Of a stretch of DNA of 64,000 bases, positions 1 to 64,000 are shown piece by piece. Positions within the stretch are counted from its first letter, which is position 1; every line of letters begins with the position of its first letter. This DNA comes from Massilia atriviolacea (GTDB lineage Bacteria > Pseudomonadota > Gammaproteobacteria > Burkholderiales > Burkholderiaceae_D). The notes under the pieces were generated by a model that ran no database searches, was not told where the DNA came from, and saw only the letters and a program-made list of their open reading frames with translations. The stretch covers positions 160,121 through 224,120 of the forward strand of contig NZ_RXLQ01000001.1 of the NCBI RefSeq assembly GCF_003953935.1. The letters run 5' to 3'. A program made the position numbers and the translations under genes.

Positions 1-1493
1 ACGGCGGTGGCGAATACCTCGAAGAAGCCTTCGACCCACAGGTGGACCAGCCACCAGCGCCAGTATTCGACCATGGCGTAGTGGGTGCGCGGACCCCAGG
101 TCAGCGAAGTGGCGTAGAAGCCGCCGATGCACAGGGCCGCCAGGAACACCATGGCGATCAGGCCACGGCTTTCCGATGGCTTGCGCAGGGCCGGCAGCAG
201 GCCGCGTCCGAGCAGCAGGACCCAGAACAGCAGGCCGACGAACAGCAGGATTTGCCAGACGCGCCCCATGCTGGTGAATTCGAGCCCCTGGTTGCCGATC
301 CAGAAGCTGTAGTCGTTACCCATGTGCTGCAGGGTGCCGAGCCAGCCGGTGATGGTGGAGCCGGCCACGATGAACAGCAGCGCGTAGAACAGGACGTTGA
401 CGCCGAGCGCCTGGTATTTCGGTTCGTGCCCGGAGATGGCGGGGGCGATATACAGGCCCGTCGCAAGCCAGGCGGTGGCGATCCACAGCACGGCGAACTG
501 GGTGTGGATGGTGCGGCTGACGGTGAACGGCAGGATTTCGCCGAGCGGGAAGCCGAAGAAGCTCTGGCCTTCGACCGCGTAGTGGGCGGTGATGATGCCC
601 ATGCCGACCTGCGCCAGCACCAGCGCGATGACGACCCAGAAGTACTTGCGGGTGGCGCGCATCGACGGTGTCGGTTTGAGGTCGAACAGCGGGTCGGATT
701 TGGGTGGCGCCGGGTCGTCGCCTTCGTGGGCGCGGCCGTGGTAGAAGATCATGCCGGCGATCGCCGCGATCATCAGGATCACGCTGGCGATCGACCAGAT
801 GCCGGCGCCGGCGGTGGGGCCGTTGCCGACCAGCGGTTCGTGCGGCCAGTTGCTGGTGTAGCTGATCGCCGTTTCCCCCGGACGGTCGGCGGCGGCCGAC
901 CAGGACGACCAGAAGATAAAGGCGGGCAGGGCGCGCAGGTCCTCGGCATCGGCCAGGCTGCCCGCACTCATGGCGTACTGCTCGCGCAGGGCGTCGAGTT
1001 TGGGATCGGCGCCGAACAGGGCGCTGTAGTGGGCGGCGACTTCACGCACGGCTTGCGCGCGTTCCGGCGACAGGGTGATGGCGCCGCTGCGGGCGTCGTA
1101 GGTATTGGCGCGCATTTCGCGCTTGAGGCGCTCGTTCAGGCCAGCCTGCTGTTCGAAATCGAGCTCGGCGAACGGCTTGCTGTGCTCCTTGGTGGCGTAG
1201 ATCTCGCGCAGTGCCAGCGCTTCGCGGTGCAGCCAGTCGGCCGACCAGTCCGGGGCCAGGTAGCTGCCGTGACCCCAGACGGAGCCGAGCTGCTGGCCGC
1301 CGGCCGAGAGCCAGGCTTGCTGGCCGCGCTCGACCTGGCCTTGGGAGAAGAGAACGTCGCCTTGGCGGCTGGCGACCTGTTTGGGAATCGGGGGAGCGCT
1401 CAGGTAGATCTCGGTCCCGACCCAGCCGAGAACGGCGAAGGACAGGACGCAGATCACTGCGAGCCAGGTCCATAGTTTGCGTGAGGCGTGCAT
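1..1493 (-). CDS. norB: Quinol-dependent nitric oxide reductase (qNOR), C-terminus cut by window edge
   Basis: This inner-membrane enzyme reduces two NO to N2O with quinol as donor. About 497 residues are visible; qNORs usually run to about 750, so the last third lies beyond base 1. Residues 8-30 form the first membrane helix. A long periplasmic region to about 225 follows, which is the cytochrome-c-like extension fused in qNOR; I see no CxxCH haem motif there, as expected for a quinol enzyme. The catalytic core then starts. TIHTQF (His329) fits a haem ligand, and HLWVEGFFEVFA near residues 483-494 supplies the HxxxE pair (His483, Glu487) that belongs to the FeB site. The ATG at 1493 begins MHASRKLW. 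The gene is divergent from nsrR, with an NsrR-like site between them. It is probably a NO detoxification or denitrification step under NsrR control. Confidence 0.93.
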   Translation of the reverse strand, partial: MHASRKLWTWLAVICVLSFAVLGWVGTEIYLSAPPIPKQVASRQGDVLFSQGQVERGQQAWLSAGGQQLGSVWGHGSYLAPDWSADWLHREALALREIYATKEHSKPFAELDFEQQAGLNERLKREMRANTYDARSGAITLSPERAQAVREVAAHYSALFGADPKLDALREQYAMSAGSLADAEDLRALPAFIFWSSWSAAADRPGETAISYTSNWPHEPLVGNGPTAGAGIWSIASVILMIAAIAGMIFYHGRAHEGDDPAPPKSDPLFDLKPTPSMRATRKYFWVVIALVLAQVGMGIITAHYAVEGQSFFGFPLGEILPFTVSRTIHTQFAVLWIATAWLATGLYIAPAISGHEPKYQALGVNVLFYALLFIVAGSTITGWLGTLQHMGNDYSFWIGNQGLEFTSMGRVWQILLFVGLLFWVLLLGRGLLPALRKPSESRGLIAMVFLAALCIGGFYATSLTWGPRTHYAMVEYWRWWLVHLWVEGFFEVFATA

Positions 1494-1542
1494 GGCGTGG
1501 TTTCCTTGTTATTAGAACGGGGCGGTACAGTCCGCTCCGTTA

Positions 1543-1565
1543 AAGAAAGATTCTAGATACATCTA
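1543..1565 (-). promoter_or_regulatory. NsrR-like operator upstream of norB
   Basis: This is a 23-bp imperfect inverted repeat of the 11-1-11 form known for NsrR (half-site AAGATGYATTT). Read toward norB, the left half is TAGATGTATCT and the right half GAATCTTTCTT, matching about 16 of 22 consensus positions. It lies 50-72 bp before the norB ATG, where binding would block a promoter. Confidence 0.6.
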
Positions 1566-1620
1566 TTTAAACAAGCAAGTTAAATACTTCTTTTCGCGCA
1601 AACGTCGCCATCTGGATCAA

Positions 1621-1643
1621 TAGATGTATACTGAATGCCTCAT
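1621..1643 (+). promoter_or_regulatory. NsrR-like operator upstream of nsrR
   Basis: The left half TAGATGTATAC and right half GAATGCCTCAT around a central T match about 16 of 22 positions of the NsrR consensus. The site ends 28 bp before the nsrR ATG, which suggests autoregulation. A lone ATCAA half-site of FNR type lies just before it (1616-1620) and was not scored. Confidence 0.55.
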
Positions 1644-1671
1644 TTGACCCTGACTCTCACGATCCGACGCC

Positions 1672-2121
1672 ATGCGACTGACCGCCTATACCGATTACAC
1701 CCTGCGCACCCTGATCTACCTGGGCATGCACCGCGATCGCCTGGCCACCATCCAGGATATCGCCGACGTCCACGGCATCTCGAAGAACCACCTGATGAAA
1801 GTGGTGTATCAGCTTGGCCTGTCGGGCATGGTGGAGACGGTAAGGGGGCGCAATGGCGGGCTGCGGCTCAAGCTGGAGCCGGAAGACATCAATATCGGGG
1901 CCGTGGTGCGTCACAGCGAGACCGATTTCTATATGGCCGAGTGCTTCGATCCGGAGAGCACCTCGTGCACCTTGGCGCCGGCCTGCGCGCTCAAGGGCGT
2001 GCTCAAGTCGGCGACGGCGGCCTACCTGAAGGTGCTCGATGGCGTGACGCTGGCGGAACTGATCGCGCACAGCGCGCGGCCGGGAGGGCGGGCGGACAAG
2101 GCGATCGTCGTCTGGAAGTAG
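1672..2121 (+). CDS. nsrR: NO-sensing Rrf2-family repressor NsrR
   Basis: NsrR is a cytoplasmic iron-sulfur repressor that loses DNA binding when NO attacks its cluster. The 149-residue length is normal. The N-terminal winged helix (about residues 1-65) begins with the family signature MRLTAYTDYTLR, and the wing RGRNGG is present. The three cluster cysteines are Cys91, Cys99 and Cys105, with slightly longer spacing than in E. coli NsrR (91/96/102). Divergence from norB and an NsrR-like site in each direction support the call over IscR or RirA. A 14-bp GC-rich tandem repeat begins at its stop codon. Confidence 0.93.
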   Translation: MRLTAYTDYTLRTLIYLGMHRDRLATIQDIADVHGISKNHLMKVVYQLGLSGMVETVRGRNGGLRLKLEPEDINIGAVVRHSETDFYMAECFDPESTSCTLAPACALKGVLKSATAAYLKVLDGVTLAELIAHSARPGGRADKAIVVWK

Positions 2122-2157
2122 GGGCGCCCGGCGAGGGGCGCCCGGCGAGGGGCGCCC
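2121..2157. repeat. 14-bp GC-rich tandem repeat at the nsrR stop codon
   Basis: The unit GGGGCGCCCGGCGA occurs at 2121 and 2135, with a partial third copy at 2149. Each copy holds the palindrome GGGCGCCC, so the transcript could form alternative hairpins just after nsrR. It may act as a weak terminator, although there is no T-run. Confidence 0.6.
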
Positions 2158-2173
2158 TTCGATCACGTTGAAC

Positions 2174-2517
2174 CGTCGTTCCCGCGCAGGCGGGAACCCA
2201 ATTTCGCACAATAGCCACTGCTTGCTCGACGAACTTGGGTTCCCGCCTGCGCGGGAACGACGGGGAAAGTGCATCTTGGGTTCCCGCCTTCGCGGAACGA
2301 CGGGGAAAGTGCATCTTGGGTTCCCGCCTGCGCGGGAACGACGGGGAAAGTGCATCTTGGGTTCCCGCCTTCGCGGGAACGACGGGGAAAGTGCATTCTT
2401 GGGTTCCCGCCTTCGCGGAAACGGCGGGGAAAGTGCATTCTTGGGTTCCCGCCTTCGCGGAAACGGCGGGGAAAGTGCATTCTTGGGTTCCCGCCTTCAC
2501 GGAAACGGCGGGGAAGA
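2174..2517. repeat. REP-like palindromic tandem array (seven direct copies and one inverted)
   Basis: Seven copies of a 40-42 bp unit start with TTCCC at about 2240, 2281, 2321, 2362, 2404, 2446 and 2488. Each unit holds an imperfect palindrome (TTCCCGCCTGCGCGGGAA type) followed by a GGGGAAAGTGCATCTT spacer. An inverted copy at 2174-2200 pairs with the first direct copy (27 bp arms, about 36 bp loop). The first copies keep the full palindrome; the last three carry GGAAACGG instead of GGAACGA. The array fills the gap between the convergent genes nsrR and the ATP-grasp-like gene. Spacers are not unique, so this is not CRISPR, and open reading frames across it are artefacts. Confidence 0.85.
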
Positions 2518-2575
2518 TTGCAGTTTTCTCGTCGATTCAGCCAGGCACACCCTCTGGCGCCGTCCAGGGCGCCCG

Positions 2576-3883
2576 CTATGCGTTGGCGGTGTACACCATC
2601 GCAAAACCGCCGCCCGGTGTGCGGAAGTTGGTGGTCTGGCCCTGGTACACGCGCGCGGCGGTCCACTGCACCTGGCCGTCGTAGGTGTAGCTGCGGATGT
2701 CGAACTTGAGCCGGTCCGGCGCCTCGGCGCTGCCGCCGGTGCGTGCCGACGGCGCCATGATCGCTTGCGCGACGTAGTCGCCGTCGAGGATATCCTGCCA
2801 GGCGCGTTTGGTCAGCTTGTCGCCACGGTAGGCGGCGCGCCCGCCGTAGCCGGCCACCGGCTTGAAGAACCAGTCGCGCCGCGTGCGCCACAGGCGCTCG
2901 GCCTCGGCCGGCCGTACCAGCTCCGTGTGCGGAATCGCGCCGAGCAGGATCGCGCGCGTTTCTGGCGCAACGCCCAGCGCCGCCAGCCGCGCCTCGTCGG
3001 TCAGCAGCGCCAGGTTGCGCTTGTCCGCGTACAGCGCATGCGCGCGCGGATGCGGCGTGAGCACCACCGCGCTGGCCAGGTAGGCGTCGCGCAGTGCCGC
3101 ATGTTCCGGCGCGTCGAGCATGAAGTCGGTCAGGCGGTTGTAGACCAGGTCGACGATCAGGTCGCCCCGCCACAGGCTGCCCGCTTCCCAGCGCAGCATC
3201 GACGGGTCGACGATCAGCGCTTCGATGTCGTGGCGCGCGAACAGCTGGCGGAACAGCAGGAACTCCGGGTACAGGTACTGGTTCTCCGGCTCGTCGTCGA
3301 CAATGACGATGGTGCGCAGCGGCGTACTGCGCCCGCCCAGGCGCCACTCCTCGCGGAACATGGCGACGATGGCCTGTTCCAGCGCCGCCGCGCGCGCCGC
3401 GCCGTCGCCGGCATCGCCGATCGCACTGCATCCGCGTCCTGCCCGGGCCAGTGCCGCATTGAGCAGGGCGCCGCCGGCGTTGGTGTTGATTTCGATGAGG
3501 CCGACCGCATCGTCTCCCACGTGGAAGTCGTAGCCGTAAAAGACGCCGCGCGCGCCCGGATCGTGGCGCGCAATCGCTGGCGCGTCCGCCAGCACCGCTT
3601 CCCGGTAAGCCGGCAGCGCCACCACCTGTTCGATCGCCTCGATCAGCCGCGCCATGCGCGCCGACTGGGCCGGCGAGACAAAGACCGGCAGCGCCGCGAA
3701 CAGGTGCGGGCAGCGTTCGCTGATCAAGCCATACACCTCCGGTCCGGCGTGGTCGTTCCGCAGCGCCGCGGCCAGGGCCTCGGCCGACGGTCCCGCGCAG
3801 AAGCAACTGGCGTTCAGCTGTGCCGCATCCTGCGTGCCGCAGCCGGGTTCGCAGAGGGAATCGGATGTTGCAAAATCTTGCAT
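2576..3883 (-). CDS. ATP-grasp-like protein of unknown substrate, cysteine-rich N-terminus
   Basis: This predicted soluble 435-residue protein is not one I can name. Two stretches look like ATP-grasp elements. LIEINTNAGG at about 129-138 resembles the Mg-binding E-x-N-x-x-x-G strand of glutathione synthetase and D-Ala ligases. DWFFKPVAGYGGRAAYRG at about 340-358 resembles the ATP-binding lysine strand and glycine loop. In classical ATP-grasp enzymes the lysine element comes first, so the order here is reversed, as in circularly permuted ATP-grasp families. The N-terminus has four cysteines (11, 15, 27, 29) that might bind metal. The gene is divergent from narK1, and the FNR-type box at 3942-3955 is 59-72 bp before its ATG, so anaerobic expression is plausible. 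A carboxylate-amine ligase is a guess from the fold alone. Confidence 0.6.
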   Translation of the reverse strand: MQDFATSDSLCEPGCGTQDAAQLNASCFCAGPSAEALAAALRNDHAGPEVYGLISERCPHLFAALPVFVSPAQSARMARLIEAIEQVVALPAYREAVLADAPAIARHDPGARGVFYGYDFHVGDDAVGLIEINTNAGGALLNAALARAGRGCSAIGDAGDGAARAAALEQAIVAMFREEWRLGGRSTPLRTIVIVDDEPENQYLYPEFLLFRQLFARHDIEALIVDPSMLRWEAGSLWRGDLIVDLVYNRLTDFMLDAPEHAALRDAYLASAVVLTPHPRAHALYADKRNLALLTDEARLAALGVAPETRAILLGAIPHTELVRPAEAERLWRTRRDWFFKPVAGYGGRAAYRGDKLTKRAWQDILDGDYVAQAIMAPSARTGGSAEAPDRLKFDIRSYTYDGQVQWTAARVYQGQTTNFRTPGGGFAMVYTANA

Positions 3884-3941
3884 GGCGTTGCCTCACGGTT
3901 TCTGGGTCTGTTGTTATACCTCAAAACGAAGAAGCGCATCG

Positions 3942-3955
3942 TTGATCCATATCAA
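3942..3955. promoter_or_regulatory. Perfect FNR/DNR box between the ATP-grasp-like gene and narK1
   Basis: TTGATCCATATCAA matches the FNR-family consensus TTGAT-N4-ATCAA at every fixed base. It lies in the 219-bp divergent gap. With the usual centre at -41.5, narK1 would have a leader of about 110 nt and the minus-strand gene one of about 24 nt, so it could serve either or both. The Crp/Fnr protein encoded at 6774-7454 keeps the E-xx-SR recognition residues suited to this box. Confidence 0.88.
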
Positions 3956-4102
3956 CACGACGTGCCGCTCACTGTGCTGCCTAGTTCTTTTGGGCTAGTT
4001 CACTAGCCAGATTGCCGCAGAAAACTCGCCCTCAGGCTAATAGTCGTGCTTTACGGCAGCACGTAAGCTTCCTGTATCAGGTCATCGATCCGGGAGAACA
4101 AC

Positions 4103-5356
4103 GTGTCTAGCAAGAATCAACAACAAATAGCGGTGCTGGCGAGCAGTACTTTCGCCTTCACCATCTGCTTCGCCATCTGGATGATGTTCGCGGTACTGGG
4201 CATCCCCATCAAGGCGCAGCTGGGCCTGAACGAGACCGAATTCGGCCTGCTGGCGGCAACGCCGGTGCTGAGCGGCTCGCTGGTACGGGTGCCGCTCGGC
4301 ATCTGGACCGACCGCTACGGCGGACGCATCGTGTTTTTCATCCTCATGCTCACCACCGCGCTGCCGATCTGGCTGATCGCGTACGCCACCCAATTCTGGC
4401 ACTTCCTCGTGCTCGGCCTGTTCGTCGGCCTGGCCGGCGGGTCGTTCTCGGTCGGCACGCCCTACGTGGCGCGCTGGTTCGGCAAGGAACGGCGCGGGCT
4501 GGCGATGGGCATCTTCGGCGCCGGTAATTCGGGCTCGGCGCTGACCAAGTTCGTGGCCCCGGCCATTATCGCCGCCTTCGGCTGGCAAATGCTGCCCAAG
4601 GTGTACGCGGTGGCCATGCTGGTCACGGCCGTCGGATTCTGGCTGTGTTCGTTCAGCGATCCCACCCACAATGTGCCGGCCGGCGTGTCCTTCGTCGACC
4701 AGATGAAGGTGCTGAAAGACCCGCGCGTGTGGCGCTACTGCCAGTATTACTCGGTGGTGTTCGGCGGCTATGTGGGCCTGGCCCTGTGGATGACCAAGTA
4801 TTACGTCACCGAATACGGTTTCGACATGCGCCTCGCCGCGCTGCTGGCGGCCTGCTTCTCCTTGCCCGGCGGCGTGCTGCGTGCCCTGGGCGGCTGGATC
4901 TCGGACAAATACGGCGCCTACAAGGTCACCTGGTGGGTAATGTGGGTGTGCTGGGTGTGCTTCTTCCTGCTGTCGTATCCGCAGACCAGCATGGTCATCA
5001 AGACCGTGACCGGCAGCGCCACCGTCGACATCGGCGTGACGCCCGTGATGTTCACCGTGCTGCTGTTCGTGGTCGGCGTCGCCATGGCGGTCGGCAAGGC
5101 CTCGGTGTTCAAGTTCATCGGCGACGACTTTTCCGACAACATCGGCGCCGTCTCGGGCGTGGTGGGCCTGGCCGGCGGCCTGGGCGGCTTCGTGCTGCCG
5201 ATCCTGTTCGGCGCGCTGGTCGACCTGACGGGCGTGCGCTCCTCCACCTTCATGCTGCTCTACGGCACGGTGTGCGTGTCGCTGGTGTGGATGCATTACA
5301 GCTTCAAAGACAGCGCGCGGCCCGCCGCGCCGGCCCGTCTGGCCGTGGTCGCCTAA
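4103..5356 (+). CDS. narK1: NarK1-type nitrate transporter (major facilitator family)
   Basis: This is an inner-membrane nitrate porter of the MFS nitrate/nitrite family, 417 residues with about 12 hydrophobic helices. The length and the lack of a long loop fit the NarK1 type, usually regarded as proton-coupled nitrate uptake. Family marks include RVPLGIWTDRYGG (the MFS loop after helix 2), the first nitrate signature GGSFSVGTPYVARWFG and the second in GLAGGLGGFVLP. It starts at a GTG preceded by GGGAGA; no better ATG is near. It is followed after 18 bp by narK2, and the pair probably forms one transcript driven from the FNR box at 3942. Confidence 0.9.
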   Translation: MSSKNQQQIAVLASSTFAFTICFAIWMMFAVLGIPIKAQLGLNETEFGLLAATPVLSGSLVRVPLGIWTDRYGGRIVFFILMLTTALPIWLIAYATQFWHFLVLGLFVGLAGGSFSVGTPYVARWFGKERRGLAMGIFGAGNSGSALTKFVAPAIIAAFGWQMLPKVYAVAMLVTAVGFWLCSFSDPTHNVPAGVSFVDQMKVLKDPRVWRYCQYYSVVFGGYVGLALWMTKYYVTEYGFDMRLAALLAACFSLPGGVLRALGGWISDKYGAYKVTWWVMWVCWVCFFLLSYPQTSMVIKTVTGSATVDIGVTPVMFTVLLFVVGVAMAVGKASVFKFIGDDFSDNIGAVSGVVGLAGGLGGFVLPILFGALVDLTGVRSSTFMLLYGTVCVSLVWMHYSFKDSARPAAPARLAVVA

Positions 5357-5374
5357 TTCAAAGGAGAATCTACT

Positions 5375-6760
5375 ATGAGTAAATATGTCATCGCCACATG
5401 GGAGCCGGAACTGCCGGCCTTCTGGCAAAGCAGCGGCAAGTCGACCGCCAACCGCAACCTGTGGATCTCGATTCCGGCGCTGCTGTTCGCTTTTGCGGTG
5501 TGGATGGTATGGAGCGTGGTCGTGGTCAACCTGCCGAATATCGGCTTCAAGTACAGCACCAACCAGCTGTTCTGGCTGACGGCGCTGCCGGGCCTGTCCG
5601 GCGCCACCTTGCGCATCTTCTATTCCTTCATGGTGCCGATTTTCGGCGGGCGCAAGTGGACCACGATTTCCACCGCCTCGCTGCTGATTCCGGCCATCGG
5701 CATCGGTTTCGCGGTGCAGGACGTAAACACCAGCTACCCGGTCATGCTGATCCTGGCCCTGCTGTGCGGCTTTGGCGGCGGCAATTTTGCCTCGTCGATG
5801 GCGAACATCAGCTTTTTCTATCCCAAGGCGCAGAAGGGTTACGCGCTCGGCATGAATGCCGGTCTCGGCAACCTGGGCGTGTCGGCGGTGCAGTTCGTGG
5901 TGCCGCTGGTGATCACCGCCGGCGTGTTCGGTGCCTTCGGCGGCGAGGCCCAGCAGTGGGTCAAGGGCGGCGAGTCGAAAGCCATGTGGCTGCAGAACGC
6001 GGGCTTCATCTGGGTGCCCTTCATCGCCCTGACGGCGCTGGCATCGTGGTTCGGCATGAACGACCTGGCCTCGGCCAAGGCCTCGTTCTCGGAGCAGGCC
6101 GTGATCTTCAAGCGCAAGCATAACTGGCTGATGTGCTGGCTGTACACGGGTACTTTCGGTTCCTTCATCGGTTACTCGGCCGGCTTTCCGCTGCTGATCA
6201 AGACCCAGTTTCCTGATGTGAATCCGCTCGACTACGCCTTCCTCGGCCCCCTGGTCGGCGCGCTGGCGCGGGTGGTGGGCGGCATCGTGGCGGACAAGCT
6301 GGGCGGCGCGCGCGTGACCCTGTGGACCTTCGTGCTGATGATCGCGGCGGTGTACGGCGTCATTCACTTCCTGCCGCATGGCGGCGTGGCCGGCAACTTC
6401 ACCGGCTTCTTCTGGATGTTCATGCTGCTGTTCGCCGGTACCGGCGTGGGCAATGCCTCGACCTTCCGCATGATTCCGGTGATCTTCCTGACCGAACGCC
6501 AGCGTGCCGCCGAAGGCAAGGGCCATGCGGCCAAGGAACAGGCGATCGTCGACGCCAACAAGGAAGGCGCGGCGGTGCTCGGCTTTACCTCGGCGGTGGC
6601 GGCCTACGGCGCGTTCTTCATTCCCAAGTGCTACGGCACCTCGATCGCCATGACCGGCGGTCCCGACGCGGCGCTGTGGAGCTTCATTGGCTTCTACGTG
6701 TCGTGCATCCTGGTGACGTGGTGGTACTACGCGCGCCGCAACGCCGACATGCCTTGCTGA
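5375..6760 (+). CDS. narK2: NarK2-type nitrate/nitrite transporter (major facilitator family)
   Basis: This is the second MFS porter, 461 residues, close to E. coli NarK in length. Members of this subtype mostly exchange nitrate for nitrite. The first nitrate signature is seen in GFGGGNFASSMANISFFYP and an equivalent glycine-rich segment recurs in the second half. The longer loop after helix 6 and the hydrophilic loop with ERQRAAEGKGHAAKEQ separate it from NarK1. The ATG at 5375 has AAGGAGA upstream. It sits 18 bp after narK1 and 13 bp before the regulator gene. In P. aeruginosa and Burkholderia narK1K2 lead directly into narGHJI; here narG is 11.8 kb away. Confidence 0.9.
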   Translation: MSKYVIATWEPELPAFWQSSGKSTANRNLWISIPALLFAFAVWMVWSVVVVNLPNIGFKYSTNQLFWLTALPGLSGATLRIFYSFMVPIFGGRKWTTISTASLLIPAIGIGFAVQDVNTSYPVMLILALLCGFGGGNFASSMANISFFYPKAQKGYALGMNAGLGNLGVSAVQFVVPLVITAGVFGAFGGEAQQWVKGGESKAMWLQNAGFIWVPFIALTALASWFGMNDLASAKASFSEQAVIFKRKHNWLMCWLYTGTFGSFIGYSAGFPLLIKTQFPDVNPLDYAFLGPLVGALARVVGGIVADKLGGARVTLWTFVLMIAAVYGVIHFLPHGGVAGNFTGFFWMFMLLFAGTGVGNASTFRMIPVIFLTERQRAAEGKGHAAKEQAIVDANKEGAAVLGFTSAVAAYGAFFIPKCYGTSIAMTGGPDAALWSFIGFYVSCILVTWWYYARRNADMPC

Positions 6761-6773
6761 CATGGGAGCGGTC

Positions 6774-7454
6774 ATGGAAAAGACCCGGTTCTCGCCCCAG
6801 ACCTTCCTGGCGCGCCTGCCGCTGTTCGATGCGATGTCGCCCGAGGAACTGGACGCCATCGCGGCCGGCACCAGCGAACGCCATGTGGCGCGCGGCGAGA
6901 TCATCTTCCAGCGCGGCGATACCTGCAAGGGCTTTCACCTGGTCATCTTCGGCCAGGTGAAGCTGGCGGCCGGGGTGGCCAACGGCGCCGAAAAGATCAT
7001 CGAGCTGATCGGCCCCGGCCACAGTTTCGGCGAGGCGCTGATGTTCATGGAAAAGCCCTACATCGTCTCGGCCACGGCGCTGGCCGACTCGCTGCTGCTG
7101 CATGTGACCAAGGAAGCGGTGTTCGAGGGCATTGCGCGCGACCCCGCGTTCGCGCGCAAGATGCTGGCCGGCCTGAGCCGGCGCATGCATGGCCTGATCT
7201 GCGACCTGGAGTCGGTGGCCTTGCAGTCGGGCACCCAGCGTGTGATCGGTTACCTGCTGCAGGAAGAGGGCATCGGCCAGGGCGCCCAGCTGACGCTGCC
7301 GGTAAGCAAGGCGGTGGTGGCCTCGCGCCTGAACCTGACGCCGGAACATTTTTCACGGATTCTGGCGGACCTGAGCGCGCACGGCCTGATCGGCGTGCAG
7401 GGGCGCAACGTCACCATTGTGGATATCGACGGCCTGCGCGAGTACGCGGGCTGA
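6774..7454 (+). CDS. Dnr-like Crp/Fnr-family transcription regulator
   Basis: A 226-residue regulator with a cyclic-nucleotide-like beta-barrel (about residues 10-120), a dimer helix and a C-terminal winged helix. It lacks the N-terminal cysteine cluster of Fnr, so it should not sense oxygen through a 4Fe-4S centre; the layout is that of Dnr/NnrR proteins, which respond to NO. The recognition helix reads LTPEHFSRIL, keeping the E-xx-SR residues that read TTGAT-N4-ATCAA. Such boxes are at 3942 and 50475 in this window. I prefer the ATG at 6774, because GGGAG lies at a good distance before it; an ATG at 6762 adds four residues but has no ribosome site. It overlaps the narK operon transcriptionally. 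Confidence 0.85.
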   Translation: MEKTRFSPQTFLARLPLFDAMSPEELDAIAAGTSERHVARGEIIFQRGDTCKGFHLVIFGQVKLAAGVANGAEKIIELIGPGHSFGEALMFMEKPYIVSATALADSLLLHVTKEAVFEGIARDPAFARKMLAGLSRRMHGLICDLESVALQSGTQRVIGYLLQEEGIGQGAQLTLPVSKAVVASRLNLTPEHFSRILADLSAHGLIGVQGRNVTIVDIDGLREYAG

Positions 7455-7481
7455 ACGAAGCAGGACATGGGAGTAGCACAC

Positions 7482-8168
7482 ATGCAAGATATCGAAAAAT
7501 TCGTACGCGGTTTCAGCCGCTTCCAGGAACAGTATTTCAGCGAGGAACATGGCGTCTACGAAAGCCTGCGCGGCGGGCAGCGCCCCAGCACCCTGCTGAT
7601 CGGCTGCTGCGATTCGCGGGTCGACCCGATGCTGCTGACCGGCAGCGGTCCGGGCGACATGTTCGTGATCCGCAATATCGCCAACCTGGTGCCGCCGTGC
7701 ACCCCGGACGCGCCGCCGGGCGTCAGTTCGGCCATCGAATTCGCCATCTGCAACCTGGAGGTGGTGCGCGTGATCGTGCTCGGGCATGCGCGCTGCGGCG
7801 GGATCCGCGCGCTGTTGACGCCGCAGCCGCTGGCGCCGGAGCAGCAGGAAACCGGCTTCGTGGAGCGCTGGATGCGCATCGCCGAGCCGGTGCGGGTGCG
7901 CGTGATGCGCGACCTGGCGCACAAGAGTTCGGACGAGCGCCACAAGGCGTGCGAGCAGGCCAGCATCCTGCAGTCGCTCGACAACCTGCTGACCTATCCG
8001 TGGGTAAAGCGCCGGGTGGAAGAGGGCAAGCTGGTGCTGCATGGCTGGTATTTCGACATCGACAGCGGCGCCCTGATGGGCTATTCGGCGCGCCAGCAAC
8101 AATTCTTGCCGATGGTGTGCCCGATCGATGCGGCCAAGGGGCGAGTGGTGCCGGTAGGAACGCCGTAA
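7482..8168 (+). CDS. Beta-class carbonic anhydrase
   Basis: This enzyme interconverts CO2 and bicarbonate. The 228-residue length is typical. The zinc site is complete: Cys42 and Asp44-Arg46 in CCDSR, then His102 and Cys105 in GHARCGG. The start at 7482 has GGGAG eight bases upstream; an in-frame ATG at 7467 would add five residues. It follows the Crp/Fnr gene by 27 bp on the same strand and may be the last gene of the narK1-narK2-regulator unit, which hints at a need for bicarbonate or pH balance during nitrate respiration. That functional link is inference. Confidence 0.92.
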   Translation: MQDIEKFVRGFSRFQEQYFSEEHGVYESLRGGQRPSTLLIGCCDSRVDPMLLTGSGPGDMFVIRNIANLVPPCTPDAPPGVSSAIEFAICNLEVVRVIVLGHARCGGIRALLTPQPLAPEQQETGFVERWMRIAEPVRVRVMRDLAHKSSDERHKACEQASILQSLDNLLTYPWVKRRVEEGKLVLHGWYFDIDSGALMGYSARQQQFLPMVCPIDAAKGRVVPVGTP

Positions 8169-8259
8169 TGATGCGTCGTGCATACACTTTCGCGGCATGA
8201 GGCTTGTGCAGGGTATTTCCACATGTCACACTTGATGGTTTGACCATTCTGTTCGAACC

Positions 8260-9423
8260 ATGATGCCCCTTTGCAGTACCCCCGTCGCCCGCCTGCTCGC
8301 CACTGTCTTGCTGTCCGGCGCGGCGCTCACCGCCGGTGCCGCTCCCACGCCCGACGCCGAACAGTTCCTGCAGATCCTGCACAGACAGGCAACCAGCGAC
8401 AGCTACGACCAGTTCGCGGTGACCGGATTGTATGCCGATGAGCACGGACGACAATTCGCTTCCGCCATCCTGAGCCGGCTCGGCGAGCAGAAAGCGTACC
8501 GCGATGACTTGCAGGCGTGGCTGGCCGCCAATCCGGCAGTCACGCAGGAAGAATTGGTGAGCAACTGGTTGCGCCGTTATCAGCAGATCAGGCTGGCTTC
8601 CTTCGATTTCCTGGATAAGCAGGATGTCGCGATCCTGTTCCGGCTGCCGCGCTTGAACCCGCTTTACGGCACAGCCCGCAGCGCTTGCGAGACGCGCAGC
8701 CAGAAGGAAACCTACGAAGTGGTGCATCGCACCCGTCATGCGCTGCTCGACGAACACAAGGACCGGCTGGCGGACGCCATCGCGGCGGCCTATCTGCGCG
8801 AGCTGGCGCGGATCAGGCATCCCGCGCCGGGCGACCGTCCGCCGGGGCAGGTCGAGACGATGCGCGTCATGGCCGCGTTCAAGAACCTGGTAAAAGCCTT
8901 GCCGGCCGACGATGCCGCCATTCTCTCCAACGAGTTTGCCCACGACAAACGCATGCCGCGCACGCCGCAACAGGAGTGCAACAATGTCTGGGCCGCGAGC
9001 CACGCCATCCTCGATGCCACGGTCGCCGACGCCAGCCTGCTCAGGAAAAGTGTGACGCACTCGGCGTACTCAAGCGCGTTCGCGCAACAGGCCCCGCTGC
9101 GCGTGCCTGCGTTGACCAGGCAAGATTTTACTCCCGGAAAGGCCTCCATTTACCTTCCCTTGCTGCTGCAAAAGCGCAAGGTAAGCGGTGTCGTGAATGT
9201 CAACGTCAGCGTGGATGAGGCCGGCAAGGTATCCGCCGTGACGACCAACTGGAACAGCCTGGCCCCATCCTTTGTGGAGAGCGCCAACGGGGAAACATTT
9301 GCGTCGATGGAATTGATGTTGCCTGTTTTTGACAACTATTATCGGGACGGGAAATTCGCGCCCAAGCTGGTGGACGGCAAAGCCACCGCATTTTCTTTCT
9401 CGCACGAGATCGAATGGAAATAA
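8260..9423 (+). CDS. Secreted protein of unknown function with TonB-C-like end
   Basis: A 387-residue protein with a clear Sec signal peptide (residues 1-28, cut after AGAA or near it). The middle is helical and charged, with no motif I recognise. The last 80 residues resemble a TonB C-terminal fold: VNVNVSVDEAGKVSAV, then a helix, then RDGKFAPKLVDGKATAF, the pattern where TonB proteins have wRFxPa..dGxPv. There is no N-terminal membrane anchor followed by a proline-rich linker, so it is not a normal energy transducer. It is probably periplasmic. It stands alone, with 91 bp before it and 182 bp after it. Confidence 0.65.
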   Translation: MMPLCSTPVARLLATVLLSGAALTAGAAPTPDAEQFLQILHRQATSDSYDQFAVTGLYADEHGRQFASAILSRLGEQKAYRDDLQAWLAANPAVTQEELVSNWLRRYQQIRLASFDFLDKQDVAILFRLPRLNPLYGTARSACETRSQKETYEVVHRTRHALLDEHKDRLADAIAAAYLRELARIRHPAPGDRPPGQVETMRVMAAFKNLVKALPADDAAILSNEFAHDKRMPRTPQQECNNVWAASHAILDATVADASLLRKSVTHSAYSSAFAQQAPLRVPALTRQDFTPGKASIYLPLLLQKRKVSGVVNVNVSVDEAGKVSAVTTNWNSLAPSFVESANGETFASMELMLPVFDNYYRDGKFAPKLVDGKATAFSFSHEIEWK

Positions 9424-9511
9424 GCGCCGGCGGCCCCGGGCGGGCGCTGGTCTGCGGTTAATGCCGCGCAAACGACGGTGCGGCACTCCACAGAATAATG
9501 GATGAGAGTGA

Positions 9512-9550
9512 TCGCCGCAAATCCTTGTTTTAAAAGGAAAATTGCGGCGA
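9512..9550. other. Compound stem-loop between two genes
   Basis: TCGCCGCAA (9512-9520) pairs perfectly with TTGCGGCGA (9542-9550), and inside it TCCTT (9522-9526) pairs with AAGGA (9534-9538). No T-run follows. It sits 59 bp before the next gene and might be a leader structure or an attenuator-like end of the upstream transcript. Confidence 0.5.
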
Positions 9551-9608
9551 GCCACTTATCGCGGCATGGCAAGTACATGCTCGTCGCCACTATTTCAAGG
9601 AGAATATG

Positions 9609-10121
9609 ATGTGGATCGGATCGATCGGACTGGTCGCAGCGACCAAGAATGTTGCCGATGCGGGCACCGATAGCCTGGTGCAAGCGACTATTTTAAGAAA
9701 CGGGACCCCGATCCGGGTGCTGAACCTGGATTATGAGGAACTGGACGACCACGAACGCGGCGACGACCGCAGTTACGTCTATAGCGGCCCGGCCAAGCTG
9801 CCGCGCAGGAACGACCTGACGCCGGAGCTGCCACCCGGCGTCGGCATGATTCCGATGCCCTATCCGGGCTACGGTTTCGAATTCTCGCAAGGCTTGAGCG
9901 GCCATCTGCAAATCCGGCTGCGCATTAACGGCGACGATATGTGGATAAAAGACAATATCGACCTGTACGTCAAGTTCATCCGCCTGCGCGCCACCAGTTT
10001 CGATACCCTGGCCTGGCTGGAAGATCCGGAATGGACCTATATTGCCAGCTGGAACCAGGATGTGCCGATGTCGACCGATGCGGCGGAAGGCGTGACCACC
10101 TGGACGCTCAACCTGAACTGA
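9609..10121 (+). CDS. Small PLAT/LH2-like domain protein
   Basis: This 170-residue protein has no signal peptide. Its sequence follows the PLAT/LH2 beta-sandwich pattern: TKNVADAGTDSLVQATI near the start (the usual xxAGTDAxV strand), then an acidic stretch with HERGDDRSYVY (the F-x-RG-x-x-D segment), then LQIRLRINGDDMWIKDNIDLYV, where PLAT domains have I-R-I-x-x-D..W.L. PLAT domains bind lipid or protein partners; nothing here shows which. It starts at the second of two adjacent ATGs, six bases after GGAG. It is followed by a strong hairpin. Assignment is from pattern only. Confidence 0.55.
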   Translation: MWIGSIGLVAATKNVADAGTDSLVQATILRNGTPIRVLNLDYEELDDHERGDDRSYVYSGPAKLPRRNDLTPELPPGVGMIPMPYPGYGFEFSQGLSGHLQIRLRINGDDMWIKDNIDLYVKFIRLRATSFDTLAWLEDPEWTYIASWNQDVPMSTDAAEGVTTWTLNLN

Positions 10122-10154
10122 TCCGCCGAAGGCGTGCCGGCGGCGCGTCGTCAC

Positions 10155-10184
10155 ATGGCTGGGGAAAGTTTTCGTCCCAGCCAT
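10155..10184 (+). terminator. Hairpin after the PLAT-like gene
   Basis: ATGGCTGGG (10155-10163) pairs perfectly with CCCAGCCAT (10176-10184) around a 12-base loop, 33 bp after the stop codon. The sequence after it is A/T-rich but has no clean T-run, so termination is likely but not certain. Confidence 0.55.
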
Positions 10185-10304
10185 ATTCAAATCATTCAAC
10201 TTTTCCCGAGGCCTGCCGTTAATCAAAGACGAGCGCGGCAAAATGCCGTCCATTCCTGTCAAGATCGAACGTTACGGCGTCGTACACGCCTACAAGGAGA
10301 GGTC

Positions 10305-10946
10305 ATGAGCATCACGATTTCCAGCACCACGGCGTCCGCCAGCGCCGCACCGATTGCCCCACGCGAGGCGGTGCGCCGTCCGAACGAGGACGCCCAGGGC
10401 GAGCAGGGCGTCAAGACCGACAAGGTGACCCTGAGCGGTCCGGCCGAGCCGCCCCTGACCTACGGCGCCCCGCGTTCCTCGGCAACCGTGGTGCAACCCC
10501 CGCCCGACCTCGACGCCTTGCTGGCCGAGTCCGACCGCCAGGCGCAGGAAATCATCAACCTGATCCTGCCGGCAGTCGAGCAGCAGGGGCTGAACCTGGC
10601 CAAGGTCGTCAGCGGCGAGCAAAAACTCAGCGCCGACCCGGCCACCATCGAAGCGGCCAAGGCGGCCACCGCCGAGGGTGGCGAGTTCAGCGTTGAGAAG
10701 GTGTCCGAACGCATCCTCGTCTTCGCCAAAGCCCAGATCGGCGACGATCCGTCCAAGCTCGCCTCGGTCCGCGCCGCCGTCGAGAAGGGCTTCGAGGATG
10801 CCGCCCAAGCCCTGGGCGGCAAGTTGCCGGAACTGAGCGAGAAAACCCGCGCCAACATCATGGCCACCTTCGACCGCTGGCAGGATGACGGCAGCACCGT
10901 GGCCGACAGGGGCAGCGCCAGCCAGGGGCCGGCCGACACCGTCTGA
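10305..10946 (+). CDS. DUF5610-like hypothetical protein
   Basis: A 213-residue hydrophilic protein without signal or membrane segment. The first 70 residues are Ala/Pro-rich and look disordered. The C-terminal half (about 115-200), with VSERILVFAKAQIG, then AAVEKGFEDAAQALGG, then a helix ending MATFDRW, looks like the DUF5610 helical domain, found in proteins of unknown function. The start has AAGGAGA. It is a single gene; the A/T-rich 114 bp after it carry a likely promoter for the next operon (TTGCCG at 10990 and CACAAT at 11013, spacing 17). Confidence 0.55.
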   Translation: MSITISSTTASASAAPIAPREAVRRPNEDAQGEQGVKTDKVTLSGPAEPPLTYGAPRSSATVVQPPPDLDALLAESDRQAQEIINLILPAVEQQGLNLAKVVSGEQKLSADPATIEAAKAATAEGGEFSVEKVSERILVFAKAQIGDDPSKLASVRAAVEKGFEDAAQALGGKLPELSEKTRANIMATFDRWQDDGSTVADRGSASQGPADTV

Positions 10947-11060
10947 CCATGCGCAGGGCATAAAAACTTGCTAAATGTAAAGTAAATTATTGCCGATTCT
11001 CATCGTTTTCAGCACAATAGGGGGCCACGCGTCGCTCGGACGCACTTCACCAAGGACTGT

Positions 11061-12056
11061 ATGCACCCCGGCCACCTTTCGGATTATTTGTCGACCCTGA
11101 TCGCGCACCAGGTGCAGCACAGCGTGATGATCTGGGGGCCGCCGGGGATCGGCAAGTCGAGCGTGGTGGCCCAGGTGGCGGCGCAGCGCCGGATCGGCTT
11201 CATCGATATTCGCCTGAGCCAGCTGGCGCCGACCGACCTGCGCGGGGTGCCGGTGCCGCGCGACGGCGTGACGTACTGGTTCCCGCCGGAATTCTTGCCG
11301 CGCGACGGAGAGGGCATCCTGTTCCTCGACGAAATCAACCTGGCGCCGCCGGCGCTGCAGGGCGTTGCCCAGCAGCTGGTGCTGGACCGCCGCGTGGGCA
11401 ACTACACGGTGCCGCCGGGCTGGTTCGTGTGGGCGGCGGGCAACCGCAAGGAAGACCGCGCCGCCGTGTTCGACATGCCGGCGCCGCTGGCGAACCGCTT
11501 CCTGCACTTGCGCGTGGAGCCGAACCTGGACAGTTTCCGTCATTATGCGATCGGCAAGAACCTGCACGAGCAGATCGTCGGTTTCCTCAATTTCCGGCCC
11601 TCGCTGCTGCACAAGCCCGACCTCAACAGCGAATCGTGGCCGTCGCCGCGCAGCTGGGAAATGGCCGATACCCTGTTAAAACTCGACCTCGACCTGGCGC
11701 CGGCCATCGGCGCCGGCGCGGCGGCCGAGTTTCGCGTGTTCCGCCAGGCGGCCGCACAGATTCCCGCCATCGATGCGATCCTCAAGGGCAAGTCGAAGCA
11801 GGCGTTTCCGGACGAGCCGTCGGTCCAGTACGCCCTGAGCAGCGGACTGGTGAGCCGGATCGGCAATGTCGAGCAAGCCCTCAACGCACTGCGCTGGCTG
11901 AGCCGCAACGCGGCGCCGGAATGGGTGCAGATGGTGGCCGCCGACCTGTTTCCCAAGCTGCGCTCGCGCAAGCTGTATGACAGCTTTATGCGCGAAGTGC
12001 AGGGCGATACGGAATTGCTGGGTTTCCTCGCCGAATTCCTCACACTGGCCGCATGA
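11061..12056 (+). CDS. MoxR-type AAA+ ATPase
   Basis: A cytoplasmic AAA+ ATPase of 331 residues. The Walker A motif is GPPGIGKS (26-33) and Walker B is ILFLDEIN (86-93); AAGNRKEDRAAV with its conserved Asn is the sensor 1 region. MoxR ATPases act as chaperones that remodel partner proteins, usually together with a von Willebrand A protein encoded next door. Here the next gene overlaps by four bases (ATGA) and is a VWA protein, so the two are translationally coupled. The partner or client is not known. Confidence 0.88.
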   Translation: MHPGHLSDYLSTLIAHQVQHSVMIWGPPGIGKSSVVAQVAAQRRIGFIDIRLSQLAPTDLRGVPVPRDGVTYWFPPEFLPRDGEGILFLDEINLAPPALQGVAQQLVLDRRVGNYTVPPGWFVWAAGNRKEDRAAVFDMPAPLANRFLHLRVEPNLDSFRHYAIGKNLHEQIVGFLNFRPSLLHKPDLNSESWPSPRSWEMADTLLKLDLDLAPAIGAGAAAEFRVFRQAAAQIPAIDAILKGKSKQAFPDEPSVQYALSSGLVSRIGNVEQALNALRWLSRNAAPEWVQMVAADLFPKLRSRKLYDSFMREVQGDTELLGFLAEFLTLAA

Positions 12057-13381
12057 GCGACAGCGTCGCCCTGGAAGCCCTGTCGCGCTGCAAGATCCGG
12101 CTGCGCCAGCAGCATCCGTATTTTGCGGTGCTGACCCTGTTCGCCATCTACCGCAGCGATCCCGCCGTCGAACTGGCCGACACCGACGGCCGCGTGGTGC
12201 GCCTGAATGCGGACGCCTTCCTGGCGCTGCCCGACCCCGTTGCCACCGGTTTGCTGCTGCACGTCACTTTGCACGCGGCGCTGCTGCACCCGGTGCGCCT
12301 GCACGGGCGCAATCCGGTCTTGTGGAATATCGCCTGCGACGTGATCGTGAATCACATCATCACCACGCAGACCACGTTTCCTGTGCCGCCCGGCAGTTAT
12401 GTGGCGGCACAGTTGGCGCCGGGCTTCGTACCTTTGTCCGCCGAACACGTCTACGAATACCTGCTGAAACACCGGCTCGATCCCGATCAACTTGCCGGCA
12501 AATTATCCGGCACCCAGCCGGCCGGCAGCGCCGCCGCCGAGCCGAAACAGCCGGACGGCAGCGCCCGCGCCGACCAGACCCGCAGCACCGGCCTGGCCGC
12601 CGCCATGGCCAGGCGTTTCGGCGGCAAGGCTGCGCCGTCCCCGGCCAGCGCAACGGCGGTGCCGTCGGCGGCGCCCGCGACTGAGGCCTTGCCCGCCCCA
12701 ACGGCGCCGCTGCGCGATATCCGTCCGGCCCCGGCCGGTGTAGGCAAGGAAGCAATGCAGTTGCACTGGGAATCGGCCCTGATCAAGGCACGCGACCAGG
12801 CCAGTGCGCGCCAGCAGGGCAAGGACCGCAGCGCCTGGATCAAGGAGCTGGAAGCGGCCTGCGCGCCGCAAGTCGACTGGCGCACCTTGCTGTGGCGCTT
12901 CACGATCCAGACCCCCACCGACTTCGCCGGCCTCGACCGCCGCTTCGTGCATGCCGGCCTCTACCTCGAAGCGCTGGTGCAAGAACGCGTCAACATCGAT
13001 GTCGCAATCGATACTTCGGGCTCGATCGGCCCGGACGAGCTGGAACAGTTCGCTTCCGAACTGCGCGCCATCGTCAGCAGCTACCCGCACATCCTCTGCC
13101 GCCTGTATTTTTGCGACACCGAGCTGGCCGGCCCGTACGAACTGGGGCCCGACTTCAAGCTGCCGCGTGTGCGCGGGGGCGGCGGCACCGAGTTCCGGCC
13201 CTTTTTTAACTACCTGAACCGGCAGCAAGGCGAGCGCCAGGTCGACGCGGCGATCTATTTTACCGACGGCGAGGGACGCTTTCCCACCAAACCCCCGCAT
13301 TATCCGGTGTTGTGGGTGGCGCTTCCGGGCGCCATTCCCAGCGAACGTTTTCCGTTCGGCCAGGTGATCCGCATGGCGTAA
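12053..13381 (+). CDS. VWA-like protein with degenerate metallopeptidase N-terminus (DUF2201 type)
   Basis: A 442-residue protein. The N-terminal part resembles the putative metallopeptidase domain of DUF2201 proteins: LLLHVTLHAALLHPVRLHG and then WNIACDVIVN. In relatives the first segment is HE-xx-H; here it reads HVTLH (residues 70-74), so the catalytic Glu is replaced and peptidase activity is doubtful. An Ala/Pro/Gln-rich linker (about 150-230) follows. The C-terminal VWA-like domain has DTSGS at about 320-324 (metal-ion-dependent adhesion site), and a second acidic site in FTDGEGRF. It is coupled to the MoxR gene upstream and followed 44 bp later by the LRV-repeat gene. Confidence 0.82.
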   Translation: MSDSVALEALSRCKIRLRQQHPYFAVLTLFAIYRSDPAVELADTDGRVVRLNADAFLALPDPVATGLLLHVTLHAALLHPVRLHGRNPVLWNIACDVIVNHIITTQTTFPVPPGSYVAAQLAPGFVPLSAEHVYEYLLKHRLDPDQLAGKLSGTQPAGSAAAEPKQPDGSARADQTRSTGLAAAMARRFGGKAAPSPASATAVPSAAPATEALPAPTAPLRDIRPAPAGVGKEAMQLHWESALIKARDQASARQQGKDRSAWIKELEAACAPQVDWRTLLWRFTIQTPTDFAGLDRRFVHAGLYLEALVQERVNIDVAIDTSGSIGPDELEQFASELRAIVSSYPHILCRLYFCDTELAGPYELGPDFKLPRVRGGGGTEFRPFFNYLNRQQGERQVDAAIYFTDGEGRFPTKPPHYPVLWVALPGAIPSERFPFGQVIRMA

Positions 13382-13425
13382 GCGCCAGAAACGGCCCCTA
13401 TCCTCCATTTCCATCGAAGGCAACC

Positions 13426-16410
13426 ATGACCGCCGAAGAATTCCTCCATATCGTCCAGATCAGCCACCACTATGCCGAGGGCACCTCGCGCGAGAAGACG
13501 ATGGCGCAGCAGCTCAATTTTTCCTACGAGATCCACTGGTACGACTGGGACGTGATTGCCACCTTCATCGGCCATCCCGACGCCGAACTGGCGCTGATCG
13601 CCGAAGCCTGGCGTTTCGCCCCTGACTTCGTGGAGGCGCAGCCGCGCTGGGCCGAGCTGGCGCAGCATCCGGCGTGGGCGGCCGCGGTGGCGCAGGCGCA
13701 GCGCGAGTTGCCGGCCCCAAACCGCAACTGGGGCCAGGTGCCGGCATATTATGTGCGCCACCTGATCGCGCAAAAGAACATCAAGGCGCTCTGCCTGGTG
13801 CTGGAATCGCATTCGGTCGACAAGGGCTTCGTCGCACGCTGGGGCAGCGACCTGATGGCGCTCGGGCACCAGTCGATCGACCTGCGCATCATGGACCAGT
13901 ATGCGGTCGACGCGGCGACCATGGGGCCGATCCTGGACAAGTTCGCGACCAGCAAGTACGCGACCGTGCGCCTGGCCGTGGCGCGCCACGAGCACGCGGG
14001 CCCGGACGCCCTGCGCCTGCTGTGCACCGACCGCGACGAAAAGATTGCCAAAGCGGCGGCTTCGCACAAGCAGTTTCCCGGCGACGCGCTCGAACTCGTC
14101 GCCCAGCACGAGGAAGCACGCCAGGGCGACCGCCTCGACCGCCTGGAAACGCTGGGCTGGAAGGAGCTGGGCGACTTCCTCGGCAATCCGGACTTTCCGG
14201 CCGAAGGACTGGACATCCTCGCCGCGCGCGACGACGCGGCCATTCGCTTCGCCTGCGCCATGCATCCGAACGCCAGCGAGGCGCTGCTGCGGGCCACGCT
14301 GGCCGAGCCCGAGGACTGGAGAAAAGCCGCCGCCGCGCTCAACCCCGCGTTGCCGGTGGCGATGATGACGCAACTGGCGGACATCGACAGCGTCGACATC
14401 GCCTTCGCCCTGGCCGGCAATCCGGCCTTGCCGGAAGCCCTGCAGCTGACACTGGCGGTTCATCCCTCGCGCATGGTGCGCCTGCACCTGGCCGATCACA
14501 CGAGTTCGCACGCGGTGCTGTCGCTGATCGCCGCGCAGCCGGGCAGGGCGGATGTACACACGACGTTCGAGCAATTGCTGGCCGTGGCCATCGATCCGAA
14601 AAGTCCCGCCAGCAAGATCGGCAACCTGCAAGCGGCCACCAATACCCGGCGCAGCAACGGCGAAGCGCTGGCCAGCAGCCTGGGATACGCCATCGCCAGG
14701 CATCCCAAGGTGCCGGAAAAACTGCTCGGCAAGATGCGCCATGCGCTGCCCGAGCTGATCGCCGCCAATCCCGGCGTGCAGCTGCGCCTGCTGGAAGGCT
14801 TGCCGTTGCCCGATCCGGAACCGGTTCCTGAATGGAAGATGAACGGTCCCGAAGTGGGCAAATATCCCGGCTACTACATCAACCACCTCCTGCTCAGCAA
14901 GGAACTGAGCGTGCAGCGCATGGCCTGCGACCACATCGGCTGCGACAAGGCGCTGCTGTTGCCGCTCTGGCTGGTGCCGGATACGGTGCTGCTCAAAAAA
15001 CTGGCGCAGCGCACCGATATGCCGCGCTTCTTTTACGAAATGCTGTGGCTGCTGGGCGGCGAGTCCGTGCGCGCTGCCTTGAAAGCCAACAAGGCGGCGC
15101 GCCAGTTGACCGATTTTCGCGCCGCGCCCGCCAGTGCCGTTGCTGCGCCCGCTGTCAAAATCGATGCCAGGGGCGCCATCAAGGGGAACAAAAAGGAAAG
15201 AATCGCCCTGGCCTCGACCTCGACCGACGAAGCCATCCTGCTGGCCCTGGCCGCCGATAAGCTGAGCGAGGTGCGCGATGCGCTGACGAATCAATCGAGC
15301 TTGCCGTGGGCGGTGGTGGCGCTGCTGTCGCGCGACGCCGAACTCGACATCCGGCGCCGGATGCCGGCCTACCTGGCCGCTTTCCCGATCGAGCAGAGCG
15401 CCGCCATCGAGAGCGCGCTGCTGGCCGAAGGCGGCGTGGTGGCCGAGAGCGTCGCCGATCACACCAGGAATCCGGCGCTCCAGGAGCAGATGCTGGGCAA
15501 GTACGAACGGCGCCTGGCGTACAACGACCACCTGGCGCCGGCCCTGGCCGAGCACTATCTTTACCACGGCGCCATCGATGCCCTGCAGCGCGTGGCGGGC
15601 AATCTGGAAGGGCTGCCGGGGTTTTCGCTGAAGGCGGCCGATTTCCTGTTGCAGGTCCTCGACCATCGGCGCGGCGATCCGCTGCTCAGCTTGCGGGTGC
15701 TGTACGCCGCGCCCGACGAGCAGCAGCAGCGGCACCATCTGGAGCGCATCCGCACCTACTTCGAGCAGGAGGGCGAGCGGATTATTTTCACCTACTATAC
15801 GGTACAGGCCATCGTCGAGCGCTACCCGGACGACCCCGGCATGCAGGCGCTGCTCGCGCGCTCGCTGGGGCCGCAGACGAGCCGGGAAAACCGTCACTGG
15901 GCGGCGCGCTTGAGCAAGCACCTGGACGATGAGGTCATCGCGCGCGTGATGCAGGAAGGCAGCGCCGGGCGCGAGGCGCTGGCGGGCAATCCTGCCTTGC
16001 CCGCGCACGCGGCGGACGTGCTCAAGAGCGACGCCGATCCCGAGGTGCGGGCCGCACTGGCCGGCTGGAACACCCGGCTGGCAAGCCATTTCGTGAACGA
16101 TCCGGCGACCGAAGTGAGGGCTGCGCTGGCGAAGATGACGAGCGACGTCGCGCTGCAGCGCCAGCTGCTTGCCAACAAGCAAGAAGACGTGCTGGCGGGG
16201 CTCGCGCAAAATCCGCACTGCGACAGCGCGATGATGGCCGGCCTGGTGGCGGCCAACCGCAACTACGCGGTGCGCATCCGCGTTGCCAACCATCCGGCCA
16301 CGTCGCTGGAGACGCTCCAGGTCCTGCTGCAGGACCGGCACGGGGACGTGCGCGCCAACGCGGCCCGGGTCATCGAGGAACGCGCGGGGGCGGGGCAGGA
16401 GAGTGTGTGA
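13426..16410 (+). CDS. Large LRV/HEAT-like repeat scaffold protein
   Basis: A 994-residue, entirely helical repeat protein with no signal peptide or membrane segment. Many units of about 24 residues follow the leucine-rich repeat variant pattern, such as YATVRLAVARHEHAGPDALR, and the pattern recurs to the end (VRIRVANHPATSLETLQVLL). Such solenoids bind proteins or nucleic acids. The N-terminal 150 residues are less regular and may be a separate domain. Start chosen at the ATG at 13426 just after the VWA gene. With MoxR and VWA it forms a three-gene unit in which the scaffold may be sensor or substrate holder. A very long opposite-strand frame across it is a shadow. Confidence 0.8.
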   Translation: MTAEEFLHIVQISHHYAEGTSREKTMAQQLNFSYEIHWYDWDVIATFIGHPDAELALIAEAWRFAPDFVEAQPRWAELAQHPAWAAAVAQAQRELPAPNRNWGQVPAYYVRHLIAQKNIKALCLVLESHSVDKGFVARWGSDLMALGHQSIDLRIMDQYAVDAATMGPILDKFATSKYATVRLAVARHEHAGPDALRLLCTDRDEKIAKAAASHKQFPGDALELVAQHEEARQGDRLDRLETLGWKELGDFLGNPDFPAEGLDILAARDDAAIRFACAMHPNASEALLRATLAEPEDWRKAAAALNPALPVAMMTQLADIDSVDIAFALAGNPALPEALQLTLAVHPSRMVRLHLADHTSSHAVLSLIAAQPGRADVHTTFEQLLAVAIDPKSPASKIGNLQAATNTRRSNGEALASSLGYAIARHPKVPEKLLGKMRHALPELIAANPGVQLRLLEGLPLPDPEPVPEWKMNGPEVGKYPGYYINHLLLSKELSVQRMACDHIGCDKALLLPLWLVPDTVLLKKLAQRTDMPRFFYEMLWLLGGESVRAALKANKAARQLTDFRAAPASAVAAPAVKIDARGAIKGNKKERIALASTSTDEAILLALAADKLSEVRDALTNQSSLPWAVVALLSRDAELDIRRRMPAYLAAFPIEQSAAIESALLAEGGVVAESVADHTRNPALQEQMLGKYERRLAYNDHLAPALAEHYLYHGAIDALQRVAGNLEGLPGFSLKAADFLLQVLDHRRGDPLLSLRVLYAAPDEQQQRHHLERIRTYFEQEGERIIFTYYTVQAIVERYPDDPGMQALLARSLGPQTSRENRHWAARLSKHLDDEVIARVMQEGSAGREALAGNPALPAHAADVLKSDADPEVRAALAGWNTRLASHFVNDPATEVRAALAKMTSDVALQRQLLANKQEDVLAGLAQNPHCDSAMMAGLVAANRNYAVRIRVANHPATSLETLQVLLQDRHGDVRANAARVIEERAGAGQESV

Positions 16411-16418
16411 ATAGCATG

Positions 16419-16462
16419 AATTCGCCTGGAACGACGATCGCGCCGGGCTCCTCGGGCGAATT
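16419..16462 (+). terminator. Hairpin after the LRV gene
   Basis: AATTCGCC (16419-16426) pairs with GGCGAATT (16455-16462) across a 28-base GC-rich loop, directly after the stop codon at 16410. TTTGCTT follows. It is a possible terminator of the MoxR-VWA-LRV transcript. Confidence 0.4.
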
Positions 16463-16465
16463 TGC

Positions 16466-16494
16466 TTGCCGCGTGGCTGTACACTCCTGATAAT
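16466..16494 (+). promoter_or_regulatory. Likely sigma-70 promoter for the ADP-ribosylglycohydrolase gene
   Basis: TTGCCG and GATAAT are spaced by 17 bp and match the -35 and -10 consensus at 4/6 and 5/6. The predicted start near 16501 leaves a leader of about 55 nt. Confidence 0.5.
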
Positions 16495-16555
16495 GCGAGA
16501 CTGATTCCCCTCAAAAAGCTGCAACGAGGACAATGCCGCGTGCAGGCCAGCGCCC

Positions 16556-17527
16556 ATGAGGGCGCCCGGCCCAAGCTACCACGAGCGTCTGGCCGGTGGC
16601 CTGCTTGGCCTGCTGGTCGGCGATGCCCTGGGCGTCCCCTATGAGTTCCGCAAGGCGGGCGATATTCCATCGCCGAGCCTGATCGATTTCACGCCGCCGC
16701 CGCAGTTCGCGCGTGCGCATCACAGCGTGACGCCGGGAACGTGGTCGGACGATGGCGCCCACGCGCTGTGCCTGCTGGCCTCGCTGCTCGACTGCGGCCG
16801 CCTCGACCTTGAGGACCTCGGCGAGCGCCTGCTGGCGTGGTACGAGCACGGGTATATGGCGGTCGACGGCATCGTGTTCGATGTCGGCCTGACGTGCGGC
16901 GCCGCGATTCGCGCGCTGCGTGACGGCACCCGGGCGGCGCAGGCCGGTCCCAGCGGCCAGTACGACAACGGCAACGGCTCGCTGATGCGCGCCTTGCCGC
17001 TGGCGCTGTGGCACCGCGGATCCGACGCCAGCCTGGTGCACGACGCCCACCAGCAATCCCTGCCCACCCACGGCCACCTGCGCTCGCAGGTGTGCTGTGC
17101 GTTGTACTGCCTGTGGGCGCGGCGCGTGCTGGAGGGAACTGGCGATCCCTGGGGCGATGCGGTGTCCAGCCTGCGCGCCATGTACGCCGCGACGCCGGAC
17201 GCGCTGGAGGAACTGGAATGGTCGGTCCGGCCCGACGAGCCGGCCGACGGATACGGCTCCGGTTACGTGGTCGATTCGCTGCGCTCGGCGCGTATGGTGC
17301 AGGATGCAGGTGGCTATGAAGACGTGGTGCGCGCCGGCATCGCTCTGGGCAACGATACCGACACCACCGCCTGCATCGCCGGCGGCATTGCCGGCCTGCG
17401 TGTCGGCATCCACGGGATTCCGGAGCGCTGGCGCGCACAGCTGCGGGGAAGCGAGTTATACCAGCCGCTGCTCGACAGGCTGATCGCCCATGCGCCAGGC
17501 GTCACTCATCCAGGGGAGCCGTCTTGA
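16556..17527 (+). CDS. ADP-ribosylglycohydrolase (DraG-like) family protein
   Basis: A 323-residue cytoplasmic enzyme of the ADP-ribosylglycohydrolase fold, which uses a two-magnesium site to remove ADP-ribose from proteins or small molecules. Visible motifs are VGDALGVPYEF (21-31), TWSDDGAHA (62-70, where the family often has T-DDT), GNGSLMRALPLAL and GNDTDTTACIAGGIAG (about 264-279). The metal-binding Asp pairs are kept; the third acidic position of the first motif is Gly-Ala rather than Thr, which could shift substrate use. No clear ribosome site precedes the ATG. It lies 145 bp after the LRV gene and seems to have its own promoter. The true substrate cannot be read from the sequence. Confidence 0.85.
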   Translation: MRAPGPSYHERLAGGLLGLLVGDALGVPYEFRKAGDIPSPSLIDFTPPPQFARAHHSVTPGTWSDDGAHALCLLASLLDCGRLDLEDLGERLLAWYEHGYMAVDGIVFDVGLTCGAAIRALRDGTRAAQAGPSGQYDNGNGSLMRALPLALWHRGSDASLVHDAHQQSLPTHGHLRSQVCCALYCLWARRVLEGTGDPWGDAVSSLRAMYAATPDALEELEWSVRPDEPADGYGSGYVVDSLRSARMVQDAGGYEDVVRAGIALGNDTDTTACIAGGIAGLRVGIHGIPERWRAQLRGSELYQPLLDRLIAHAPGVTHPGEPS

Positions 17528-17617
17528 ACATCGCCGATGGCGATCGCGCACCCAACCGCTGCGTCTGCGCCTGGCCGCGTGAATGACGCGATTTCGCTTG
17601 TGATTCCAGTATCTACC

Positions 17618-17835
17618 CCGGTGCCTGTCACCGCAGCGGACATTTTGTCCATCCCTGTCCATCCCGGTGCCTGTCACCGCAGCGGACATTTTGTCCATCC
17701 CTGTCCATCCCGGTGCCTGTCACCGCAGCGGACATTTTGTCCATCCCGGTGCCTGTCACCGCAGTGGACACGGTGCCTGTCACCGCAGCGGACATTTTGT
17801 CCGCACTGGCGCCTGTCACCACAGCGCTGGCCCCT
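17618..17835. repeat. Tandem array of a 46-bp repeat with shorter variants
   Basis: Units begin CCGGTGCCTGTCACCGCAGC and continue GGACATTTTGTCC. Full units start at 17618, 17664 and 17710 (46-bp period); shorter ones start near 17746, 17770 and 17806. The core contains GGTG and CACC arms and GGACA/TGTCC arms, so each copy can fold. A related 22-bp segment occurs far away at 48759-48780 on the other strand (20 of 22 bases match 17752-17773), so this is a dispersed family. The array fills the gap between two convergent genes (17528-17944). I see no coding signal in that gap. Confidence 0.85.
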
Positions 17836-17944
17836 GATACCGGGGCGTGCAGGCGAAGTGCGCGGGCGATGTTTGATCTATTGTCATGCGGCGTCAAGAC
17901 AACACCTGGGCGTCCCTGGCCCGGCCGCACACGGTGGCTTGCGC

Positions 17945-18355
17945 TTATGCCGGAGCGAAGCGCCGCAGCTCCCCATCCCGCCCAAACGCCAGGAACTGTC
18001 CGATCTGGCCGGTGTGAATATAGGTCACCATCATGTTCAGCGGCGCTTCCGCATCGGCCGAGGCTGGCGGTTTGCCGTTGCGGCCGGACATGGTGGTGAC
18101 GAACACGATGTCCCACTCCTTGCCGGTATGTCTCGACTCGGCCACCAGGTCGTCGAAGCTGCCCAGCTGCTCCGGCGTCTTGTCCACGCACATGACCGGA
18201 GCCAGGGCGCCGCCGCGCCGTTCGGCGAAACCGGCGCGCTCGGCGGCCCCTGCGTCGTCCGGCAGCTCCGCCTTGGCGAAGGCAAACAGCAGGCGCTGCG
18301 GTTGCGGCTGGGCGCGCGCGGCGCGGATCAGGTCGTCGTAACTGCTGATATTCAT
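17945..18355 (-). CDS. Conserved hypothetical protein (often mislabelled ribonucleotide reductase subunit alpha)
   Basis: A 136-residue soluble protein starting MNISSYDDLIRAARAQ. It has the pattern of a small betaproteobacterial family with AELPDDA, then the conserved VMCVDKTPEQLGSF, then WDIVFVTTMSGRNG. Databases commonly name this family ribonucleotide reductase subunit alpha, but it is far too short and has no NrdA motifs, so I do not accept that function. It stands alone between the 46-bp repeat array and the narG promoter region and is transcribed away from narG. Confidence 0.7.
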   Translation of the reverse strand: MNISSYDDLIRAARAQPQPQRLLFAFAKAELPDDAGAAERAGFAERRGGALAPVMCVDKTPEQLGSFDDLVAESRHTGKEWDIVFVTTMSGRNGKPPASADAEAPLNMMVTYIHTGQIGQFLAFGRDGELRRFAPA

Positions 18356-18380
18356 CGTTCATTCCTTCCAGGTCGATTGC

Positions 18381-18402
18381 GTATACCGCATGTATACCGT
18401 AT
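18381..18402. repeat. Two tandem 11-bp boxes upstream of narG
   Basis: GTATACCGCAT is followed at once by GTATACCGTAT. Each box holds the palindrome GTATAC. They lie in the 210-bp divergent gap before narG, 26 bp before the minus-strand gene's ATG and about 165 bp before narG. Two equal boxes in tandem could be an operator; the binding protein is unknown. No clear FNR box was seen in this gap. Confidence 0.45.
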
Positions 18403-18565
18403 CCATCCGGCACCCTCCATAGCCACAAAGGACTAGACGGACTACGCCTTGTCGCCGCGCCGGACCGACTTCTTGCCAATATGCATCGTGAGTGCGGCTG
18501 CGTAGACTGCTTTCATCGGGTTGCGCCGCGATCGAAGGCGCCGCTCTCATTCAAGCGGAGGCAGC

Positions 18566-21500
18566 ATGAGTCATTTTCTGGATCGTCTGAAGTTCTTCAA
18601 TCGCCCCAAGGAGACGTTTTCCGACGGCCACGGCGCCGTGGTCCACGAGGACCGTACCTGGGAAAACGCCTATCGCCAACGTTGGCAGCACGATAAGATC
18701 GTGCGCTCGACGCACGGCGTCAATTGCACCGGTTCGTGCAGCTGGAAGGTGTATGTCAAGAATGGCCTGATCACCTGGGAAACCCAGCAGACCGATTACC
18801 CGCGCACCCGGCCCGACCTGCCCAACCACGAGCCGCGCGGCTGCCCGCGCGGCGCCAGCTATTCCTGGTACGTGTATTCGGCCCAGCGCGTCAAATATCC
18901 GATGGTGCGCGGGCGCCTGATGCAAATGTGGCGCGAAGCGCGCCTGACCATGGACCCGATCGCGGCCTGGGCCTACATCAGCCAGGACCCGGAACGCGCC
19001 AAGTCGTACAAGTCGATTCGCGGCCTGGGCGGTTTCGTGCGCGCCAAATGGGACGACGTCAACGAAATCATCGCCGCCGCCAACGCCTTCACCATCAAGA
19101 AATACGGCCCGGACCGGATCGTCGGCTTTTCGCCGATTCCCGCCATGTCGATGGTCAGCTACGCCGCCGGTACGCGCTACCTGTCGCTGATCGGCGGCGT
19201 GGCCCTCAGTTTCTACGACTGGTACTGCGACCTGCCGCCCGCCAGCCCGCAAGTCTGGGGCGAACAGACCGACGTGCCGGAATCGGCCGACTGGTACAAC
19301 TCCACCTACCTGATGGTGTGGGGTTCGAACGTGCCGATGACGCGCACCCCGGACGCCCACTTCTACACCGAAGTGCGCTACAAAGGCACGAAAACGGTGG
19401 CGGTATCCTCCGATTTCGGCGAAATGGCCAAGTTCGGCGATATCTGGCTCGCGCCCAAGCAAGGCACCGACGCCGCGCTGGCGCTGGCCATGGGCCATGT
19501 GGTGCTCAAGGAATTCCACCTGCACGGCGGCTCGGACTATTTCCGTGGCTACGCCAAGCAGTACACCGACTTCCCGATGCTGGTGCTGCTCAAGGAAACC
19601 AACGGCGCCCTGGTGCCCGACTACTTCCTGCGCGCATCGCACCTGGCCGACAACCTGGACGAAACCAATAATCCGGACTGGAAAACCCTGGTCATCGACG
19701 AAGCCAGCGGCAATATCTGCGCGCCGGCCGGCTCGATCGGCTTCCGCTGGGGCGAGTCCGGCCGCTGGAACCTGGAACAGAAAGAGGGCACCAGCGGCAA
19801 GGCCATCGATCCTCTGCTGTCGCTGATCGATTGCCGCGATGCCGTCGAGGAAGTGGGCTTTGCCTACTTCGGCGGCAAGGATGCCAGCGATATGCTGCTG
19901 CGCCGCGTGCCGGTCAAGAAAGTGCTGCTGGCCGACGGCAGCACCGCCACGGTCACCACCGTGTTCGACCTGACCCTGGCCAACTACGGCATCGACCGTG
20001 GCCTGGGCGGCAGCAACGTTGCCACCAGCTATGAAGACGACGTTCCCTACACCCCGGGCTGGCAAGTCAAGCACACCGGCGTCAAGGCGGCCGACGTCAT
20101 CACCGTGGCGCGCCAGTTCGCCGAGAATGCCGACAAGACCCACGGCAAGAGCATGGTCATCGTCGGCGCCGCGCTGAATCACTGGTACCACATGGACATG
20201 ACCTACCGCGGCATCATCAATCTGCTGATGATGTGCGGCTGCGTCGGCCAGTCGGGCGGCGGCTGGGCGCACTATGTGGGCCAGGAAAAGCTGCGTCCGC
20301 AAACCGGCTGGACCCCGCTGGCCTTTGCCCAGGACTGGAACCGTCCGATGCGCCAGATGAACGGCACCTCCTTCTTCTACGCCCACACCAGCCAGTGGCG
20401 CCACGAAAAGCTGCACACGAGCGAAATTTCCTCGCCCTCGGCCGGCGCCGACGTTGCGCCGATGTCGCTGATCGACTACAACGCCAAGGCCGAACGCATG
20501 GGCTGGCTGCCCTCGGCCCCGCAGCTGGAAACCAATCCGCTGGAAGTCACCCGCGCGGCCCAGGCCGCCGGCATGGAACCGGCCGCCTACGCGGTATCGC
20601 AGATCAAGGCCGGCAAGCTGAACTTCTCGTGCGACGACCCGGACAATCCGGCCAATTTCCCGCGCAATATGTTTGTGTGGCGCTCGAATATCCTGGGCAG
20701 CTCCGGCAAGGGGCATGAGTATTTCCTCAAGTACTTGCTAGGCACCCAGAACGCGCTGATGAGCGACGAAAGCCACTGCGTCAAGCCGCGCGACGTGAAG
20801 ATCCGTCCCGCCGCCGAAGGCAAGCTGGACCTGGTGGTGGTGCTGGACTTCCGCATGTCGACCACCTGCCTGTACGGCGACATCGTGCTGCCGACCGCGA
20901 CCTGGTACGAAAAGGACGATCTCAACACCTCGGACATGCATCCCTTCATCCATCCGCTGTCGGAAGCCGTGCAACCGCTGTGGCAATCCAAGTCGGACTG
21001 GGAGATCTACAAGGGCATCGCCGAAAAATTCTCGGAAATCGGCGGCGCCTACCTCGGCACCCAGCAAGACCTGGTGCTGACGCCGCTGATGCACGATACC
21101 CCGGGCGAACTGGGCCAGCCCTTCGATCCGAAAGACTGGCGCGCCGGCGAGTGCGAGCCGATTCCCGGCAAAACCATGCCGAACCTGACCGTCGTGAACC
21201 GCGACTACAAAGAGGTGTACAAGAAATTCACCTCGATCGGCCCCTTGCTGGAAAAACTGGGCAATGGCGGCAAGGGCATCGGCTGGAAGACGGGGCACGA
21301 GGTGGACGTGCTGCGCGGCATCAACCGCACGGTGACGGAAGAGGGCGTCTCGCAAGGCCAGCCGCGCCTGGACACCGCCATCGACGCGGCCGAGATGATC
21401 CTGTCGCTGGCGCCGGAAACCAACGGCCACGTGGCGGTCAAGGCCTGGGCGGCGCTCTCGGCCATGACCGGGCGCGACCACACGCACCTGGCGCTGCCGC

Positions 21501-22276
21501 GCGAACACGACTCGATCCGCTTCCGCGATGTGCAGGCGCAGCCGCGCAAGATCATTTCGTCGCCGACCTGGTCGGGGCTGGAGTCGGAAGAAGTGAGCTA
21601 CAACGCCGGCTATACCAATGTGCATGAACTGATTCCATGGCGCACCCTGACCGGCCGCCAGCAGTTCTACCAGGATCACCGCTGGATGCGCGATTTCGGC
21701 GAGGGACTGTGCGTGTACAAGCCGGCGATCGACACCAAGACCACGGCGGCGATGCTGGGCGCGGCGCCCAACGGCAACAAGGAAATCGCGCTGAACTTCC
21801 TGACGCCGCACCAGAAATGGGGCATCCACTCCACGTATTCGGACAACCTGCGCATGCTGACCCTGTCGCGCGGCGGCCCGCACGTGTGGATTTCGGAAGC
21901 GGACGCGAAGAATGCCGGCATCGTCGACAACGACTGGATCGAAGTGTTCAACGTCAATGGCACCCTGACGGCGCGGGCGGTGGTCAGCCAGCGCATTCCG
22001 GTCGGCATGACCCTGATGTATCACGCCCAGGAAAAGATCATCAACACGCCGGGGGCGGAACAGTCGGGCAAGCGGGGCGGCATCCACAACTCGGTCACGC
22101 GCACCGTGACCAAGCCGACCCACATGATCGGCGGCTATGCACAGTTGTCGTGGGGCTTCAATTACTACGGCACGGTGGGCTCGAACCGCGATGAATTTGT
22201 GTTGGTACGCAAGATGGACAAGGTGGAGTGGCTGGAAGGCCCCCTGGTAGAAGAAACGAACGGAGCACACGTATGA
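18566..22276 (+). CDS. narG: Respiratory nitrate reductase alpha subunit
   Basis: NarG is the cytoplasmic catalytic subunit that reduces nitrate to nitrite at a molybdenum bis-MGD centre. The 1236-residue length is normal. The FS0 iron-sulfur ligands are His50, Cys54, Cys58 and Cys93 (THGVNCTGSC and GCPRG), and Asp222 in WYCDLPPAS falls at the position of the Mo ligand of the E. coli enzyme. TRTPDAHF is also conserved. I chose the ATG at 18566 since GGAGG lies just before it; earlier in-frame ATG codons add unconserved residues. It is the first gene of narGHJI, with narH overlapping its stop by four bases. Confidence 0.97.
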   Translation: MSHFLDRLKFFNRPKETFSDGHGAVVHEDRTWENAYRQRWQHDKIVRSTHGVNCTGSCSWKVYVKNGLITWETQQTDYPRTRPDLPNHEPRGCPRGASYSWYVYSAQRVKYPMVRGRLMQMWREARLTMDPIAAWAYISQDPERAKSYKSIRGLGGFVRAKWDDVNEIIAAANAFTIKKYGPDRIVGFSPIPAMSMVSYAAGTRYLSLIGGVALSFYDWYCDLPPASPQVWGEQTDVPESADWYNSTYLMVWGSNVPMTRTPDAHFYTEVRYKGTKTVAVSSDFGEMAKFGDIWLAPKQGTDAALALAMGHVVLKEFHLHGGSDYFRGYAKQYTDFPMLVLLKETNGALVPDYFLRASHLADNLDETNNPDWKTLVIDEASGNICAPAGSIGFRWGESGRWNLEQKEGTSGKAIDPLLSLIDCRDAVEEVGFAYFGGKDASDMLLRRVPVKKVLLADGSTATVTTVFDLTLANYGIDRGLGGSNVATSYEDDVPYTPGWQVKHTGVKAADVITVARQFAENADKTHGKSMVIVGAALNHWYHMDMTYRGIINLLMMCGCVGQSGGGWAHYVGQEKLRPQTGWTPLAFAQDWNRPMRQMNGTSFFYAHTSQWRHEKLHTSEISSPSAGADVAPMSLIDYNAKAERMGWLPSAPQLETNPLEVTRAAQAAGMEPAAYAVSQIKAGKLNFSCDDPDNPANFPRNMFVWRSNILGSSGKGHEYFLKYLLGTQNALMSDESHCVKPRDVKIRPAAEGKLDLVVVLDFRMSTTCLYGDIVLPTATWYEKDDLNTSDMHPFIHPLSEAVQPLWQSKSDWEIYKGIAEKFSEIGGAYLGTQQDLVLTPLMHDTPGELGQPFDPKDWRAGECEPIPGKTMPNLTVVNRDYKEVYKKFTSIGPLLEKLGNGGKGIGWKTGHEVDVLRGINRTVTEEGVSQGQPRLDTAIDAAEMILSLAPETNGHVAVKAWAALSAMTGRDHTHLALPREHDSIRFRDVQAQPRKIISSPTWSGLESEEVSYNAGYTNVHELIPWRTLTGRQQFYQDHRWMRDFGEGLCVYKPAIDTKTTAAMLGAAPNGNKEIALNFLTPHQKWGIHSTYSDNLRMLTLSRGGPHVWISEADAKNAGIVDNDWIEVFNVNGTLTARAVVSQRIPVGMTLMYHAQEKIINTPGAEQSGKRGGIHNSVTRTVTKPTHMIGGYAQLSWGFNYYGTVGSNRDEFVLVRKMDKVEWLEGPLVEETNGAHV

Positions 22277-23829
22277 AGATCAGAGCGCAAATCGGCATGG
22301 TGTTAAACCTGGACAAGTGCATCGGCTGCCACACTTGTTCGGTCACCTGCAAGAACGTCTGGACCAGCCGCGACGGCGTCGAATATGCCTGGTTCAACAA
22401 CGTTGAAACCAAGCCCGGCATCGGTTACCCGAAGGAATGGGAAAACCAGGATAAATGGAATGGCGGCTGGAAACGCAATGCCGCCGGCAAGATCGAACCG
22501 CGCCAGGGCGGCCGGCTGAAGATCCTCGCCAACATTTTCGCCAACCCGAACCTGCCGGCCATCGACGAATACTACGAACCGTTCACCTACGACTACGAGC
22601 GCCTGCAGAACGCGCCGCTGTCCGAAACGCCGCCGACGGCGCGCCCGATCTCGGTCTTGACCGGCAAGAAGATGGACAAGATCGAATGGGGTCCCAACTG
22701 GGAAGACGACCTGGGCGGCGAGTTTGCGTCCCGCAGCAAGGACAAGCTGTTCGACAACATGCAGAAGGAGATGTACGGCACCTTCGAGAACACCTTCATG
22801 ATGTACCTGCCGCGCCTGTGCGAGCACTGCCTGAACCCGACCTGCGTGGCCTCCTGCCCGTCCGGCTCGGTGTACAAGCGCGAAGACGACGGCATCGTGC
22901 TGATCGACCAGGATAAATGCCGCGGCTGGCGCATGTGCATTTCCGGCTGCCCGTACAAGAAGATTTACTACAACTGGTCGTCCGGCAAGGCCGAAAAGTG
23001 CACCTTCTGCTATCCGCGCATCGAAGCGGGCCAGCCGACCGTGTGCTCGGAAACCTGCGTCGGCCGCATCCGCTACCTGGGCGTGCTGCTGTACGACGCC
23101 GACAGGATCGAAGCGGCCGCATCGGTACCCGACGAGCGCGACCTGTACCAGTCGCAGCTGGGCCTGTTCCTCGATCCGCACGACCCAGCCATCATCGACG
23201 AAGCGCGGCGCCAGGGCATTCCCGATTCCTGGCTGGAATCGGCCAAGCGCTCGCCGGTCTACAAGATGGCGGTGGAGTGGAAGGTGGCCTTCCCCCTGCA
23301 TCCGGAATACCGGACCCTGCCGATGGTGTGGTACATCCCGCCGCTGTCGCCGATCCAGGCCGCGGCCGAGTCGGGCAAGCTGGGCATGAACGGCATCTTG
23401 CCGGATACCAGCAGCCTGCGCATTCCGGTGCAGTACCTGGCCAACCTGCTGACCGCCGGCGACCAGCCGCCCGTGATCCGCGCACTCGACCGCATGCTGG
23501 CGATGCGCGCCTACATGCGCAGCAAGAGCGTGGACAAGGTCGAGAACCTGGCCGTGCTCGAGCAGGTCGGCCTGAGCAAGAACGTGGTCGAGGACATGTA
23601 CCACATCATGGCGATCGCCAATTACGAGGACCGTTTCGTGATCCCGAGCAGCCACAAGGAAATGGCGGAAGACAGCTTCAACGAAAAAGGCGCGTGCGGC
23701 TTCAGCTTCGGCAACGGCTGTTCCGACGGCGTGACCGACACCAGCCTGTTCGGCAAGAAAAAGCAGGGCTCGACCATCTTCATGTCGATGCCCAAGTCGC
23801 GCAAGAAGAAAGACGTGCAGGAGGCATGA
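22273..23829 (+). CDS. narH: Respiratory nitrate reductase beta subunit
   Basis: NarH carries four iron-sulfur clusters that pass electrons from NarI to NarG. The 518-residue protein has four cysteine groups: CIGCHTCSVTC, CEHCLNPTCVASC, CRGWRMCISGC and CTFCYPRIEAGQPTVC-SETC. In the third the second ligand position is Trp, which gives the 3Fe-4S cluster as in E. coli. The true start is the ATG at 22273, overlapping the narG stop (ATGA); the reading frame extends upstream but not as a real protein. The gene is coupled to narJ through another ATGA. Confidence 0.97.
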   Translation: MKIRAQIGMVLNLDKCIGCHTCSVTCKNVWTSRDGVEYAWFNNVETKPGIGYPKEWENQDKWNGGWKRNAAGKIEPRQGGRLKILANIFANPNLPAIDEYYEPFTYDYERLQNAPLSETPPTARPISVLTGKKMDKIEWGPNWEDDLGGEFASRSKDKLFDNMQKEMYGTFENTFMMYLPRLCEHCLNPTCVASCPSGSVYKREDDGIVLIDQDKCRGWRMCISGCPYKKIYYNWSSGKAEKCTFCYPRIEAGQPTVCSETCVGRIRYLGVLLYDADRIEAAASVPDERDLYQSQLGLFLDPHDPAIIDEARRQGIPDSWLESAKRSPVYKMAVEWKVAFPLHPEYRTLPMVWYIPPLSPIQAAAESGKLGMNGILPDTSSLRIPVQYLANLLTAGDQPPVIRALDRMLAMRAYMRSKSVDKVENLAVLEQVGLSKNVVEDMYHIMAIANYEDRFVIPSSHKEMAEDSFNEKGACGFSFGNGCSDGVTDTSLFGKKKQGSTIFMSMPKSRKKKDVQEA

Positions 23830-24494
23830 TGACGACCAATCGACACTATCAGGTGCTGTCGAGCCTGTTGCTGTACCCGGAGCCGGAGCTGATCGCCGAG
23901 CTGCCCTCGCTGGCCAATGCGATGGCGCATTCGCCGGCGCTGCACGCGCCGCTGCTGCCGCTGTTCGCTTACCTGAGCGACGGCGCCCTGATCGACCTGC
24001 AGCAGAACTATGTGACCACCTTCGACCGCAATCCCTCGCACTCGCTGCACCTGTTCGAGCATATTCACGGCGAATCGCGCGACCGCGGCCAGGCCATGGT
24101 CGACCTGATGGAGGAATACAAGCGCGGCGGGCTGCACATGACGGGCGACGACCTGCCCGACTTCGTGCCGCTGTTCCTCGAATTCCTGGCGCAGCAGACC
24201 ACGGAAGAGGCCGCGCGCCTGCTGTCGGACGCGGTGCATGTGCTGGCGCACATCGGGCGCAAGCTGGCCGCCAACGCCAGCCCGTACGCGGGGGTGTTCG
24301 CCGTGCTGGAGCATCTGAGCCCGGTAGCGCCCGAGGAACTGAGCGAGCCGCCGGTGCGCGACATGGACGAGGCGCTGGAAACCTTCGGTCCGGGCGCGGA
24401 CGGCGTCGAGCCCTTGCTCAAGCCGCTCGCCTCGCCCGGCACGCATCCGATCAATTTTTATCCCCGCACGGCGCGCGCCGCTGCCAGTGCGTAA
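23829..24494 (+). CDS. narJ: Nitrate reductase assembly chaperone
   Basis: NarJ is the private chaperone that holds apo-NarGH until the molybdenum cofactor and FS0 are in place; it is not in the final complex. The 221-residue all-helical protein has the family features YQVLSSLLLYPEPEL at the start and the conserved YVTTFDRNPSHSLHLFEHIHG segment. Two ATGs are adjacent at 23826 and 23829; AGGAGG ends one base before the first, so the second is the more likely start. The narH stop overlaps it. Confidence 0.95.
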   Translation: MTTNRHYQVLSSLLLYPEPELIAELPSLANAMAHSPALHAPLLPLFAYLSDGALIDLQQNYVTTFDRNPSHSLHLFEHIHGESRDRGQAMVDLMEEYKRGGLHMTGDDLPDFVPLFLEFLAQQTTEEAARLLSDAVHVLAHIGRKLAANASPYAGVFAVLEHLSPVAPEELSEPPVRDMDEALETFGPGADGVEPLLKPLASPGTHPINFYPRTARAAASA

Positions 24495-24504
24495 AGGAGG
24501 CATC

Positions 24505-25188
24505 ATGGACTACCTGCATCAATTTTTGTTCGGGATTTATCCCTACATCGCGCTGGCCATCTTTTTACTCGGCAGCCTGATCCGTTTCGACCGCGAGCAA
24601 TACACGTGGAAATCGGAGTCGACCCAGGTCTTGCATCGCGGCAGCCTGCAACTGGGCAGCACGCTGTTTCATATCGGCATCATCGGCCTGTTCTTCGGCC
24701 ACATGGCGGGCTTGCTGACGCCGGTGTGGGTGTGGGACACCCTGGGCGTGAGCCATGGCCTCAAGCAACTGGTGGCGATGGTGGCCGGCGGCATCATGGG
24801 CACCTTGTGCCTGGTGGGCATCGTGCTGTTGCTGGCGCGCCGCTTCGCCAACGACCGCCTGCGCAAGGCCACGACCTTCAAGGACAAGATCGTGCTGCTG
24901 TGGATCCTTGCCACCTTGCTGCTGGGACTGTCGTCGATCTACGTGTCGGCAGGCCATATGGACGGCCACACGATGGTGCTGCTGATGAGCTGGGCTCAGC
25001 ACATCGTGACCTTCCGCGCCGATGCCGCCGCCTTCATCGCCGACGCACCGCTGCTGTTCAAGCTGCATCTGTTCATGGGCATGTCGCTGTTCGTGATCTT
25101 CCCGTTCACCCGCCTGGTGCACGTGTGGAGCGGCTTCGGCGCGCTGACCTACCTCGGCCGTGCTTACCAGCTCGTGCGTAGCCGTTAA
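24505..25188 (+). CDS. narI: Respiratory nitrate reductase gamma subunit (cytochrome b)
   Basis: NarI is the membrane subunit that oxidises quinol and anchors NarGH. Its 227 residues form five helices. The two haem b groups are held by His56, His66, His188 and His206, matching E. coli positions 56, 66, 187 and 205. The start is the ATG at 24505, six bases after AAAGGAGG; the gap from narJ is 10 bp. The parvulin gene follows after 14 bp and is likely co-transcribed. Confidence 0.97.
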   Translation: MDYLHQFLFGIYPYIALAIFLLGSLIRFDREQYTWKSESTQVLHRGSLQLGSTLFHIGIIGLFFGHMAGLLTPVWVWDTLGVSHGLKQLVAMVAGGIMGTLCLVGIVLLLARRFANDRLRKATTFKDKIVLLWILATLLLGLSSIYVSAGHMDGHTMVLLMSWAQHIVTFRADAAAFIADAPLLFKLHLFMGMSLFVIFPFTRLVHVWSGFGALTYLGRAYQLVRSR

Positions 25189-25202
25189 TCGGGAGAAACA
25201 TC

Positions 25203-25949
25203 ATGGGAATTTCTGTGAATGGCGTGGAGATCGACGATGTCGCCATCGAACGCGAGTTGCCGCATCATCGGGAGGCGGGCAATCCGCTGAAGGAAGCGGT
25301 GCACGAACTGGTGCTGCGCACCTTGCTGCTGCAACAGGCCGATGCGCTGGACATGCGCGGGGGCGATGACGACGCCCGCATCGAAGCGCTGCTGGCGCTG
25401 CAGGTCAAGGTGCCGAAGGCCGACGAGGCCGCGTGCATGACCTGGTACCGGAACAATGCGCAGCGCTATACCAGCGGCGAGATGGTCGAGGCACGCCACA
25501 TCCTGTTTCAGGTCACCCCGGGCGCGCCGCTGGAATTGCTGCGCGCCACCGGTGAAGCCGTGCTGGAAGAGTTGCAGGCGCATCCGGAACGCTTCGCCGA
25601 ACTGGCCGGGCAGTATTCGAACTGCAGTTCGGGCAAGGTGGGCGGCAGCCTGGGACAATTGTCGCGCGGACAATCTGTGCCGGAGTTCGAGGAACTGGTG
25701 TTCCGCCTGGGCGAAGGCGAACTGGCCGGCCGCTTGCTGGAAACCCGCTTCGGCCTGCACATCGTGCAGGTGCTGCGGCGGGTGGCGGGGCGCCTGCTGC
25801 CCTTCGACGCGGTGAAAAGCGAGATTGCGGCCTATCTCGACCGCCAGTCGAGCCAGCGCGCCACGCACCAGTACCTGCATATCCTGGTCGGCCAGGCACA
25901 GATCGAGGGCTTGAGCATGGAAGGCGCGGACAGTCCGCTGGTGCAGTAA
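25203..25949 (+). CDS. Parvulin-type peptidyl-prolyl isomerase (PpiC/NifM-like) in the nar operon
   Basis: A 248-residue parvulin with a helical N-terminal part (1-95) and a rotamase domain (about 96-190) marked by ARHILFQV, FAELAGQYSNCSSGKVGGSLG and TRFGLHIVQV. It has no signal peptide, so it acts in the cytoplasm. Such a gene after narI is common in Pseudomonas and Burkholderia nar operons and is thought to aid folding of the reductase, much as NifM aids nitrogenase. The ATG is preceded by GGGAGA. Nested hairpins follow it. Confidence 0.9.
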   Translation: MGISVNGVEIDDVAIERELPHHREAGNPLKEAVHELVLRTLLLQQADALDMRGGDDDARIEALLALQVKVPKADEAACMTWYRNNAQRYTSGEMVEARHILFQVTPGAPLELLRATGEAVLEELQAHPERFAELAGQYSNCSSGKVGGSLGQLSRGQSVPEFEELVFRLGEGELAGRLLETRFGLHIVQVLRRVAGRLLPFDAVKSEIAAYLDRQSSQRATHQYLHILVGQAQIEGLSMEGADSPLVQ

Positions 25950-25999
25950 AAAGCCGTTACAAGGGGACCCTGGAAACCGTGCTGGCGCAGTCGGAGTGA

Positions 26000-26084
26000 A
26001 TGCCGCTACAACAGGCTCCATGGCGCCCAAATCTCAGCTCCGTCAGTTCATGCGCGGCAATGACGGAGCTGACCTTAGCGGCAT
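26000..26084. terminator. Nested inverted repeats between convergent genes
   Basis: The inner arms TCAGCTCCGTCA (26034-26045) and TGACGGAGCTGA (26061-26072) pair perfectly over 12 bp. Outside them ATGCCGCTA (26000-26008) pairs with TAGCGGCAT (26076-26084). It lies between the stop codons of the parvulin gene and the minus-strand SUFU-like gene, so a bidirectional terminator is the simplest reading; there is no T-run on either side. Confidence 0.6.
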
Positions 26085-26089
26085 GACGC

Positions 26090-26749
26090 TCAGACGTACG
26101 GCGGCCGCGCAGGATTGAACACATGCGGGTGGTCGTTATCGTCGAGCAGGTCGAGGAACTCGCCGAGGCCGTCCTCGCTGTTGCGGACCAGGGCATATTC
26201 GCTGTCGGAAATCATGTGCACGCACAGCGTGCCGATCGCATGGCCGTCGTGGTCGATATGCTCGAACAGTTCGCGGTCGGTGCGGATAATCGATGGCAGG
26301 AACAGGAAGGTCTTGAACGGGCAGCCTTCCAGCGGCGGCGTCGGCATCGGCACGGTGTGCCCCTGGCCGAACCAGGTGTTGTCGATCTCCGGGAGCTTGG
26401 CCAGCCAGCGCAAGGTGGCGAAATAGGCGGGATGGAGGTCGGGGACGTTCCAGACCAGTTCCACGGCCAGGGTCTCTTCCAGGTCGGCCTCATCCGGGCC
26501 GTGCATCAGGCGGTCGCTCATGCCCGAGGTGACCAGCACATAGCCTTCCTGGTCCTCGGCATCGACGTCGCATTCCTCGACAAAGTTGCGGCCGAAGGCA
26601 TAGATATTGATGCGCAGGGCCGGATCGTCGTCCAGATCCATGTGATCGGCCTCGCCCAGTTCGGTGGCCATGGCGCGCAGGCGCATGGCGGCGAGGGTCT
26701 CGTCATTGGCTTCGGCAACGCCGAACAGGATGTCTGATTTCTCGGCCAT
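26090..26749 (-). CDS. Suppressor of fused (SUFU) family protein
   Basis: A 219-residue acidic soluble protein. The middle has the SUFU-like block WFGQGHTVPMPTPPL followed by FLFLPSI and a C-terminal helix rich in acidic residues (EFLDLLDDNDHPHVFNP). Bacterial SUFU-family proteins often act as immunity proteins of toxin systems or sit in variable regions; no toxin partner is visible next to it. The start is the ATG at 26749 (MAEKSDILFG), not the longer frame. It is divergent from the Septu-like ATPase gene, separated by 233 bp. Confidence 0.75.
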   Translation of the reverse strand: MAEKSDILFGVAEANDETLAAMRLRAMATELGEADHMDLDDDPALRINIYAFGRNFVEECDVDAEDQEGYVLVTSGMSDRLMHGPDEADLEETLAVELVWNVPDLHPAYFATLRWLAKLPEIDNTWFGQGHTVPMPTPPLEGCPFKTFLFLPSIIRTDRELFEHIDHDGHAIGTLCVHMISDSEYALVRNSEDGLGEFLDLLDDNDHPHVFNPARPPYV

Positions 26750-26982
26750 GGATCGCTTTTCTGAAAATGGAGATAGGTGGACTATACAACGCGCACGGCC
26801 AAGCGTCGAATCCGTGTCAAGTCGGCCTCCTTGCTTCCCCCGATCCGCCGTTAACACGGCGCCGGGTCTGGAACGGCGCACATCGTTCGCCCAGTTGCGC
26901 GATGCAGTGGATTTGTTACTTTTGGTGACTTTTCAGTGCATTTTATAGCTTACTCTGATGCATTAAATGGTGCCTGGAGAGC

Positions 26983-29355
26983 ATGTTGGACGAGCGACAA
27001 TTAGCAATGGACGATCTGTTGCGCGAGTTGGATTTTGCGGCAAGGACGATGGGGATTTCTCCTGCGGAACTGAAATCGCTGCTGCTCGCTATTTCCGGGT
27101 GCATGTGTCTGGCCGCAAGCGAGCGCTCGGACATCATTTTCCCGGCTCTGCAGGAAGAGCTCGGTAACATGTTCAGAGTAGGTGGGGACAGCGAACGCAG
27201 TCTGTCTTATGCGCAAGTGCTTGGCACCCTGCGCGACCAGTTGCAATGTGAGAATCGAGATAATCCGTTTTCTTATCCCGACACGACGTTTGAGCAAGCG
27301 CTAGAGTTTGCGCGAGGTGGTTTCATCCGGCAATTGACGCCTAGCTATTTCTTCGAGCTGCTTTATGAAACCCATTGTGAGGACGAGTACGGTGCGGGCG
27401 CGCCCAAGAGCCACCTGGCGTCGCGCCTTGCCGCGGAACTGGGTGCCTCCTCCGATTCTATCTGGGAATATTCGCTGTATACCGGCGACTTGCCAGTCAG
27501 GTTAAAGCGCCTTGGCCATCCGCTAAGCGCAGTACGCTGCAGCATGCTTCCCGAGGATGATTTTTTCGTCCGGCTGCGATTGGCGATCCATGGCATCACG
27601 GTCGATACGGGCGGTGACGCAAGGGGGCTCGCCGAACTGTTATTGATTAACGTGCCGTTCACCGGAAATCATCCCGTCGACGCCGGAGACGCTACCGGTG
27701 TCCTGGACCAAATCTTTGCCAGGCAGGAAACGTTCGAACTTGCCATCGTTGCCGTACGTGCAGCGGAACTGACAAGTACAGGTATCGCCGAAACGGTACG
27801 CCAGCACATCGTCCACCATCGTTTTCTGCACGCCGTCGTCGACCTGGGATCGCTTCGGCCGGGAAAACCAAGAGGTCCGGCCACGTCCTTGCTGGTGCTG
27901 GGCGGCAGAACCCCGCTGCCGATGCCTGAGGTCCTTTTTATTAACGCGGCAAGGCTTCTCGAGGAAGACGCGGAGAACGCCGGCCAGTACGCCATGGTAT
28001 TCGTCGGTAGCCTGATTCGCCTGTGGGGCGAGGGCGAGGACGTCTCCTTTCACTCCGCCCCGGTGCGCGATCTTGGGCACTTGCGGGGGTATTTCTCGCG
28101 TCACTTCAGCAACGGTTATCGCGACGTGGCCTCACTGTGCAAATTGGTGCCGCGCACCGACATCGAGCGCGCTCAATGGTCGCTGGCGAGGGGACGATAT
28201 CAGGGCAAAGCCAAGGCGGGAGACATTCAATTCCCCAAAATAGACAGTCTGCACCTGGAGGAGTTGCTGGAAGGTCGGATGCGGCACGCACAGCCACGGC
28301 CGGTCTTCGTTATCGGAAATAACGGCGCGGGAAAAAGTGCTCTGTTGTTGCAGCTAGCCAAAACGATGTCCGGCAAAGGGATGCACACCACCGGCATCGC
28401 GTTTGGCCACCGTGACCGTTTTCCGTTTGCCAGGACGAGAGATATGTCGCGCTTCAAGTATCTGGGGGCGCGTACGACCGAGACCAGCATTACCGGTGCT
28501 AAAACGGCCGAGCAAATCGTCCGGCTGACAAAAATCGTCCAAACCGATCAGGTGCGACTCGACATCTTCCGGCAAATTCTGGAAGCGATCGGATTTCAGT
28601 GCGAGCTGTTCATCCTGCCGAAAGACGCCTCGGTGTTAAATGATGGACTACGCGCCAATCACAGGAGCTCGATCCTCGCCTTGACCCCTATTGCTGAGGT
28701 GAACGCTGAGCTGTACAGCAAGGTATCGCTTTCTAAAACGAGCCTTGGGTTTAAACGGAGCAACGCTACTTACAAAGTCATTGAAATTAACACCTTGAGT
28801 TCAGGCGAGCAACAGTTACTTACACTCGCGATTAAACTGTGCGCCGTCGCCATTGACGGCATGCTGTTTTTGGTCGACGAGCCGGAAAACAGCCTGCACG
28901 TCGCGTGGCAGCGTGCCATTCCGCGCATGTTTGAGATCGTCAGCACCCAATTCGGATGTGGCATTGCCGTCGCAACCCATTCACCAGTCGTTATCTCCAG
29001 CGCGCTTGAAGCGGGCCTTGACTGTTTTTCCGCCCATGAATGGGCCTTGACGAAAATTGAACACGGTAGCCAGCAATCCGTGGACGCCGTGCTGTTCGAT
29101 AACTTCGAGACGTATACGCCGCATACGCGCAGGGTGGCGGAGCGCTGCGCCTATCTCGTCGCCGACACGATCAGGCGCGTCAATGGCGTGCGGGGCGACG
29201 ATGCGGACGAGAGCGCAGCAGTGGATGCGATCGCGCGCGCAAGGGCGATCGTGAAAGCGTCCGCCGACGCTTTGCCCGATAGCCTGGCAAACGGCGACCT
29301 GGACCTGCTGGAGCGCGCCCGCAAGGCAATCGTAGAGCTGCTGGGCAGGAACTGA
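26983..29355 (+). CDS. Septu-like ATPase (PtuA-type) fused to a degenerate HsdM-like N-terminal region
   Basis: The 790-residue protein has two parts. Residues about 440-700 are an ABC/RecF-type ATPase: Walker A GNNGAGKS (445-452), signature LSSGEQQ (604-610), Walker B LFLVDEPENS (627-636) and a switch histidine in ATHSP (663-667). This is the PtuA class. Residues 1-330 look like a worn-out type I restriction N6-adenine methyltransferase (HsdM): LTPSYFFELLY (118-128), RLRLAIHG (198-204), LLINVPFTG (220-228) where HsdM has the N-P-P-F motif, then FLHAVVDL and VLFINAARLL. The SAM-binding glycine motif is not recognisable, so methylation is unlikely. The next gene, 10 bp on, is an HNH nuclease. 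Base composition is visibly less GC-rich than in the neighbours, which suggests transfer. A later ATG at 27007 is possible. Confidence 0.78.
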   Translation: MLDERQLAMDDLLRELDFAARTMGISPAELKSLLLAISGCMCLAASERSDIIFPALQEELGNMFRVGGDSERSLSYAQVLGTLRDQLQCENRDNPFSYPDTTFEQALEFARGGFIRQLTPSYFFELLYETHCEDEYGAGAPKSHLASRLAAELGASSDSIWEYSLYTGDLPVRLKRLGHPLSAVRCSMLPEDDFFVRLRLAIHGITVDTGGDARGLAELLLINVPFTGNHPVDAGDATGVLDQIFARQETFELAIVAVRAAELTSTGIAETVRQHIVHHRFLHAVVDLGSLRPGKPRGPATSLLVLGGRTPLPMPEVLFINAARLLEEDAENAGQYAMVFVGSLIRLWGEGEDVSFHSAPVRDLGHLRGYFSRHFSNGYRDVASLCKLVPRTDIERAQWSLARGRYQGKAKAGDIQFPKIDSLHLEELLEGRMRHAQPRPVFVIGNNGAGKSALLLQLAKTMSGKGMHTTGIAFGHRDRFPFARTRDMSRFKYLGARTTETSITGAKTAEQIVRLTKIVQTDQVRLDIFRQILEAIGFQCELFILPKDASVLNDGLRANHRSSILALTPIAEVNAELYSKVSLSKTSLGFKRSNATYKVIEINTLSSGEQQLLTLAIKLCAVAIDGMLFLVDEPENSLHVAWQRAIPRMFEIVSTQFGCGIAVATHSPVVISSALEAGLDCFSAHEWALTKIEHGSQQSVDAVLFDNFETYTPHTRRVAERCAYLVADTIRRVNGVRGDDADESAAVDAIARARAIVKASADALPDSLANGDLDLLERARKAIVELLGRN

Positions 29356-29365
29356 GAAGGCAACG

Positions 29366-30127
29366 ATGCGTACCCTGATTACCCGCGCGGAAATGCGCGA
29401 ACAATTCAAGTCCTATTGCGACCAGGTCCACAGGACGAAAAAACACCGCGCCGCCACGCTCGGTGTCATTGCGGCATATTGGCGTACTTCCCGTCGCGAG
29501 CGGCTCGACGGCTGGGGGCCGCTGTCGAAACATAATGCGGAAAAGGACAAGGCCAAGGATCCGGTCAATGCCCAGAACATCAAAACGGCACTGCGCGACT
29601 TCCTGACCGTACAGCAGTTGGAGCGCTGCTGTTACTGCCGGCAGTGGCTGTTCCGTATGGCGCATGCGAAGCCGATCGAACATGTGCTTCCGAAAAAAGA
29701 TTATCCGCACTTTTCCCTGCACTTCTGGAATCTCGCAGTGGCCTGTGCCGATTGTAATCGGCTGAAGGGGGCCGACGTGTGGGGATCGATTCCGCTGCGG
29801 CGCTTCGCCTATCCGCATCCGGGGGAATACCCCGACATGTTTCACCCGCGCTTCCACAATTATGCCGACCATGTCGATTTCGTCCACATCGCGACGAACC
29901 ATGGAAGTATTTCGATCTATAAGGGCTTGACGCCCCAGGGACGCCACCTCTGTACGGCACTGTTGCACAAGGTCGCCAAAGAACGCATGCTGCTCGACGC
30001 CGCGCCCGGACTCAATTCGGCGATCAGTACCATCGAATCCTTCCGTACTCAGCACGACGGCAAGCATCCAGAATTGCTGGATTTCATGGCTGCGCTCGAC
30101 AACGCACTCCTGAGTACGGTCGCTTAG
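29366..30127 (+). CDS. HNH endonuclease, PtuB-like partner of the ATPase
   Basis: A 253-residue protein with an HNH nuclease centre at residues 88-131: a CCYC knuckle (Cys88 and Cys91), PIEHVLPK with His106 as the general base, FWNLAVACADCN with Asn122 and a second zinc pair at Cys127/Cys130. This is the layout of PtuB and retron-associated HNH proteins. The start at 29366 has AGAAGG and is 10 bp after the ATPase stop, so both should be made from one message. In Septu the ATPase restrains or directs the nuclease to cleave nucleic acid in infected cells; that role is inferred from the family. Confidence 0.85.
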   Translation: MRTLITRAEMREQFKSYCDQVHRTKKHRAATLGVIAAYWRTSRRERLDGWGPLSKHNAEKDKAKDPVNAQNIKTALRDFLTVQQLERCCYCRQWLFRMAHAKPIEHVLPKKDYPHFSLHFWNLAVACADCNRLKGADVWGSIPLRRFAYPHPGEYPDMFHPRFHNYADHVDFVHIATNHGSISIYKGLTPQGRHLCTALLHKVAKERMLLDAAPGLNSAISTIESFRTQHDGKHPELLDFMAALDNALLSTVA

Positions 30128-30212
30128 ATGGCGCGAGGCCCGACGCAAGGCCACATCGAGTGCGCGTCGATGATGGCTGCGCCCAGGTCGACGTCGATCA
30201 GCTGCCGCTTCG

Positions 30213-33200
30213 TCAACCGCGCAGGCTGTCGATATCGCGCACCATTTCGCTGGCATGCACCGGATCGAGCGTGGAAAACGGCTCGGCTTGCTCGATCTGT
30301 CCCCATTTGCCGGCGCGCCCGGTGAGCAGTTCGCCCAGGGTCTGGCGCGGATGTTCCTCGCTCATGCCGACCTGGAGACCGGGCGTGAAATACAGTTCGA
30401 TCAGGCGTCCGCGCCCCAGTTCCCTGGACAGGTAGGTGATCATGCCGCCGTCCCCCGCATCGCCGCGCCGCCATCCCTTGCCGGCCAGGCCGCGCAGGCG
30501 CGCGCTGTCCACGGTGACGCCGTCCCAGCGCTTGAGCGCGGACGCCGCCAGTTCCTGCGCGCCGATGGCATGGGTGTCGCGCCCCAGTTGCCGAAATGGC
30601 TGGACCACTTCGTAATCGGCCAGCAGCTGCGCGAACGCGGTCGCGGTGTCGGGCGCCATGTCGAGCGCATGCGGAATGCCGATCACCACGTCCGCCGGCA
30701 GGTCGAACGGGTCGTCGGCGCCGTCCGTGAAGCCGCCCTCGGACGAGATGCGGAAGCAGGCCAGCAGCTCGCCGCCATGGGTGGCGTCGGCCGCCGGGCG
30801 ATACGCGCCCCACACGATGCGCCGCGCCAGGTGCCCGAGCAGGGGATGGCGCGCCAGGAAGGTGTCGAACACCCCGGGCGTCCAGCGCCGCTGTGCGCAC
30901 ATCGCCGTCTCCAGGCGCAGCACCTGCTGCGAGGCGATGGTGCGCGCATCTTTCTTGAGTATCTTGAAGCGCTCCACGGCGGCCGCCGCCAGCGCCGCAT
31001 CGTCGCTCTGGCGCGGCTTGGGCAGGTCCGGCAGGCGCGCGCCATCCTGGTCCAGCACATACGGCTTGAGCGCTTCGTCGAAGCCGGCGCGGAAGCGGCG
31101 CGGGCCGAAATCGAGGTCGATGCCGCCTTGCGCGTCCAGCCCCAGGTCCGGCGCCAGGCGGTCCGCGAGTTCCTCGGGACTCATCTCGCGCGCCTGGGCG
31201 ACTTGCTGGATCTTTTCGCGCGCCCGGTCCTGCAGGGCCTTGAACTTGATCTTTTGCGCGATCCCGTTGAGCAGCATGAGCGCGGTGTCGCTGCCGATGG
31301 TGGCCAGCACATCGAGGCCGGTGACGGCGCGCGTATGCTGGCCTTCGCCCGGCCAGGCGCGGATGAAGCGGGTCAGTTCGCGCGCGGTGTTGTCGTTGCC
31401 GAGCAGGCCGAGGCCGGCCATGACCCAGCCTTCCTTCGAGGGTGCGCCGGCGGCGATCCAGGCGTTGAAGGCATCCCACATGAAGTTGGCGAGCGACTGC
31501 GCTTCGCAGGCCTCGCGTGCCTGGGCGATGCCCGGATATACCCCTTCCGAACTGGGAAAACGCAGCATGGCGCCGAGGTGATCGAGCGCCGCGTCGGGCA
31601 GCGCCTTGCCGTTGCTGGCCAGGACAGGCCGGGTCCAGGTGGCAGGCTTCCAGAACTCGGGCGCGGCGCCGACTTTTTTCGGATGCAGGTCGAGCGGGTC
31701 TTCGTCCAACATGGCGCGCATGGCGGCGTTGACGTCGGCGCGCCCGTAGCGCGCGGCGACCTCCATCAACTGGGCTTCATGGCCCTGGCGCGCCAGCATG
31801 CGCAGGGCGGCGCCGGCGCAGTCGCGCGCTTCGCCGGCTTTGCCCAGCGCCGGCGCGATCAGGCCGCAGGCGGCGTATTCCGGATGCGCCAGCAGCCACG
31901 CCTGCGCGGCGGCGCGCGAGGTTTTCATCTTCAGGTAGGCGCGCGCGATCGGCGCGGCCATCTCCACCGCCGCCACATGGGCGGCGCAGTCGATCACCTC
32001 GTTGGGGCGCTGGCGCAGCGCGGCGACCAGTCCGGGCAGGGCGGCCAGGCCGAAGTGGGCCAGCGCGAGATTGGCGCCGTAGCCGTCTTCGCCGCCCAGC
32101 GTATTCCAGATCGCCAGTCCCAGCGGCTCCGGCAACTGCAGCAGGTACAGTGAACTGAGGTAGTTGTAGCGGTGCGCGCCGCTGTTGGCATAGTCGCTCC
32201 AGCTGGCGCAGAAGGCGGCCGCGTCGCCCGCACGAATGGCCTGCTCCGCGCGCGCCGCGAAGCCGGCGGTGTCGACACCCTTCGAACTGCGCCCGTCGAT
32301 GCCCAGATTGCGTACCACGACATCCGGCGCGCTCGACTGGCGCAGGCTGCGCTGGACCCAGTCGCTGTCGAGCAGCGCCGCGCGCTCCGAGGCCTCCCAG
32401 GTGTCGCGCACCGGCAGCGCCAGCGGTGCCAGGTCGAGCGCGGCCACCGTCTTCTTGCGCGGCGCCAGCCAGGGGGGATTGGACAGTACGCGCGGCAGCT
32501 CGGCGCTGTCGGCCAGCGCGGGCGCGGCCGCGAGTTTGCCTGCGATCTGTGCCACGGCCGCCTGGGCCGATGCCGACATCCACGGCGTCAGGGACGGCAG
32601 CGCGGCCAGGTGCGCCGGCAGCAGCGTGGCCAGGCTGGAGGCAAAGCGGCCGGCATCCTTGCCGCTGCCGGCGGCCAGTTCCGCGAGCGCCGCGATGGCG
32701 GCCAGCGGCCAGCGCCCCATGGCGGCCTGGAAGCGCTGCAGCGCGGCCTTGTTGATGCTCGACGCGCGGGCCAGCGCGGTGAGCGCCTCAGGCGTGCCGA
32801 TATGCAGGAAATAGTCGCTGACATCGTCGTAGCCGAGGACCGGCATCAGGATCTCCAGCGCGCGTGCTCCGAACGAGCGCACCAGGGTCGGCGCGACCCA
32901 CGGCGTGAGCAGGAAGGCCAGCAGGTCGTCGTGGTGGGGCGCGAGTTGCGCCAGCGCGGACAGGGCGGCCTCGCTGCGCACGCTGCAGTACAGCGCGAGC
33001 GCGCTCGAGGGGCCGTCGGCGTGGCCCAGTTCCCGCGCCATCGTCTCGGAAAAGTCCGGCAGGTCGGGCAGGATCAGTCCCAGCAAGGGGCGGCGCCATG
33101 GCGACAGTTCGGGCGCCGCCGCCTCGATGCGGGCGGCGCAGCGGTCCCAGACAGCCTGCGGCGCGAGCGCGAGATGGTCGCGAAAGCGCACTTCGGCAGG

Positions 33201-34019
33201 GCTGTAGCCGCGCTGGTTCACCCCCAGCGGGCGCTCGATGGCGGCATGCACGATGATGCGGTAGTCGCGGATCGGATCGTGCCATTCGTTCGCGGTTCCC
33301 AGACGCTGGGCGTCGAGCAGGACGTCCAGCGCATACGGCAGCCCTTTGGCGGCGACCAGGAAGTCGGTAAAGGAACTGGCTTCTTCGTCGCTGAAGCGTG
33401 CGCTGCGGCCGGCGGCAACGGCCATCAGGATCGCGTCGGATGCCGGCGAGCCGTCGGCGTTGGCGGTCGCCAGCCGCTGGTTGGCTTCGTCGACGGCCGC
33501 TGCCAGGTGCGGCGCCGAGGCATCGGCGATGACGCTGCCGTAGCGCTCGCGGCCGTGCACGAAGTCGGCCCAGCTCTCGGCCGCCGCTTTGGCATCGATC
33601 GGGCGCGGTGCGGCGCGGGTCGGCAGTGCCTGCGCCGCCAGTTCGGCGGGGATCGCGACCGGATCGCCCGGCGCCAGCCATGGCGCCACGCCCGGCGCCT
33701 GTGGCTGCGCGGCTGGGGCTGGGGCAGGGGCAGGGGCAGGCGTGGTCGCAGCGCGGACCGGGGCGGCGGGCCTGGCGGCTGGCGGCGCGCTGGCCGCTGC
33801 CGCAACAGGGGCTGCTGCGGTTTCGGTGTAGCCCTTGCCGGTTTTTTCCCTGATCAGTTTGAGCATCGCGGCGTGCGCGCTGGCGGCGTCGCTGTGTTTC
33901 TTGCTCTGCGATTGGCCGTGCGCGCCGATTTTTCCGTAGCGGACGTTGACGGTGTCTCCCACCTGGTCGACTTCCCAGAATTTGCGGGAGCTGCCATCGT
34001 CATATTCGAACCGTTGCAT
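30213..34019 (-). CDS. WGR and DUF4132 domain protein (MolR-like)
   Basis: A 1268-residue cytoplasmic protein. Residues 1-65 are a WGR domain (FEYDDGSSRKFWEVDQVG, then VRYGKIGAHGQ), a fold that in PARP enzymes binds nucleic acid. A Pro/Ala-rich linker runs from about 70 to 110. A long helical HEAT-like region follows, and the part from about residue 960 is DUF4132, with DLDFGPRRFRAGFDEALKPYV and later RIVWGAYRP. Proteins of this build include E. coli YehI/MolR, whose genes lie near a MoxR ATPase and a VWA protein, like those at 11061-13381 here. Its function is unknown. It is 79 bp downstream of the truncated Rhs gene on the same strand and convergent with the HNH gene. Confidence 0.85.
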   Translation of the reverse strand: MQRFEYDDGSSRKFWEVDQVGDTVNVRYGKIGAHGQSQSKKHSDAASAHAAMLKLIREKTGKGYTETAAAPVAAAASAPPAARPAAPVRAATTPAPAPAPAPAAQPQAPGVAPWLAPGDPVAIPAELAAQALPTRAAPRPIDAKAAAESWADFVHGRERYGSVIADASAPHLAAAVDEANQRLATANADGSPASDAILMAVAAGRSARFSDEEASSFTDFLVAAKGLPYALDVLLDAQRLGTANEWHDPIRDYRIIVHAAIERPLGVNQRGYSPAEVRFRDHLALAPQAVWDRCAARIEAAAPELSPWRRPLLGLILPDLPDFSETMARELGHADGPSSALALYCSVRSEAALSALAQLAPHHDDLLAFLLTPWVAPTLVRSFGARALEILMPVLGYDDVSDYFLHIGTPEALTALARASSINKAALQRFQAAMGRWPLAAIAALAELAAGSGKDAGRFASSLATLLPAHLAALPSLTPWMSASAQAAVAQIAGKLAAAPALADSAELPRVLSNPPWLAPRKKTVAALDLAPLALPVRDTWEASERAALLDSDWVQRSLRQSSAPDVVVRNLGIDGRSSKGVDTAGFAARAEQAIRAGDAAAFCASWSDYANSGAHRYNYLSSLYLLQLPEPLGLAIWNTLGGEDGYGANLALAHFGLAALPGLVAALRQRPNEVIDCAAHVAAVEMAAPIARAYLKMKTSRAAAQAWLLAHPEYAACGLIAPALGKAGEARDCAGAALRMLARQGHEAQLMEVAARYGRADVNAAMRAMLDEDPLDLHPKKVGAAPEFWKPATWTRPVLASNGKALPDAALDHLGAMLRFPSSEGVYPGIAQAREACEAQSLANFMWDAFNAWIAAGAPSKEGWVMAGLGLLGNDNTARELTRFIRAWPGEGQHTRAVTGLDVLATIGSDTALMLLNGIAQKIKFKALQDRAREKIQQVAQAREMSPEELADRLAPDLGLDAQGGIDLDFGPRRFRAGFDEALKPYVLDQDGARLPDLPKPRQSDDAALAAAAVERFKILKKDARTIASQQVLRLETAMCAQRRWTPGVFDTFLARHPLLGHLARRIVWGAYRPAADATHGGELLACFRISSEGGFTDGADDPFDLPADVVIGIPHALDMAPDTATAFAQLLADYEVVQPFRQLGRDTHAIGAQELAASALKRWDGVTVDSARLRGLAGKGWRRGDAGDGGMITYLSRELGRGRLIELYFTPGLQVGMSEEHPRQTLGELLTGRAGKWGQIEQAEPFSTLDPVHASEMVRDIDSLRG

Positions 34020-34098
34020 GTCGCTGTTTCCTTGTAGGGAAGGTGCTCATGCGGCCAGCGCCTGCATGGCACGTGTTGCTGAAAAAATTTTTCCGATG

Positions 34099-36516
34099 TT
34101 AAAAGGGCGGGCGCAGCGTGTATGCGGGATCGAACGCGAAGCGCTCATCCGGCGGCGGCTGCAGCGCCGACAGCATGCGCCCGATCAGGTCTTCGCGGCC
34201 CTGGCGCTTGCCGTCGATGGCTTGCAGGTTGCCGTTCCCGTCATACGCGACCTTGCGCGCCGCCGGCGGCGCTGCGCCTTGCGCGGCGACGATCTGGCCC
34301 GCGACCTGCGACAGCACGCGCCCGATCGGATCGTAATGGAACTGGCCGCACTCGCCGTCGAGCTCGATCTGGTGCGGATGCCCGCAGCCGTCCGACAGCC
34401 TGTCGAGCACGCGCCCGTCCGGCAGCACGGTCTGGATGCAGTTGCCCAGCTGGTCGTACGCATGGCGCACGACCCTGATTTCCCCGCCGCTCTCGGTGCG
34501 CTCGACCAAAAGCTGCCCCAGCGCGTCGTATTCCAGCGACACGATCGCATCGGCATGGATGGCCTGCGTCACGCGGCCCAGGTCGTCGTAGCTGAAGCGC
34601 CGGCGCGACTGCTCCGTGCCGGACGAAATGAAGGTGTCCACCACCTGGCCGGCGCTGTTGCGCACATAGGTGGTCTCGATGCGGGCCGCGCCGCCGAGTT
34701 CTTCCTTTGCCGCCAGCCAGCCGGACTCGTCGTAGCGATAGCGCGTCTGGCGCCCGTCGACGCCGGCGTCTTCGATCAGGCGGTCGAGCGCATCGTAGGC
34801 GAAGCGCTGCACGCCGCCATGCTCGTCGATCAACTCGCTAAGGCGGCGCACGGCGTCGTAGCGGTATTCCAGCACGCCGCCGCGCGCGTCGATGCGCCTG
34901 AGCGGCTTGCCATCGACATCGCGCTCGTAGCTCACGCGCTTGTCGGCAGCGTCCGTGAACGCCAGCAGGCGCCCCAGCGCGTCGTACTCGTAGCGCTCGG
35001 CGGCGCCGTCCGGCCGGACCAGCGCCGTCAGGCGGCCCGCCGCATCGTAGCTGAAGGAGCTCGCGCGGCCGCGCGCATCGCTCACGCGCAGCAGCCTGCC
35101 GTCGACGTCGTAGCTGAAACCGGTGCTGTTGTCCGCGCAGTCGGTGACGCTGGTCACTTGCGCCGCGCGGTTGTAGGCCAGGGTCCTGACGCCGCCGGAT
35201 GCGTCGGTCGCCTTTACCGGCGAGCCGTGCGCGTCGTACTCGTAGGCCGTGCGGTTGCCGAGCGCGTCGGTCACGCTGAGCAGATTGCCGCGCTCGTCGT
35301 AGCGCCGCGCCGTGGTGGCGCCGAGCGCATCGGTGATCAGGGCCGGCTTGTCGAGCCTGGCGTCGTACACGATCCCCGTGCCCTTGCCGTTGCATTCGGA
35401 GCGCATCAGCCGGCTGCGGCGGTCGTAGCGGTAGGTGGTGTTGTGTCCGCCCGGCGCGGTAACGCCGAGCACATGACCGTGGTTGTCGAGGCGGCGCACC
35501 GTCTCGCCGCCGAGCGCGTCGAGCATGCTGGTGAAGCGGCGTTTTTTGTCGAAGCGGAACAGCTCTTCGCGGCCAATGTTGTCGTAGACCAGGGTTTCGC
35601 CGTTCAGGTAGCGGAAATTCCACGACCTGCCGTCGTTGGTCCAGTTGCGCGTGACCTTGCCGGTCCATTCGTATTCGTCGTACTCGTAGCGCGAGACCAG
35701 GCCGCCAGGCTGCGCGTGCTCGATCATGATGTGGTTCATGTAGGCGAACTGGCGCGTCACCTCGCCGGCGCGGTTGAGCACCCGGAACAGGTTGCCCAGC
35801 TCGTCGTATTCGTAGCGCATGACTACTTCATTGACCGGCTCCTCGTAGTCGACCGCCTCGCGCTGCACGCTGATGCTGCCCAGTCGCAGCTGTCCGCGAT
35901 GAGAGATGTAGTCCAGCACGAACACGCGTCCGGCGCTGTCTTCGACGCTCTCGGGCAACTGGCGGGCGTTCCAGGCGATGCCGATCTTGTTGTCGTTGGC
36001 GTCGATCAGCGCGACGAGCACGGCGCTGTCATACGCGCGCGGCAACATGGCGAACAGCTTGCGCAGGCCGTTCTCGTCGATCAGTTCGAAACTGCGCTCG
36101 CCGGTGCGTTCCAGCGTGATTTTTTCCGACAGCGAATACAGGGCATCGCCCACGCGCGGCAGCGCGAACGTCATGTCACGCTGGAAGGCGTCGAGGATGA
36201 CCACCTGGCCGTCGCTGACATACAGCGCCTCCGACAGCGGCGTGCTCCAGCCCTGGCCCAGCAGGCCGCTCCTGCGCTGCGCGGAACTGTACAGGCGTTG
36301 CCAGGCCAGGGGCAGGGCGGCGGGCAGGGCGAAGTCGAGCTCGCTGACGCCGGCGAGGATCTTGCTGCCGGAAATCGGATTGACGGGATTGGCTCTCAGC
36401 AATCGCAGCGGACAAGGCGCCGTGCCATCGCCTGTGAGCCGTGCCTGGCCGCGCCGCATGGTGCGCAGTGCACTGTTGAAGTTAGCCGAGCTGTCTTGAT
36501 CGAGAATAGTTGTCAT
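34099..36516 (-). CDS. Rhs-family YD-repeat protein lacking the C-terminal core and toxin
   Basis: The 805-residue protein starts with a DUF6531-like entry (NPVNPISGSKILAGVSELDF) and then has about twenty YD repeats such as RYEYDELGNLFRVL and RYDERGNLLSVTDALGN. It has no signal peptide or PAAR domain. Full Rhs proteins run to 1400 or more residues and close with the DPxGx core and a variable toxin tip. Here the frame stops after FAFDPAYTLRPPF, before any core motif or toxin, so the shell is incomplete. This could be a decayed 3' end or a naturally short form. A SUKH immunity-like gene is divergent from it, as would fit a former toxin locus. A long opposite frame is a shadow. Confidence 0.82.
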   Translation of the reverse strand: MTTILDQDSSANFNSALRTMRRGQARLTGDGTAPCPLRLLRANPVNPISGSKILAGVSELDFALPAALPLAWQRLYSSAQRRSGLLGQGWSTPLSEALYVSDGQVVILDAFQRDMTFALPRVGDALYSLSEKITLERTGERSFELIDENGLRKLFAMLPRAYDSAVLVALIDANDNKIGIAWNARQLPESVEDSAGRVFVLDYISHRGQLRLGSISVQREAVDYEEPVNEVVMRYEYDELGNLFRVLNRAGEVTRQFAYMNHIMIEHAQPGGLVSRYEYDEYEWTGKVTRNWTNDGRSWNFRYLNGETLVYDNIGREELFRFDKKRRFTSMLDALGGETVRRLDNHGHVLGVTAPGGHNTTYRYDRRSRLMRSECNGKGTGIVYDARLDKPALITDALGATTARRYDERGNLLSVTDALGNRTAYEYDAHGSPVKATDASGGVRTLAYNRAAQVTSVTDCADNSTGFSYDVDGRLLRVSDARGRASSFSYDAAGRLTALVRPDGAAERYEYDALGRLLAFTDAADKRVSYERDVDGKPLRRIDARGGVLEYRYDAVRRLSELIDEHGGVQRFAYDALDRLIEDAGVDGRQTRYRYDESGWLAAKEELGGAARIETTYVRNSAGQVVDTFISSGTEQSRRRFSYDDLGRVTQAIHADAIVSLEYDALGQLLVERTESGGEIRVVRHAYDQLGNCIQTVLPDGRVLDRLSDGCGHPHQIELDGECGQFHYDPIGRVLSQVAGQIVAAQGAAPPAARKVAYDGNGNLQAIDGKRQGREDLIGRMLSALQPPPDERFAFDPAYTLRPPF

Positions 36517-36725
36517 TCAGGAAATGCTTTGGCTCGTGATAGTCGATGTGCGCGAAAAAGTCCGATCGGACAAATGTGTTTGTGACAGTATACACACTTT
36601 CCAAAACGATAATCTTCCTTTTCTTGCATTGGGCCCATCAAGGCGTGCGACGATGGCGGGCTTGCGGACAGCGAGGCGATCTGTCGTCATCCCGCCACTG
36701 GCGGCCACCATGTGAAGGGATTGAC

Positions 36726-37388
36726 GTGAGCCTGTTGCGTAGACTGCTTGACCTGCTGACACCATATGTCGACGATGCCGCTCCGGTCGCCGAATCGGCG
36801 ATCCGGCAATTCGCCGACGGGCACGGGATCGTCCTGCGCGACGATCATGTGCAATGCCTGACGAGGTTTGGCGGCGGGAAGCAAGGACGGCTGCGGATCT
36901 TCAGGTGGTATGAGGGCGATTTTGATTTTGAATTGCTGAAAAGCGTTTACCTGGACGGCCATCCCGATATGGCATTACCGGCCGGGACGTCTTACTTTGG
37001 ATCGAGCCTGACCGGCGACGCTTTTTGCCTGGACCTGAACTCGGGAAAGATCTTCGCCTATGACGAAGGAATTAAATACGGCAAGGTGCACGAATCGATC
37101 GATGGTTTCCTGTTCCGCTGCCTGGTGTCGGTCTACGCTGAACAGGCCTTTGCCGGCAAGGCCGTCGAGCGCGGCCTGGCGCCGGAATCGCTTGCTGCGT
37201 TCCGTTCGGCGCATGCGCAGCACAGAATGGACGAGGCAAGCTGCTTCATGGTGCGCTATGACGACAATGGCAGCCCGGCCATCCTGGCCGAGTACTACTT
37301 CATCGACCGCCAGCTGATCGCGCTGTATCCGGACTCGAACAGCCGGGTCACGCACAGCGGCGGGGTGTTGGGCGCACTTCCGTCGTAG
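36726..37388 (+). CDS. SMI1/KNR4 (SUKH)-type immunity-like protein
   Basis: A 220-residue soluble protein. The pattern fits SUKH-fold proteins, which neutralise toxins of Rhs and contact-dependent systems: an N-terminal helix, FRWYEGDFDFELLKSVY, then PAGTSYFGSSLTGDAFCLDL, then GKIFAYDEG and a helix with IDGFLFRCL. I chose the GTG at 36726, with GAAGGGA just before it; the frame is open further upstream but without a good start. It is divergent from the truncated Rhs gene, with a 12-bp palindrome GTCCGATCGGAC at 36560 between them. The matching toxin is not present. Confidence 0.65.
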   Translation: MSLLRRLLDLLTPYVDDAAPVAESAIRQFADGHGIVLRDDHVQCLTRFGGGKQGRLRIFRWYEGDFDFELLKSVYLDGHPDMALPAGTSYFGSSLTGDAFCLDLNSGKIFAYDEGIKYGKVHESIDGFLFRCLVSVYAEQAFAGKAVERGLAPESLAAFRSAHAQHRMDEASCFMVRYDDNGSPAILAEYYFIDRQLIALYPDSNSRVTHSGGVLGALPS

Positions 37389-37455
37389 AAGATCTTCCTT
37401 GCGCTGCGCCGCAAGGCATCGTGACGTCATCGTTTCTTTTTAAAGGCATCTGTTC

Positions 37456-38148
37456 ATGGTCGACTGGCTCCTCGCGTTCTATCTCCTGATTGTTCTTCCC
37501 TGCACGCAGATGTGGAAGAGCTTTTACCGAAAGGATCGACCGCTGCGCGCGCGCGGCGCCGGGCAGTGGAAGAGCGCCGCGAAAATGCTTGTCATGCTGG
37601 CGGTGCTGGGATTGAGTTGCTGGCAGAGCGGGCGCGGCGCGGCGGCCCTGGGGCTGGACATGCCGGTGTCGGCCGCGGGCAAATGGGGACTGGGCTTCGC
37701 CGCGCTGCTGTTCGCGGGTTTGTATCTTGGTCAAAAGCTGTATGCATCCGGGCTCGACGGCGTCCGGCGCGCGCAGATGCTCAAGCAGATCAGGGAAAAC
37801 GACAAGATGCCGCGCAGCCCGCGCGAACTGGCCGCCTTCGTGCCGGTGGTCGTGCTGGTCGGCGCAGGCTGGGAATTGCTGTATCGCGGCTTCCTGTTAA
37901 TGCTGCTCACGCCCGTGGCCGGCACGGCCGGCGCCGTCATTCTCTCTGCGCTGGCGTACGGCATCGGACATGGCTACGAAAAGAAGTCGCAGTTCATCGG
38001 CAGCATCGTATCGGCCTTCCTATTTACCCTGGCTTTTTATTTTACCCAGAGCCTGTGGTGGCTGATCGTGCTGCATATCGGTTTGCCGCTGTACGGCGCC
38101 ATCAGCGTCGTCGCCGCGTATCGCGACCACAAGCCGATGGCGGTGTAA
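37456..38148 (+). CDS. CPBP-family (Abi) membrane protein, partly degenerate
   Basis: A 230-residue membrane protein with about six helices. The CPBP intramembrane protease pattern is present but imperfect: motif 1 is WELLYRG (Glu140, Arg144), where active members have two adjacent Glu; motif 2 is YGIGH (His172); motif 3 has His207 in LIVLHIG. Loss of the first Glu makes catalysis uncertain. Family members process prenylated proteins, bacteriocins or regulators. A second copy of the same design lies at 39006-39695, with a flavoprotein-like gene between them on the other strand. Confidence 0.7.
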   Translation: MVDWLLAFYLLIVLPCTQMWKSFYRKDRPLRARGAGQWKSAAKMLVMLAVLGLSCWQSGRGAAALGLDMPVSAAGKWGLGFAALLFAGLYLGQKLYASGLDGVRRAQMLKQIRENDKMPRSPRELAAFVPVVVLVGAGWELLYRGFLLMLLTPVAGTAGAVILSALAYGIGHGYEKKSQFIGSIVSAFLFTLAFYFTQSLWWLIVLHIGLPLYGAISVVAAYRDHKPMAV

Positions 38149-38151
38149 TCG

Positions 38152-38215
38152 GCCCAAACGGCCCAAGCGGCCCAAGCGGCTCAAACGGCTCAAACGGCTC
38201 AAACGACTCAAACGG
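38152..38215. repeat. 9-bp tandem repeat between convergent genes
   Basis: About seven copies of a CGGCCCAAG/CGGCTCAAA unit run in tandem between the CPBP gene stop at 38148 and the stop of the minus-strand PNPOx-like gene at 38208. The first copies read CGGCCCAAG and the later ones CGGCTCAAA. Confidence 0.8.
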
Positions 38216-38732
38216 CGATCTTGCCTTCGATCGAATCATCCAGGGTTTTGCCGATCACCGCACCGACCAGCATTTTCACGCCGGCGACGGCCTTGCCGTG
38301 CTTGTTATCCCAATAATATCCCTGGCCCGGGGCGACTTTAATGGCGGTGATGCGCGGATCGTCCTCGCCCTCGGTGAACCAGGTTTTCAGGATGAAGTTC
38401 CACAATTGTTTGATCCTGGCCTTGTCGCGCGTGATGGTGGCCACGCCGTCGAGCACCAGGAATTCGGAATTGGTCGACCCCTGGAAATACAGTTTCACGG
38501 CCGGATTGGCGGCGATCTCCGCATTCTTGTGGCTGTCGTCGGCGCTGAGGAACCACAGATTGCCCTGTTCGTCCACCTGGCGCACGCTCATCGGCCGCGC
38601 GCCGCCTTCGTGCCGGGTGCAGAAAAAGCAGGTTTCGGCGCTGTCGACGATGTCCTTCAGTTTTTCCAGCGCCTCGCTGCCGCCCAGGTCCTTGTAATTG
38701 TCTTCCGGCTGGTTCTTGTTAATCGAGTCCAT
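38208..38732 (-). CDS. Pyridoxamine 5'-phosphate oxidase-like flavin-binding protein (general stress protein 26 type)
   Basis: A 174-residue protein of the PNPOx-like split-barrel fold that normally binds FMN. Typical segments are ARPMSVRQVDEQGNLWFLS, then PAVKLYFQG, VLDGVATITRDKARI and the C-terminal PGQGYYWDN. The length and the start MDSINKNQPEDNYKDL fit general stress protein 26-like members rather than the vitamin B6 enzyme PdxH. Its physiological substrate is unknown. It stands alone between the two CPBP-like genes. Confidence 0.85.
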   Translation of the reverse strand: MDSINKNQPEDNYKDLGGSEALEKLKDIVDSAETCFFCTRHEGGARPMSVRQVDEQGNLWFLSADDSHKNAEIAANPAVKLYFQGSTNSEFLVLDGVATITRDKARIKQLWNFILKTWFTEGEDDPRITAIKVAPGQGYYWDNKHGKAVAGVKMLVGAVIGKTLDDSIEGKIAV

Positions 38733-39005
38733 GTGCTTCTCCGTTCAAGTTGGTGATTCGGTGTCCGTGCTCGCGATGGGGAGCAGCCAGCCCCGATGGT
38801 ACGGAACAAGCGCGCCAGCGTATGTGGCATACCTAACCTAAGTGCTCGCCAGGCCTCGGCCTGTCTGCGCTTTGCTCCCTGTCCCGGTACGATGTCGCCA
38901 CATTCAATCATCAACCAATTTCCAACTCAGGACACGAGCGGCGCCGCTCTTGCACCTTTTGCAAGGTAAAATCGGGCTGCCATCCACGCCTTCGGAGAAA
39001 CCCCC

Positions 39006-39695
39006 ATGCTGCTCGACTGGATTTTCGGCCTGTGCCTGCTGCTCGTCTTTCCCGCTTATCAGCTGTGGGATGCGATCCGGCGCCAGAGGCTGCCGCGCAG
39101 CCGCATCTCCCGCTACTGGACCTCGATCGGGACCATGTGCGTGCTGTTACTGCTGTTGCTGGCCCATGCCTGGCAACGCGGACTCGGCCCCGATGCATTC
39201 GGCATCCGCTTCGCGATGCCGGCCAGGGAACGCTATCTGCTGGCCGCCGCCATCGCCGTCATCGCGCTGTGGCACCTGGCCATGCACGGCGCCATGCGGC
39301 TGGCGCAGGGCGACCCCGGCATGGCCGAGGCCATTGGCAAGATGGGCAATAACCAGCTGCTGCCGCGCACGGGTGCGGAGGCGCGCCTGTTCGCCCTGTA
39401 CCTGATTGCCGTCGCAGTCGGCAGCGATCTGCTGTACCGTGGTTTCCTGCTCACGACCCTGGCGCCGCTGAGCGGCGCCTTCCTGGCGATCATGCTGGCC
39501 TCGCTGGCCGACGCAATGACTTACGGCTACGACAAGCCGCGCGATATCCCGGGCAACATGGCCCTGGCCATCGTGCTCGCAACCGCGGTCTGGCTTTCCC
39601 AGAGCCTGCTGTGGGTCATGCTGCTGCATCTGGGCATCGGCATCTCGACGACCCACATTGCATGGCGGAGCATGCAGGGCGCGCGCGCGGCATAG
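39006..39695 (+). CDS. CPBP-like membrane protein, catalytic residues lost
   Basis: A 229-residue paralogue of the protein at 37456: both start with WxFxLCLLLVFP/WLLAFYLLIVLP-type helices and share LLYRGFLL. Here the motif 1 acid is Asp141 rather than Glu, and the motif 2 His is replaced (SLADAMTYGY), while the motif 3 His (LLHLG) stays. It is therefore probably not a protease. It is 98 bp before moaA, on the same strand, but looks unrelated in function. Confidence 0.65.
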   Translation: MLLDWIFGLCLLLVFPAYQLWDAIRRQRLPRSRISRYWTSIGTMCVLLLLLLAHAWQRGLGPDAFGIRFAMPARERYLLAAAIAVIALWHLAMHGAMRLAQGDPGMAEAIGKMGNNQLLPRTGAEARLFALYLIAVAVGSDLLYRGFLLTTLAPLSGAFLAIMLASLADAMTYGYDKPRDIPGNMALAIVLATAVWLSQSLLWVMLLHLGIGISTTHIAWRSMQGARAA

Positions 39696-39793
39696 TCCTT
39701 TATGACTAGTCGCCTTAGCCCGTCATGGGCACATTCAAACCCCTGCCATCCCGCTACAATCGTCCTGTCATCAATCATCAGGGGAGCAGGGCC

Positions 39794-40768
39794 ATGTTGC
39801 GCGACCGGTACGGGCGATCCATCGAATACCTGCGCCTGTCGGTGACGGACCGCTGCGACCTGCGTTGCAGTTATTGCATCCCGAAAGGCTTCAAAGGATT
39901 CGAAGAGCCGCAGCACTGGCTCACCTTCGACGAAATCGCGCGCCTGGTGGGCGCCTTCGGCCGCCTCGGCACGCGCCGCCTGCGCCTGACCGGCGGCGAG
40001 CCGCTGCTGCGCCGCAACCTGCCGGAACTGGCCGGACGCCTGTCCAGCCTGCCCGGCATCGAGGACCTGTCGCTCTCGACCAACGCCACCCGCCTGGCGC
40101 ACCATGCCGAGGCCTTGCGCGCGGCGGGTGTCTCGCGCATCAACGTCAGCCTCGATTCGCTCGACCGCGCCTGCATGCAGCAGATCACCGGCCGCGACAG
40201 CCTGGCAATGATCCTCGACGGCATCATGGCCGGCAAGGCCGCCGGCTTCGAGCCGATCAAGATCAATATGGTGGCGCTGCGCGGCGTCAACGAGCACCAG
40301 ATCGATGCCATGGTCGCTTTCTGCATCGAGCACCAGTTCGTTCTGCGCCTGATCGAAGCCATGCCGATGGGCGCGACCGGGCGCGATGCCACCTGGCTCG
40401 ACCTGGGGCCGGTCGAGCGCCACCTGCGCCGCCGTTTTGGCCTGATCCACCAGCCGGCCAAGCTCGGCGGCGGACCGGCGCGCTACCTGGCCACGCCGGA
40501 CGGGCGCACCAGTGTCGGTTTCATCACCCCGATGTCGCAACATTTCTGCGCCGACTGCAACCGCGTGCGCCTGTCGGTCGACGGCACCCTCTACCTGTGC
40601 CTCGGCCAGGAAGACAAGGTCGAGCTGCGCCCGCTGCTGCGCGGCGGCGCCAGCGATGCCGAACTGGAACAGGCGATCCGCGCCGCCGTCGAACTGAAAC
40701 CCGAAAAGCACGAATTCCGCGAACAGCCCGGCAAAATTATCCGTTTCATGTCGCAAACCGGTGGATGA
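39794..40768 (+). CDS. moaA: GTP 3',8-cyclase MoaA (molybdenum cofactor synthesis)
   Basis: MoaA is a radical-SAM enzyme that, with MoaC, turns GTP into cyclic pyranopterin phosphate, the first step to the cofactor NarG needs. The 324-residue protein has the SAM cluster CDLRCSYC near residue 24, LTGGEPLL, and the second cluster CADCNRVRLS with a later Cys in LYLCLG. It ends in the conserved Gly-Gly. The start at 39794 follows GGGGAG. It is 64 bp before narX on the same strand, so it serves as a dedicated copy for nitrate respiration. Confidence 0.95.
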   Translation: MLRDRYGRSIEYLRLSVTDRCDLRCSYCIPKGFKGFEEPQHWLTFDEIARLVGAFGRLGTRRLRLTGGEPLLRRNLPELAGRLSSLPGIEDLSLSTNATRLAHHAEALRAAGVSRINVSLDSLDRACMQQITGRDSLAMILDGIMAGKAAGFEPIKINMVALRGVNEHQIDAMVAFCIEHQFVLRLIEAMPMGATGRDATWLDLGPVERHLRRRFGLIHQPAKLGGGPARYLATPDGRTSVGFITPMSQHFCADCNRVRLSVDGTLYLCLGQEDKVELRPLLRGGASDAELEQAIRAAVELKPEKHEFREQPGKIIRFMSQTGG

Positions 40769-40832
40769 GCGCAGCCGCGACGGTTCCGTTCGGCAACGCG
40801 GCGGCGTATCATGGCGTCAGCAAGGAGAACGC

Positions 40833-42767
40833 ATGCCCCTCACTACCCTGATTCCCTCCCGCCAGAAGCTCTCCGCCAAGATCGTCGGCGCGCTGCTCGG
40901 CTTCCTCGGACTGGCCCTGTGCGCCATCGGCGTCACCTTGTACCTGTCCTGGCAGCTCGAAGGCAGCGCGGCCGCGATCAACGATACCGGCAGCCTGCGC
41001 ATGAGCAGCTACCGGCTCGCCATCGTGCTGTCGCAATCCGGGACGGACAAGGACATGGCCGCGCGCCAGGCGCTGGCCGCGCGCCAGATGGGCCAGATCG
41101 ACGCCACCCTGGCGCAATTGCAACAGGGCGATCCGCAGCGCCCGCTGTTCCTGCCGCCGACCCGCGCCATCCACGGCGAGTTCGAGCGGATCGGCAGCGA
41201 ATGGCGGCGCGAACTGCGTCCCGCCGCCCAGGCGCTGGCCAGCGGGCAGGGCGCCGGCGGCCTGCAAAGCTACCTCGCGCACACCGACCGCTTCGTGGCC
41301 CGCGTCAACGCGCTGGTCCAGCTGATCGAGCGCGACAGCGAAGCCCGCACCTTCTGGCTGCGCGCCTCGCAACTGGCGCTGCTGGCCCTGGCCATGATCG
41401 GCACCGTGAGCCTGATCTACCTCATGTTCAGCCTGATCATCGAACCGGTGACCCGCCTGCACGAGGGCTTGCACCGCATGAAGGAAAAAGACTTCGAAGT
41501 GCGCCTGGCGGTCGACAGCGGCGACGAATTCGGGCAACTGGCGCAAGGCTTCAACCAGATGGCCGACCGCCTGCAAGCCTTGTACGGCAAGCTGGAAGGC
41601 CTGGTCCAGACCAAGACGGCCGCGCTGGAACACCAGAACCGCGAACTGGCCTTGCTGTACGACAGCGCCGCCTTCCTGCAGCGTCCGCAACCGGTCGAGC
41701 CGCTGTGCCAGGGCTTCCTGCAGCGCATCAGCGACTATTTCCAGGCCGATGGCGGCTCGGTGCGCGTGCTCGACGCCGGCCGCGACAACCTGCATATGGT
41801 GGTGCACCACGGCCTGTCGCCGAAACTGGTCGAACGCGAACATTGCATCAAGGTCGGCGACTGCCTGTGCGGCGAAGCGGTGCAGAAAAAAGTCACGGTC
41901 ATCCACGACCTGCGCAAGCTCAACAACGGCTACGAACTCGAATGCCGGCGCGAAGGCTTCGCCACCGTGTCGGTGTTCCACATTTATGCGCACCAGCAGC
42001 ACCTGGGCTTTTTCAATCTGCATTTCCGCACCCCACGCGAACTCGACGCGCGCGAGCAGGGCTTGCTCGAAACCCTGGGCCAGCTGCTCGGCACCGCCAT
42101 CGAAAACCTGCGCCTGGGCGCGCGCGAGCGCGAGATGGCGGTTTCGGAAGAGCGCAACCTGGTGGCCCAGGGCTTGCACGACAGCATCGCCCAGGGCCTG
42201 AACTTCCTCAACCTGCAAGTCCAGATGCTGGACCAGTCGGTGCGCGACGGCAAATTGGACGACGTCGCCGAGATCGTCCCGGCCCTGCGCGCCGGGGTGC
42301 AGGAAAGCTACGAAGACGTGCGCGAGCTGCTGCACAATTTCCGCAGCCGCCTGGTCGAAGGCAACCTGGTCGGCGCGCTGGAAACCACGGTCGACAAATT
42401 CCGCCGCCAGACCGGCATCGCCGCCGAGCTGGTGGCCGATGTCGACGGCGCCCCGTTCCCGCGCGAGCAGCAGTTGCAACTGCTGTTCATCGTGCAGGAA
42501 GCGCTGTCGAACGTGCGCAAGCACGCCGGCGCGAGCCGGGTCACGGTGCGCCTGAAGGACAGCCACGACTTCCTGCTCAGCATCGAAGACAACGGCGCCG
42601 GCTTCGATCCGGCCCTGCTCGAAGGGCGCGGCGACAGCCACGTCGGCATCCACATCATGCGCGAGCGCGCCCAGCGCATCGAAGCGAGCCTTTCGCTCAG
42701 CTCGACCCCCGGCGTCGGCACCAGGATTGCCCTGACCCTGCCGCAGGCGCACCGCCGCGCCGCCTGA
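40833..42767 (+). CDS. narX: Nitrate/nitrite sensor histidine kinase NarX
   Basis: NarX is a membrane sensor that phosphorylates NarL when nitrate or nitrite is present. The 644-residue protein has a first helix at about 18-38, then the P-box NDTGSLRMSSYRL (50-62) that binds nitrate, a second helix near 190-212, a HAMP domain, a central module with the cysteine group CIKVGDCLCG, and the HisKA_3 dimer helix with the phospho-accepting His near 449 (GLHDSIAQGL). The ATP domain has EALSNVRKHA and DNGAGFD. The start at 40833 follows AAGGAGAA. narL follows after 19 bp. Confidence 0.93.
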   Translation: MPLTTLIPSRQKLSAKIVGALLGFLGLALCAIGVTLYLSWQLEGSAAAINDTGSLRMSSYRLAIVLSQSGTDKDMAARQALAARQMGQIDATLAQLQQGDPQRPLFLPPTRAIHGEFERIGSEWRRELRPAAQALASGQGAGGLQSYLAHTDRFVARVNALVQLIERDSEARTFWLRASQLALLALAMIGTVSLIYLMFSLIIEPVTRLHEGLHRMKEKDFEVRLAVDSGDEFGQLAQGFNQMADRLQALYGKLEGLVQTKTAALEHQNRELALLYDSAAFLQRPQPVEPLCQGFLQRISDYFQADGGSVRVLDAGRDNLHMVVHHGLSPKLVEREHCIKVGDCLCGEAVQKKVTVIHDLRKLNNGYELECRREGFATVSVFHIYAHQQHLGFFNLHFRTPRELDAREQGLLETLGQLLGTAIENLRLGAREREMAVSEERNLVAQGLHDSIAQGLNFLNLQVQMLDQSVRDGKLDDVAEIVPALRAGVQESYEDVRELLHNFRSRLVEGNLVGALETTVDKFRRQTGIAAELVADVDGAPFPREQQLQLLFIVQEALSNVRKHAGASRVTVRLKDSHDFLLSIEDNGAGFDPALLEGRGDSHVGIHIMRERAQRIEASLSLSSTPGVGTRIALTLPQAHRRAA

Positions 42768-42786
42768 CATTTAAACAGAGGAAACA

Positions 42787-43446
42787 ATGGAGACTACCGA
42801 CCAACCGATCCGCGTGCTGCTGGTCGACGACCACAGCCTGTTTCGCAGCGGCATCCGCTCGCTCCTGCAGCGCCACGCCGAGTTCGCCGTCGTCGGCGAG
42901 GCGGCCGACGGCGTCGAAGGCATCAAGCGCGCCCGCCAGCTGCAGCCGGACGTGGTGCTGCTGGACCTGAACATGCCCGGCATGTCCGGCGTGGAAACAT
43001 TGCAGCTGATGAAGCAGGACTGTCCGGAGGCGGCGATCGTCATGCTGACCGTCTCGGAAGAGGCGCAAGACCTCGGCACGGCCCTGCGCGCCGGGGCCAG
43101 CGGCTACCTGATCAAGAATATCGACACCGATTACCTGCTGCGCGCGATCCGCCGCGCCGCCGCCGGCGAAACCGTGGTGGCCGAAGCGATGACCGGCAAG
43201 CTGGTGGCCCAGTTGCAGGCTGGCACGGCGGCCGAAGCCCCCGCGTCCGAGCTCGACAAGCTGACCCCGCGCGAGCGCGAAATCCTCGATTGCCTGGCGC
43301 GCGGCGAAAGCAACAAATCCATCGCCCGCAACCTCGACCTGGCCGAAAGCACGGTCAAGATCCACGTCCAGAACGTGCTCAAGAAACTCAAGCTGGCCAG
43401 CCGCGTGCAGGCGGCCGTGTTTGCGGTCGAACACCGCATGAAATAA
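42787..43446 (+). CDS. narL: Nitrate response regulator NarL
   Basis: A 219-residue two-component regulator. The receiver domain has the phospho-acceptor Asp60 in VVLLDLNMPG and an acidic pair in LLVDDHS; the C-terminal LuxR-type helix-turn-helix starts at LTPREREILDCLARGESN. It follows narX directly, so the two are a cognate pair. Its likely targets here are narK1K2 and narGHJI. I did not find a convincing pair of NarL heptamers in the narG or narK1 gaps. Confidence 0.93.
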   Translation: METTDQPIRVLLVDDHSLFRSGIRSLLQRHAEFAVVGEAADGVEGIKRARQLQPDVVLLDLNMPGMSGVETLQLMKQDCPEAAIVMLTVSEEAQDLGTALRAGASGYLIKNIDTDYLLRAIRRAAAGETVVAEAMTGKLVAQLQAGTAAEAPASELDKLTPREREILDCLARGESNKSIARNLDLAESTVKIHVQNVLKKLKLASRVQAAVFAVEHRMK

Positions 43447-43493
43447 GCACGTCCCGGGAGCCGGACAGCCCCCGTCGGTGCTGTGGCGTGGCG

Positions 43494-43739
43494 TCAGCCG
43501 CCGCAGCCGCCGCAGCATCCGCCGCTGGCGGCCGGCGCCACGGTGAAGCCGGCGGCGGCCACCGCAATGCGCAGCTGGTCGGCCGAGGCGCGCGCCTCGT
43601 CGAAGCCGACCCGCGCGCGGCCGGTGGCCAGGGTCAGGTGCACGGTTTCGACGCCGGCCACGGCTTCCAGGGCTTTGGCGACGGCCAGCGCGGCGCTTTG
43701 GTCCTGCATGGCGGGAATGGTCAGTAAGGCGGTTTGCAT
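43494..43739 (-). CDS. HMA-fold small protein without the CxxC metal motif
   Basis: An 81-residue protein of the ferredoxin-like HMA fold, as in copper chaperones: MQTALLTIPAM, then AVAKALEAVAGVETVHLTLATGRARVGFD. The usual metal loop M-x-C-x-x-C reads AMQDQSA, so both cysteines are missing. Instead the C-terminus is GGCCGGCGG, a flexible tail with three cysteines that could bind metal. The start is the ATG at 43739. It is convergent with narL, and an imperfect FNR-like box at 43831 is 92 bp upstream of its ATG. Confidence 0.75.
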   Translation of the reverse strand: MQTALLTIPAMQDQSAALAVAKALEAVAGVETVHLTLATGRARVGFDEARASADQLRIAVAAAGFTVAPAASGGCCGGCGG

Positions 43740-43830
43740 ACGTTCTCCAATGATTGACGTGGGTGGATGCGAATAGCCTAAAGCCGGGCCCGGCTGGCGT
43801 CCAGAAGCCTCTGCGATTTGTTCGAAAAAC

Positions 43831-43844
43831 ACGATCTGCATCAA
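43831..43844. promoter_or_regulatory. Imperfect FNR/DNR-like box upstream of the HMA gene and nnrS
   Basis: Read on the minus strand the site is TTGATGCAGATCGT: the first half is perfect and the second keeps ATC of ATCAA. It lies between two divergent genes tied to denitrification, about 92 bp before the HMA gene ATG and 117 bp before nnrS. Confidence 0.4.
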
Positions 43845-43923
43845 GAACAGCCCACTTAAGCGGCGCCGCGCACCCGATGGGCGCAAAACGCACGCAATAG
43901 CCATTGCCCGCGGGCGCGCCTTT

Positions 43924-43946
43924 AAGTAGTATATTGAATATATCTT
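43924..43946 (+). promoter_or_regulatory. NsrR operator upstream of nnrS
   Basis: This 23-bp inverted repeat has left half AAGTAGTATAT and right half GAATATATCTT around a central T. It matches the NsrR consensus at about 17 of 22 positions, the best of the three sites in the window. It ends 14 bp before the nnrS ATG, a place where NsrR would block transcription. Confidence 0.75.
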
Positions 43947-43960
43947 TAAGGATCCACGAC

Positions 43961-45160
43961 ATGAGCCTCCTGACCATCGACGAACCGGCCGCGCCGGTCC
44001 ACCATGCGCCGTGGAGCGCGCAGCACCCTGTGTGGGCGCTCGGCTTCCGGCCTTTCTACATCCTGACGGCGGCCTTCGCGGCGCTCGCGGTGCCGCTGTG
44101 GCTGGCGCAATACCTCGGCTGGCTGAGCTGGCCGCACGGCGGCCTGGGCTGGCATGCGCACGAGATGGTGTACGGCATGGCGATCGCCGTCATCGTCGGC
44201 TTCCTGTTCACGGCGGGGCGCAACTGGACCAATCTGTGGACCCCGCGCGGCGCCCACCTGGCGGCCCTGGCCGGGGTCTGGCTGGCCGGACGCGGCGCCA
44301 TGCTCGCCGCGCCGCCGCTGGCCGCCGCCGTGGTCGACCTGCTGTTCCTGCCGCTGGCCGCCTGGCCGCTGTACCGCGTGCTCAGGCAATCGGGCAACAA
44401 GCGCAACCTGTTCCTGGTGTTCCTGCTCGGTTTGCTGACCTTGGCCAATGCGCTGTTCCATGCCGCCACGCTGGGCTGGATCGCGCTCTCGCCCCTGACG
44501 CCGGTGCATGCGGCGATCCTGGTGATCGTCGTCATCGAAGCGGTGATCGGCGGGCGCGTGATTCCGATGTTCACCAACAATGGCGCACCCGGCAGCAATC
44601 CGGTGGTGCGGCCGCGCCACGACCGCGTGGCGCTCGGCCTGACGGTGGGCGCCAGCGTCGCCTGGGTGCTGCCGCTGCCGGGCGCGATCGCCGCCGCGCT
44701 GATGATGGCGGCCGCCTGCGCCATGCTGCTGCGCCTGGCCGGCTGGCGGCCGCAGCGCACCGTGCACGTGCCGCTGCTGTGGATCCTGCACCTGGGCTAC
44801 GCCTGGATTGCGCTCGGCTTTGCGCTGCTGTCGCTGGCCGCGCTCGGGATCGTGACGGCCAGCGCCGGCTTCCACGCGCTGGCGGTCGGTTCCATGGCCG
44901 GGCTGGTGATCGGCATGATGACCCGCACCACCTTGGGCCACACCGGCCGCATGCTCAAGGCCGGCCGCTACGAGCCGGTCATGTACGGGCTGATCCAGGC
45001 CGGCGCCGTCCTGCGCCTGCTGGCGCAATGCGTGCCCGCCGACTGGCGCAACGCGGCGCTGCTGGCGTCGGGCCTGTGCTGGACCCTGTCGTTCGCGCTG
45101 TTCCTGCTGGTGTACACGCCGTATCTGTGGCGCGCCCGCATCGACGGGCGCGAGGGCTGA
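43961..45160 (+). CDS. nnrS: NnrS family haem-copper membrane protein
   Basis: NnrS is a polytopic inner-membrane protein made under NO stress; it protects against NO damage and loss of iron but its chemistry is not settled. The 399-residue protein has about 12 helices and the family marks GFRPFYILTAAFAAL, WHAHEMVYGMAIAVIVGFL, GGRVIPMFTNN and TLGHTGR, with the His residues thought to bind haem and copper. The real start is the ATG at 43961; the open frame extends upstream across the operator. It stands alone behind an NsrR site. Confidence 0.93.
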   Translation: MSLLTIDEPAAPVHHAPWSAQHPVWALGFRPFYILTAAFAALAVPLWLAQYLGWLSWPHGGLGWHAHEMVYGMAIAVIVGFLFTAGRNWTNLWTPRGAHLAALAGVWLAGRGAMLAAPPLAAAVVDLLFLPLAAWPLYRVLRQSGNKRNLFLVFLLGLLTLANALFHAATLGWIALSPLTPVHAAILVIVVIEAVIGGRVIPMFTNNGAPGSNPVVRPRHDRVALGLTVGASVAWVLPLPGAIAAALMMAAACAMLLRLAGWRPQRTVHVPLLWILHLGYAWIALGFALLSLAALGIVTASAGFHALAVGSMAGLVIGMMTRTTLGHTGRMLKAGRYEPVMYGLIQAGAVLRLLAQCVPADWRNAALLASGLCWTLSFALFLLVYTPYLWRARIDGREG

Positions 45161-45234
45161 GGCGCGATGGCGGGAAATGGTAGGATAGCGGCCCTGGCAA
45201 GTCCCTCTTAACCAACTGAAGCGATCAAGAAAAA

Positions 45235-45480
45235 ATGACAACCGTATTTGCGATGCCCGTGTTCGATGCCACGGTCATCTTTGAAGGAAATGAACTGTTC
45301 AAGGGCAAAGGCTCGGCCAGCATGTGGGCCGAAAAACTCGCCGCCGAGATCGGCAGCGAGGTGGGCGTCGAGAAAATCGGCACCGGCTGGGTCCTGACCG
45401 GCCGCGTCGATGGCGAGGACTGCCGCTGGGGCATCCACGGCCAGCGCCTCAAGCGCGTCGTCAGCGCAGCTGCGCAATAG
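45235..45480 (+). CDS. Small hypothetical protein
   Basis: An 81-residue soluble protein, MTTVFAMPVFDATVIF, ending GIHGQRLKRVVSAAAQ. It has no motif I recognise; the alternating hydrophobic pattern suggests a small beta-alpha fold. The ATG follows an A-rich stretch (GATCAAGAAAAA). Its last 20 bases overlap the 3' end of the convergent L,D-transpeptidase gene. The conserved-looking codon use and good start make it likely to be real. Confidence 0.6.
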   Translation: MTTVFAMPVFDATVIFEGNELFKGKGSASMWAEKLAAEIGSEVGVEKIGTGWVLTGRVDGEDCRWGIHGQRLKRVVSAAAQ

Positions 45481-47170
45481 CGTCGCTGCGCACCTTCAGC
45501 ATCTTTTCCAGCGCCGGATCGCGTTTGTACACGTCTTCCGGAAACAGGGCCAGCCCTTCGCGGTCGGTCACGGCGGTCGAATAGAACAGCACCACCGGGA
45601 TCGGCTTCTTGAGGCTGACGGTTTTCATCGGCGCCGGCTTCATCAGCGTCTCGATGACCGCCGGGGTCATCTGCGGCTGGTCGCCGAACACGAACTTGGC
45701 CAGCCCGGTCGGGTTTTCGACGCGGATGCAGCCGTGGCTCAGGTCGCGGCGGCCGCGCTTGAACAGGCTTTGCGCCGAGGTCGAGTGCAGGTAGATATTG
45801 TCGGTATTCGGCATGGCGAACTTGACCGCGCCGAGCGCATTGCGCGGCCCCGGGCGCTGGCGCACGCGGTACTGGCCGGCGCGCAAGCCGTCCAGCGTCG
45901 CCGCGTCGACCGTCGACACCGGCGCGCCGCCGGCCAGCGGCACCAATTCCATCTCGTTCTTGCCCAGGTAGCCCGGATCGCGCGCCAGCTTGGGAATGAT
46001 TTCGCCTTTTTCTATGCTGCGCGGCACATTCCAGTAGGGATTGAATTCCACGTAGCGCATCGAGCCGACGAACAGCGGGGTCGGCGTCTTGACGGCGGCG
46101 CCGACGATGACGCGCATTTCGATCAGCGGATTTTTTTCGCCCGGCCCCAGTTCCAGCGCCCACAGGCGGAACGAGGGCAGGTTGACCGCGATCAGGCGCC
46201 CGTCCGGAAAGTCGGGCAGCCAGCGCAGGCGCTCCAGGCCCAGTTCCAGCTGGCGCACGCGCCTGGTCAGCGGCACGTTCAGCGCGGCCAGGGTGCCGGC
46301 GCCGATCACGCCATCGTCATTGAGCGCGTGGCGCGCCTGGAAGCGCTTGACGCCGTCGGCCAGCGCGTCGGTATAGATGCCGGCCTTGGCCGGCTCGGCG
46401 GGTGCACTGGCGCTCAGGTCGCCCAGCTGGACCAGGCGCGCGCGCAGGGTGGCCACGCCGGCGTAGGAGGCGCCCGGTTCGAGCTTCTTGACGCCTTCGG
46501 GCAGCGGCGGCAGCGCCGTGAACGGCTGCTCGGCCAGCTTGCGGTAGGTCGCCAGGGTCGCCATCGTGCGCCGGTACAGCGGGATGCGCGGTTCGGACGC
46601 GGCCACCGCCTGGTCCAGGCGCTGGCTCAGCAGTGCCGTGCGCAGCTGGTCGACCGGATCGGTCCTGGTCAGGCGCGGGTCGGGCAGGCTGGTGTGGTAT
46701 TCGGACTTGACCCGGCCCACGCGCAGGTCGGCCAGGTAGTGCAGCATGGCCTGGGTCAGGCCGGCGTCGAAGCGGGCGCTGGTGCGCAGGGCCGGATCGG
46801 CCAGCTGGCGCGCCAGGCCGTCGACGTTGTACTCGGCCGGCGCGAGGCCGTGCACGCCGGCGTTTTGCAGCAGCGAAAGGGCGGCGCTGGCCTGTTTGTA
46901 GCCGCGGTCCTGCCAGGCCGGCGCGTAGCCGCGGGCGATATAGAAGCGCGCCAGCCAGTCGCGTTCGTCATAGGGGCGCGAACCGCGCGTCGTCACGGCG
47001 GCCGCGCTGATGGCCAGGGTGCGCAATTCGGCGGCGATGCCGGTGGGCGCCGGGGCGGCAACGGCGGGTGCCGGGGCCGGTGCCGCTGCGCCGGCAGCGC
47101 CGTGAGGAAGCCAGACCACAAGCGCCAGCGCAATGGCGCCAAGGCGGAAGCTTCGTTTGCCGACGATCAT
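45461..47170 (-). CDS. L,D-transpeptidase of the YcbB/LdtD type
   Basis: A periplasmic enzyme that makes 3-3 crosslinks in peptidoglycan. The 569-residue protein has a signal peptide (1-27), an N-terminal scaffold region, a peptidoglycan-binding helix set (GIYTDALADGVKRFQARHALNDDGVIG) and a YkuD catalytic domain. The active site reads YLHST, then SHGCIRVENP with the catalytic Cys near residue 480. The long catalytic-domain insert is typical of YcbB. It is a single gene and overlaps the convergent small gene by 20 bp. Confidence 0.9.
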   Translation of the reverse strand: MIVGKRSFRLGAIALALVVWLPHGAAGAAAPAPAPAVAAPAPTGIAAELRTLAISAAAVTTRGSRPYDERDWLARFYIARGYAPAWQDRGYKQASAALSLLQNAGVHGLAPAEYNVDGLARQLADPALRTSARFDAGLTQAMLHYLADLRVGRVKSEYHTSLPDPRLTRTDPVDQLRTALLSQRLDQAVAASEPRIPLYRRTMATLATYRKLAEQPFTALPPLPEGVKKLEPGASYAGVATLRARLVQLGDLSASAPAEPAKAGIYTDALADGVKRFQARHALNDDGVIGAGTLAALNVPLTRRVRQLELGLERLRWLPDFPDGRLIAVNLPSFRLWALELGPGEKNPLIEMRVIVGAAVKTPTPLFVGSMRYVEFNPYWNVPRSIEKGEIIPKLARDPGYLGKNEMELVPLAGGAPVSTVDAATLDGLRAGQYRVRQRPGPRNALGAVKFAMPNTDNIYLHSTSAQSLFKRGRRDLSHGCIRVENPTGLAKFVFGDQPQMTPAVIETLMKPAPMKTVSLKKPIPVVLFYSTAVTDREGLALFPEDVYKRDPALEKMLKVRSDAIAQLR

Positions 47171-47419
47171 TTAAGTTTCCAGACAGTAAAAACCCGACCA
47201 TCTTAAACGAAGCGGTCGGGAATAAGGTCTACGTTGGCAAAAAGTTATAAAAATGGTAGCGCCAGCGCAACAAAATGTCGGCCTGCGCAGGCTGCTGCCG
47301 AGGACGGCTCGGCGAATGGTGCATCGTCCTGAGCAGCTTAGTGTTGTCGCCAGTGCATTTAATTTTCCTATGGAAACAAGTCAATGCCCGACAGGCCGCG
47401 CAAAGCCCGTATCGGGTCC

Positions 47420-47464
47420 TCAAAAGAAGCGGGAGGATGCGGCGCACGTGCGCACCCTCCCGCT
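47420..47464 (-). terminator. Rho-independent terminator of the glycerophosphodiesterase gene
   Basis: AGCGGGAGG (47428-47436) pairs with CCTCCCGCT (47456-47464) and encloses the palindrome GCGCACGTGCGC. Read on the minus strand it is followed by TTCTTTT. It lies 32 bp after the gene's stop codon. Confidence 0.75.
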
Positions 47465-47495
47465 GTCGATCGGACCGCGCGGCCGGCGTTTCGGG

Positions 47496-48671
47496 CTAGT
47501 AGCCGATTTCTTTCAGATAATCCGCACGCGCCGCCAGCGCCGTGTCGGCAAAATCGGCGAACACGCCGTCCACGCCAAGTGCGTAGAACTGCTTGTATTC
47601 GCGCTTCGGATCGCCCTTGTAGTCGAGCGCGAGGCGGCGTTTTTCGTTGCGGAAGGTGTAAGGGTGGACCAGCAGGCCGGCCTTGTGCGCGTCCGCCACC
47701 AGCGAGGTCGGGGCGGTGGTCGTGGTATCGGCCTCGTTGACCTTGCCGTCGCCGTTGGCGTCGACCACCTTGCCGTCCGCGCCGAGCGTGCCCCTGGTGC
47801 TGACGATGTAGCGCTTCCATGGGCCGATGGCGTCGGCATAGGTCTTGATCTCGGCCAGTCCGGCCGGCGTGACCATGGCGCTGAACAGGCGCTTGTCGCC
47901 CGCGACCGCCCAGTCGTACGGGCGGTCGAACGGCGCGGCGTAGGTGAGGGCGCCGGTTTTCAGGTCGACATCGTCGGCATCGATCAATTGCACCATGCGC
48001 AAAGTCGAGCCCTTGCCGCGCATGTACTTCAGGCTGCCCGGTTCGAAGGACTGCACGAACACCGGCGCCGCGCGGTTGTTCCAGCCGGCGGCGGTGAGCA
48101 GGTCCAGCAGCTTGTCTTCGAGCGGCAGGCCGGCCTGGCGGTGGAAGGTCGGGTTCTTGGTTTCCGGATACATGACGATGTTGCGGCCGCTTTTCTTGAT
48201 CATGTCGACGATTTCCTGGATCGTTGCGATCTTGTAGCGCCCGTTGAATTGCTGCGGCCGTTCGGCGTCGGTGGAAATGCCGCCCAGGGTCTTGATTTCG
48301 GCCAGGGTGAAGTCGCCCGCGAACCAGCCTTCCTCGACCAGGCCGTCGACGTTCATCTTGCGCTTGCGGCTGGCGAATTCCGGACGCGAGGCGACGTCGG
48401 TGCTGTAGACCAGGTTGGGGTCGTGGCGCGCGATCAGCACGCCATCCTTGGTCGACACCACGTCCGGCTCGATGGCGTCGGCGCCTTGCTCGATGGCCAT
48501 GGCGTAGGCTTCGACGGTTTCTTCCGGCAGATAGCCGCTGGCGCCGCGATGCGCCACCACCAGCGGCGCCTTGCCGTCGAGGGTGTTGAGGACGACCGGG
48601 TCGTTGCTGTTACAGGCGCCCAGCGCCAGGGTTGCCGCGCACATTGCCGCCAGATTCCTTTTGATTGCCAT
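47496..48671 (-). CDS. glpQ: Lipoprotein glycerophosphodiester phosphodiesterase
   Basis: GlpQ-type enzymes split glycerophosphodiesters into glycerol 3-phosphate and an alcohol in the periplasm. The 391-residue protein has a lipoprotein signal with lipobox LGAC (Cys about 19) and the catalytic block VAHRGASGYLPEETVEAYAMA, then DAIEPDVVSTKDGVLIARHDPNL, holding the His pair and acidic metal ligands. The C-terminal part has the substrate-site PYTFRNEKRR and an extra loop with VDANGDGKVNEAD, an EF-hand-like calcium site. The start is the ATG at 48671; the longer frame has no signal. It is divergent from the SagB-type gene. Confidence 0.9.
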   Translation of the reverse strand: MAIKRNLAAMCAATLALGACNSNDPVVLNTLDGKAPLVVAHRGASGYLPEETVEAYAMAIEQGADAIEPDVVSTKDGVLIARHDPNLVYSTDVASRPEFASRKRKMNVDGLVEEGWFAGDFTLAEIKTLGGISTDAERPQQFNGRYKIATIQEIVDMIKKSGRNIVMYPETKNPTFHRQAGLPLEDKLLDLLTAAGWNNRAAPVFVQSFEPGSLKYMRGKGSTLRMVQLIDADDVDLKTGALTYAAPFDRPYDWAVAGDKRLFSAMVTPAGLAEIKTYADAIGPWKRYIVSTRGTLGADGKVVDANGDGKVNEADTTTTAPTSLVADAHKAGLLVHPYTFRNEKRRLALDYKGDPKREYKQFYALGVDGVFADFADTALAARADYLKEIGY

Positions 48672-48753
48672 TACCAAGTCTCCGTAGATGAAACGCGGAA
48701 TTCTAGGTGGCATCCATGACAAGCTGATGACGCCAGCACCGGTTCACCCCTGT

Positions 48754-48803
48754 CGAGCCCGTGTCCACCCCGGTGACAGGTCTGACATTCGGACACGAGC
48801 TCG
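48754..48803. repeat. Dispersed hairpin repeat related to the array at 17618
   Basis: CGAGCCCGTGTCC (48754-48766) pairs with GGACACGAGCTCG (48791-48803) at 12 of 13 positions; the loop starts ACCCCGGTGACAGG. The segment 48759-48780 in reverse complement matches 17752-17773 at 20 of 22 bases. It lies in the 318-bp divergent gap between glpQ and the SagB-type gene, where I see no other feature. Confidence 0.65.
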
Positions 48804-48989
48804 ACTATGGTTGAAGGATCGCCCACAGCTTCTTTTGTCGCGATCCCCCGGAAACGCGGCCCCGACCGTTGTAAGCTGCCGCGTCCCGTCGCAAATGTCG
48901 TGCGTCGACGCCGCGCGCAGGCTATGATCGTCCTGCATACCAGCACTCATCCAGCCGGGCAGCGTCCGGCCTCGACAGGGCGAATCCTT

Positions 48990-50138
48990 ATGAAGATACG
49001 GCGTTGTGCAGTGCTGTTCATCGAACCGCGCGAAGACCTCGGCATCGACTGGGCGGCTTTATTCTCGGGCGCGGGCGCGCTCAGCGCCTCGCTGCGCTGG
49101 GTGGCGCTGGCGCCGCACCTGGACCGCGAAACGACCATCGATGCCGCCCAGGTGGCCGCCCTCGGCGCCATCGGCCAGACCGCCTGGACCGAGCGCGACG
49201 ACGCCGAGCGCCAGGTCGGCGCCGCCATGCTCGACAGCCTGCTCGCGCTCGGCCTGCTGCTCGACGACGGCAGCGGCGAGAACCCCGCGCGCGAACGCGA
49301 CGCTGTGCTGCGGGCCCAGCACTGGCGCCCGCTCTCGGCCGCCGCCCACATGTTCAGCCGCTGGGACGGCATGCTGGTCGACAAGGGCATGCATTTCCCC
49401 AGTTTCGAAGAACTGGTGCAAGCCTACGGCGCCCCGCCCGAACCCGGCATCGCCCATGGCGACAGTGCGCATGCCATCGCCCTGCCGCCCGCGCAGCCAG
49501 GCCCGCTGGACGCCCAGCTGCTGCAGCGCTATACCGGCCGCAACTACGATCCCGGCGCCGTGCTGCCGCTGGACGTGCTGGCGCGCCTGCTGCAGCGCAC
49601 CTTCGGCGCCCAGGCCGAACGCATGGTGGCGCAGGAAGCGACGGTGTTCAAGAAGACCAGCCCCTCGGCCGGCGGCCTGCATCCGACCGAGGCCTACGTG
49701 CTGGCGCAGCGCGTGCCGGGCGTCGCGCCCGGCCTGTACCATTATCACGCTGTCAGGCATGCGCTGGAGCCGATGGCCGCGCTTGCGCCCGCGCAAGCAA
49801 GCGAGCTGGCGCGCCAGTTCGTGGCCGACCAGCACTGGTTCGTCGATGCTCCGGTGATGGTGGTGATGGCGGCGCGGGTGGTGCGCAATTTCTGGAAGTA
49901 CCGCAACCACGCCAAGGCCTATCGCGCCCTGATGCTCGATGCCGGCCACCTGTCGCAAACGTTCTATCTGCTGGCGACGGAAGCGGGGATACCGGCCTTC
50001 GTGACGGCGGCCGTGAACGAAAAGGCGATCGAGCGCGCGTTCGGGCTCGATCCCCTGTCCGACGCGGTGCTCGCCGTGTGCGGCTGCGGTGTCGCAGCCG
50101 ACGGCCAGACCACGCTGGAGTTACGCTATGAACAGTAG
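48990..50138 (+). CDS. SagB-type dehydrogenase, putative peptide maturation enzyme
   Basis: A 382-residue protein. The first 130 residues are family-specific. The C-terminal part is a nitroreductase-like FMN domain of the SagB type, with LLQRYTGRNYDPGAVLPL, the signature KKTSPSAGGLHPTEAYVL, GLYHYHAVRHALEPM and AGHLSQTFYLLATEAG. SagB enzymes oxidise azolines to azoles in ribosomal peptides; the second subfamily of SagB-like proteins, named putative peptide maturation dehydrogenase, occurs beside NHLP-like precursors. Just such a small gene lies 11 bp away on the opposite strand. No YcaO cyclodehydratase is visible in the window, so the chemistry may differ. Start at the ATG at 48990 (MKIRRCAVL); the frame is open upstream. 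Confidence 0.75.
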   Translation: MKIRRCAVLFIEPREDLGIDWAALFSGAGALSASLRWVALAPHLDRETTIDAAQVAALGAIGQTAWTERDDAERQVGAAMLDSLLALGLLLDDGSGENPARERDAVLRAQHWRPLSAAAHMFSRWDGMLVDKGMHFPSFEELVQAYGAPPEPGIAHGDSAHAIALPPAQPGPLDAQLLQRYTGRNYDPGAVLPLDVLARLLQRTFGAQAERMVAQEATVFKKTSPSAGGLHPTEAYVLAQRVPGVAPGLYHYHAVRHALEPMAALAPAQASELARQFVADQHWFVDAPVMVVMAARVVRNFWKYRNHAKAYRALMLDAGHLSQTFYLLATEAGIPAFVTAAVNEKAIERAFGLDPLSDAVLAVCGCGVAADGQTTLELRYEQ

Positions 50139-50148
50139 GCGGCGCCGC

Positions 50149-50403
50149 TTACGCGGTACCCGATAAAAAGAAGGGAATCGCGCCGGCGGCGCTATCGAGC
50201 TTGGACATGAAGGCCATGCGGTCGAGCGCGATCGCATCCTTGGCCGGCAGGCTGCGCTCGGCGGGAATCTGTCCCGGCGCGAGCGTAATCCCGAGGCTGC
50301 CCAGGGCCGCCACCGGGTCGCCCAGCAGGCGTGCGCGGAACACATCGTCGCTGGACAGTTTATGCAGCAGGGAGTCCATATCGCTATGCAGATGGGTCGT
50401 CAT
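50149..50403 (-). CDS. NHLP-like putative modified-peptide precursor
   Basis: An 84-residue protein that looks like a RiPP precursor. Residues 10-45 resemble the nitrile-hydratase-like leader: LLHKLSSDDVFRARLLGDP, then VAALGSLGITLAPGQIP. A short linker follows and the C-terminal tip reads KLDSAAGAIPFFLSGTA, the likely core. There is no Cys, and only two Ser/Thr in the last eight residues. The stop is 11 bp from that of the convergent SagB-type gene. A perfect FNR-type box is 72-85 bp upstream of the ATG, so the peptide is probably made under low oxygen. The product and its modification are unknown. Confidence 0.72.
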   Translation of the reverse strand: MTTHLHSDMDSLLHKLSSDDVFRARLLGDPVAALGSLGITLAPGQIPAERSLPAKDAIALDRMAFMSKLDSAAGAIPFFLSGTA

Positions 50404-50474
50404 GATGGGGGCCTTTTCGTGTAGGAAAATGATGAGTCACGTAAGAGAAGCACCCAACCATCGTAGGATAAATA

Positions 50475-50488
50475 TTGATCGGTATCAA
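50475..50488. promoter_or_regulatory. Perfect FNR/DNR box upstream of the precursor peptide gene
   Basis: TTGATCGGTATCAA matches TTGAT-N4-ATCAA at all ten fixed positions. The only start near it is the minus-strand precursor gene; the histidine kinase gene beyond ends at 50505. With the centre at -41.5 the transcript would start near 50440 with a leader of about 37 nt. Confidence 0.85.
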
Positions 50489-50504
50489 GCTTTAGTGAAC
50501 ATAG

Positions 50505-55613
<5,109 letters not shown>

Positions 55614-55841
55614 TGTCTATTCGCCGCACTCCAGCCGTATTTGTTTGGCAATGTTGCGCGCCGGTTTGAGGTCTAAGGTGTTGCGATAATCCAAAACGAT
55701 GCCGGAACGGCAAGCAGGGCGCGCCGCCGCTGTCGAAATTTCCAATTGGCATCATTGAAAGAAAGCTGCACGACAAGCGGAACCTTGGCGCTTGATTGGC
55801 CTCAAACCAGGCCATTCACGCTTTTGGAAGAGGAACCCGGC

Positions 55842-57224
55842 ATGAGTAAGATGAGCTTGATCGATTGGGAGTATCGCGCCGTGACACTTGCCTGCAGCAC
55901 TTTTACGTTGTTACTGGCTGCCTGCGGCGGCGGGGACGGCGAGCGCGCGCCGGCCCAGGCGCAGACCGCCGCCGGCGCCACGGTGCCGCAGCAAGCCAGG
56001 CCGCCCGACCCGGCGGCCGACGACGAGCAGGCCGGCGCCGGCGGACCGGATGCCGCGCCGGGTGCCGCGCCGGTAGCCGCGCCGGCCGCCCAGGTGCATG
56101 ATGTTGCGCCGGAGTCGTTCGCGCCGCCCGTCTACGCGGCCGCCTCGGGTGACGAGCAGCAGGCGCGCGCCGCCGTCAGGCCGGACCGCGCGCTGTACGT
56201 GTCGCCGCAGGGGGCGGACGACAATCCCGGCACGGCCGCGCTGCCCTTCCGCACGCTGGCGCGGGCCGCGCGCGCGGTGGCGCCGGGTGTGACCGTGTAC
56301 GTTGCGCCGGGCACCTACAGCGGCGGCATCCGGACCACCGCCAGCGGCCGCGCCGACGCGCGCATCGCCTTCGTCTCCACCGAACGCTGGGGCGCGCGCA
56401 TCGTGCCGCCGGCCCGCTCGGCCAGCAAGAGCGCGTGGGACAACCGCGGCGACCATGTCGACATCGTCGGTTTCGACATCGACGGCAGCGACCATCGCGG
56501 CGGCACGCGCTGGACCGGCGGCATCTACAACGGCGGCTCGCACGACAGCATCCGCAGCAACCACGTGCACCACATCGCGCGCGAAGCCCCCTGCAACAGC
56601 AGCGGCGGCGCCGGCATCGGCGTGGACAGCTACTATCGCGGCGTGCAGTCGCACGTCATCGCCAACCTGGTCCACGACATCGGGCCGGCCGGCTGCCGCT
56701 TCATGCAGGGAATCTACGTGAGCACCTCGGGCAGCGTGAAGAACAACGTGGTGTACCGCGTGGCCGAAGCGGGCATCCACCTGTGGCACGACGCGCGCGA
56801 CGTCATCGTCGCCAACAATACCGTGACCGGATCGAACACCGGCATCGTGGTCGGCGGCGGCGACTTCTATCACGCTTCCGGTCCCAACGACCGCACGGCG
56901 GTGTACAACAATATCGTCTACGACAACAGGATGGGCATTTCGGAGCAGGGCCGCACAGGGCCCAACAACAGCTACCGGAATAACCTGGTCTACAAAAACA
57001 CCACCTACGACTGGCGCCTGAAAAACGGCCTGACGCACAGCGGCACGGTCAGCTCGGCGCCGCTGTTCGCGGGCGACACGCAGGCGGACCTGCCGGACTT
57101 GAGCCTGAGCGCCAGCTCGCCGGCGATCGGCCGGGCCACGCCGCAGCATGCCGCCGCGACCGATTTCAATGGCCGTCCGCGCAATGTGTTTTCGGGCTAC
57201 GACATCGGCGCGTATCAACACTGA
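55842..57224 (+). CDS. Lipoprotein with right-handed beta-helix (polysaccharide lyase/DUF1565-like)
   Basis: A 460-residue secreted lipoprotein. The signal ends in lipobox LAAC (Cys about 28). An Ala/Pro/Gly-rich linker (to about 105) precedes a parallel beta-helix: ALYVSPQGADDNPGTAALPFRTLARA (DUF1565 entry), then coils such as IRSNHVHHIAR, VIANLVHDIG and VIVANNTVTGSNTGIVVGG. The C-terminal FNGRPRNVFSGYDIGAYQ is the usual cap of this family. The fold is used by pectate lyases and mannuronan epimerases; I cannot name the substrate. ATG at 55842 follows GAGGA. It is divergent from the propeller kinase, which could sense its products. Confidence 0.8.
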   Translation: MSKMSLIDWEYRAVTLACSTFTLLLAACGGGDGERAPAQAQTAAGATVPQQARPPDPAADDEQAGAGGPDAAPGAAPVAAPAAQVHDVAPESFAPPVYAAASGDEQQARAAVRPDRALYVSPQGADDNPGTAALPFRTLARAARAVAPGVTVYVAPGTYSGGIRTTASGRADARIAFVSTERWGARIVPPARSASKSAWDNRGDHVDIVGFDIDGSDHRGGTRWTGGIYNGGSHDSIRSNHVHHIAREAPCNSSGGAGIGVDSYYRGVQSHVIANLVHDIGPAGCRFMQGIYVSTSGSVKNNVVYRVAEAGIHLWHDARDVIVANNTVTGSNTGIVVGGGDFYHASGPNDRTAVYNNIVYDNRMGISEQGRTGPNNSYRNNLVYKNTTYDWRLKNGLTHSGTVSSAPLFAGDTQADLPDLSLSASSPAIGRATPQHAAATDFNGRPRNVFSGYDIGAYQH

Positions 57225-57230
57225 GCACTG

Positions 57231-57276
57231 GGAACACGCGGCGCCGGCCGGTGCCGCGTGTTCCACATTTTTCTTT
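57231..57276 (+). terminator. Rho-independent terminator after the beta-helix gene
   Basis: GGAACACGCGGC (57231-57242) pairs perfectly with GCCGCGTGTTCC (57253-57264) around a ten-base loop, and ACATTTTTCTTT follows. It lies seven bp after the stop codon. The remaining gap to 57514 holds a weak possible promoter (TTTACA at 57274 and TAGACT at 57298) and nothing else I can support. Confidence 0.88.
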
Positions 57277-57514
57277 ACATCCTTGCAAAAGCCGGGTTAG
57301 ACTGCGTGCCTTCGCAAGAGAACCCACTACTGAATCGAGAACCTGACGTGCCTGTACACAGCCAATCTATCTGCTGACGATATCGGATTGACCTGCCCGG
57401 GGTGTCGCTTTCACCAGCGCCCGGCAGGCTGTGCATGCCGCTTTTCCACGACCTGTGCGTCGTGGCGTAGTTCTCCCTTTGTCGTCAGCTCCGATCTACA
57501 CCATGGAGCGCATC

Positions 57515-58399
57515 ATGACGAACTTCGTTCAACATCTGGAATTACAAAAATACCCGTCCACCCGCCATCTGGAAGGCTCGCAGCTGCAGCAGGGCGATAA
57601 CGGTTTCGACAAACCGGGCAAGCGCTACGACACGCGCGCGCCCTACGCCGCGCTGGCCGGGCGCCACATCGTGGTCGAAGAAAAGCTCGACGGCGCGAAT
57701 GCGGGCGTGAGCTTTTCCGAAGGCGGCGAACTGCTGCTGCAAAGCCGTGGCCACTACCTCGCCGGCGGCGGACGCGAACGCCAGTTCAGCATCTTCAAGC
57801 GCTGGGCCGCCGCCCACGAGAGCGCGCTGCTCGAGCGCCTGGGCGAGCGCTACGTCATGTACGGCGAGTGGCTGGGCAAGAAGCACAGCGTCTTCTACAA
57901 CCACCTGCCGCACCTGTTCTGCGAGTTCGACATCTACGACCGCGACAGGCAGGTGTTCCTGTCGACCGCCGCGCGCGCCGTCCTGCTGGGCGAGGCGCCG
58001 GTGCTGCCGGTGCCGGTGCTGTACGCGGGAATCGCGCCGCCGCGCCTGGCCGACCTGAAAGCCTGCATCCGCTTTTCGCTGGCCAAGACCGCGCGCTGGC
58101 GCCAGGACTTCGAAGCGACCGTCGAACGCGAAGGACTGGACCTGGCCAAGTGCTGGGCCCAGGCCGACAAGTCCGACCTGGCCGAAGGCCTGTACATCAA
58201 GGTCGAGCAAGACGGCGTGGTCACGGCGCGCTACAAATGGGTGCGCAGCGACTTCGTGCAGGCGATCCTGGACTCGAAGATGCACCACTCGCAGCAGCCC
58301 TACGTGCCGAACCAGCTGGCGCCCGGGGTCGATATCTACGCACCGCGCCTGACCACGACATGGGAAGACCTGGGCCTGGCCGCCGAAGGAGCCGAATGA
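57515..58399 (+). CDS. RNA ligase (T4 Rnl2-like nucleotidyltransferase)
   Basis: A 294-residue ligase. The nucleotidyltransferase motif I is EEKLDGANAG with Lys57 as the likely AMP acceptor; further motifs are YGEWLGKKHSV (motif III), FCEFDIYDR, AEGLYIKVE (motif IV) and ARYKWVR (motif V). The short length and lack of an OB domain separate it from DNA ligases. The ATG at 57515 has GGAG five bases before it; ATGs at 57431 and 57503 are alternatives. The next gene overlaps its stop and encodes an end-healing enzyme, so together they can repair RNA breaks with 2',3'-cyclic phosphate and 5'-OH ends. Confidence 0.88.
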   Translation: MTNFVQHLELQKYPSTRHLEGSQLQQGDNGFDKPGKRYDTRAPYAALAGRHIVVEEKLDGANAGVSFSEGGELLLQSRGHYLAGGGRERQFSIFKRWAAAHESALLERLGERYVMYGEWLGKKHSVFYNHLPHLFCEFDIYDRDRQVFLSTAARAVLLGEAPVLPVPVLYAGIAPPRLADLKACIRFSLAKTARWRQDFEATVEREGLDLAKCWAQADKSDLAEGLYIKVEQDGVVTARYKWVRSDFVQAILDSKMHHSQQPYVPNQLAPGVDIYAPRLTTTWEDLGLAAEGAE

Positions 58400-59547
58400 T
58401 GGACAAACTGACTTACAAGGCCATGGCCGCGCACGTGCCGGCACCCGGCGAGGCGCCCGACTGGGCCTGGTTCCTGCACGCGATTCCGGCGCTGGCCCTG
58501 CTGGCCACGACGCCGCAGGACCCGTACTACCACGCCGAAGGCGACGTCTGGATTCACACGCGCATGGTGATCGAGGCGCTGATGCGCGGCGCCGAGTACA
58601 TCGACGGCAGCGACGAGGACCGCTTCATCCTGTTCTATGCGGCGCTGCTGCACGATATCGCCAAGCCGGCCACCACGGTCGTCGATCCCGACTCCGGGCG
58701 CATCGGCCAGCCGGGCCACTCGCGGCGCGGCGCGGTCGATGCGCGCATCCTGTGCTGGCACGCGGGCGTGCCGTTCGCGCTGCGCGAACATCTCTGCCGC
58801 ATCATCACCGTGCACCAGCTGCCGTTCTTCGCGCTGGGCGGGAACAAGAACGGCCAGCCGGCCGAATTTTTGATCCGCAAACTGTCGCACGAACTCGACC
58901 TGCGCCTGCTGTCGGCGGTGGCGCAGGCCGACATGGAAGGGCGCTGGTACGAAAAAAAGGACGACTGCCTGGTCGACATCGCGCTGTTTCGCGAGTTGGC
59001 GCGCGAGGAAGGCTGCTACGGCACGCCCAAGGCCTTCGCCGATGCGCATACCCGCGTCGCCTACATGCGCGGGGCGAGCATCGCGCCCGGTTTCGCGCAT
59101 CACCAGCATCCCGGTTCGCGCGTGACCGTGATGTCCGGCCTGCCGGCATCGGGCAAGAACCACTGGGTCGCGGCCAACCGCGCGCGCCTGCCGGTGGTGT
59201 CGATCGACGACGCGCGCGAAGAGCTGGGACTGCGCCACGGCGCGAATGAAGGCGCGGTGGCGCACCGGGCGGTCGATTTCGCCAAGGAGATGCTGCGCGA
59301 TAAGGCGCCGTTCGTGTGGAACACCACCCACCTGAGCGCGCAGATGCGCAAGAAGACGCTGGACCTGCTGTATGCCTACCATGCCGAGGTCGAGCTGGTG
59401 TACCTGGAACAGCCGCCGAACGTCATCTTCAAGCGCAACACCGAGCGCGACACCAGCCTGCCGAACAAGGCGATCGAGCGCATGCTGTTCAAGTGGGAAG
59501 TGCCCTTGCCGACCGAGGCGCATGCGGTCGCGTATCCCCTCATGTAG
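58399..59547 (+). CDS. HD-Pnk: HD phosphohydrolase and 5'-OH polynucleotide kinase
   Basis: A 382-residue end-healing enzyme. The N-terminal HD domain (about 25-190) has IHTRMV (His53) and LLHDIAKP (His85, Asp86), then a further His in HSRRGAVDARI. The C-terminal half is a P-loop kinase with GLPASGKNHW (about 247-256), then VVSIDDAREEL and WNTTHL. The same order is known from Runella HD-Pnk, which removes 2',3'-phosphates and phosphorylates 5'-OH ends, making RNA ready for sealing. ATGs at 58396 and 58399 both fit; spacing from GGAG favours 58399. It overlaps the ligase stop, so the two are coupled. A hairpin at 59558 follows. Confidence 0.87.
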   Translation: MDKLTYKAMAAHVPAPGEAPDWAWFLHAIPALALLATTPQDPYYHAEGDVWIHTRMVIEALMRGAEYIDGSDEDRFILFYAALLHDIAKPATTVVDPDSGRIGQPGHSRRGAVDARILCWHAGVPFALREHLCRIITVHQLPFFALGGNKNGQPAEFLIRKLSHELDLRLLSAVAQADMEGRWYEKKDDCLVDIALFRELAREEGCYGTPKAFADAHTRVAYMRGASIAPGFAHHQHPGSRVTVMSGLPASGKNHWVAANRARLPVVSIDDAREELGLRHGANEGAVAHRAVDFAKEMLRDKAPFVWNTTHLSAQMRKKTLDLLYAYHAEVELVYLEQPPNVIFKRNTERDTSLPNKAIERMLFKWEVPLPTEAHAVAYPLM

Positions 59548-59557
59548 CAAGCGACGC

Positions 59558-59588
59558 GCGGCCGGGAGATTGATATATGTACGGCCGC
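59558..59588 (+). terminator. Hairpin after the RNA-repair operon
   Basis: GCGGCCG (59558-59564) pairs with CGGCCGC (59582-59588) around a 17-base A/T-rich loop, 11 bp after the stop codon. The T-run is short. The rest of the gap to 59888 shows no feature I can support. Confidence 0.45.
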
Positions 59589-59888
59589 CAATTTGTCCCA
59601 TAGCGGCCTCGGCATTGTTGGAAAAGTTGTTTTAATGCCGACGGCGGCCCACCGCGCATCGAAAAAAAGTTGGTTGCCCGCCGCTTCCGGCGCACACTCG
59701 ACCTGCCTTTCCTGCACAGCAAGTCATGCCGCCGTTAAACAGCGCGTCCTGCGCGAGGACCTGTGCAGATCAACAGATGTGCCGAAATGCGCAAGCGCGC
59801 GAGCGCCAGGGAGTACATTCAATTGAGCTGTTTGTTCGATGGTTCGTTCCTTCTGAAACGCATATAACGCCAGCATCGGAGAGTACCC

Positions 59889-60503
59889 ATGACTGCCAAC
59901 ACCCGTGGCGACGGCCCCCAGCGCGGCGATCCGCCGACCGAGATCGCCGATATCGCCCAACTACAAGAACAAATCATGGCGCTGCTTGAGCGCATCAATT
60001 CGGATCGGCGCCTGGCCCTGGCGGCGGCGGTCAATCCCTTGCTGGCGCTCGAAGAGCTCGGCTATCGCCTGGCGCCGCCGGTGCGCCGCGAGATCGAGCG
60101 CCGCAGCCGCTACACCAAACGCCAGCTGGTGCGCCTGGACGCGCTGCGGGCCGACTTTGCCAGACTGGTGCCCGACTTTGCCATCGAGGATGCCGACCTG
60201 CTCTCGTCCGCCCAGGTGCGCCGCCTGCTGCGCGAGACCCTGGACATCGCCGACGCGCGCATACCGTGCGACCTCGATCTCCCGCGCGGTGCTGGCCCGG
60301 ACCCGCTGGAAGCACTGGCCGATGCCCATCCCGCGCTGCCCGCCTTGCTGGGCCTGCGCGATATCGAACGGCACGCACTGCGCTTCGCCACGCACGACCA
60401 GTACCGGGACGTGCGCTCCGGCAAGCTGAGCCTGCCGATCGAGGCCATCTCCGGCAAGCCGGCCCAGCGTGCCCGCAGCGGCGGGGAGAACGATCATGGC
60501 TGA
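59889..60503 (+). CDS. Hypothetical protein coupled to the large PKD protein
   Basis: A 204-residue soluble, mostly helical protein with no signal peptide and no motif I can name. The N-terminal 25 residues are polar, followed by IAQLQEQIMALLERINSDRR and a repeat of charged helices (REIERRSRYTKRQL). Its last eight bases overlap the start of the next gene in another frame, so the two proteins are probably made together. It is preceded by GGAG eight bases before the ATG and by a 340-bp gap. Confidence 0.6.
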   Translation: MTANTRGDGPQRGDPPTEIADIAQLQEQIMALLERINSDRRLALAAAVNPLLALEELGYRLAPPVRREIERRSRYTKRQLVRLDALRADFARLVPDFAIEDADLLSSAQVRRLLRETLDIADARIPCDLDLPRGAGPDPLEALADAHPALPALLGLRDIERHALRFATHDQYRDVRSGKLSLPIEAISGKPAQRARSGGENDHG

Positions 60504-63500
60504 TACACATGGATTCGAGCTGGTGGTCGAGGCCACCGCGGCCTTGCTGACCAAGGCCTTGCGCGGCGCCTGGAAGTCGGCCGCCTGCCCGGTGGCGCCT
60601 GGCGACGAGGGGCGCATTCCCGAAAATATCGACATCGACGAAGGCGACAATATCTCGCTCGGCGGCTACGTGGTGCGCGACGGCCAGGTGCAGTTGCCGC
60701 AAGACCAGTTGAGCGCGGCGATGGCGCCGGACATCGACGGCGCCGCGCTCGGCTTCGGCCTGGACATCCAGGTCGAGCTGAAGGATCCGCCGCTGCCATC
60801 CCTGGCGCTGCTCGACATGACGGCGCAGGTGAGCGCGCGCGTGCCGATCCGCGTACCGGCGGGCGAGCTCGGCGTGTTCCTGGTTCTCGACGACTTGCCC
60901 ATCGATAAGGTCACAGCCGTCCTGACCAGTGGCGATCCGCTGGCCGGGAAGGTCAACGCCTTGCTGCGCGAATATGCCCATAAGATGTACGAGGACGACG
61001 GCAGCGCATTTCCGCACAGCGTCACCAAAACCGACCTCAGCTGGAATTTTACCGTGGCGCAGGTTTTGATCGACAGCTACGCCGAGCTCTACGACGAGGT
61101 CGGCAACCCGGCCCGCGAAATCGTGGTCACCGGGCCGAGCGCGGGCGCGATCGCGATCAGCATCCCGATCTACCTGCGCCTGCACAACATCCGCAAGTCC
61201 GGCCCTGGCGCCGGCTTCGTCACGCTGCTGCAGCCGATGGGGATCGACACCCGGATCGTGATTACCGCCCCGCTGGAACAGCCGGCCGGGCTGCTGCGGG
61301 CCCGCTTCGACCTGGCCACGGTGGCGGTCGACGCCATCGCGCCGGCCGGCCCGGTGCACGGCGTCGAAGGGCCCAACTACAGCGCCAACAAGACCGCCCT
61401 GCTGGGATTGCCGTTGGGCGGCCTGAACATCGATACCTTGCTGCAGAGCGAAATCCGCAAGCAGGGCGAAGCGATGGTGGCCCAGATGGGCGTGCGCGAA
61501 GTGGCGGTGCCGACCGTGGCCGAGATCGAAGGCGCGATTGCCCGCTTCTTCCATGCCGAACTGGAACGGCGCGGGCGCCTGTCGGTCTGGACCCCGACCG
61601 ATGCGCCCGAGGTCGAGCTGACCATCCGCGACGTCGCCACGCGCGTGCTGCCGGCCGCGCTGGTGATTGCCATCAACGCGGGCGAGGGCGCCGACCTCAA
61701 CGCGATCGCCGATTTCATGCCGGCCATGCAGGAATTCGCGATTCAACTGAGCCGCGGCCGGGTCGAGGCCGCGATCGCCAATGCGCGCGAAGAAAATGCC
61801 CTGAGCAACGCCGACCTGCCCAAGCGCATGTCGGCCGACGGCCACGACGTCGACCTCAAGTCGCTCGACGTGTTCCTGGTCGACAGTGCGATCCGCACCA
61901 GCGGCGAGGTGACGGTGATCGACGCCGTCCTCGGCAGCATCGATGTGGACGCCACCTTCCGCGCCGATACCGGCCTGGCCTGGGAAGACCTGCCCGACGG
62001 TAAGCAGCGCCTGCGCGACGTGCCGCAGGGCGACCCCGATATCGATCCGGAAGAATCGGTGGCCCTGTGGGTGATCGGCCTGCTGATCGGCCTGTTTACG
62101 GGCGGACTGGCCGGCGGCGTGATCGCCCTCATCATTCTGGCCATCGTGCAGGCGGTAATCAGCAATGTGGCGCAGGCGGTCGGCGGCTCGCTCGTCACCG
62201 ACGAGATCAGCGGCAAGGTCATCGGGCTGGGAGGCTGGCCCGAGCGGCTCTCGCGCATCGGCTTCGTCAGCACCCGCTTCAATAACCCGGTGCTGGTGGA
62301 CACCAGCGGCTTGCTGATCGCCGGCACGGTCGAGGTGATCAGTTCCTGCGAAAACACCGCGATCGCCTTTGCCGACAGCGGCGGCAGCTACAGCGCATCG
62401 GCGGCGGCGGCGCTGGTCATGACGGCGCGCCGCACCCACCCGGACGCCGCCTACAGCTGGTTGCCGGGCGACGGCAGCCCGCTGCGGCTGGCGCGCGATA
62501 TCAGCCACAGCTACACGGCAAGCGGCATGTATGTCGCCAAGCACAGCCTGCTGATGCAGCAGCCGGGCGGGGTGCTGACGCGCCACTTCGCCGCCGTCAA
62601 CGTGCGCAACGTGGCGCCCACCGTCGACGCCGGCCCCGACATCACGGTCAAGGAAGGCGAACTGGTGACCCTGGTCGGGCGCTTCCGCGACGTCGAATAC
62701 CTGGACACCCACGAAACCTCGTGGAGCTTCGGCGACCACCAGGCGCCGCAGCCGGGCACGGTCAGCGCATCGCACCTGCCGCCGCAAGCGGTGGGCACCT
62801 CCACCGTCACCCACGCCTGGTGCGACAACGGCAAGTTTACGGTCACCTTCACCGTGCGCGACCAGAACGGCGGCATCGCCCAGGACACCCTGTCGGTGAC
62901 GGTGCTGAACGTCGCGCCGGTTGTCGACGCCGGCCCCGACCTGTACGCCTACCTGTGCACGCCGATCCTGCTGACGGCCCGCTTCAAGGACCCCGGCTGG
63001 TGCGACACGCACACGGCGCGCTGGGATTTCGGCGATTGCAGTCCCGCGCTGAGCGCGATCGTGGTCGAGACGAATGCGCCGCCAGCGGGCCTGGGCACGG
63101 CCAGCGCCGCCCATATCTATGCCTGCTGCGGCGCGTTCGAGGCGGTCGCCACGGTCACCGACGATGACGGCGCGGCCGGCAGCGACCGGGTCCGGGTTGA
63201 AGTGACCGCGATCGCCAATCCCGGCTTCGAACAGGGCTTCAGGACGATAGGGACGAACAAGGTCGGCAACGCCTGGACGCCCTACACGGCGCCATCGCGC
63301 TACGCCGCTGCGATGACCGGCGCCCGTGTTGCGAGCGGGCCGGCCGAGTACGACTGCGAGCAATGCGTGGTGCACGGCGGCCAGCGCGCGCAGCGCATCG
63401 TCCCGGCGCCGCGCACCCGTGCCGGCCTGTACCAGCGGCTGGGCGCGAATCCGCGCTGGACCTACCAGGTCAGCGTGTTCGCCTTCCTCGAACCGGGCGT

Positions 63501-64000
63501 GACGGCCTGGCTCGGGCTCGACCCGGACGGCGGCGCCGATCCGCTGGCGGCGGCGATCCGCTGGGTTCCGGCGCATGCGGCCGACGCCTGGGTAAGCCTG
63601 TGCACCAGCGTGGTGGCGGCGGCCGGGCCGCAGCGCGCGGTCACGGTGTTCATCGATGTCGAATCCGAACGTCCGCGCGCTGCCGGCTATCTCGACGACG
63701 TCGCGTTCGTCGCGATGCAGGACCTGTGCCCGGCGCCGCCGACGACGCCACCCGGGCGCGAACGGCTGTGCGTCGACTTCGCGCGCATCCAGCCCGGCCG
63801 GGTGCAGTCGCTGCTGGTCAAGGGCATGCAGTTCTTGCCGGGGGCGGGCAGCGGGATTGTCCAGCTGGGCATCGCGGCCGGCCAGACCGCCCTGGTGCTG
63901 ACCCCGGCGGGCGTGCTGGTGCGCTTCCCGTACCCGGCCTCGCGCGTCGTCGCGCGGCTGATCGGCTTCGGCGGCAAGCCGGCGCAGATGAAGGGCTTGC
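60496..64000 (+). CDS. Large PKD-domain protein, cut by the right window edge
   Basis: At least 1168 residues. The first 520 residues have no known motif and no signal peptide (MADTHGFELVVEATAALL). A hydrophobic stretch with many Gly at about 522-555 (LLIGLFTGGLAGGVIALI) may be a membrane segment or a pore-like helix. Two PKD domains follow at about 705-790 and 805-895; each starts VAP-VDAGPD and has W-FGD. After them NPGFEQGF begins a carbohydrate-binding-like jelly roll. The ATG at 60496 follows GGGGAG and overlaps the previous gene by eight bases. PKD domains normally act outside the cell, so the missing signal is odd; export by another route is possible. A long opposite frame is a shadow. 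Confidence 0.72.
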   Translation, partial: MADTHGFELVVEATAALLTKALRGAWKSAACPVAPGDEGRIPENIDIDEGDNISLGGYVVRDGQVQLPQDQLSAAMAPDIDGAALGFGLDIQVELKDPPLPSLALLDMTAQVSARVPIRVPAGELGVFLVLDDLPIDKVTAVLTSGDPLAGKVNALLREYAHKMYEDDGSAFPHSVTKTDLSWNFTVAQVLIDSYAELYDEVGNPAREIVVTGPSAGAIAISIPIYLRLHNIRKSGPGAGFVTLLQPMGIDTRIVITAPLEQPAGLLRARFDLATVAVDAIAPAGPVHGVEGPNYSANKTALLGLPLGGLNIDTLLQSEIRKQGEAMVAQMGVREVAVPTVAEIEGAIARFFHAELERRGRLSVWTPTDAPEVELTIRDVATRVLPAALVIAINAGEGADLNAIADFMPAMQEFAIQLSRGRVEAAIANAREENALSNADLPKRMSADGHDVDLKSLDVFLVDSAIRTSGEVTVIDAVLGSIDVDATFRADTGLAWEDLPDGKQRLRDVPQGDPDIDPEESVALWVIGLLIGLFTGGLAGGVIALIILAIVQAVISNVAQAVGGSLVTDEISGKVIGLGGWPERLSRIGFVSTRFNNPVLVDTSGLLIAGTVEVISSCENTAIAFADSGGSYSASAAAALVMTARRTHPDAAYSWLPGDGSPLRLARDISHSYTASGMYVAKHSLLMQQPGGVLTRHFAAVNVRNVAPTVDAGPDITVKEGELVTLVGRFRDVEYLDTHETSWSFGDHQAPQPGTVSASHLPPQAVGTSTVTHAWCDNGKFTVTFTVRDQNGGIAQDTLSVTVLNVAPVVDAGPDLYAYLCTPILLTARFKDPGWCDTHTARWDFGDCSPALSAIVVETNAPPAGLGTASAAHIYACCGAFEAVATVTDDDGAAGSDRVRVEVTAIANPGFEQGFRTIGTNKVGNAWTPYTAPSRYAAAMTGARVASGPAEYDCEQCVVHGGQRAQRIVPAPRTRAGLYQRLGANPRWTYQVSVFAFLEPGVTAWLGLDPDGGADPLAAAIRWVPAHAADAWVSLCTSVVAAAGPQRAVTVFIDVESERPRAAGYLDDVAFVAMQDLCPAPPTTPPGRERLCVDFARIQPGRVQSLLVKGMQFLPGAGSGIVQLGIAAGQTALVLTPAGVLVRFPYPASRVVARLIGFGGKPAQMKGL

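Follow-up and report, generated by a model that had tools for sequence, protein, structure and literature searches.

The window analysed in this study, a stretch of 64,000 nucleotides from Massilia atriviolacea, carries two adjacent genes on the forward strand that the first-pass annotation had taken for a Septu-like defence pair. Gene A (26983..29355, +; 790 aa), a putative pseudo-HsdM::PtuA fusion according to its ORF, profile comparisons and predicted fold, stops 10 bases before the start of gene B (29366..30127, +; 253 aa), which was assigned to the PtuB-type HNH nucleases from its PADLOC match (PtuB, best E 2.4e-25) and its alignment with 16 relatives. PADLOC also identified the C-terminal half of gene A as PtuA (best E 4.3e-33), in line with the earlier reading, and Pfam detected AAA_21 in gene A (E 3.1e-14) together with a sub-threshold HNH match in gene B (E 0.0014).

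The PtuA-type ABC ATPase domain spans residues 425-790 (28255..29352, +), and its motifs were compared in a full-length alignment of 19 family members, from which the decayed L125 was omitted. Walker A, GNNGAGKS (residues 445-452; 28315..28338, +), follows the pattern G-x-N-G-x-G-K-[ST] in 19/19 aligned members, and the ABC signature LSSGEQQ (605-611; 28795..28815, +), the Walker B motif LFLVDEPE (628-635; 28864..28887, +) and the H-loop ATHSP (664-668; 28972..28986, +) are equally constant, with LSSGEQ, DEPE and ATH retained in all 19. The ORF positions and ATPase motifs named in the first-pass annotation, including LVDEP at residues 630-634, are thus all present. Among PDB sequences, gene A matches best to AriA of the PARIS system (E 5.9e-8; 2.3e-17 with the family profile), with several PtuA proteins ranking below. 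In gene B the HNH core (residues 88-136; 29627..29773, +; CCYC...EH...N...CADCN..K) contains C88, C91, E105, H106, N122, C127, C130, N131 and K134, which are invariant in 17/17 aligned sequences, namely the window copy and 16 relatives, L126 being omitted because its start is unclear. As in Septu, the pair therefore combines an ABC ATPase of the PtuA type, its Walker A, signature and Walker B motifs all intact, with a neighbouring predicted HNH nuclease of the PtuB type that retains its core.

The pseudo-HsdM domain covers residues 1-412 (26983..28218, +) and comprises a helical N-terminal part (~4-153) followed by a Rossmann-type sheet (~160-390). Gene A taken alone stays under the cut-off of Pfam N6_Mtase (E 0.059), so that the assignment to HsdM rests on profiles and fold. 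When the N-terminal part of gene A and one relative were compared by hhalign with 26 HsdM proteins, drawn from HsdM-like loci found by whole-genome searches with the N-terminal part, an E value of 6.6e-13 (97.8%) was obtained, and 20 family N-termini gave E 7.1e-18 (99.0%) over 284 columns. The family profile searched against all PDB sequences returned two HsdM chains, EcoR124II HsdM (1.1e-7) and 3khk (2e-7), as its top matches. N6_Mtase matches at E 1 or better were found in 13/20 family N-termini (best 1e-5), and the 26-HsdM profile recovered the fusion frames of 10/19 relatives at E 1e-3. Genome searches with the N-terminal part yielded, besides the window, frames mostly of ~490-600 aa (range 237-931). 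PADLOC MTase_I matches residues 371-414 of gene A (E 2.4e-7), a region that overlaps the best-preserved HsdM segment (375-412; 28105..28218, +; GYRDVASLCK...WSLARGRYQG), where 17/38 window residues equal the HsdM consensus; the other seven stretches share 3-11 identical residues each over 28-75 compared columns.

Structure prediction for the N-terminal domain, a comparison that the first-pass annotation had suggested, gave an HsdM-like Rossmann methyltransferase fold, and the predicted likeness spans the whole domain of ~350 residues. The full model of gene A reached a pTM of 0.59, leaving the packing of its two halves unsure. Chance likeness to HsdM was considered and is ruled out by the hhalign results, the ranking of the profile across the PDB and the predicted fold. 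The earlier proposal of an HsdM-like region at residues 1-330 was right about the homology, although the region extends to about residue 412, and LTPSYFFELLY (118-128), read as an HsdM motif, was probably misplaced, as the HsdM segment FYTPTSIVRLIVEIL aligns with ~139-153.

The catalytic motifs of this domain are degenerate. At the SAM motif I site (residues 158-172; 27454..27498, +) the window copy reads DSIWEYSLYTGDLPV, compared with RIxDPACGSGGMFV in HsdM, and at the site of catalytic motif IV (218-228; 27634..27666, +) it reads ELLLINVPFTG in place of FDFVxANPPFN, its INVPF aligning with the NPPF of HsdM. The loss of the SAM motif and the change of NPPF to NVPF had been pointed out before, and both hold across the family: neither DPACGSGG nor CGSGG occurs in any of the 19 aligned members, and NPP[FYW] is missing from the N-terminal part in all 19, the closest approach to NPPF being the NPPV of L114. 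Among 47 HsdM-like comparison loci, some of which represent one gene fetched twice, 35 carry both DPACGSGG and NPPF, 6 carry NPPF alone and 6 carry neither. Traces of the SAM loop persist, as an acidic residue at the RIxDPACGSGGMF site is kept in 19/19 aligned members, and a TG or SG pair in 17/19 (IWEYSLYTGDL in the window), so that one glycine of the loop, G168, survives in these 17. Judged from these sequences, the N-terminal domain is a putative pseudo-enzyme, and we infer that SAM binding is no longer possible. By sequence and predicted fold, gene A consists of an HsdM-fold domain devoid of catalytic motifs and a PtuA ATPase with intact ones.

When 84,980 genomes were scanned with patterns derived from three ATPases, 167 loci were confirmed and the best 80 kept; the fusions are the first 19 of these 80 (E 5e-86 to 8e-47), sharply set apart from ordinary PtuA, as the remainder score 8e-18 or weaker. 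These 19 further fusions come from six genera (Pseudomonas 12, Zoogloea 2, Paraburkholderia 2, and Aromatoleum, Gallionella and Pantoea), and the family may be larger, since the scan patterns limit what can be found. The first residue of Walker A is number 421-503 in 18/19 fusions and 217 in the short, decayed L125. Of the other 61 PtuA-like matches, 55 have it at 18-89, and in the remaining 6 a simple pattern found none. A PtuB-like HNH gene follows the fusion in 17/17 loci with enough sequence, L126 included and L110 and L111 omitted because their sequences stop 128 and 214 bases past gene A, and the two genes overlap by 4 bases in 13/15 measured relatives. The association with HNH genes that the first-pass annotation had proposed to look for in other genomes is hence borne out.

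A tree built from 38 ATPase domains places the fusions on one side of a branch that has support 88/94 and recurs in 86% of 200 bootstrap trees. These values do not reach what the tool itself counts as strong support, and several plain PtuA in the tree are long-branched. The window copy forms a branch of its own; no other ATPase domain exceeds 39% identity to that of the window copy, and the family N-termini are 13-23% identical to the window's. For 8 pairs of relatives, which share members and are not independent, dN/dS was 0.14-0.43 in the pseudo-HsdM and 0.09-0.25 in the ATPase, with the pseudo-HsdM higher in 8/8; the window copy was too distant and stayed outside this set. These ratios indicate purifying selection on the pseudo-HsdM in relatives, and its higher values are those expected of a faster-evolving sensor, although weaker constraint may also produce them. 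As the fusion is found in 19 other genomes, the dead domain is probably a kept, working part, and the sequence comparisons define the pair as a Septu variant in its own right, marked by the fusion to a pseudo-HsdM.

Decay of the window copy was considered and rejected, as both ORFs are open, the ATPase and HNH motifs are intact and relatives show purifying selection. Decayed copies do occur elsewhere. In Paraburkholderia caribensis an N-terminal part (61.5% identical to that of Zoogloea L110) and an ATPase piece (84%) lie in different frames, with ~190 residues absent between them, and in L125 the frame stops early and nothing matches residues 1-207 of its relative L123.

Searches with the family profile in 399 genomes of the order and 200 of the phylum, each set including the own genome and with up to 4 or 8 candidates scored per genome, reached family strength (E 1e-104) only in the window's own protein, the remaining matches being frames of 210 to 1443 aa with E 3e-15 at best. 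Genome searches with one or two sequences found no further fusion either, and these negatives are weaker than that of the family profile because of the low identity between the family N-termini and the window's. The full gene A protein retrieved nothing of use from viral_contigs and genome_contigs, nor did queries A1, A5 and A6 from viral_contigs, and query A4 retrieved 54 viral_contigs loci whose matches start at query residue 411 or later in 54/54, leaving the pseudo-HsdM part proper unmatched. Phages contributed 6 records matching only from residue 442 onward. On plasmids, the full protein gave 36 records, 0 of which cover 80% of it, and residues 1-425 gave 6, namely the P. caribensis copy, 4 annotated methyltransferases and 1 unannotated record. 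Among the titles and abstract openings listed from the openly licensed literature, none pointed to a pseudo-HsdM::PtuA fusion, and by this limited search a Septu variant with an HsdM-derived pseudo-enzyme is undescribed.

Base composition sets the pair apart from its surroundings. The GC content is 57.6% in gene A and 57.5% in gene B, below the 65.6% (SD 3.7) averaged over 1-kb segments, a difference that the first-pass annotation had noticed, and the GC3 values are 0.67 and 0.70 against 0.79-0.88 in five neighbours. A SUFU-domain gene flanks the pair on one side and a WGR-DUF4132 gene, followed by an Rhs gene, on the other; its upstream neighbours are the SUFU gene, on the other strand, and PpiC genes. 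SUFU and Rhs genes were found in 6/8 same-genus stretches, and DNA comparison detected a match to the pair in 0/8. The two flanks are ~125 bases apart in one of them (G013), and other DNA lies between them in the other five stretches with SUFU and Rhs. The low GC content and the same-genus comparison fit a pair that was transferred into a variable site next to the Rhs gene, so that the suggested horizontal origin is probable.

The host genome has 0 HsdS matches at E 1e-3, whereas 9/14 control genomes matched; it contains one N6_Mtase match and one marginal HSDR_N match. Around the relatives, HsdR lies directly upstream of the pair in L114 and HsdM upstream of it in L119 and L122, the only two of all 19 loci in which the HsdM profile found a true HsdM among the ORFs. 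The neighbour tally of 17 fusion loci includes HsdS and HsdR, with ORF assignment inferred from position. Single HsdR or HsdS genes may have been missed, since the neighbour scan covered 77/135 ORFs and the tally comprised the 25 commonest families. The neighbours fit defence islands and are no demonstration of dependence on restriction. Inspection by eye and the tally further indicated a Gabija-like pair downstream in L126.

The best explanation, which we hold to be reasonably probable, is that the pair forms a stand-alone Septu-type defence module whose ATPase carries its own sensor. Genes A and B would form a resting PtuA-PtuB complex with the pseudo-HsdM on the ATPase as a regulatory domain, doing in cis the job that the reverse transcriptase and msDNA do in trans in retron-linked Septu type II. 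An infection signal at the pseudo-HsdM would lead to an ATP-driven rearrangement by which the HNH nuclease is freed or activated; the nuclease would then cut nucleic acid (DNA or tRNA, as reported for different PtuAB) and stop the phage, probably at a cost to the cell. The pseudo-HsdM is likely a built-in sensor or gate, and the simplest reading would make it the module's own control element in cis; that it gates the nuclease may fairly be inferred. Since the domain has lost its SAM loop and NPPF but retains its fold and the C-terminal HsdM segment, the signal is more likely to be a protein partner than to be DNA or SAM.

One form that such sensing might take, which we raise tentatively and regard as rather unlikely, is that of an integrated decoy: the pseudo-HsdM would imitate what anti-restriction proteins of phages, such as Ocr and ArdA, attack, and their binding would trigger PtuA-PtuB. 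These two proteins act chiefly by mimicking DNA and occupy a groove to which HsdS contributes, and HsdS has no match in the host genome. The N-terminal domain, moreover, is not basic, its mean net charge being -5.1 (-14 in the window copy, -17.1 for the HsdM mean). The idea draws on an analogy with PARIS, in which recognition of Ocr by AriA has been reported (PMC11455837).

A purely structural role, in which the pseudo-HsdM serves PtuA assembly or PtuB docking and senses nothing, would agree with the conservation of the fold instead of the catalytic site. We deem it unlikely, as ordinary PtuA-PtuB pairs do without such a domain and its rapid change relative to the ATPase better suits an outward-facing role. 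By analogy with PrrC, the pseudo-HsdM might guard a type I restriction system, docking in a resident HsdM-HsdS-HsdR complex and freeing the nuclease when that complex is disturbed. Type I genes near the pair in at least 3/17 loci (the HsdR and HsdM genes named above) and the superior preservation of the C-terminal HsdM segment are compatible with this scenario, but it is improbable given the scarcity of true HsdM among the 19 loci and a window genome with only a marginal HSDR_N match and no match to HsdS. The reading of DNA methylation or SAM state that the first-pass annotation had proposed is very improbable. HsdM ancestry and the retained G168 speak in its favour, yet motif I and NPPF are lost in 19/19, and HsdS, on which HsdM depends for its DNA target, has no match in this host.

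The favoured reading, a Septu module with a sensor on its ATPase, draws its interest from the fact that, to our knowledge, phage sensing by Septu is unsettled except in the retron-linked type. In this fusion the ATPase carries a well-delimited domain whose ancestry is known and which can be removed, and several deep lineages have conserved it; Septu sensing thereby becomes testable. Plants possess immune receptors with integrated decoys. Should the fusion prove to be an immune receptor of this kind, a dead copy of the restriction subunit that anti-restriction proteins attack, wired to a Septu nuclease, which is a speculative prospect, a phage that disarms restriction would thereby trigger another defence, an abortive one. 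Septu would then have a sensing principle new to it, the counterpart of the plant receptors, and bacteria, like plants, would build copies of what pathogens target into their immune receptors.

Compared with known systems, the pair departs from Septu type I (PtuA-PtuB) in the ~400 residues of pseudo-HsdM that precede an ATPase whose Walker A otherwise lies at residue 18-89 in 55/61 PtuA-like matches. Septu type II includes a reverse transcriptase (PMC8565338), and in retron Eco7 the PtuAB is reported to be neutralised by reverse transcriptase and msDNA (PMC11555353). Eco7 PtuAB depletes tRNA-Tyr, Eco4 PtuAB spares tRNAs and another Septu is a reported DNA cutter (PMC11555353, PMC13096335), and an E. 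coli Septu cuts tRNA-Tyr (PMC13096335). In contrast to the control in trans of this type II/retron I-A group (Eco7, Eco4), the window pair has its domain in cis and PpiC, SUFU and WGR-DUF4132 genes as nearest neighbours; a reverse transcriptase gene was not found directly upstream, and the NCBIfam models for retron Ec78 PtuA and PtuB stayed below their cut-offs, at 22.7 of 500 bits (NF041760) and 34.3 of 150 (NF041761). Type I HsdM is alike in predicted whole-domain fold, profile homology and the GYxDVxGLC...Y tail, whereas here the SAM and NPPF motifs are lost, an ATPase is fused and the pair lacks an HsdS or HsdR gene. PARIS (AriA-AriB) shares a related ABC-type ATPase and the two-gene layout, but its partner AriB is a TOPRIM protein where gene B is an HNH nuclease, and we know of no HsdM domain in AriA. 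MADS MAD3 and the restriction-associated AAA ATPase TIGR04435 are alike as ATPases of methylation- or restriction-linked systems, and they match the ATPase part weakly (E 4e-8 and 6e-8), scoring 32.8 bits where the cut-off is 420 and 31.9 where it is 300; in those systems the methylase genes are separate.

The pair formed by the pseudo-HsdM::PtuA fusion gene and its PtuB-type HNH nuclease gene lies in a variable site that extends from the SUFU gene to the Rhs gene (window 26816-34112), as defined by comparison with syntenic relatives from the same genus. Between SUFU and Rhs, DNA comparison of six such relatives revealed no match either to the pair or to the adjacent gene for a WGR plus DUF4132 protein of 1268 aa (window 30213-34019, minus strand), which is convergent with the nuclease gene and, in contrast to the pair, has a GC3 of 0.87. 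Five relatives carry other DNA in this interval, and in G013 the SUFU-side and Rhs-side flanks are almost adjoining. The Rhs protein (805 aa) is encoded together with a divergent adjoining gene at window 34099-37388; this neighbour matches SUKH models with scores slightly under their cut-offs, and the two are perhaps a polymorphic toxin and its immunity gene.

In other genomes, closely related pairs with an HsdM gene upstream were found in two Pseudomonas loci (L119:1-6629 and L122:1-6407), between which the two halves of the fusion protein are 84% and 96% identical, and the right-hand ORFs are similar in length. The upstream HsdM, on the other hand, differs in type (HsdM profile search, E 4.8e-24 in L119 and 2.5e-105 in L122). 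In L119, a 363-aa ORF (L119:4619-5707) separates the type I genes from the pair; it matches the NucS C-terminal domain weakly (E 1e-4, slightly under the cut-off). An unannotated, decayed fusion copy was located in Paraburkholderia caribensis (NZ_CP012748.1; L016:3764-5210), and a phage-integrase-family gene is situated about 2 kb from it. In a further locus, an HsdR gene and the fusion gene share a common strand (L114:713-3841), with 65 bases from the end of the former to the start of the latter, and it is possible that the HsdR restriction subunit and the pseudo-HsdM::PtuA-PtuB pair constitute a single operon there.
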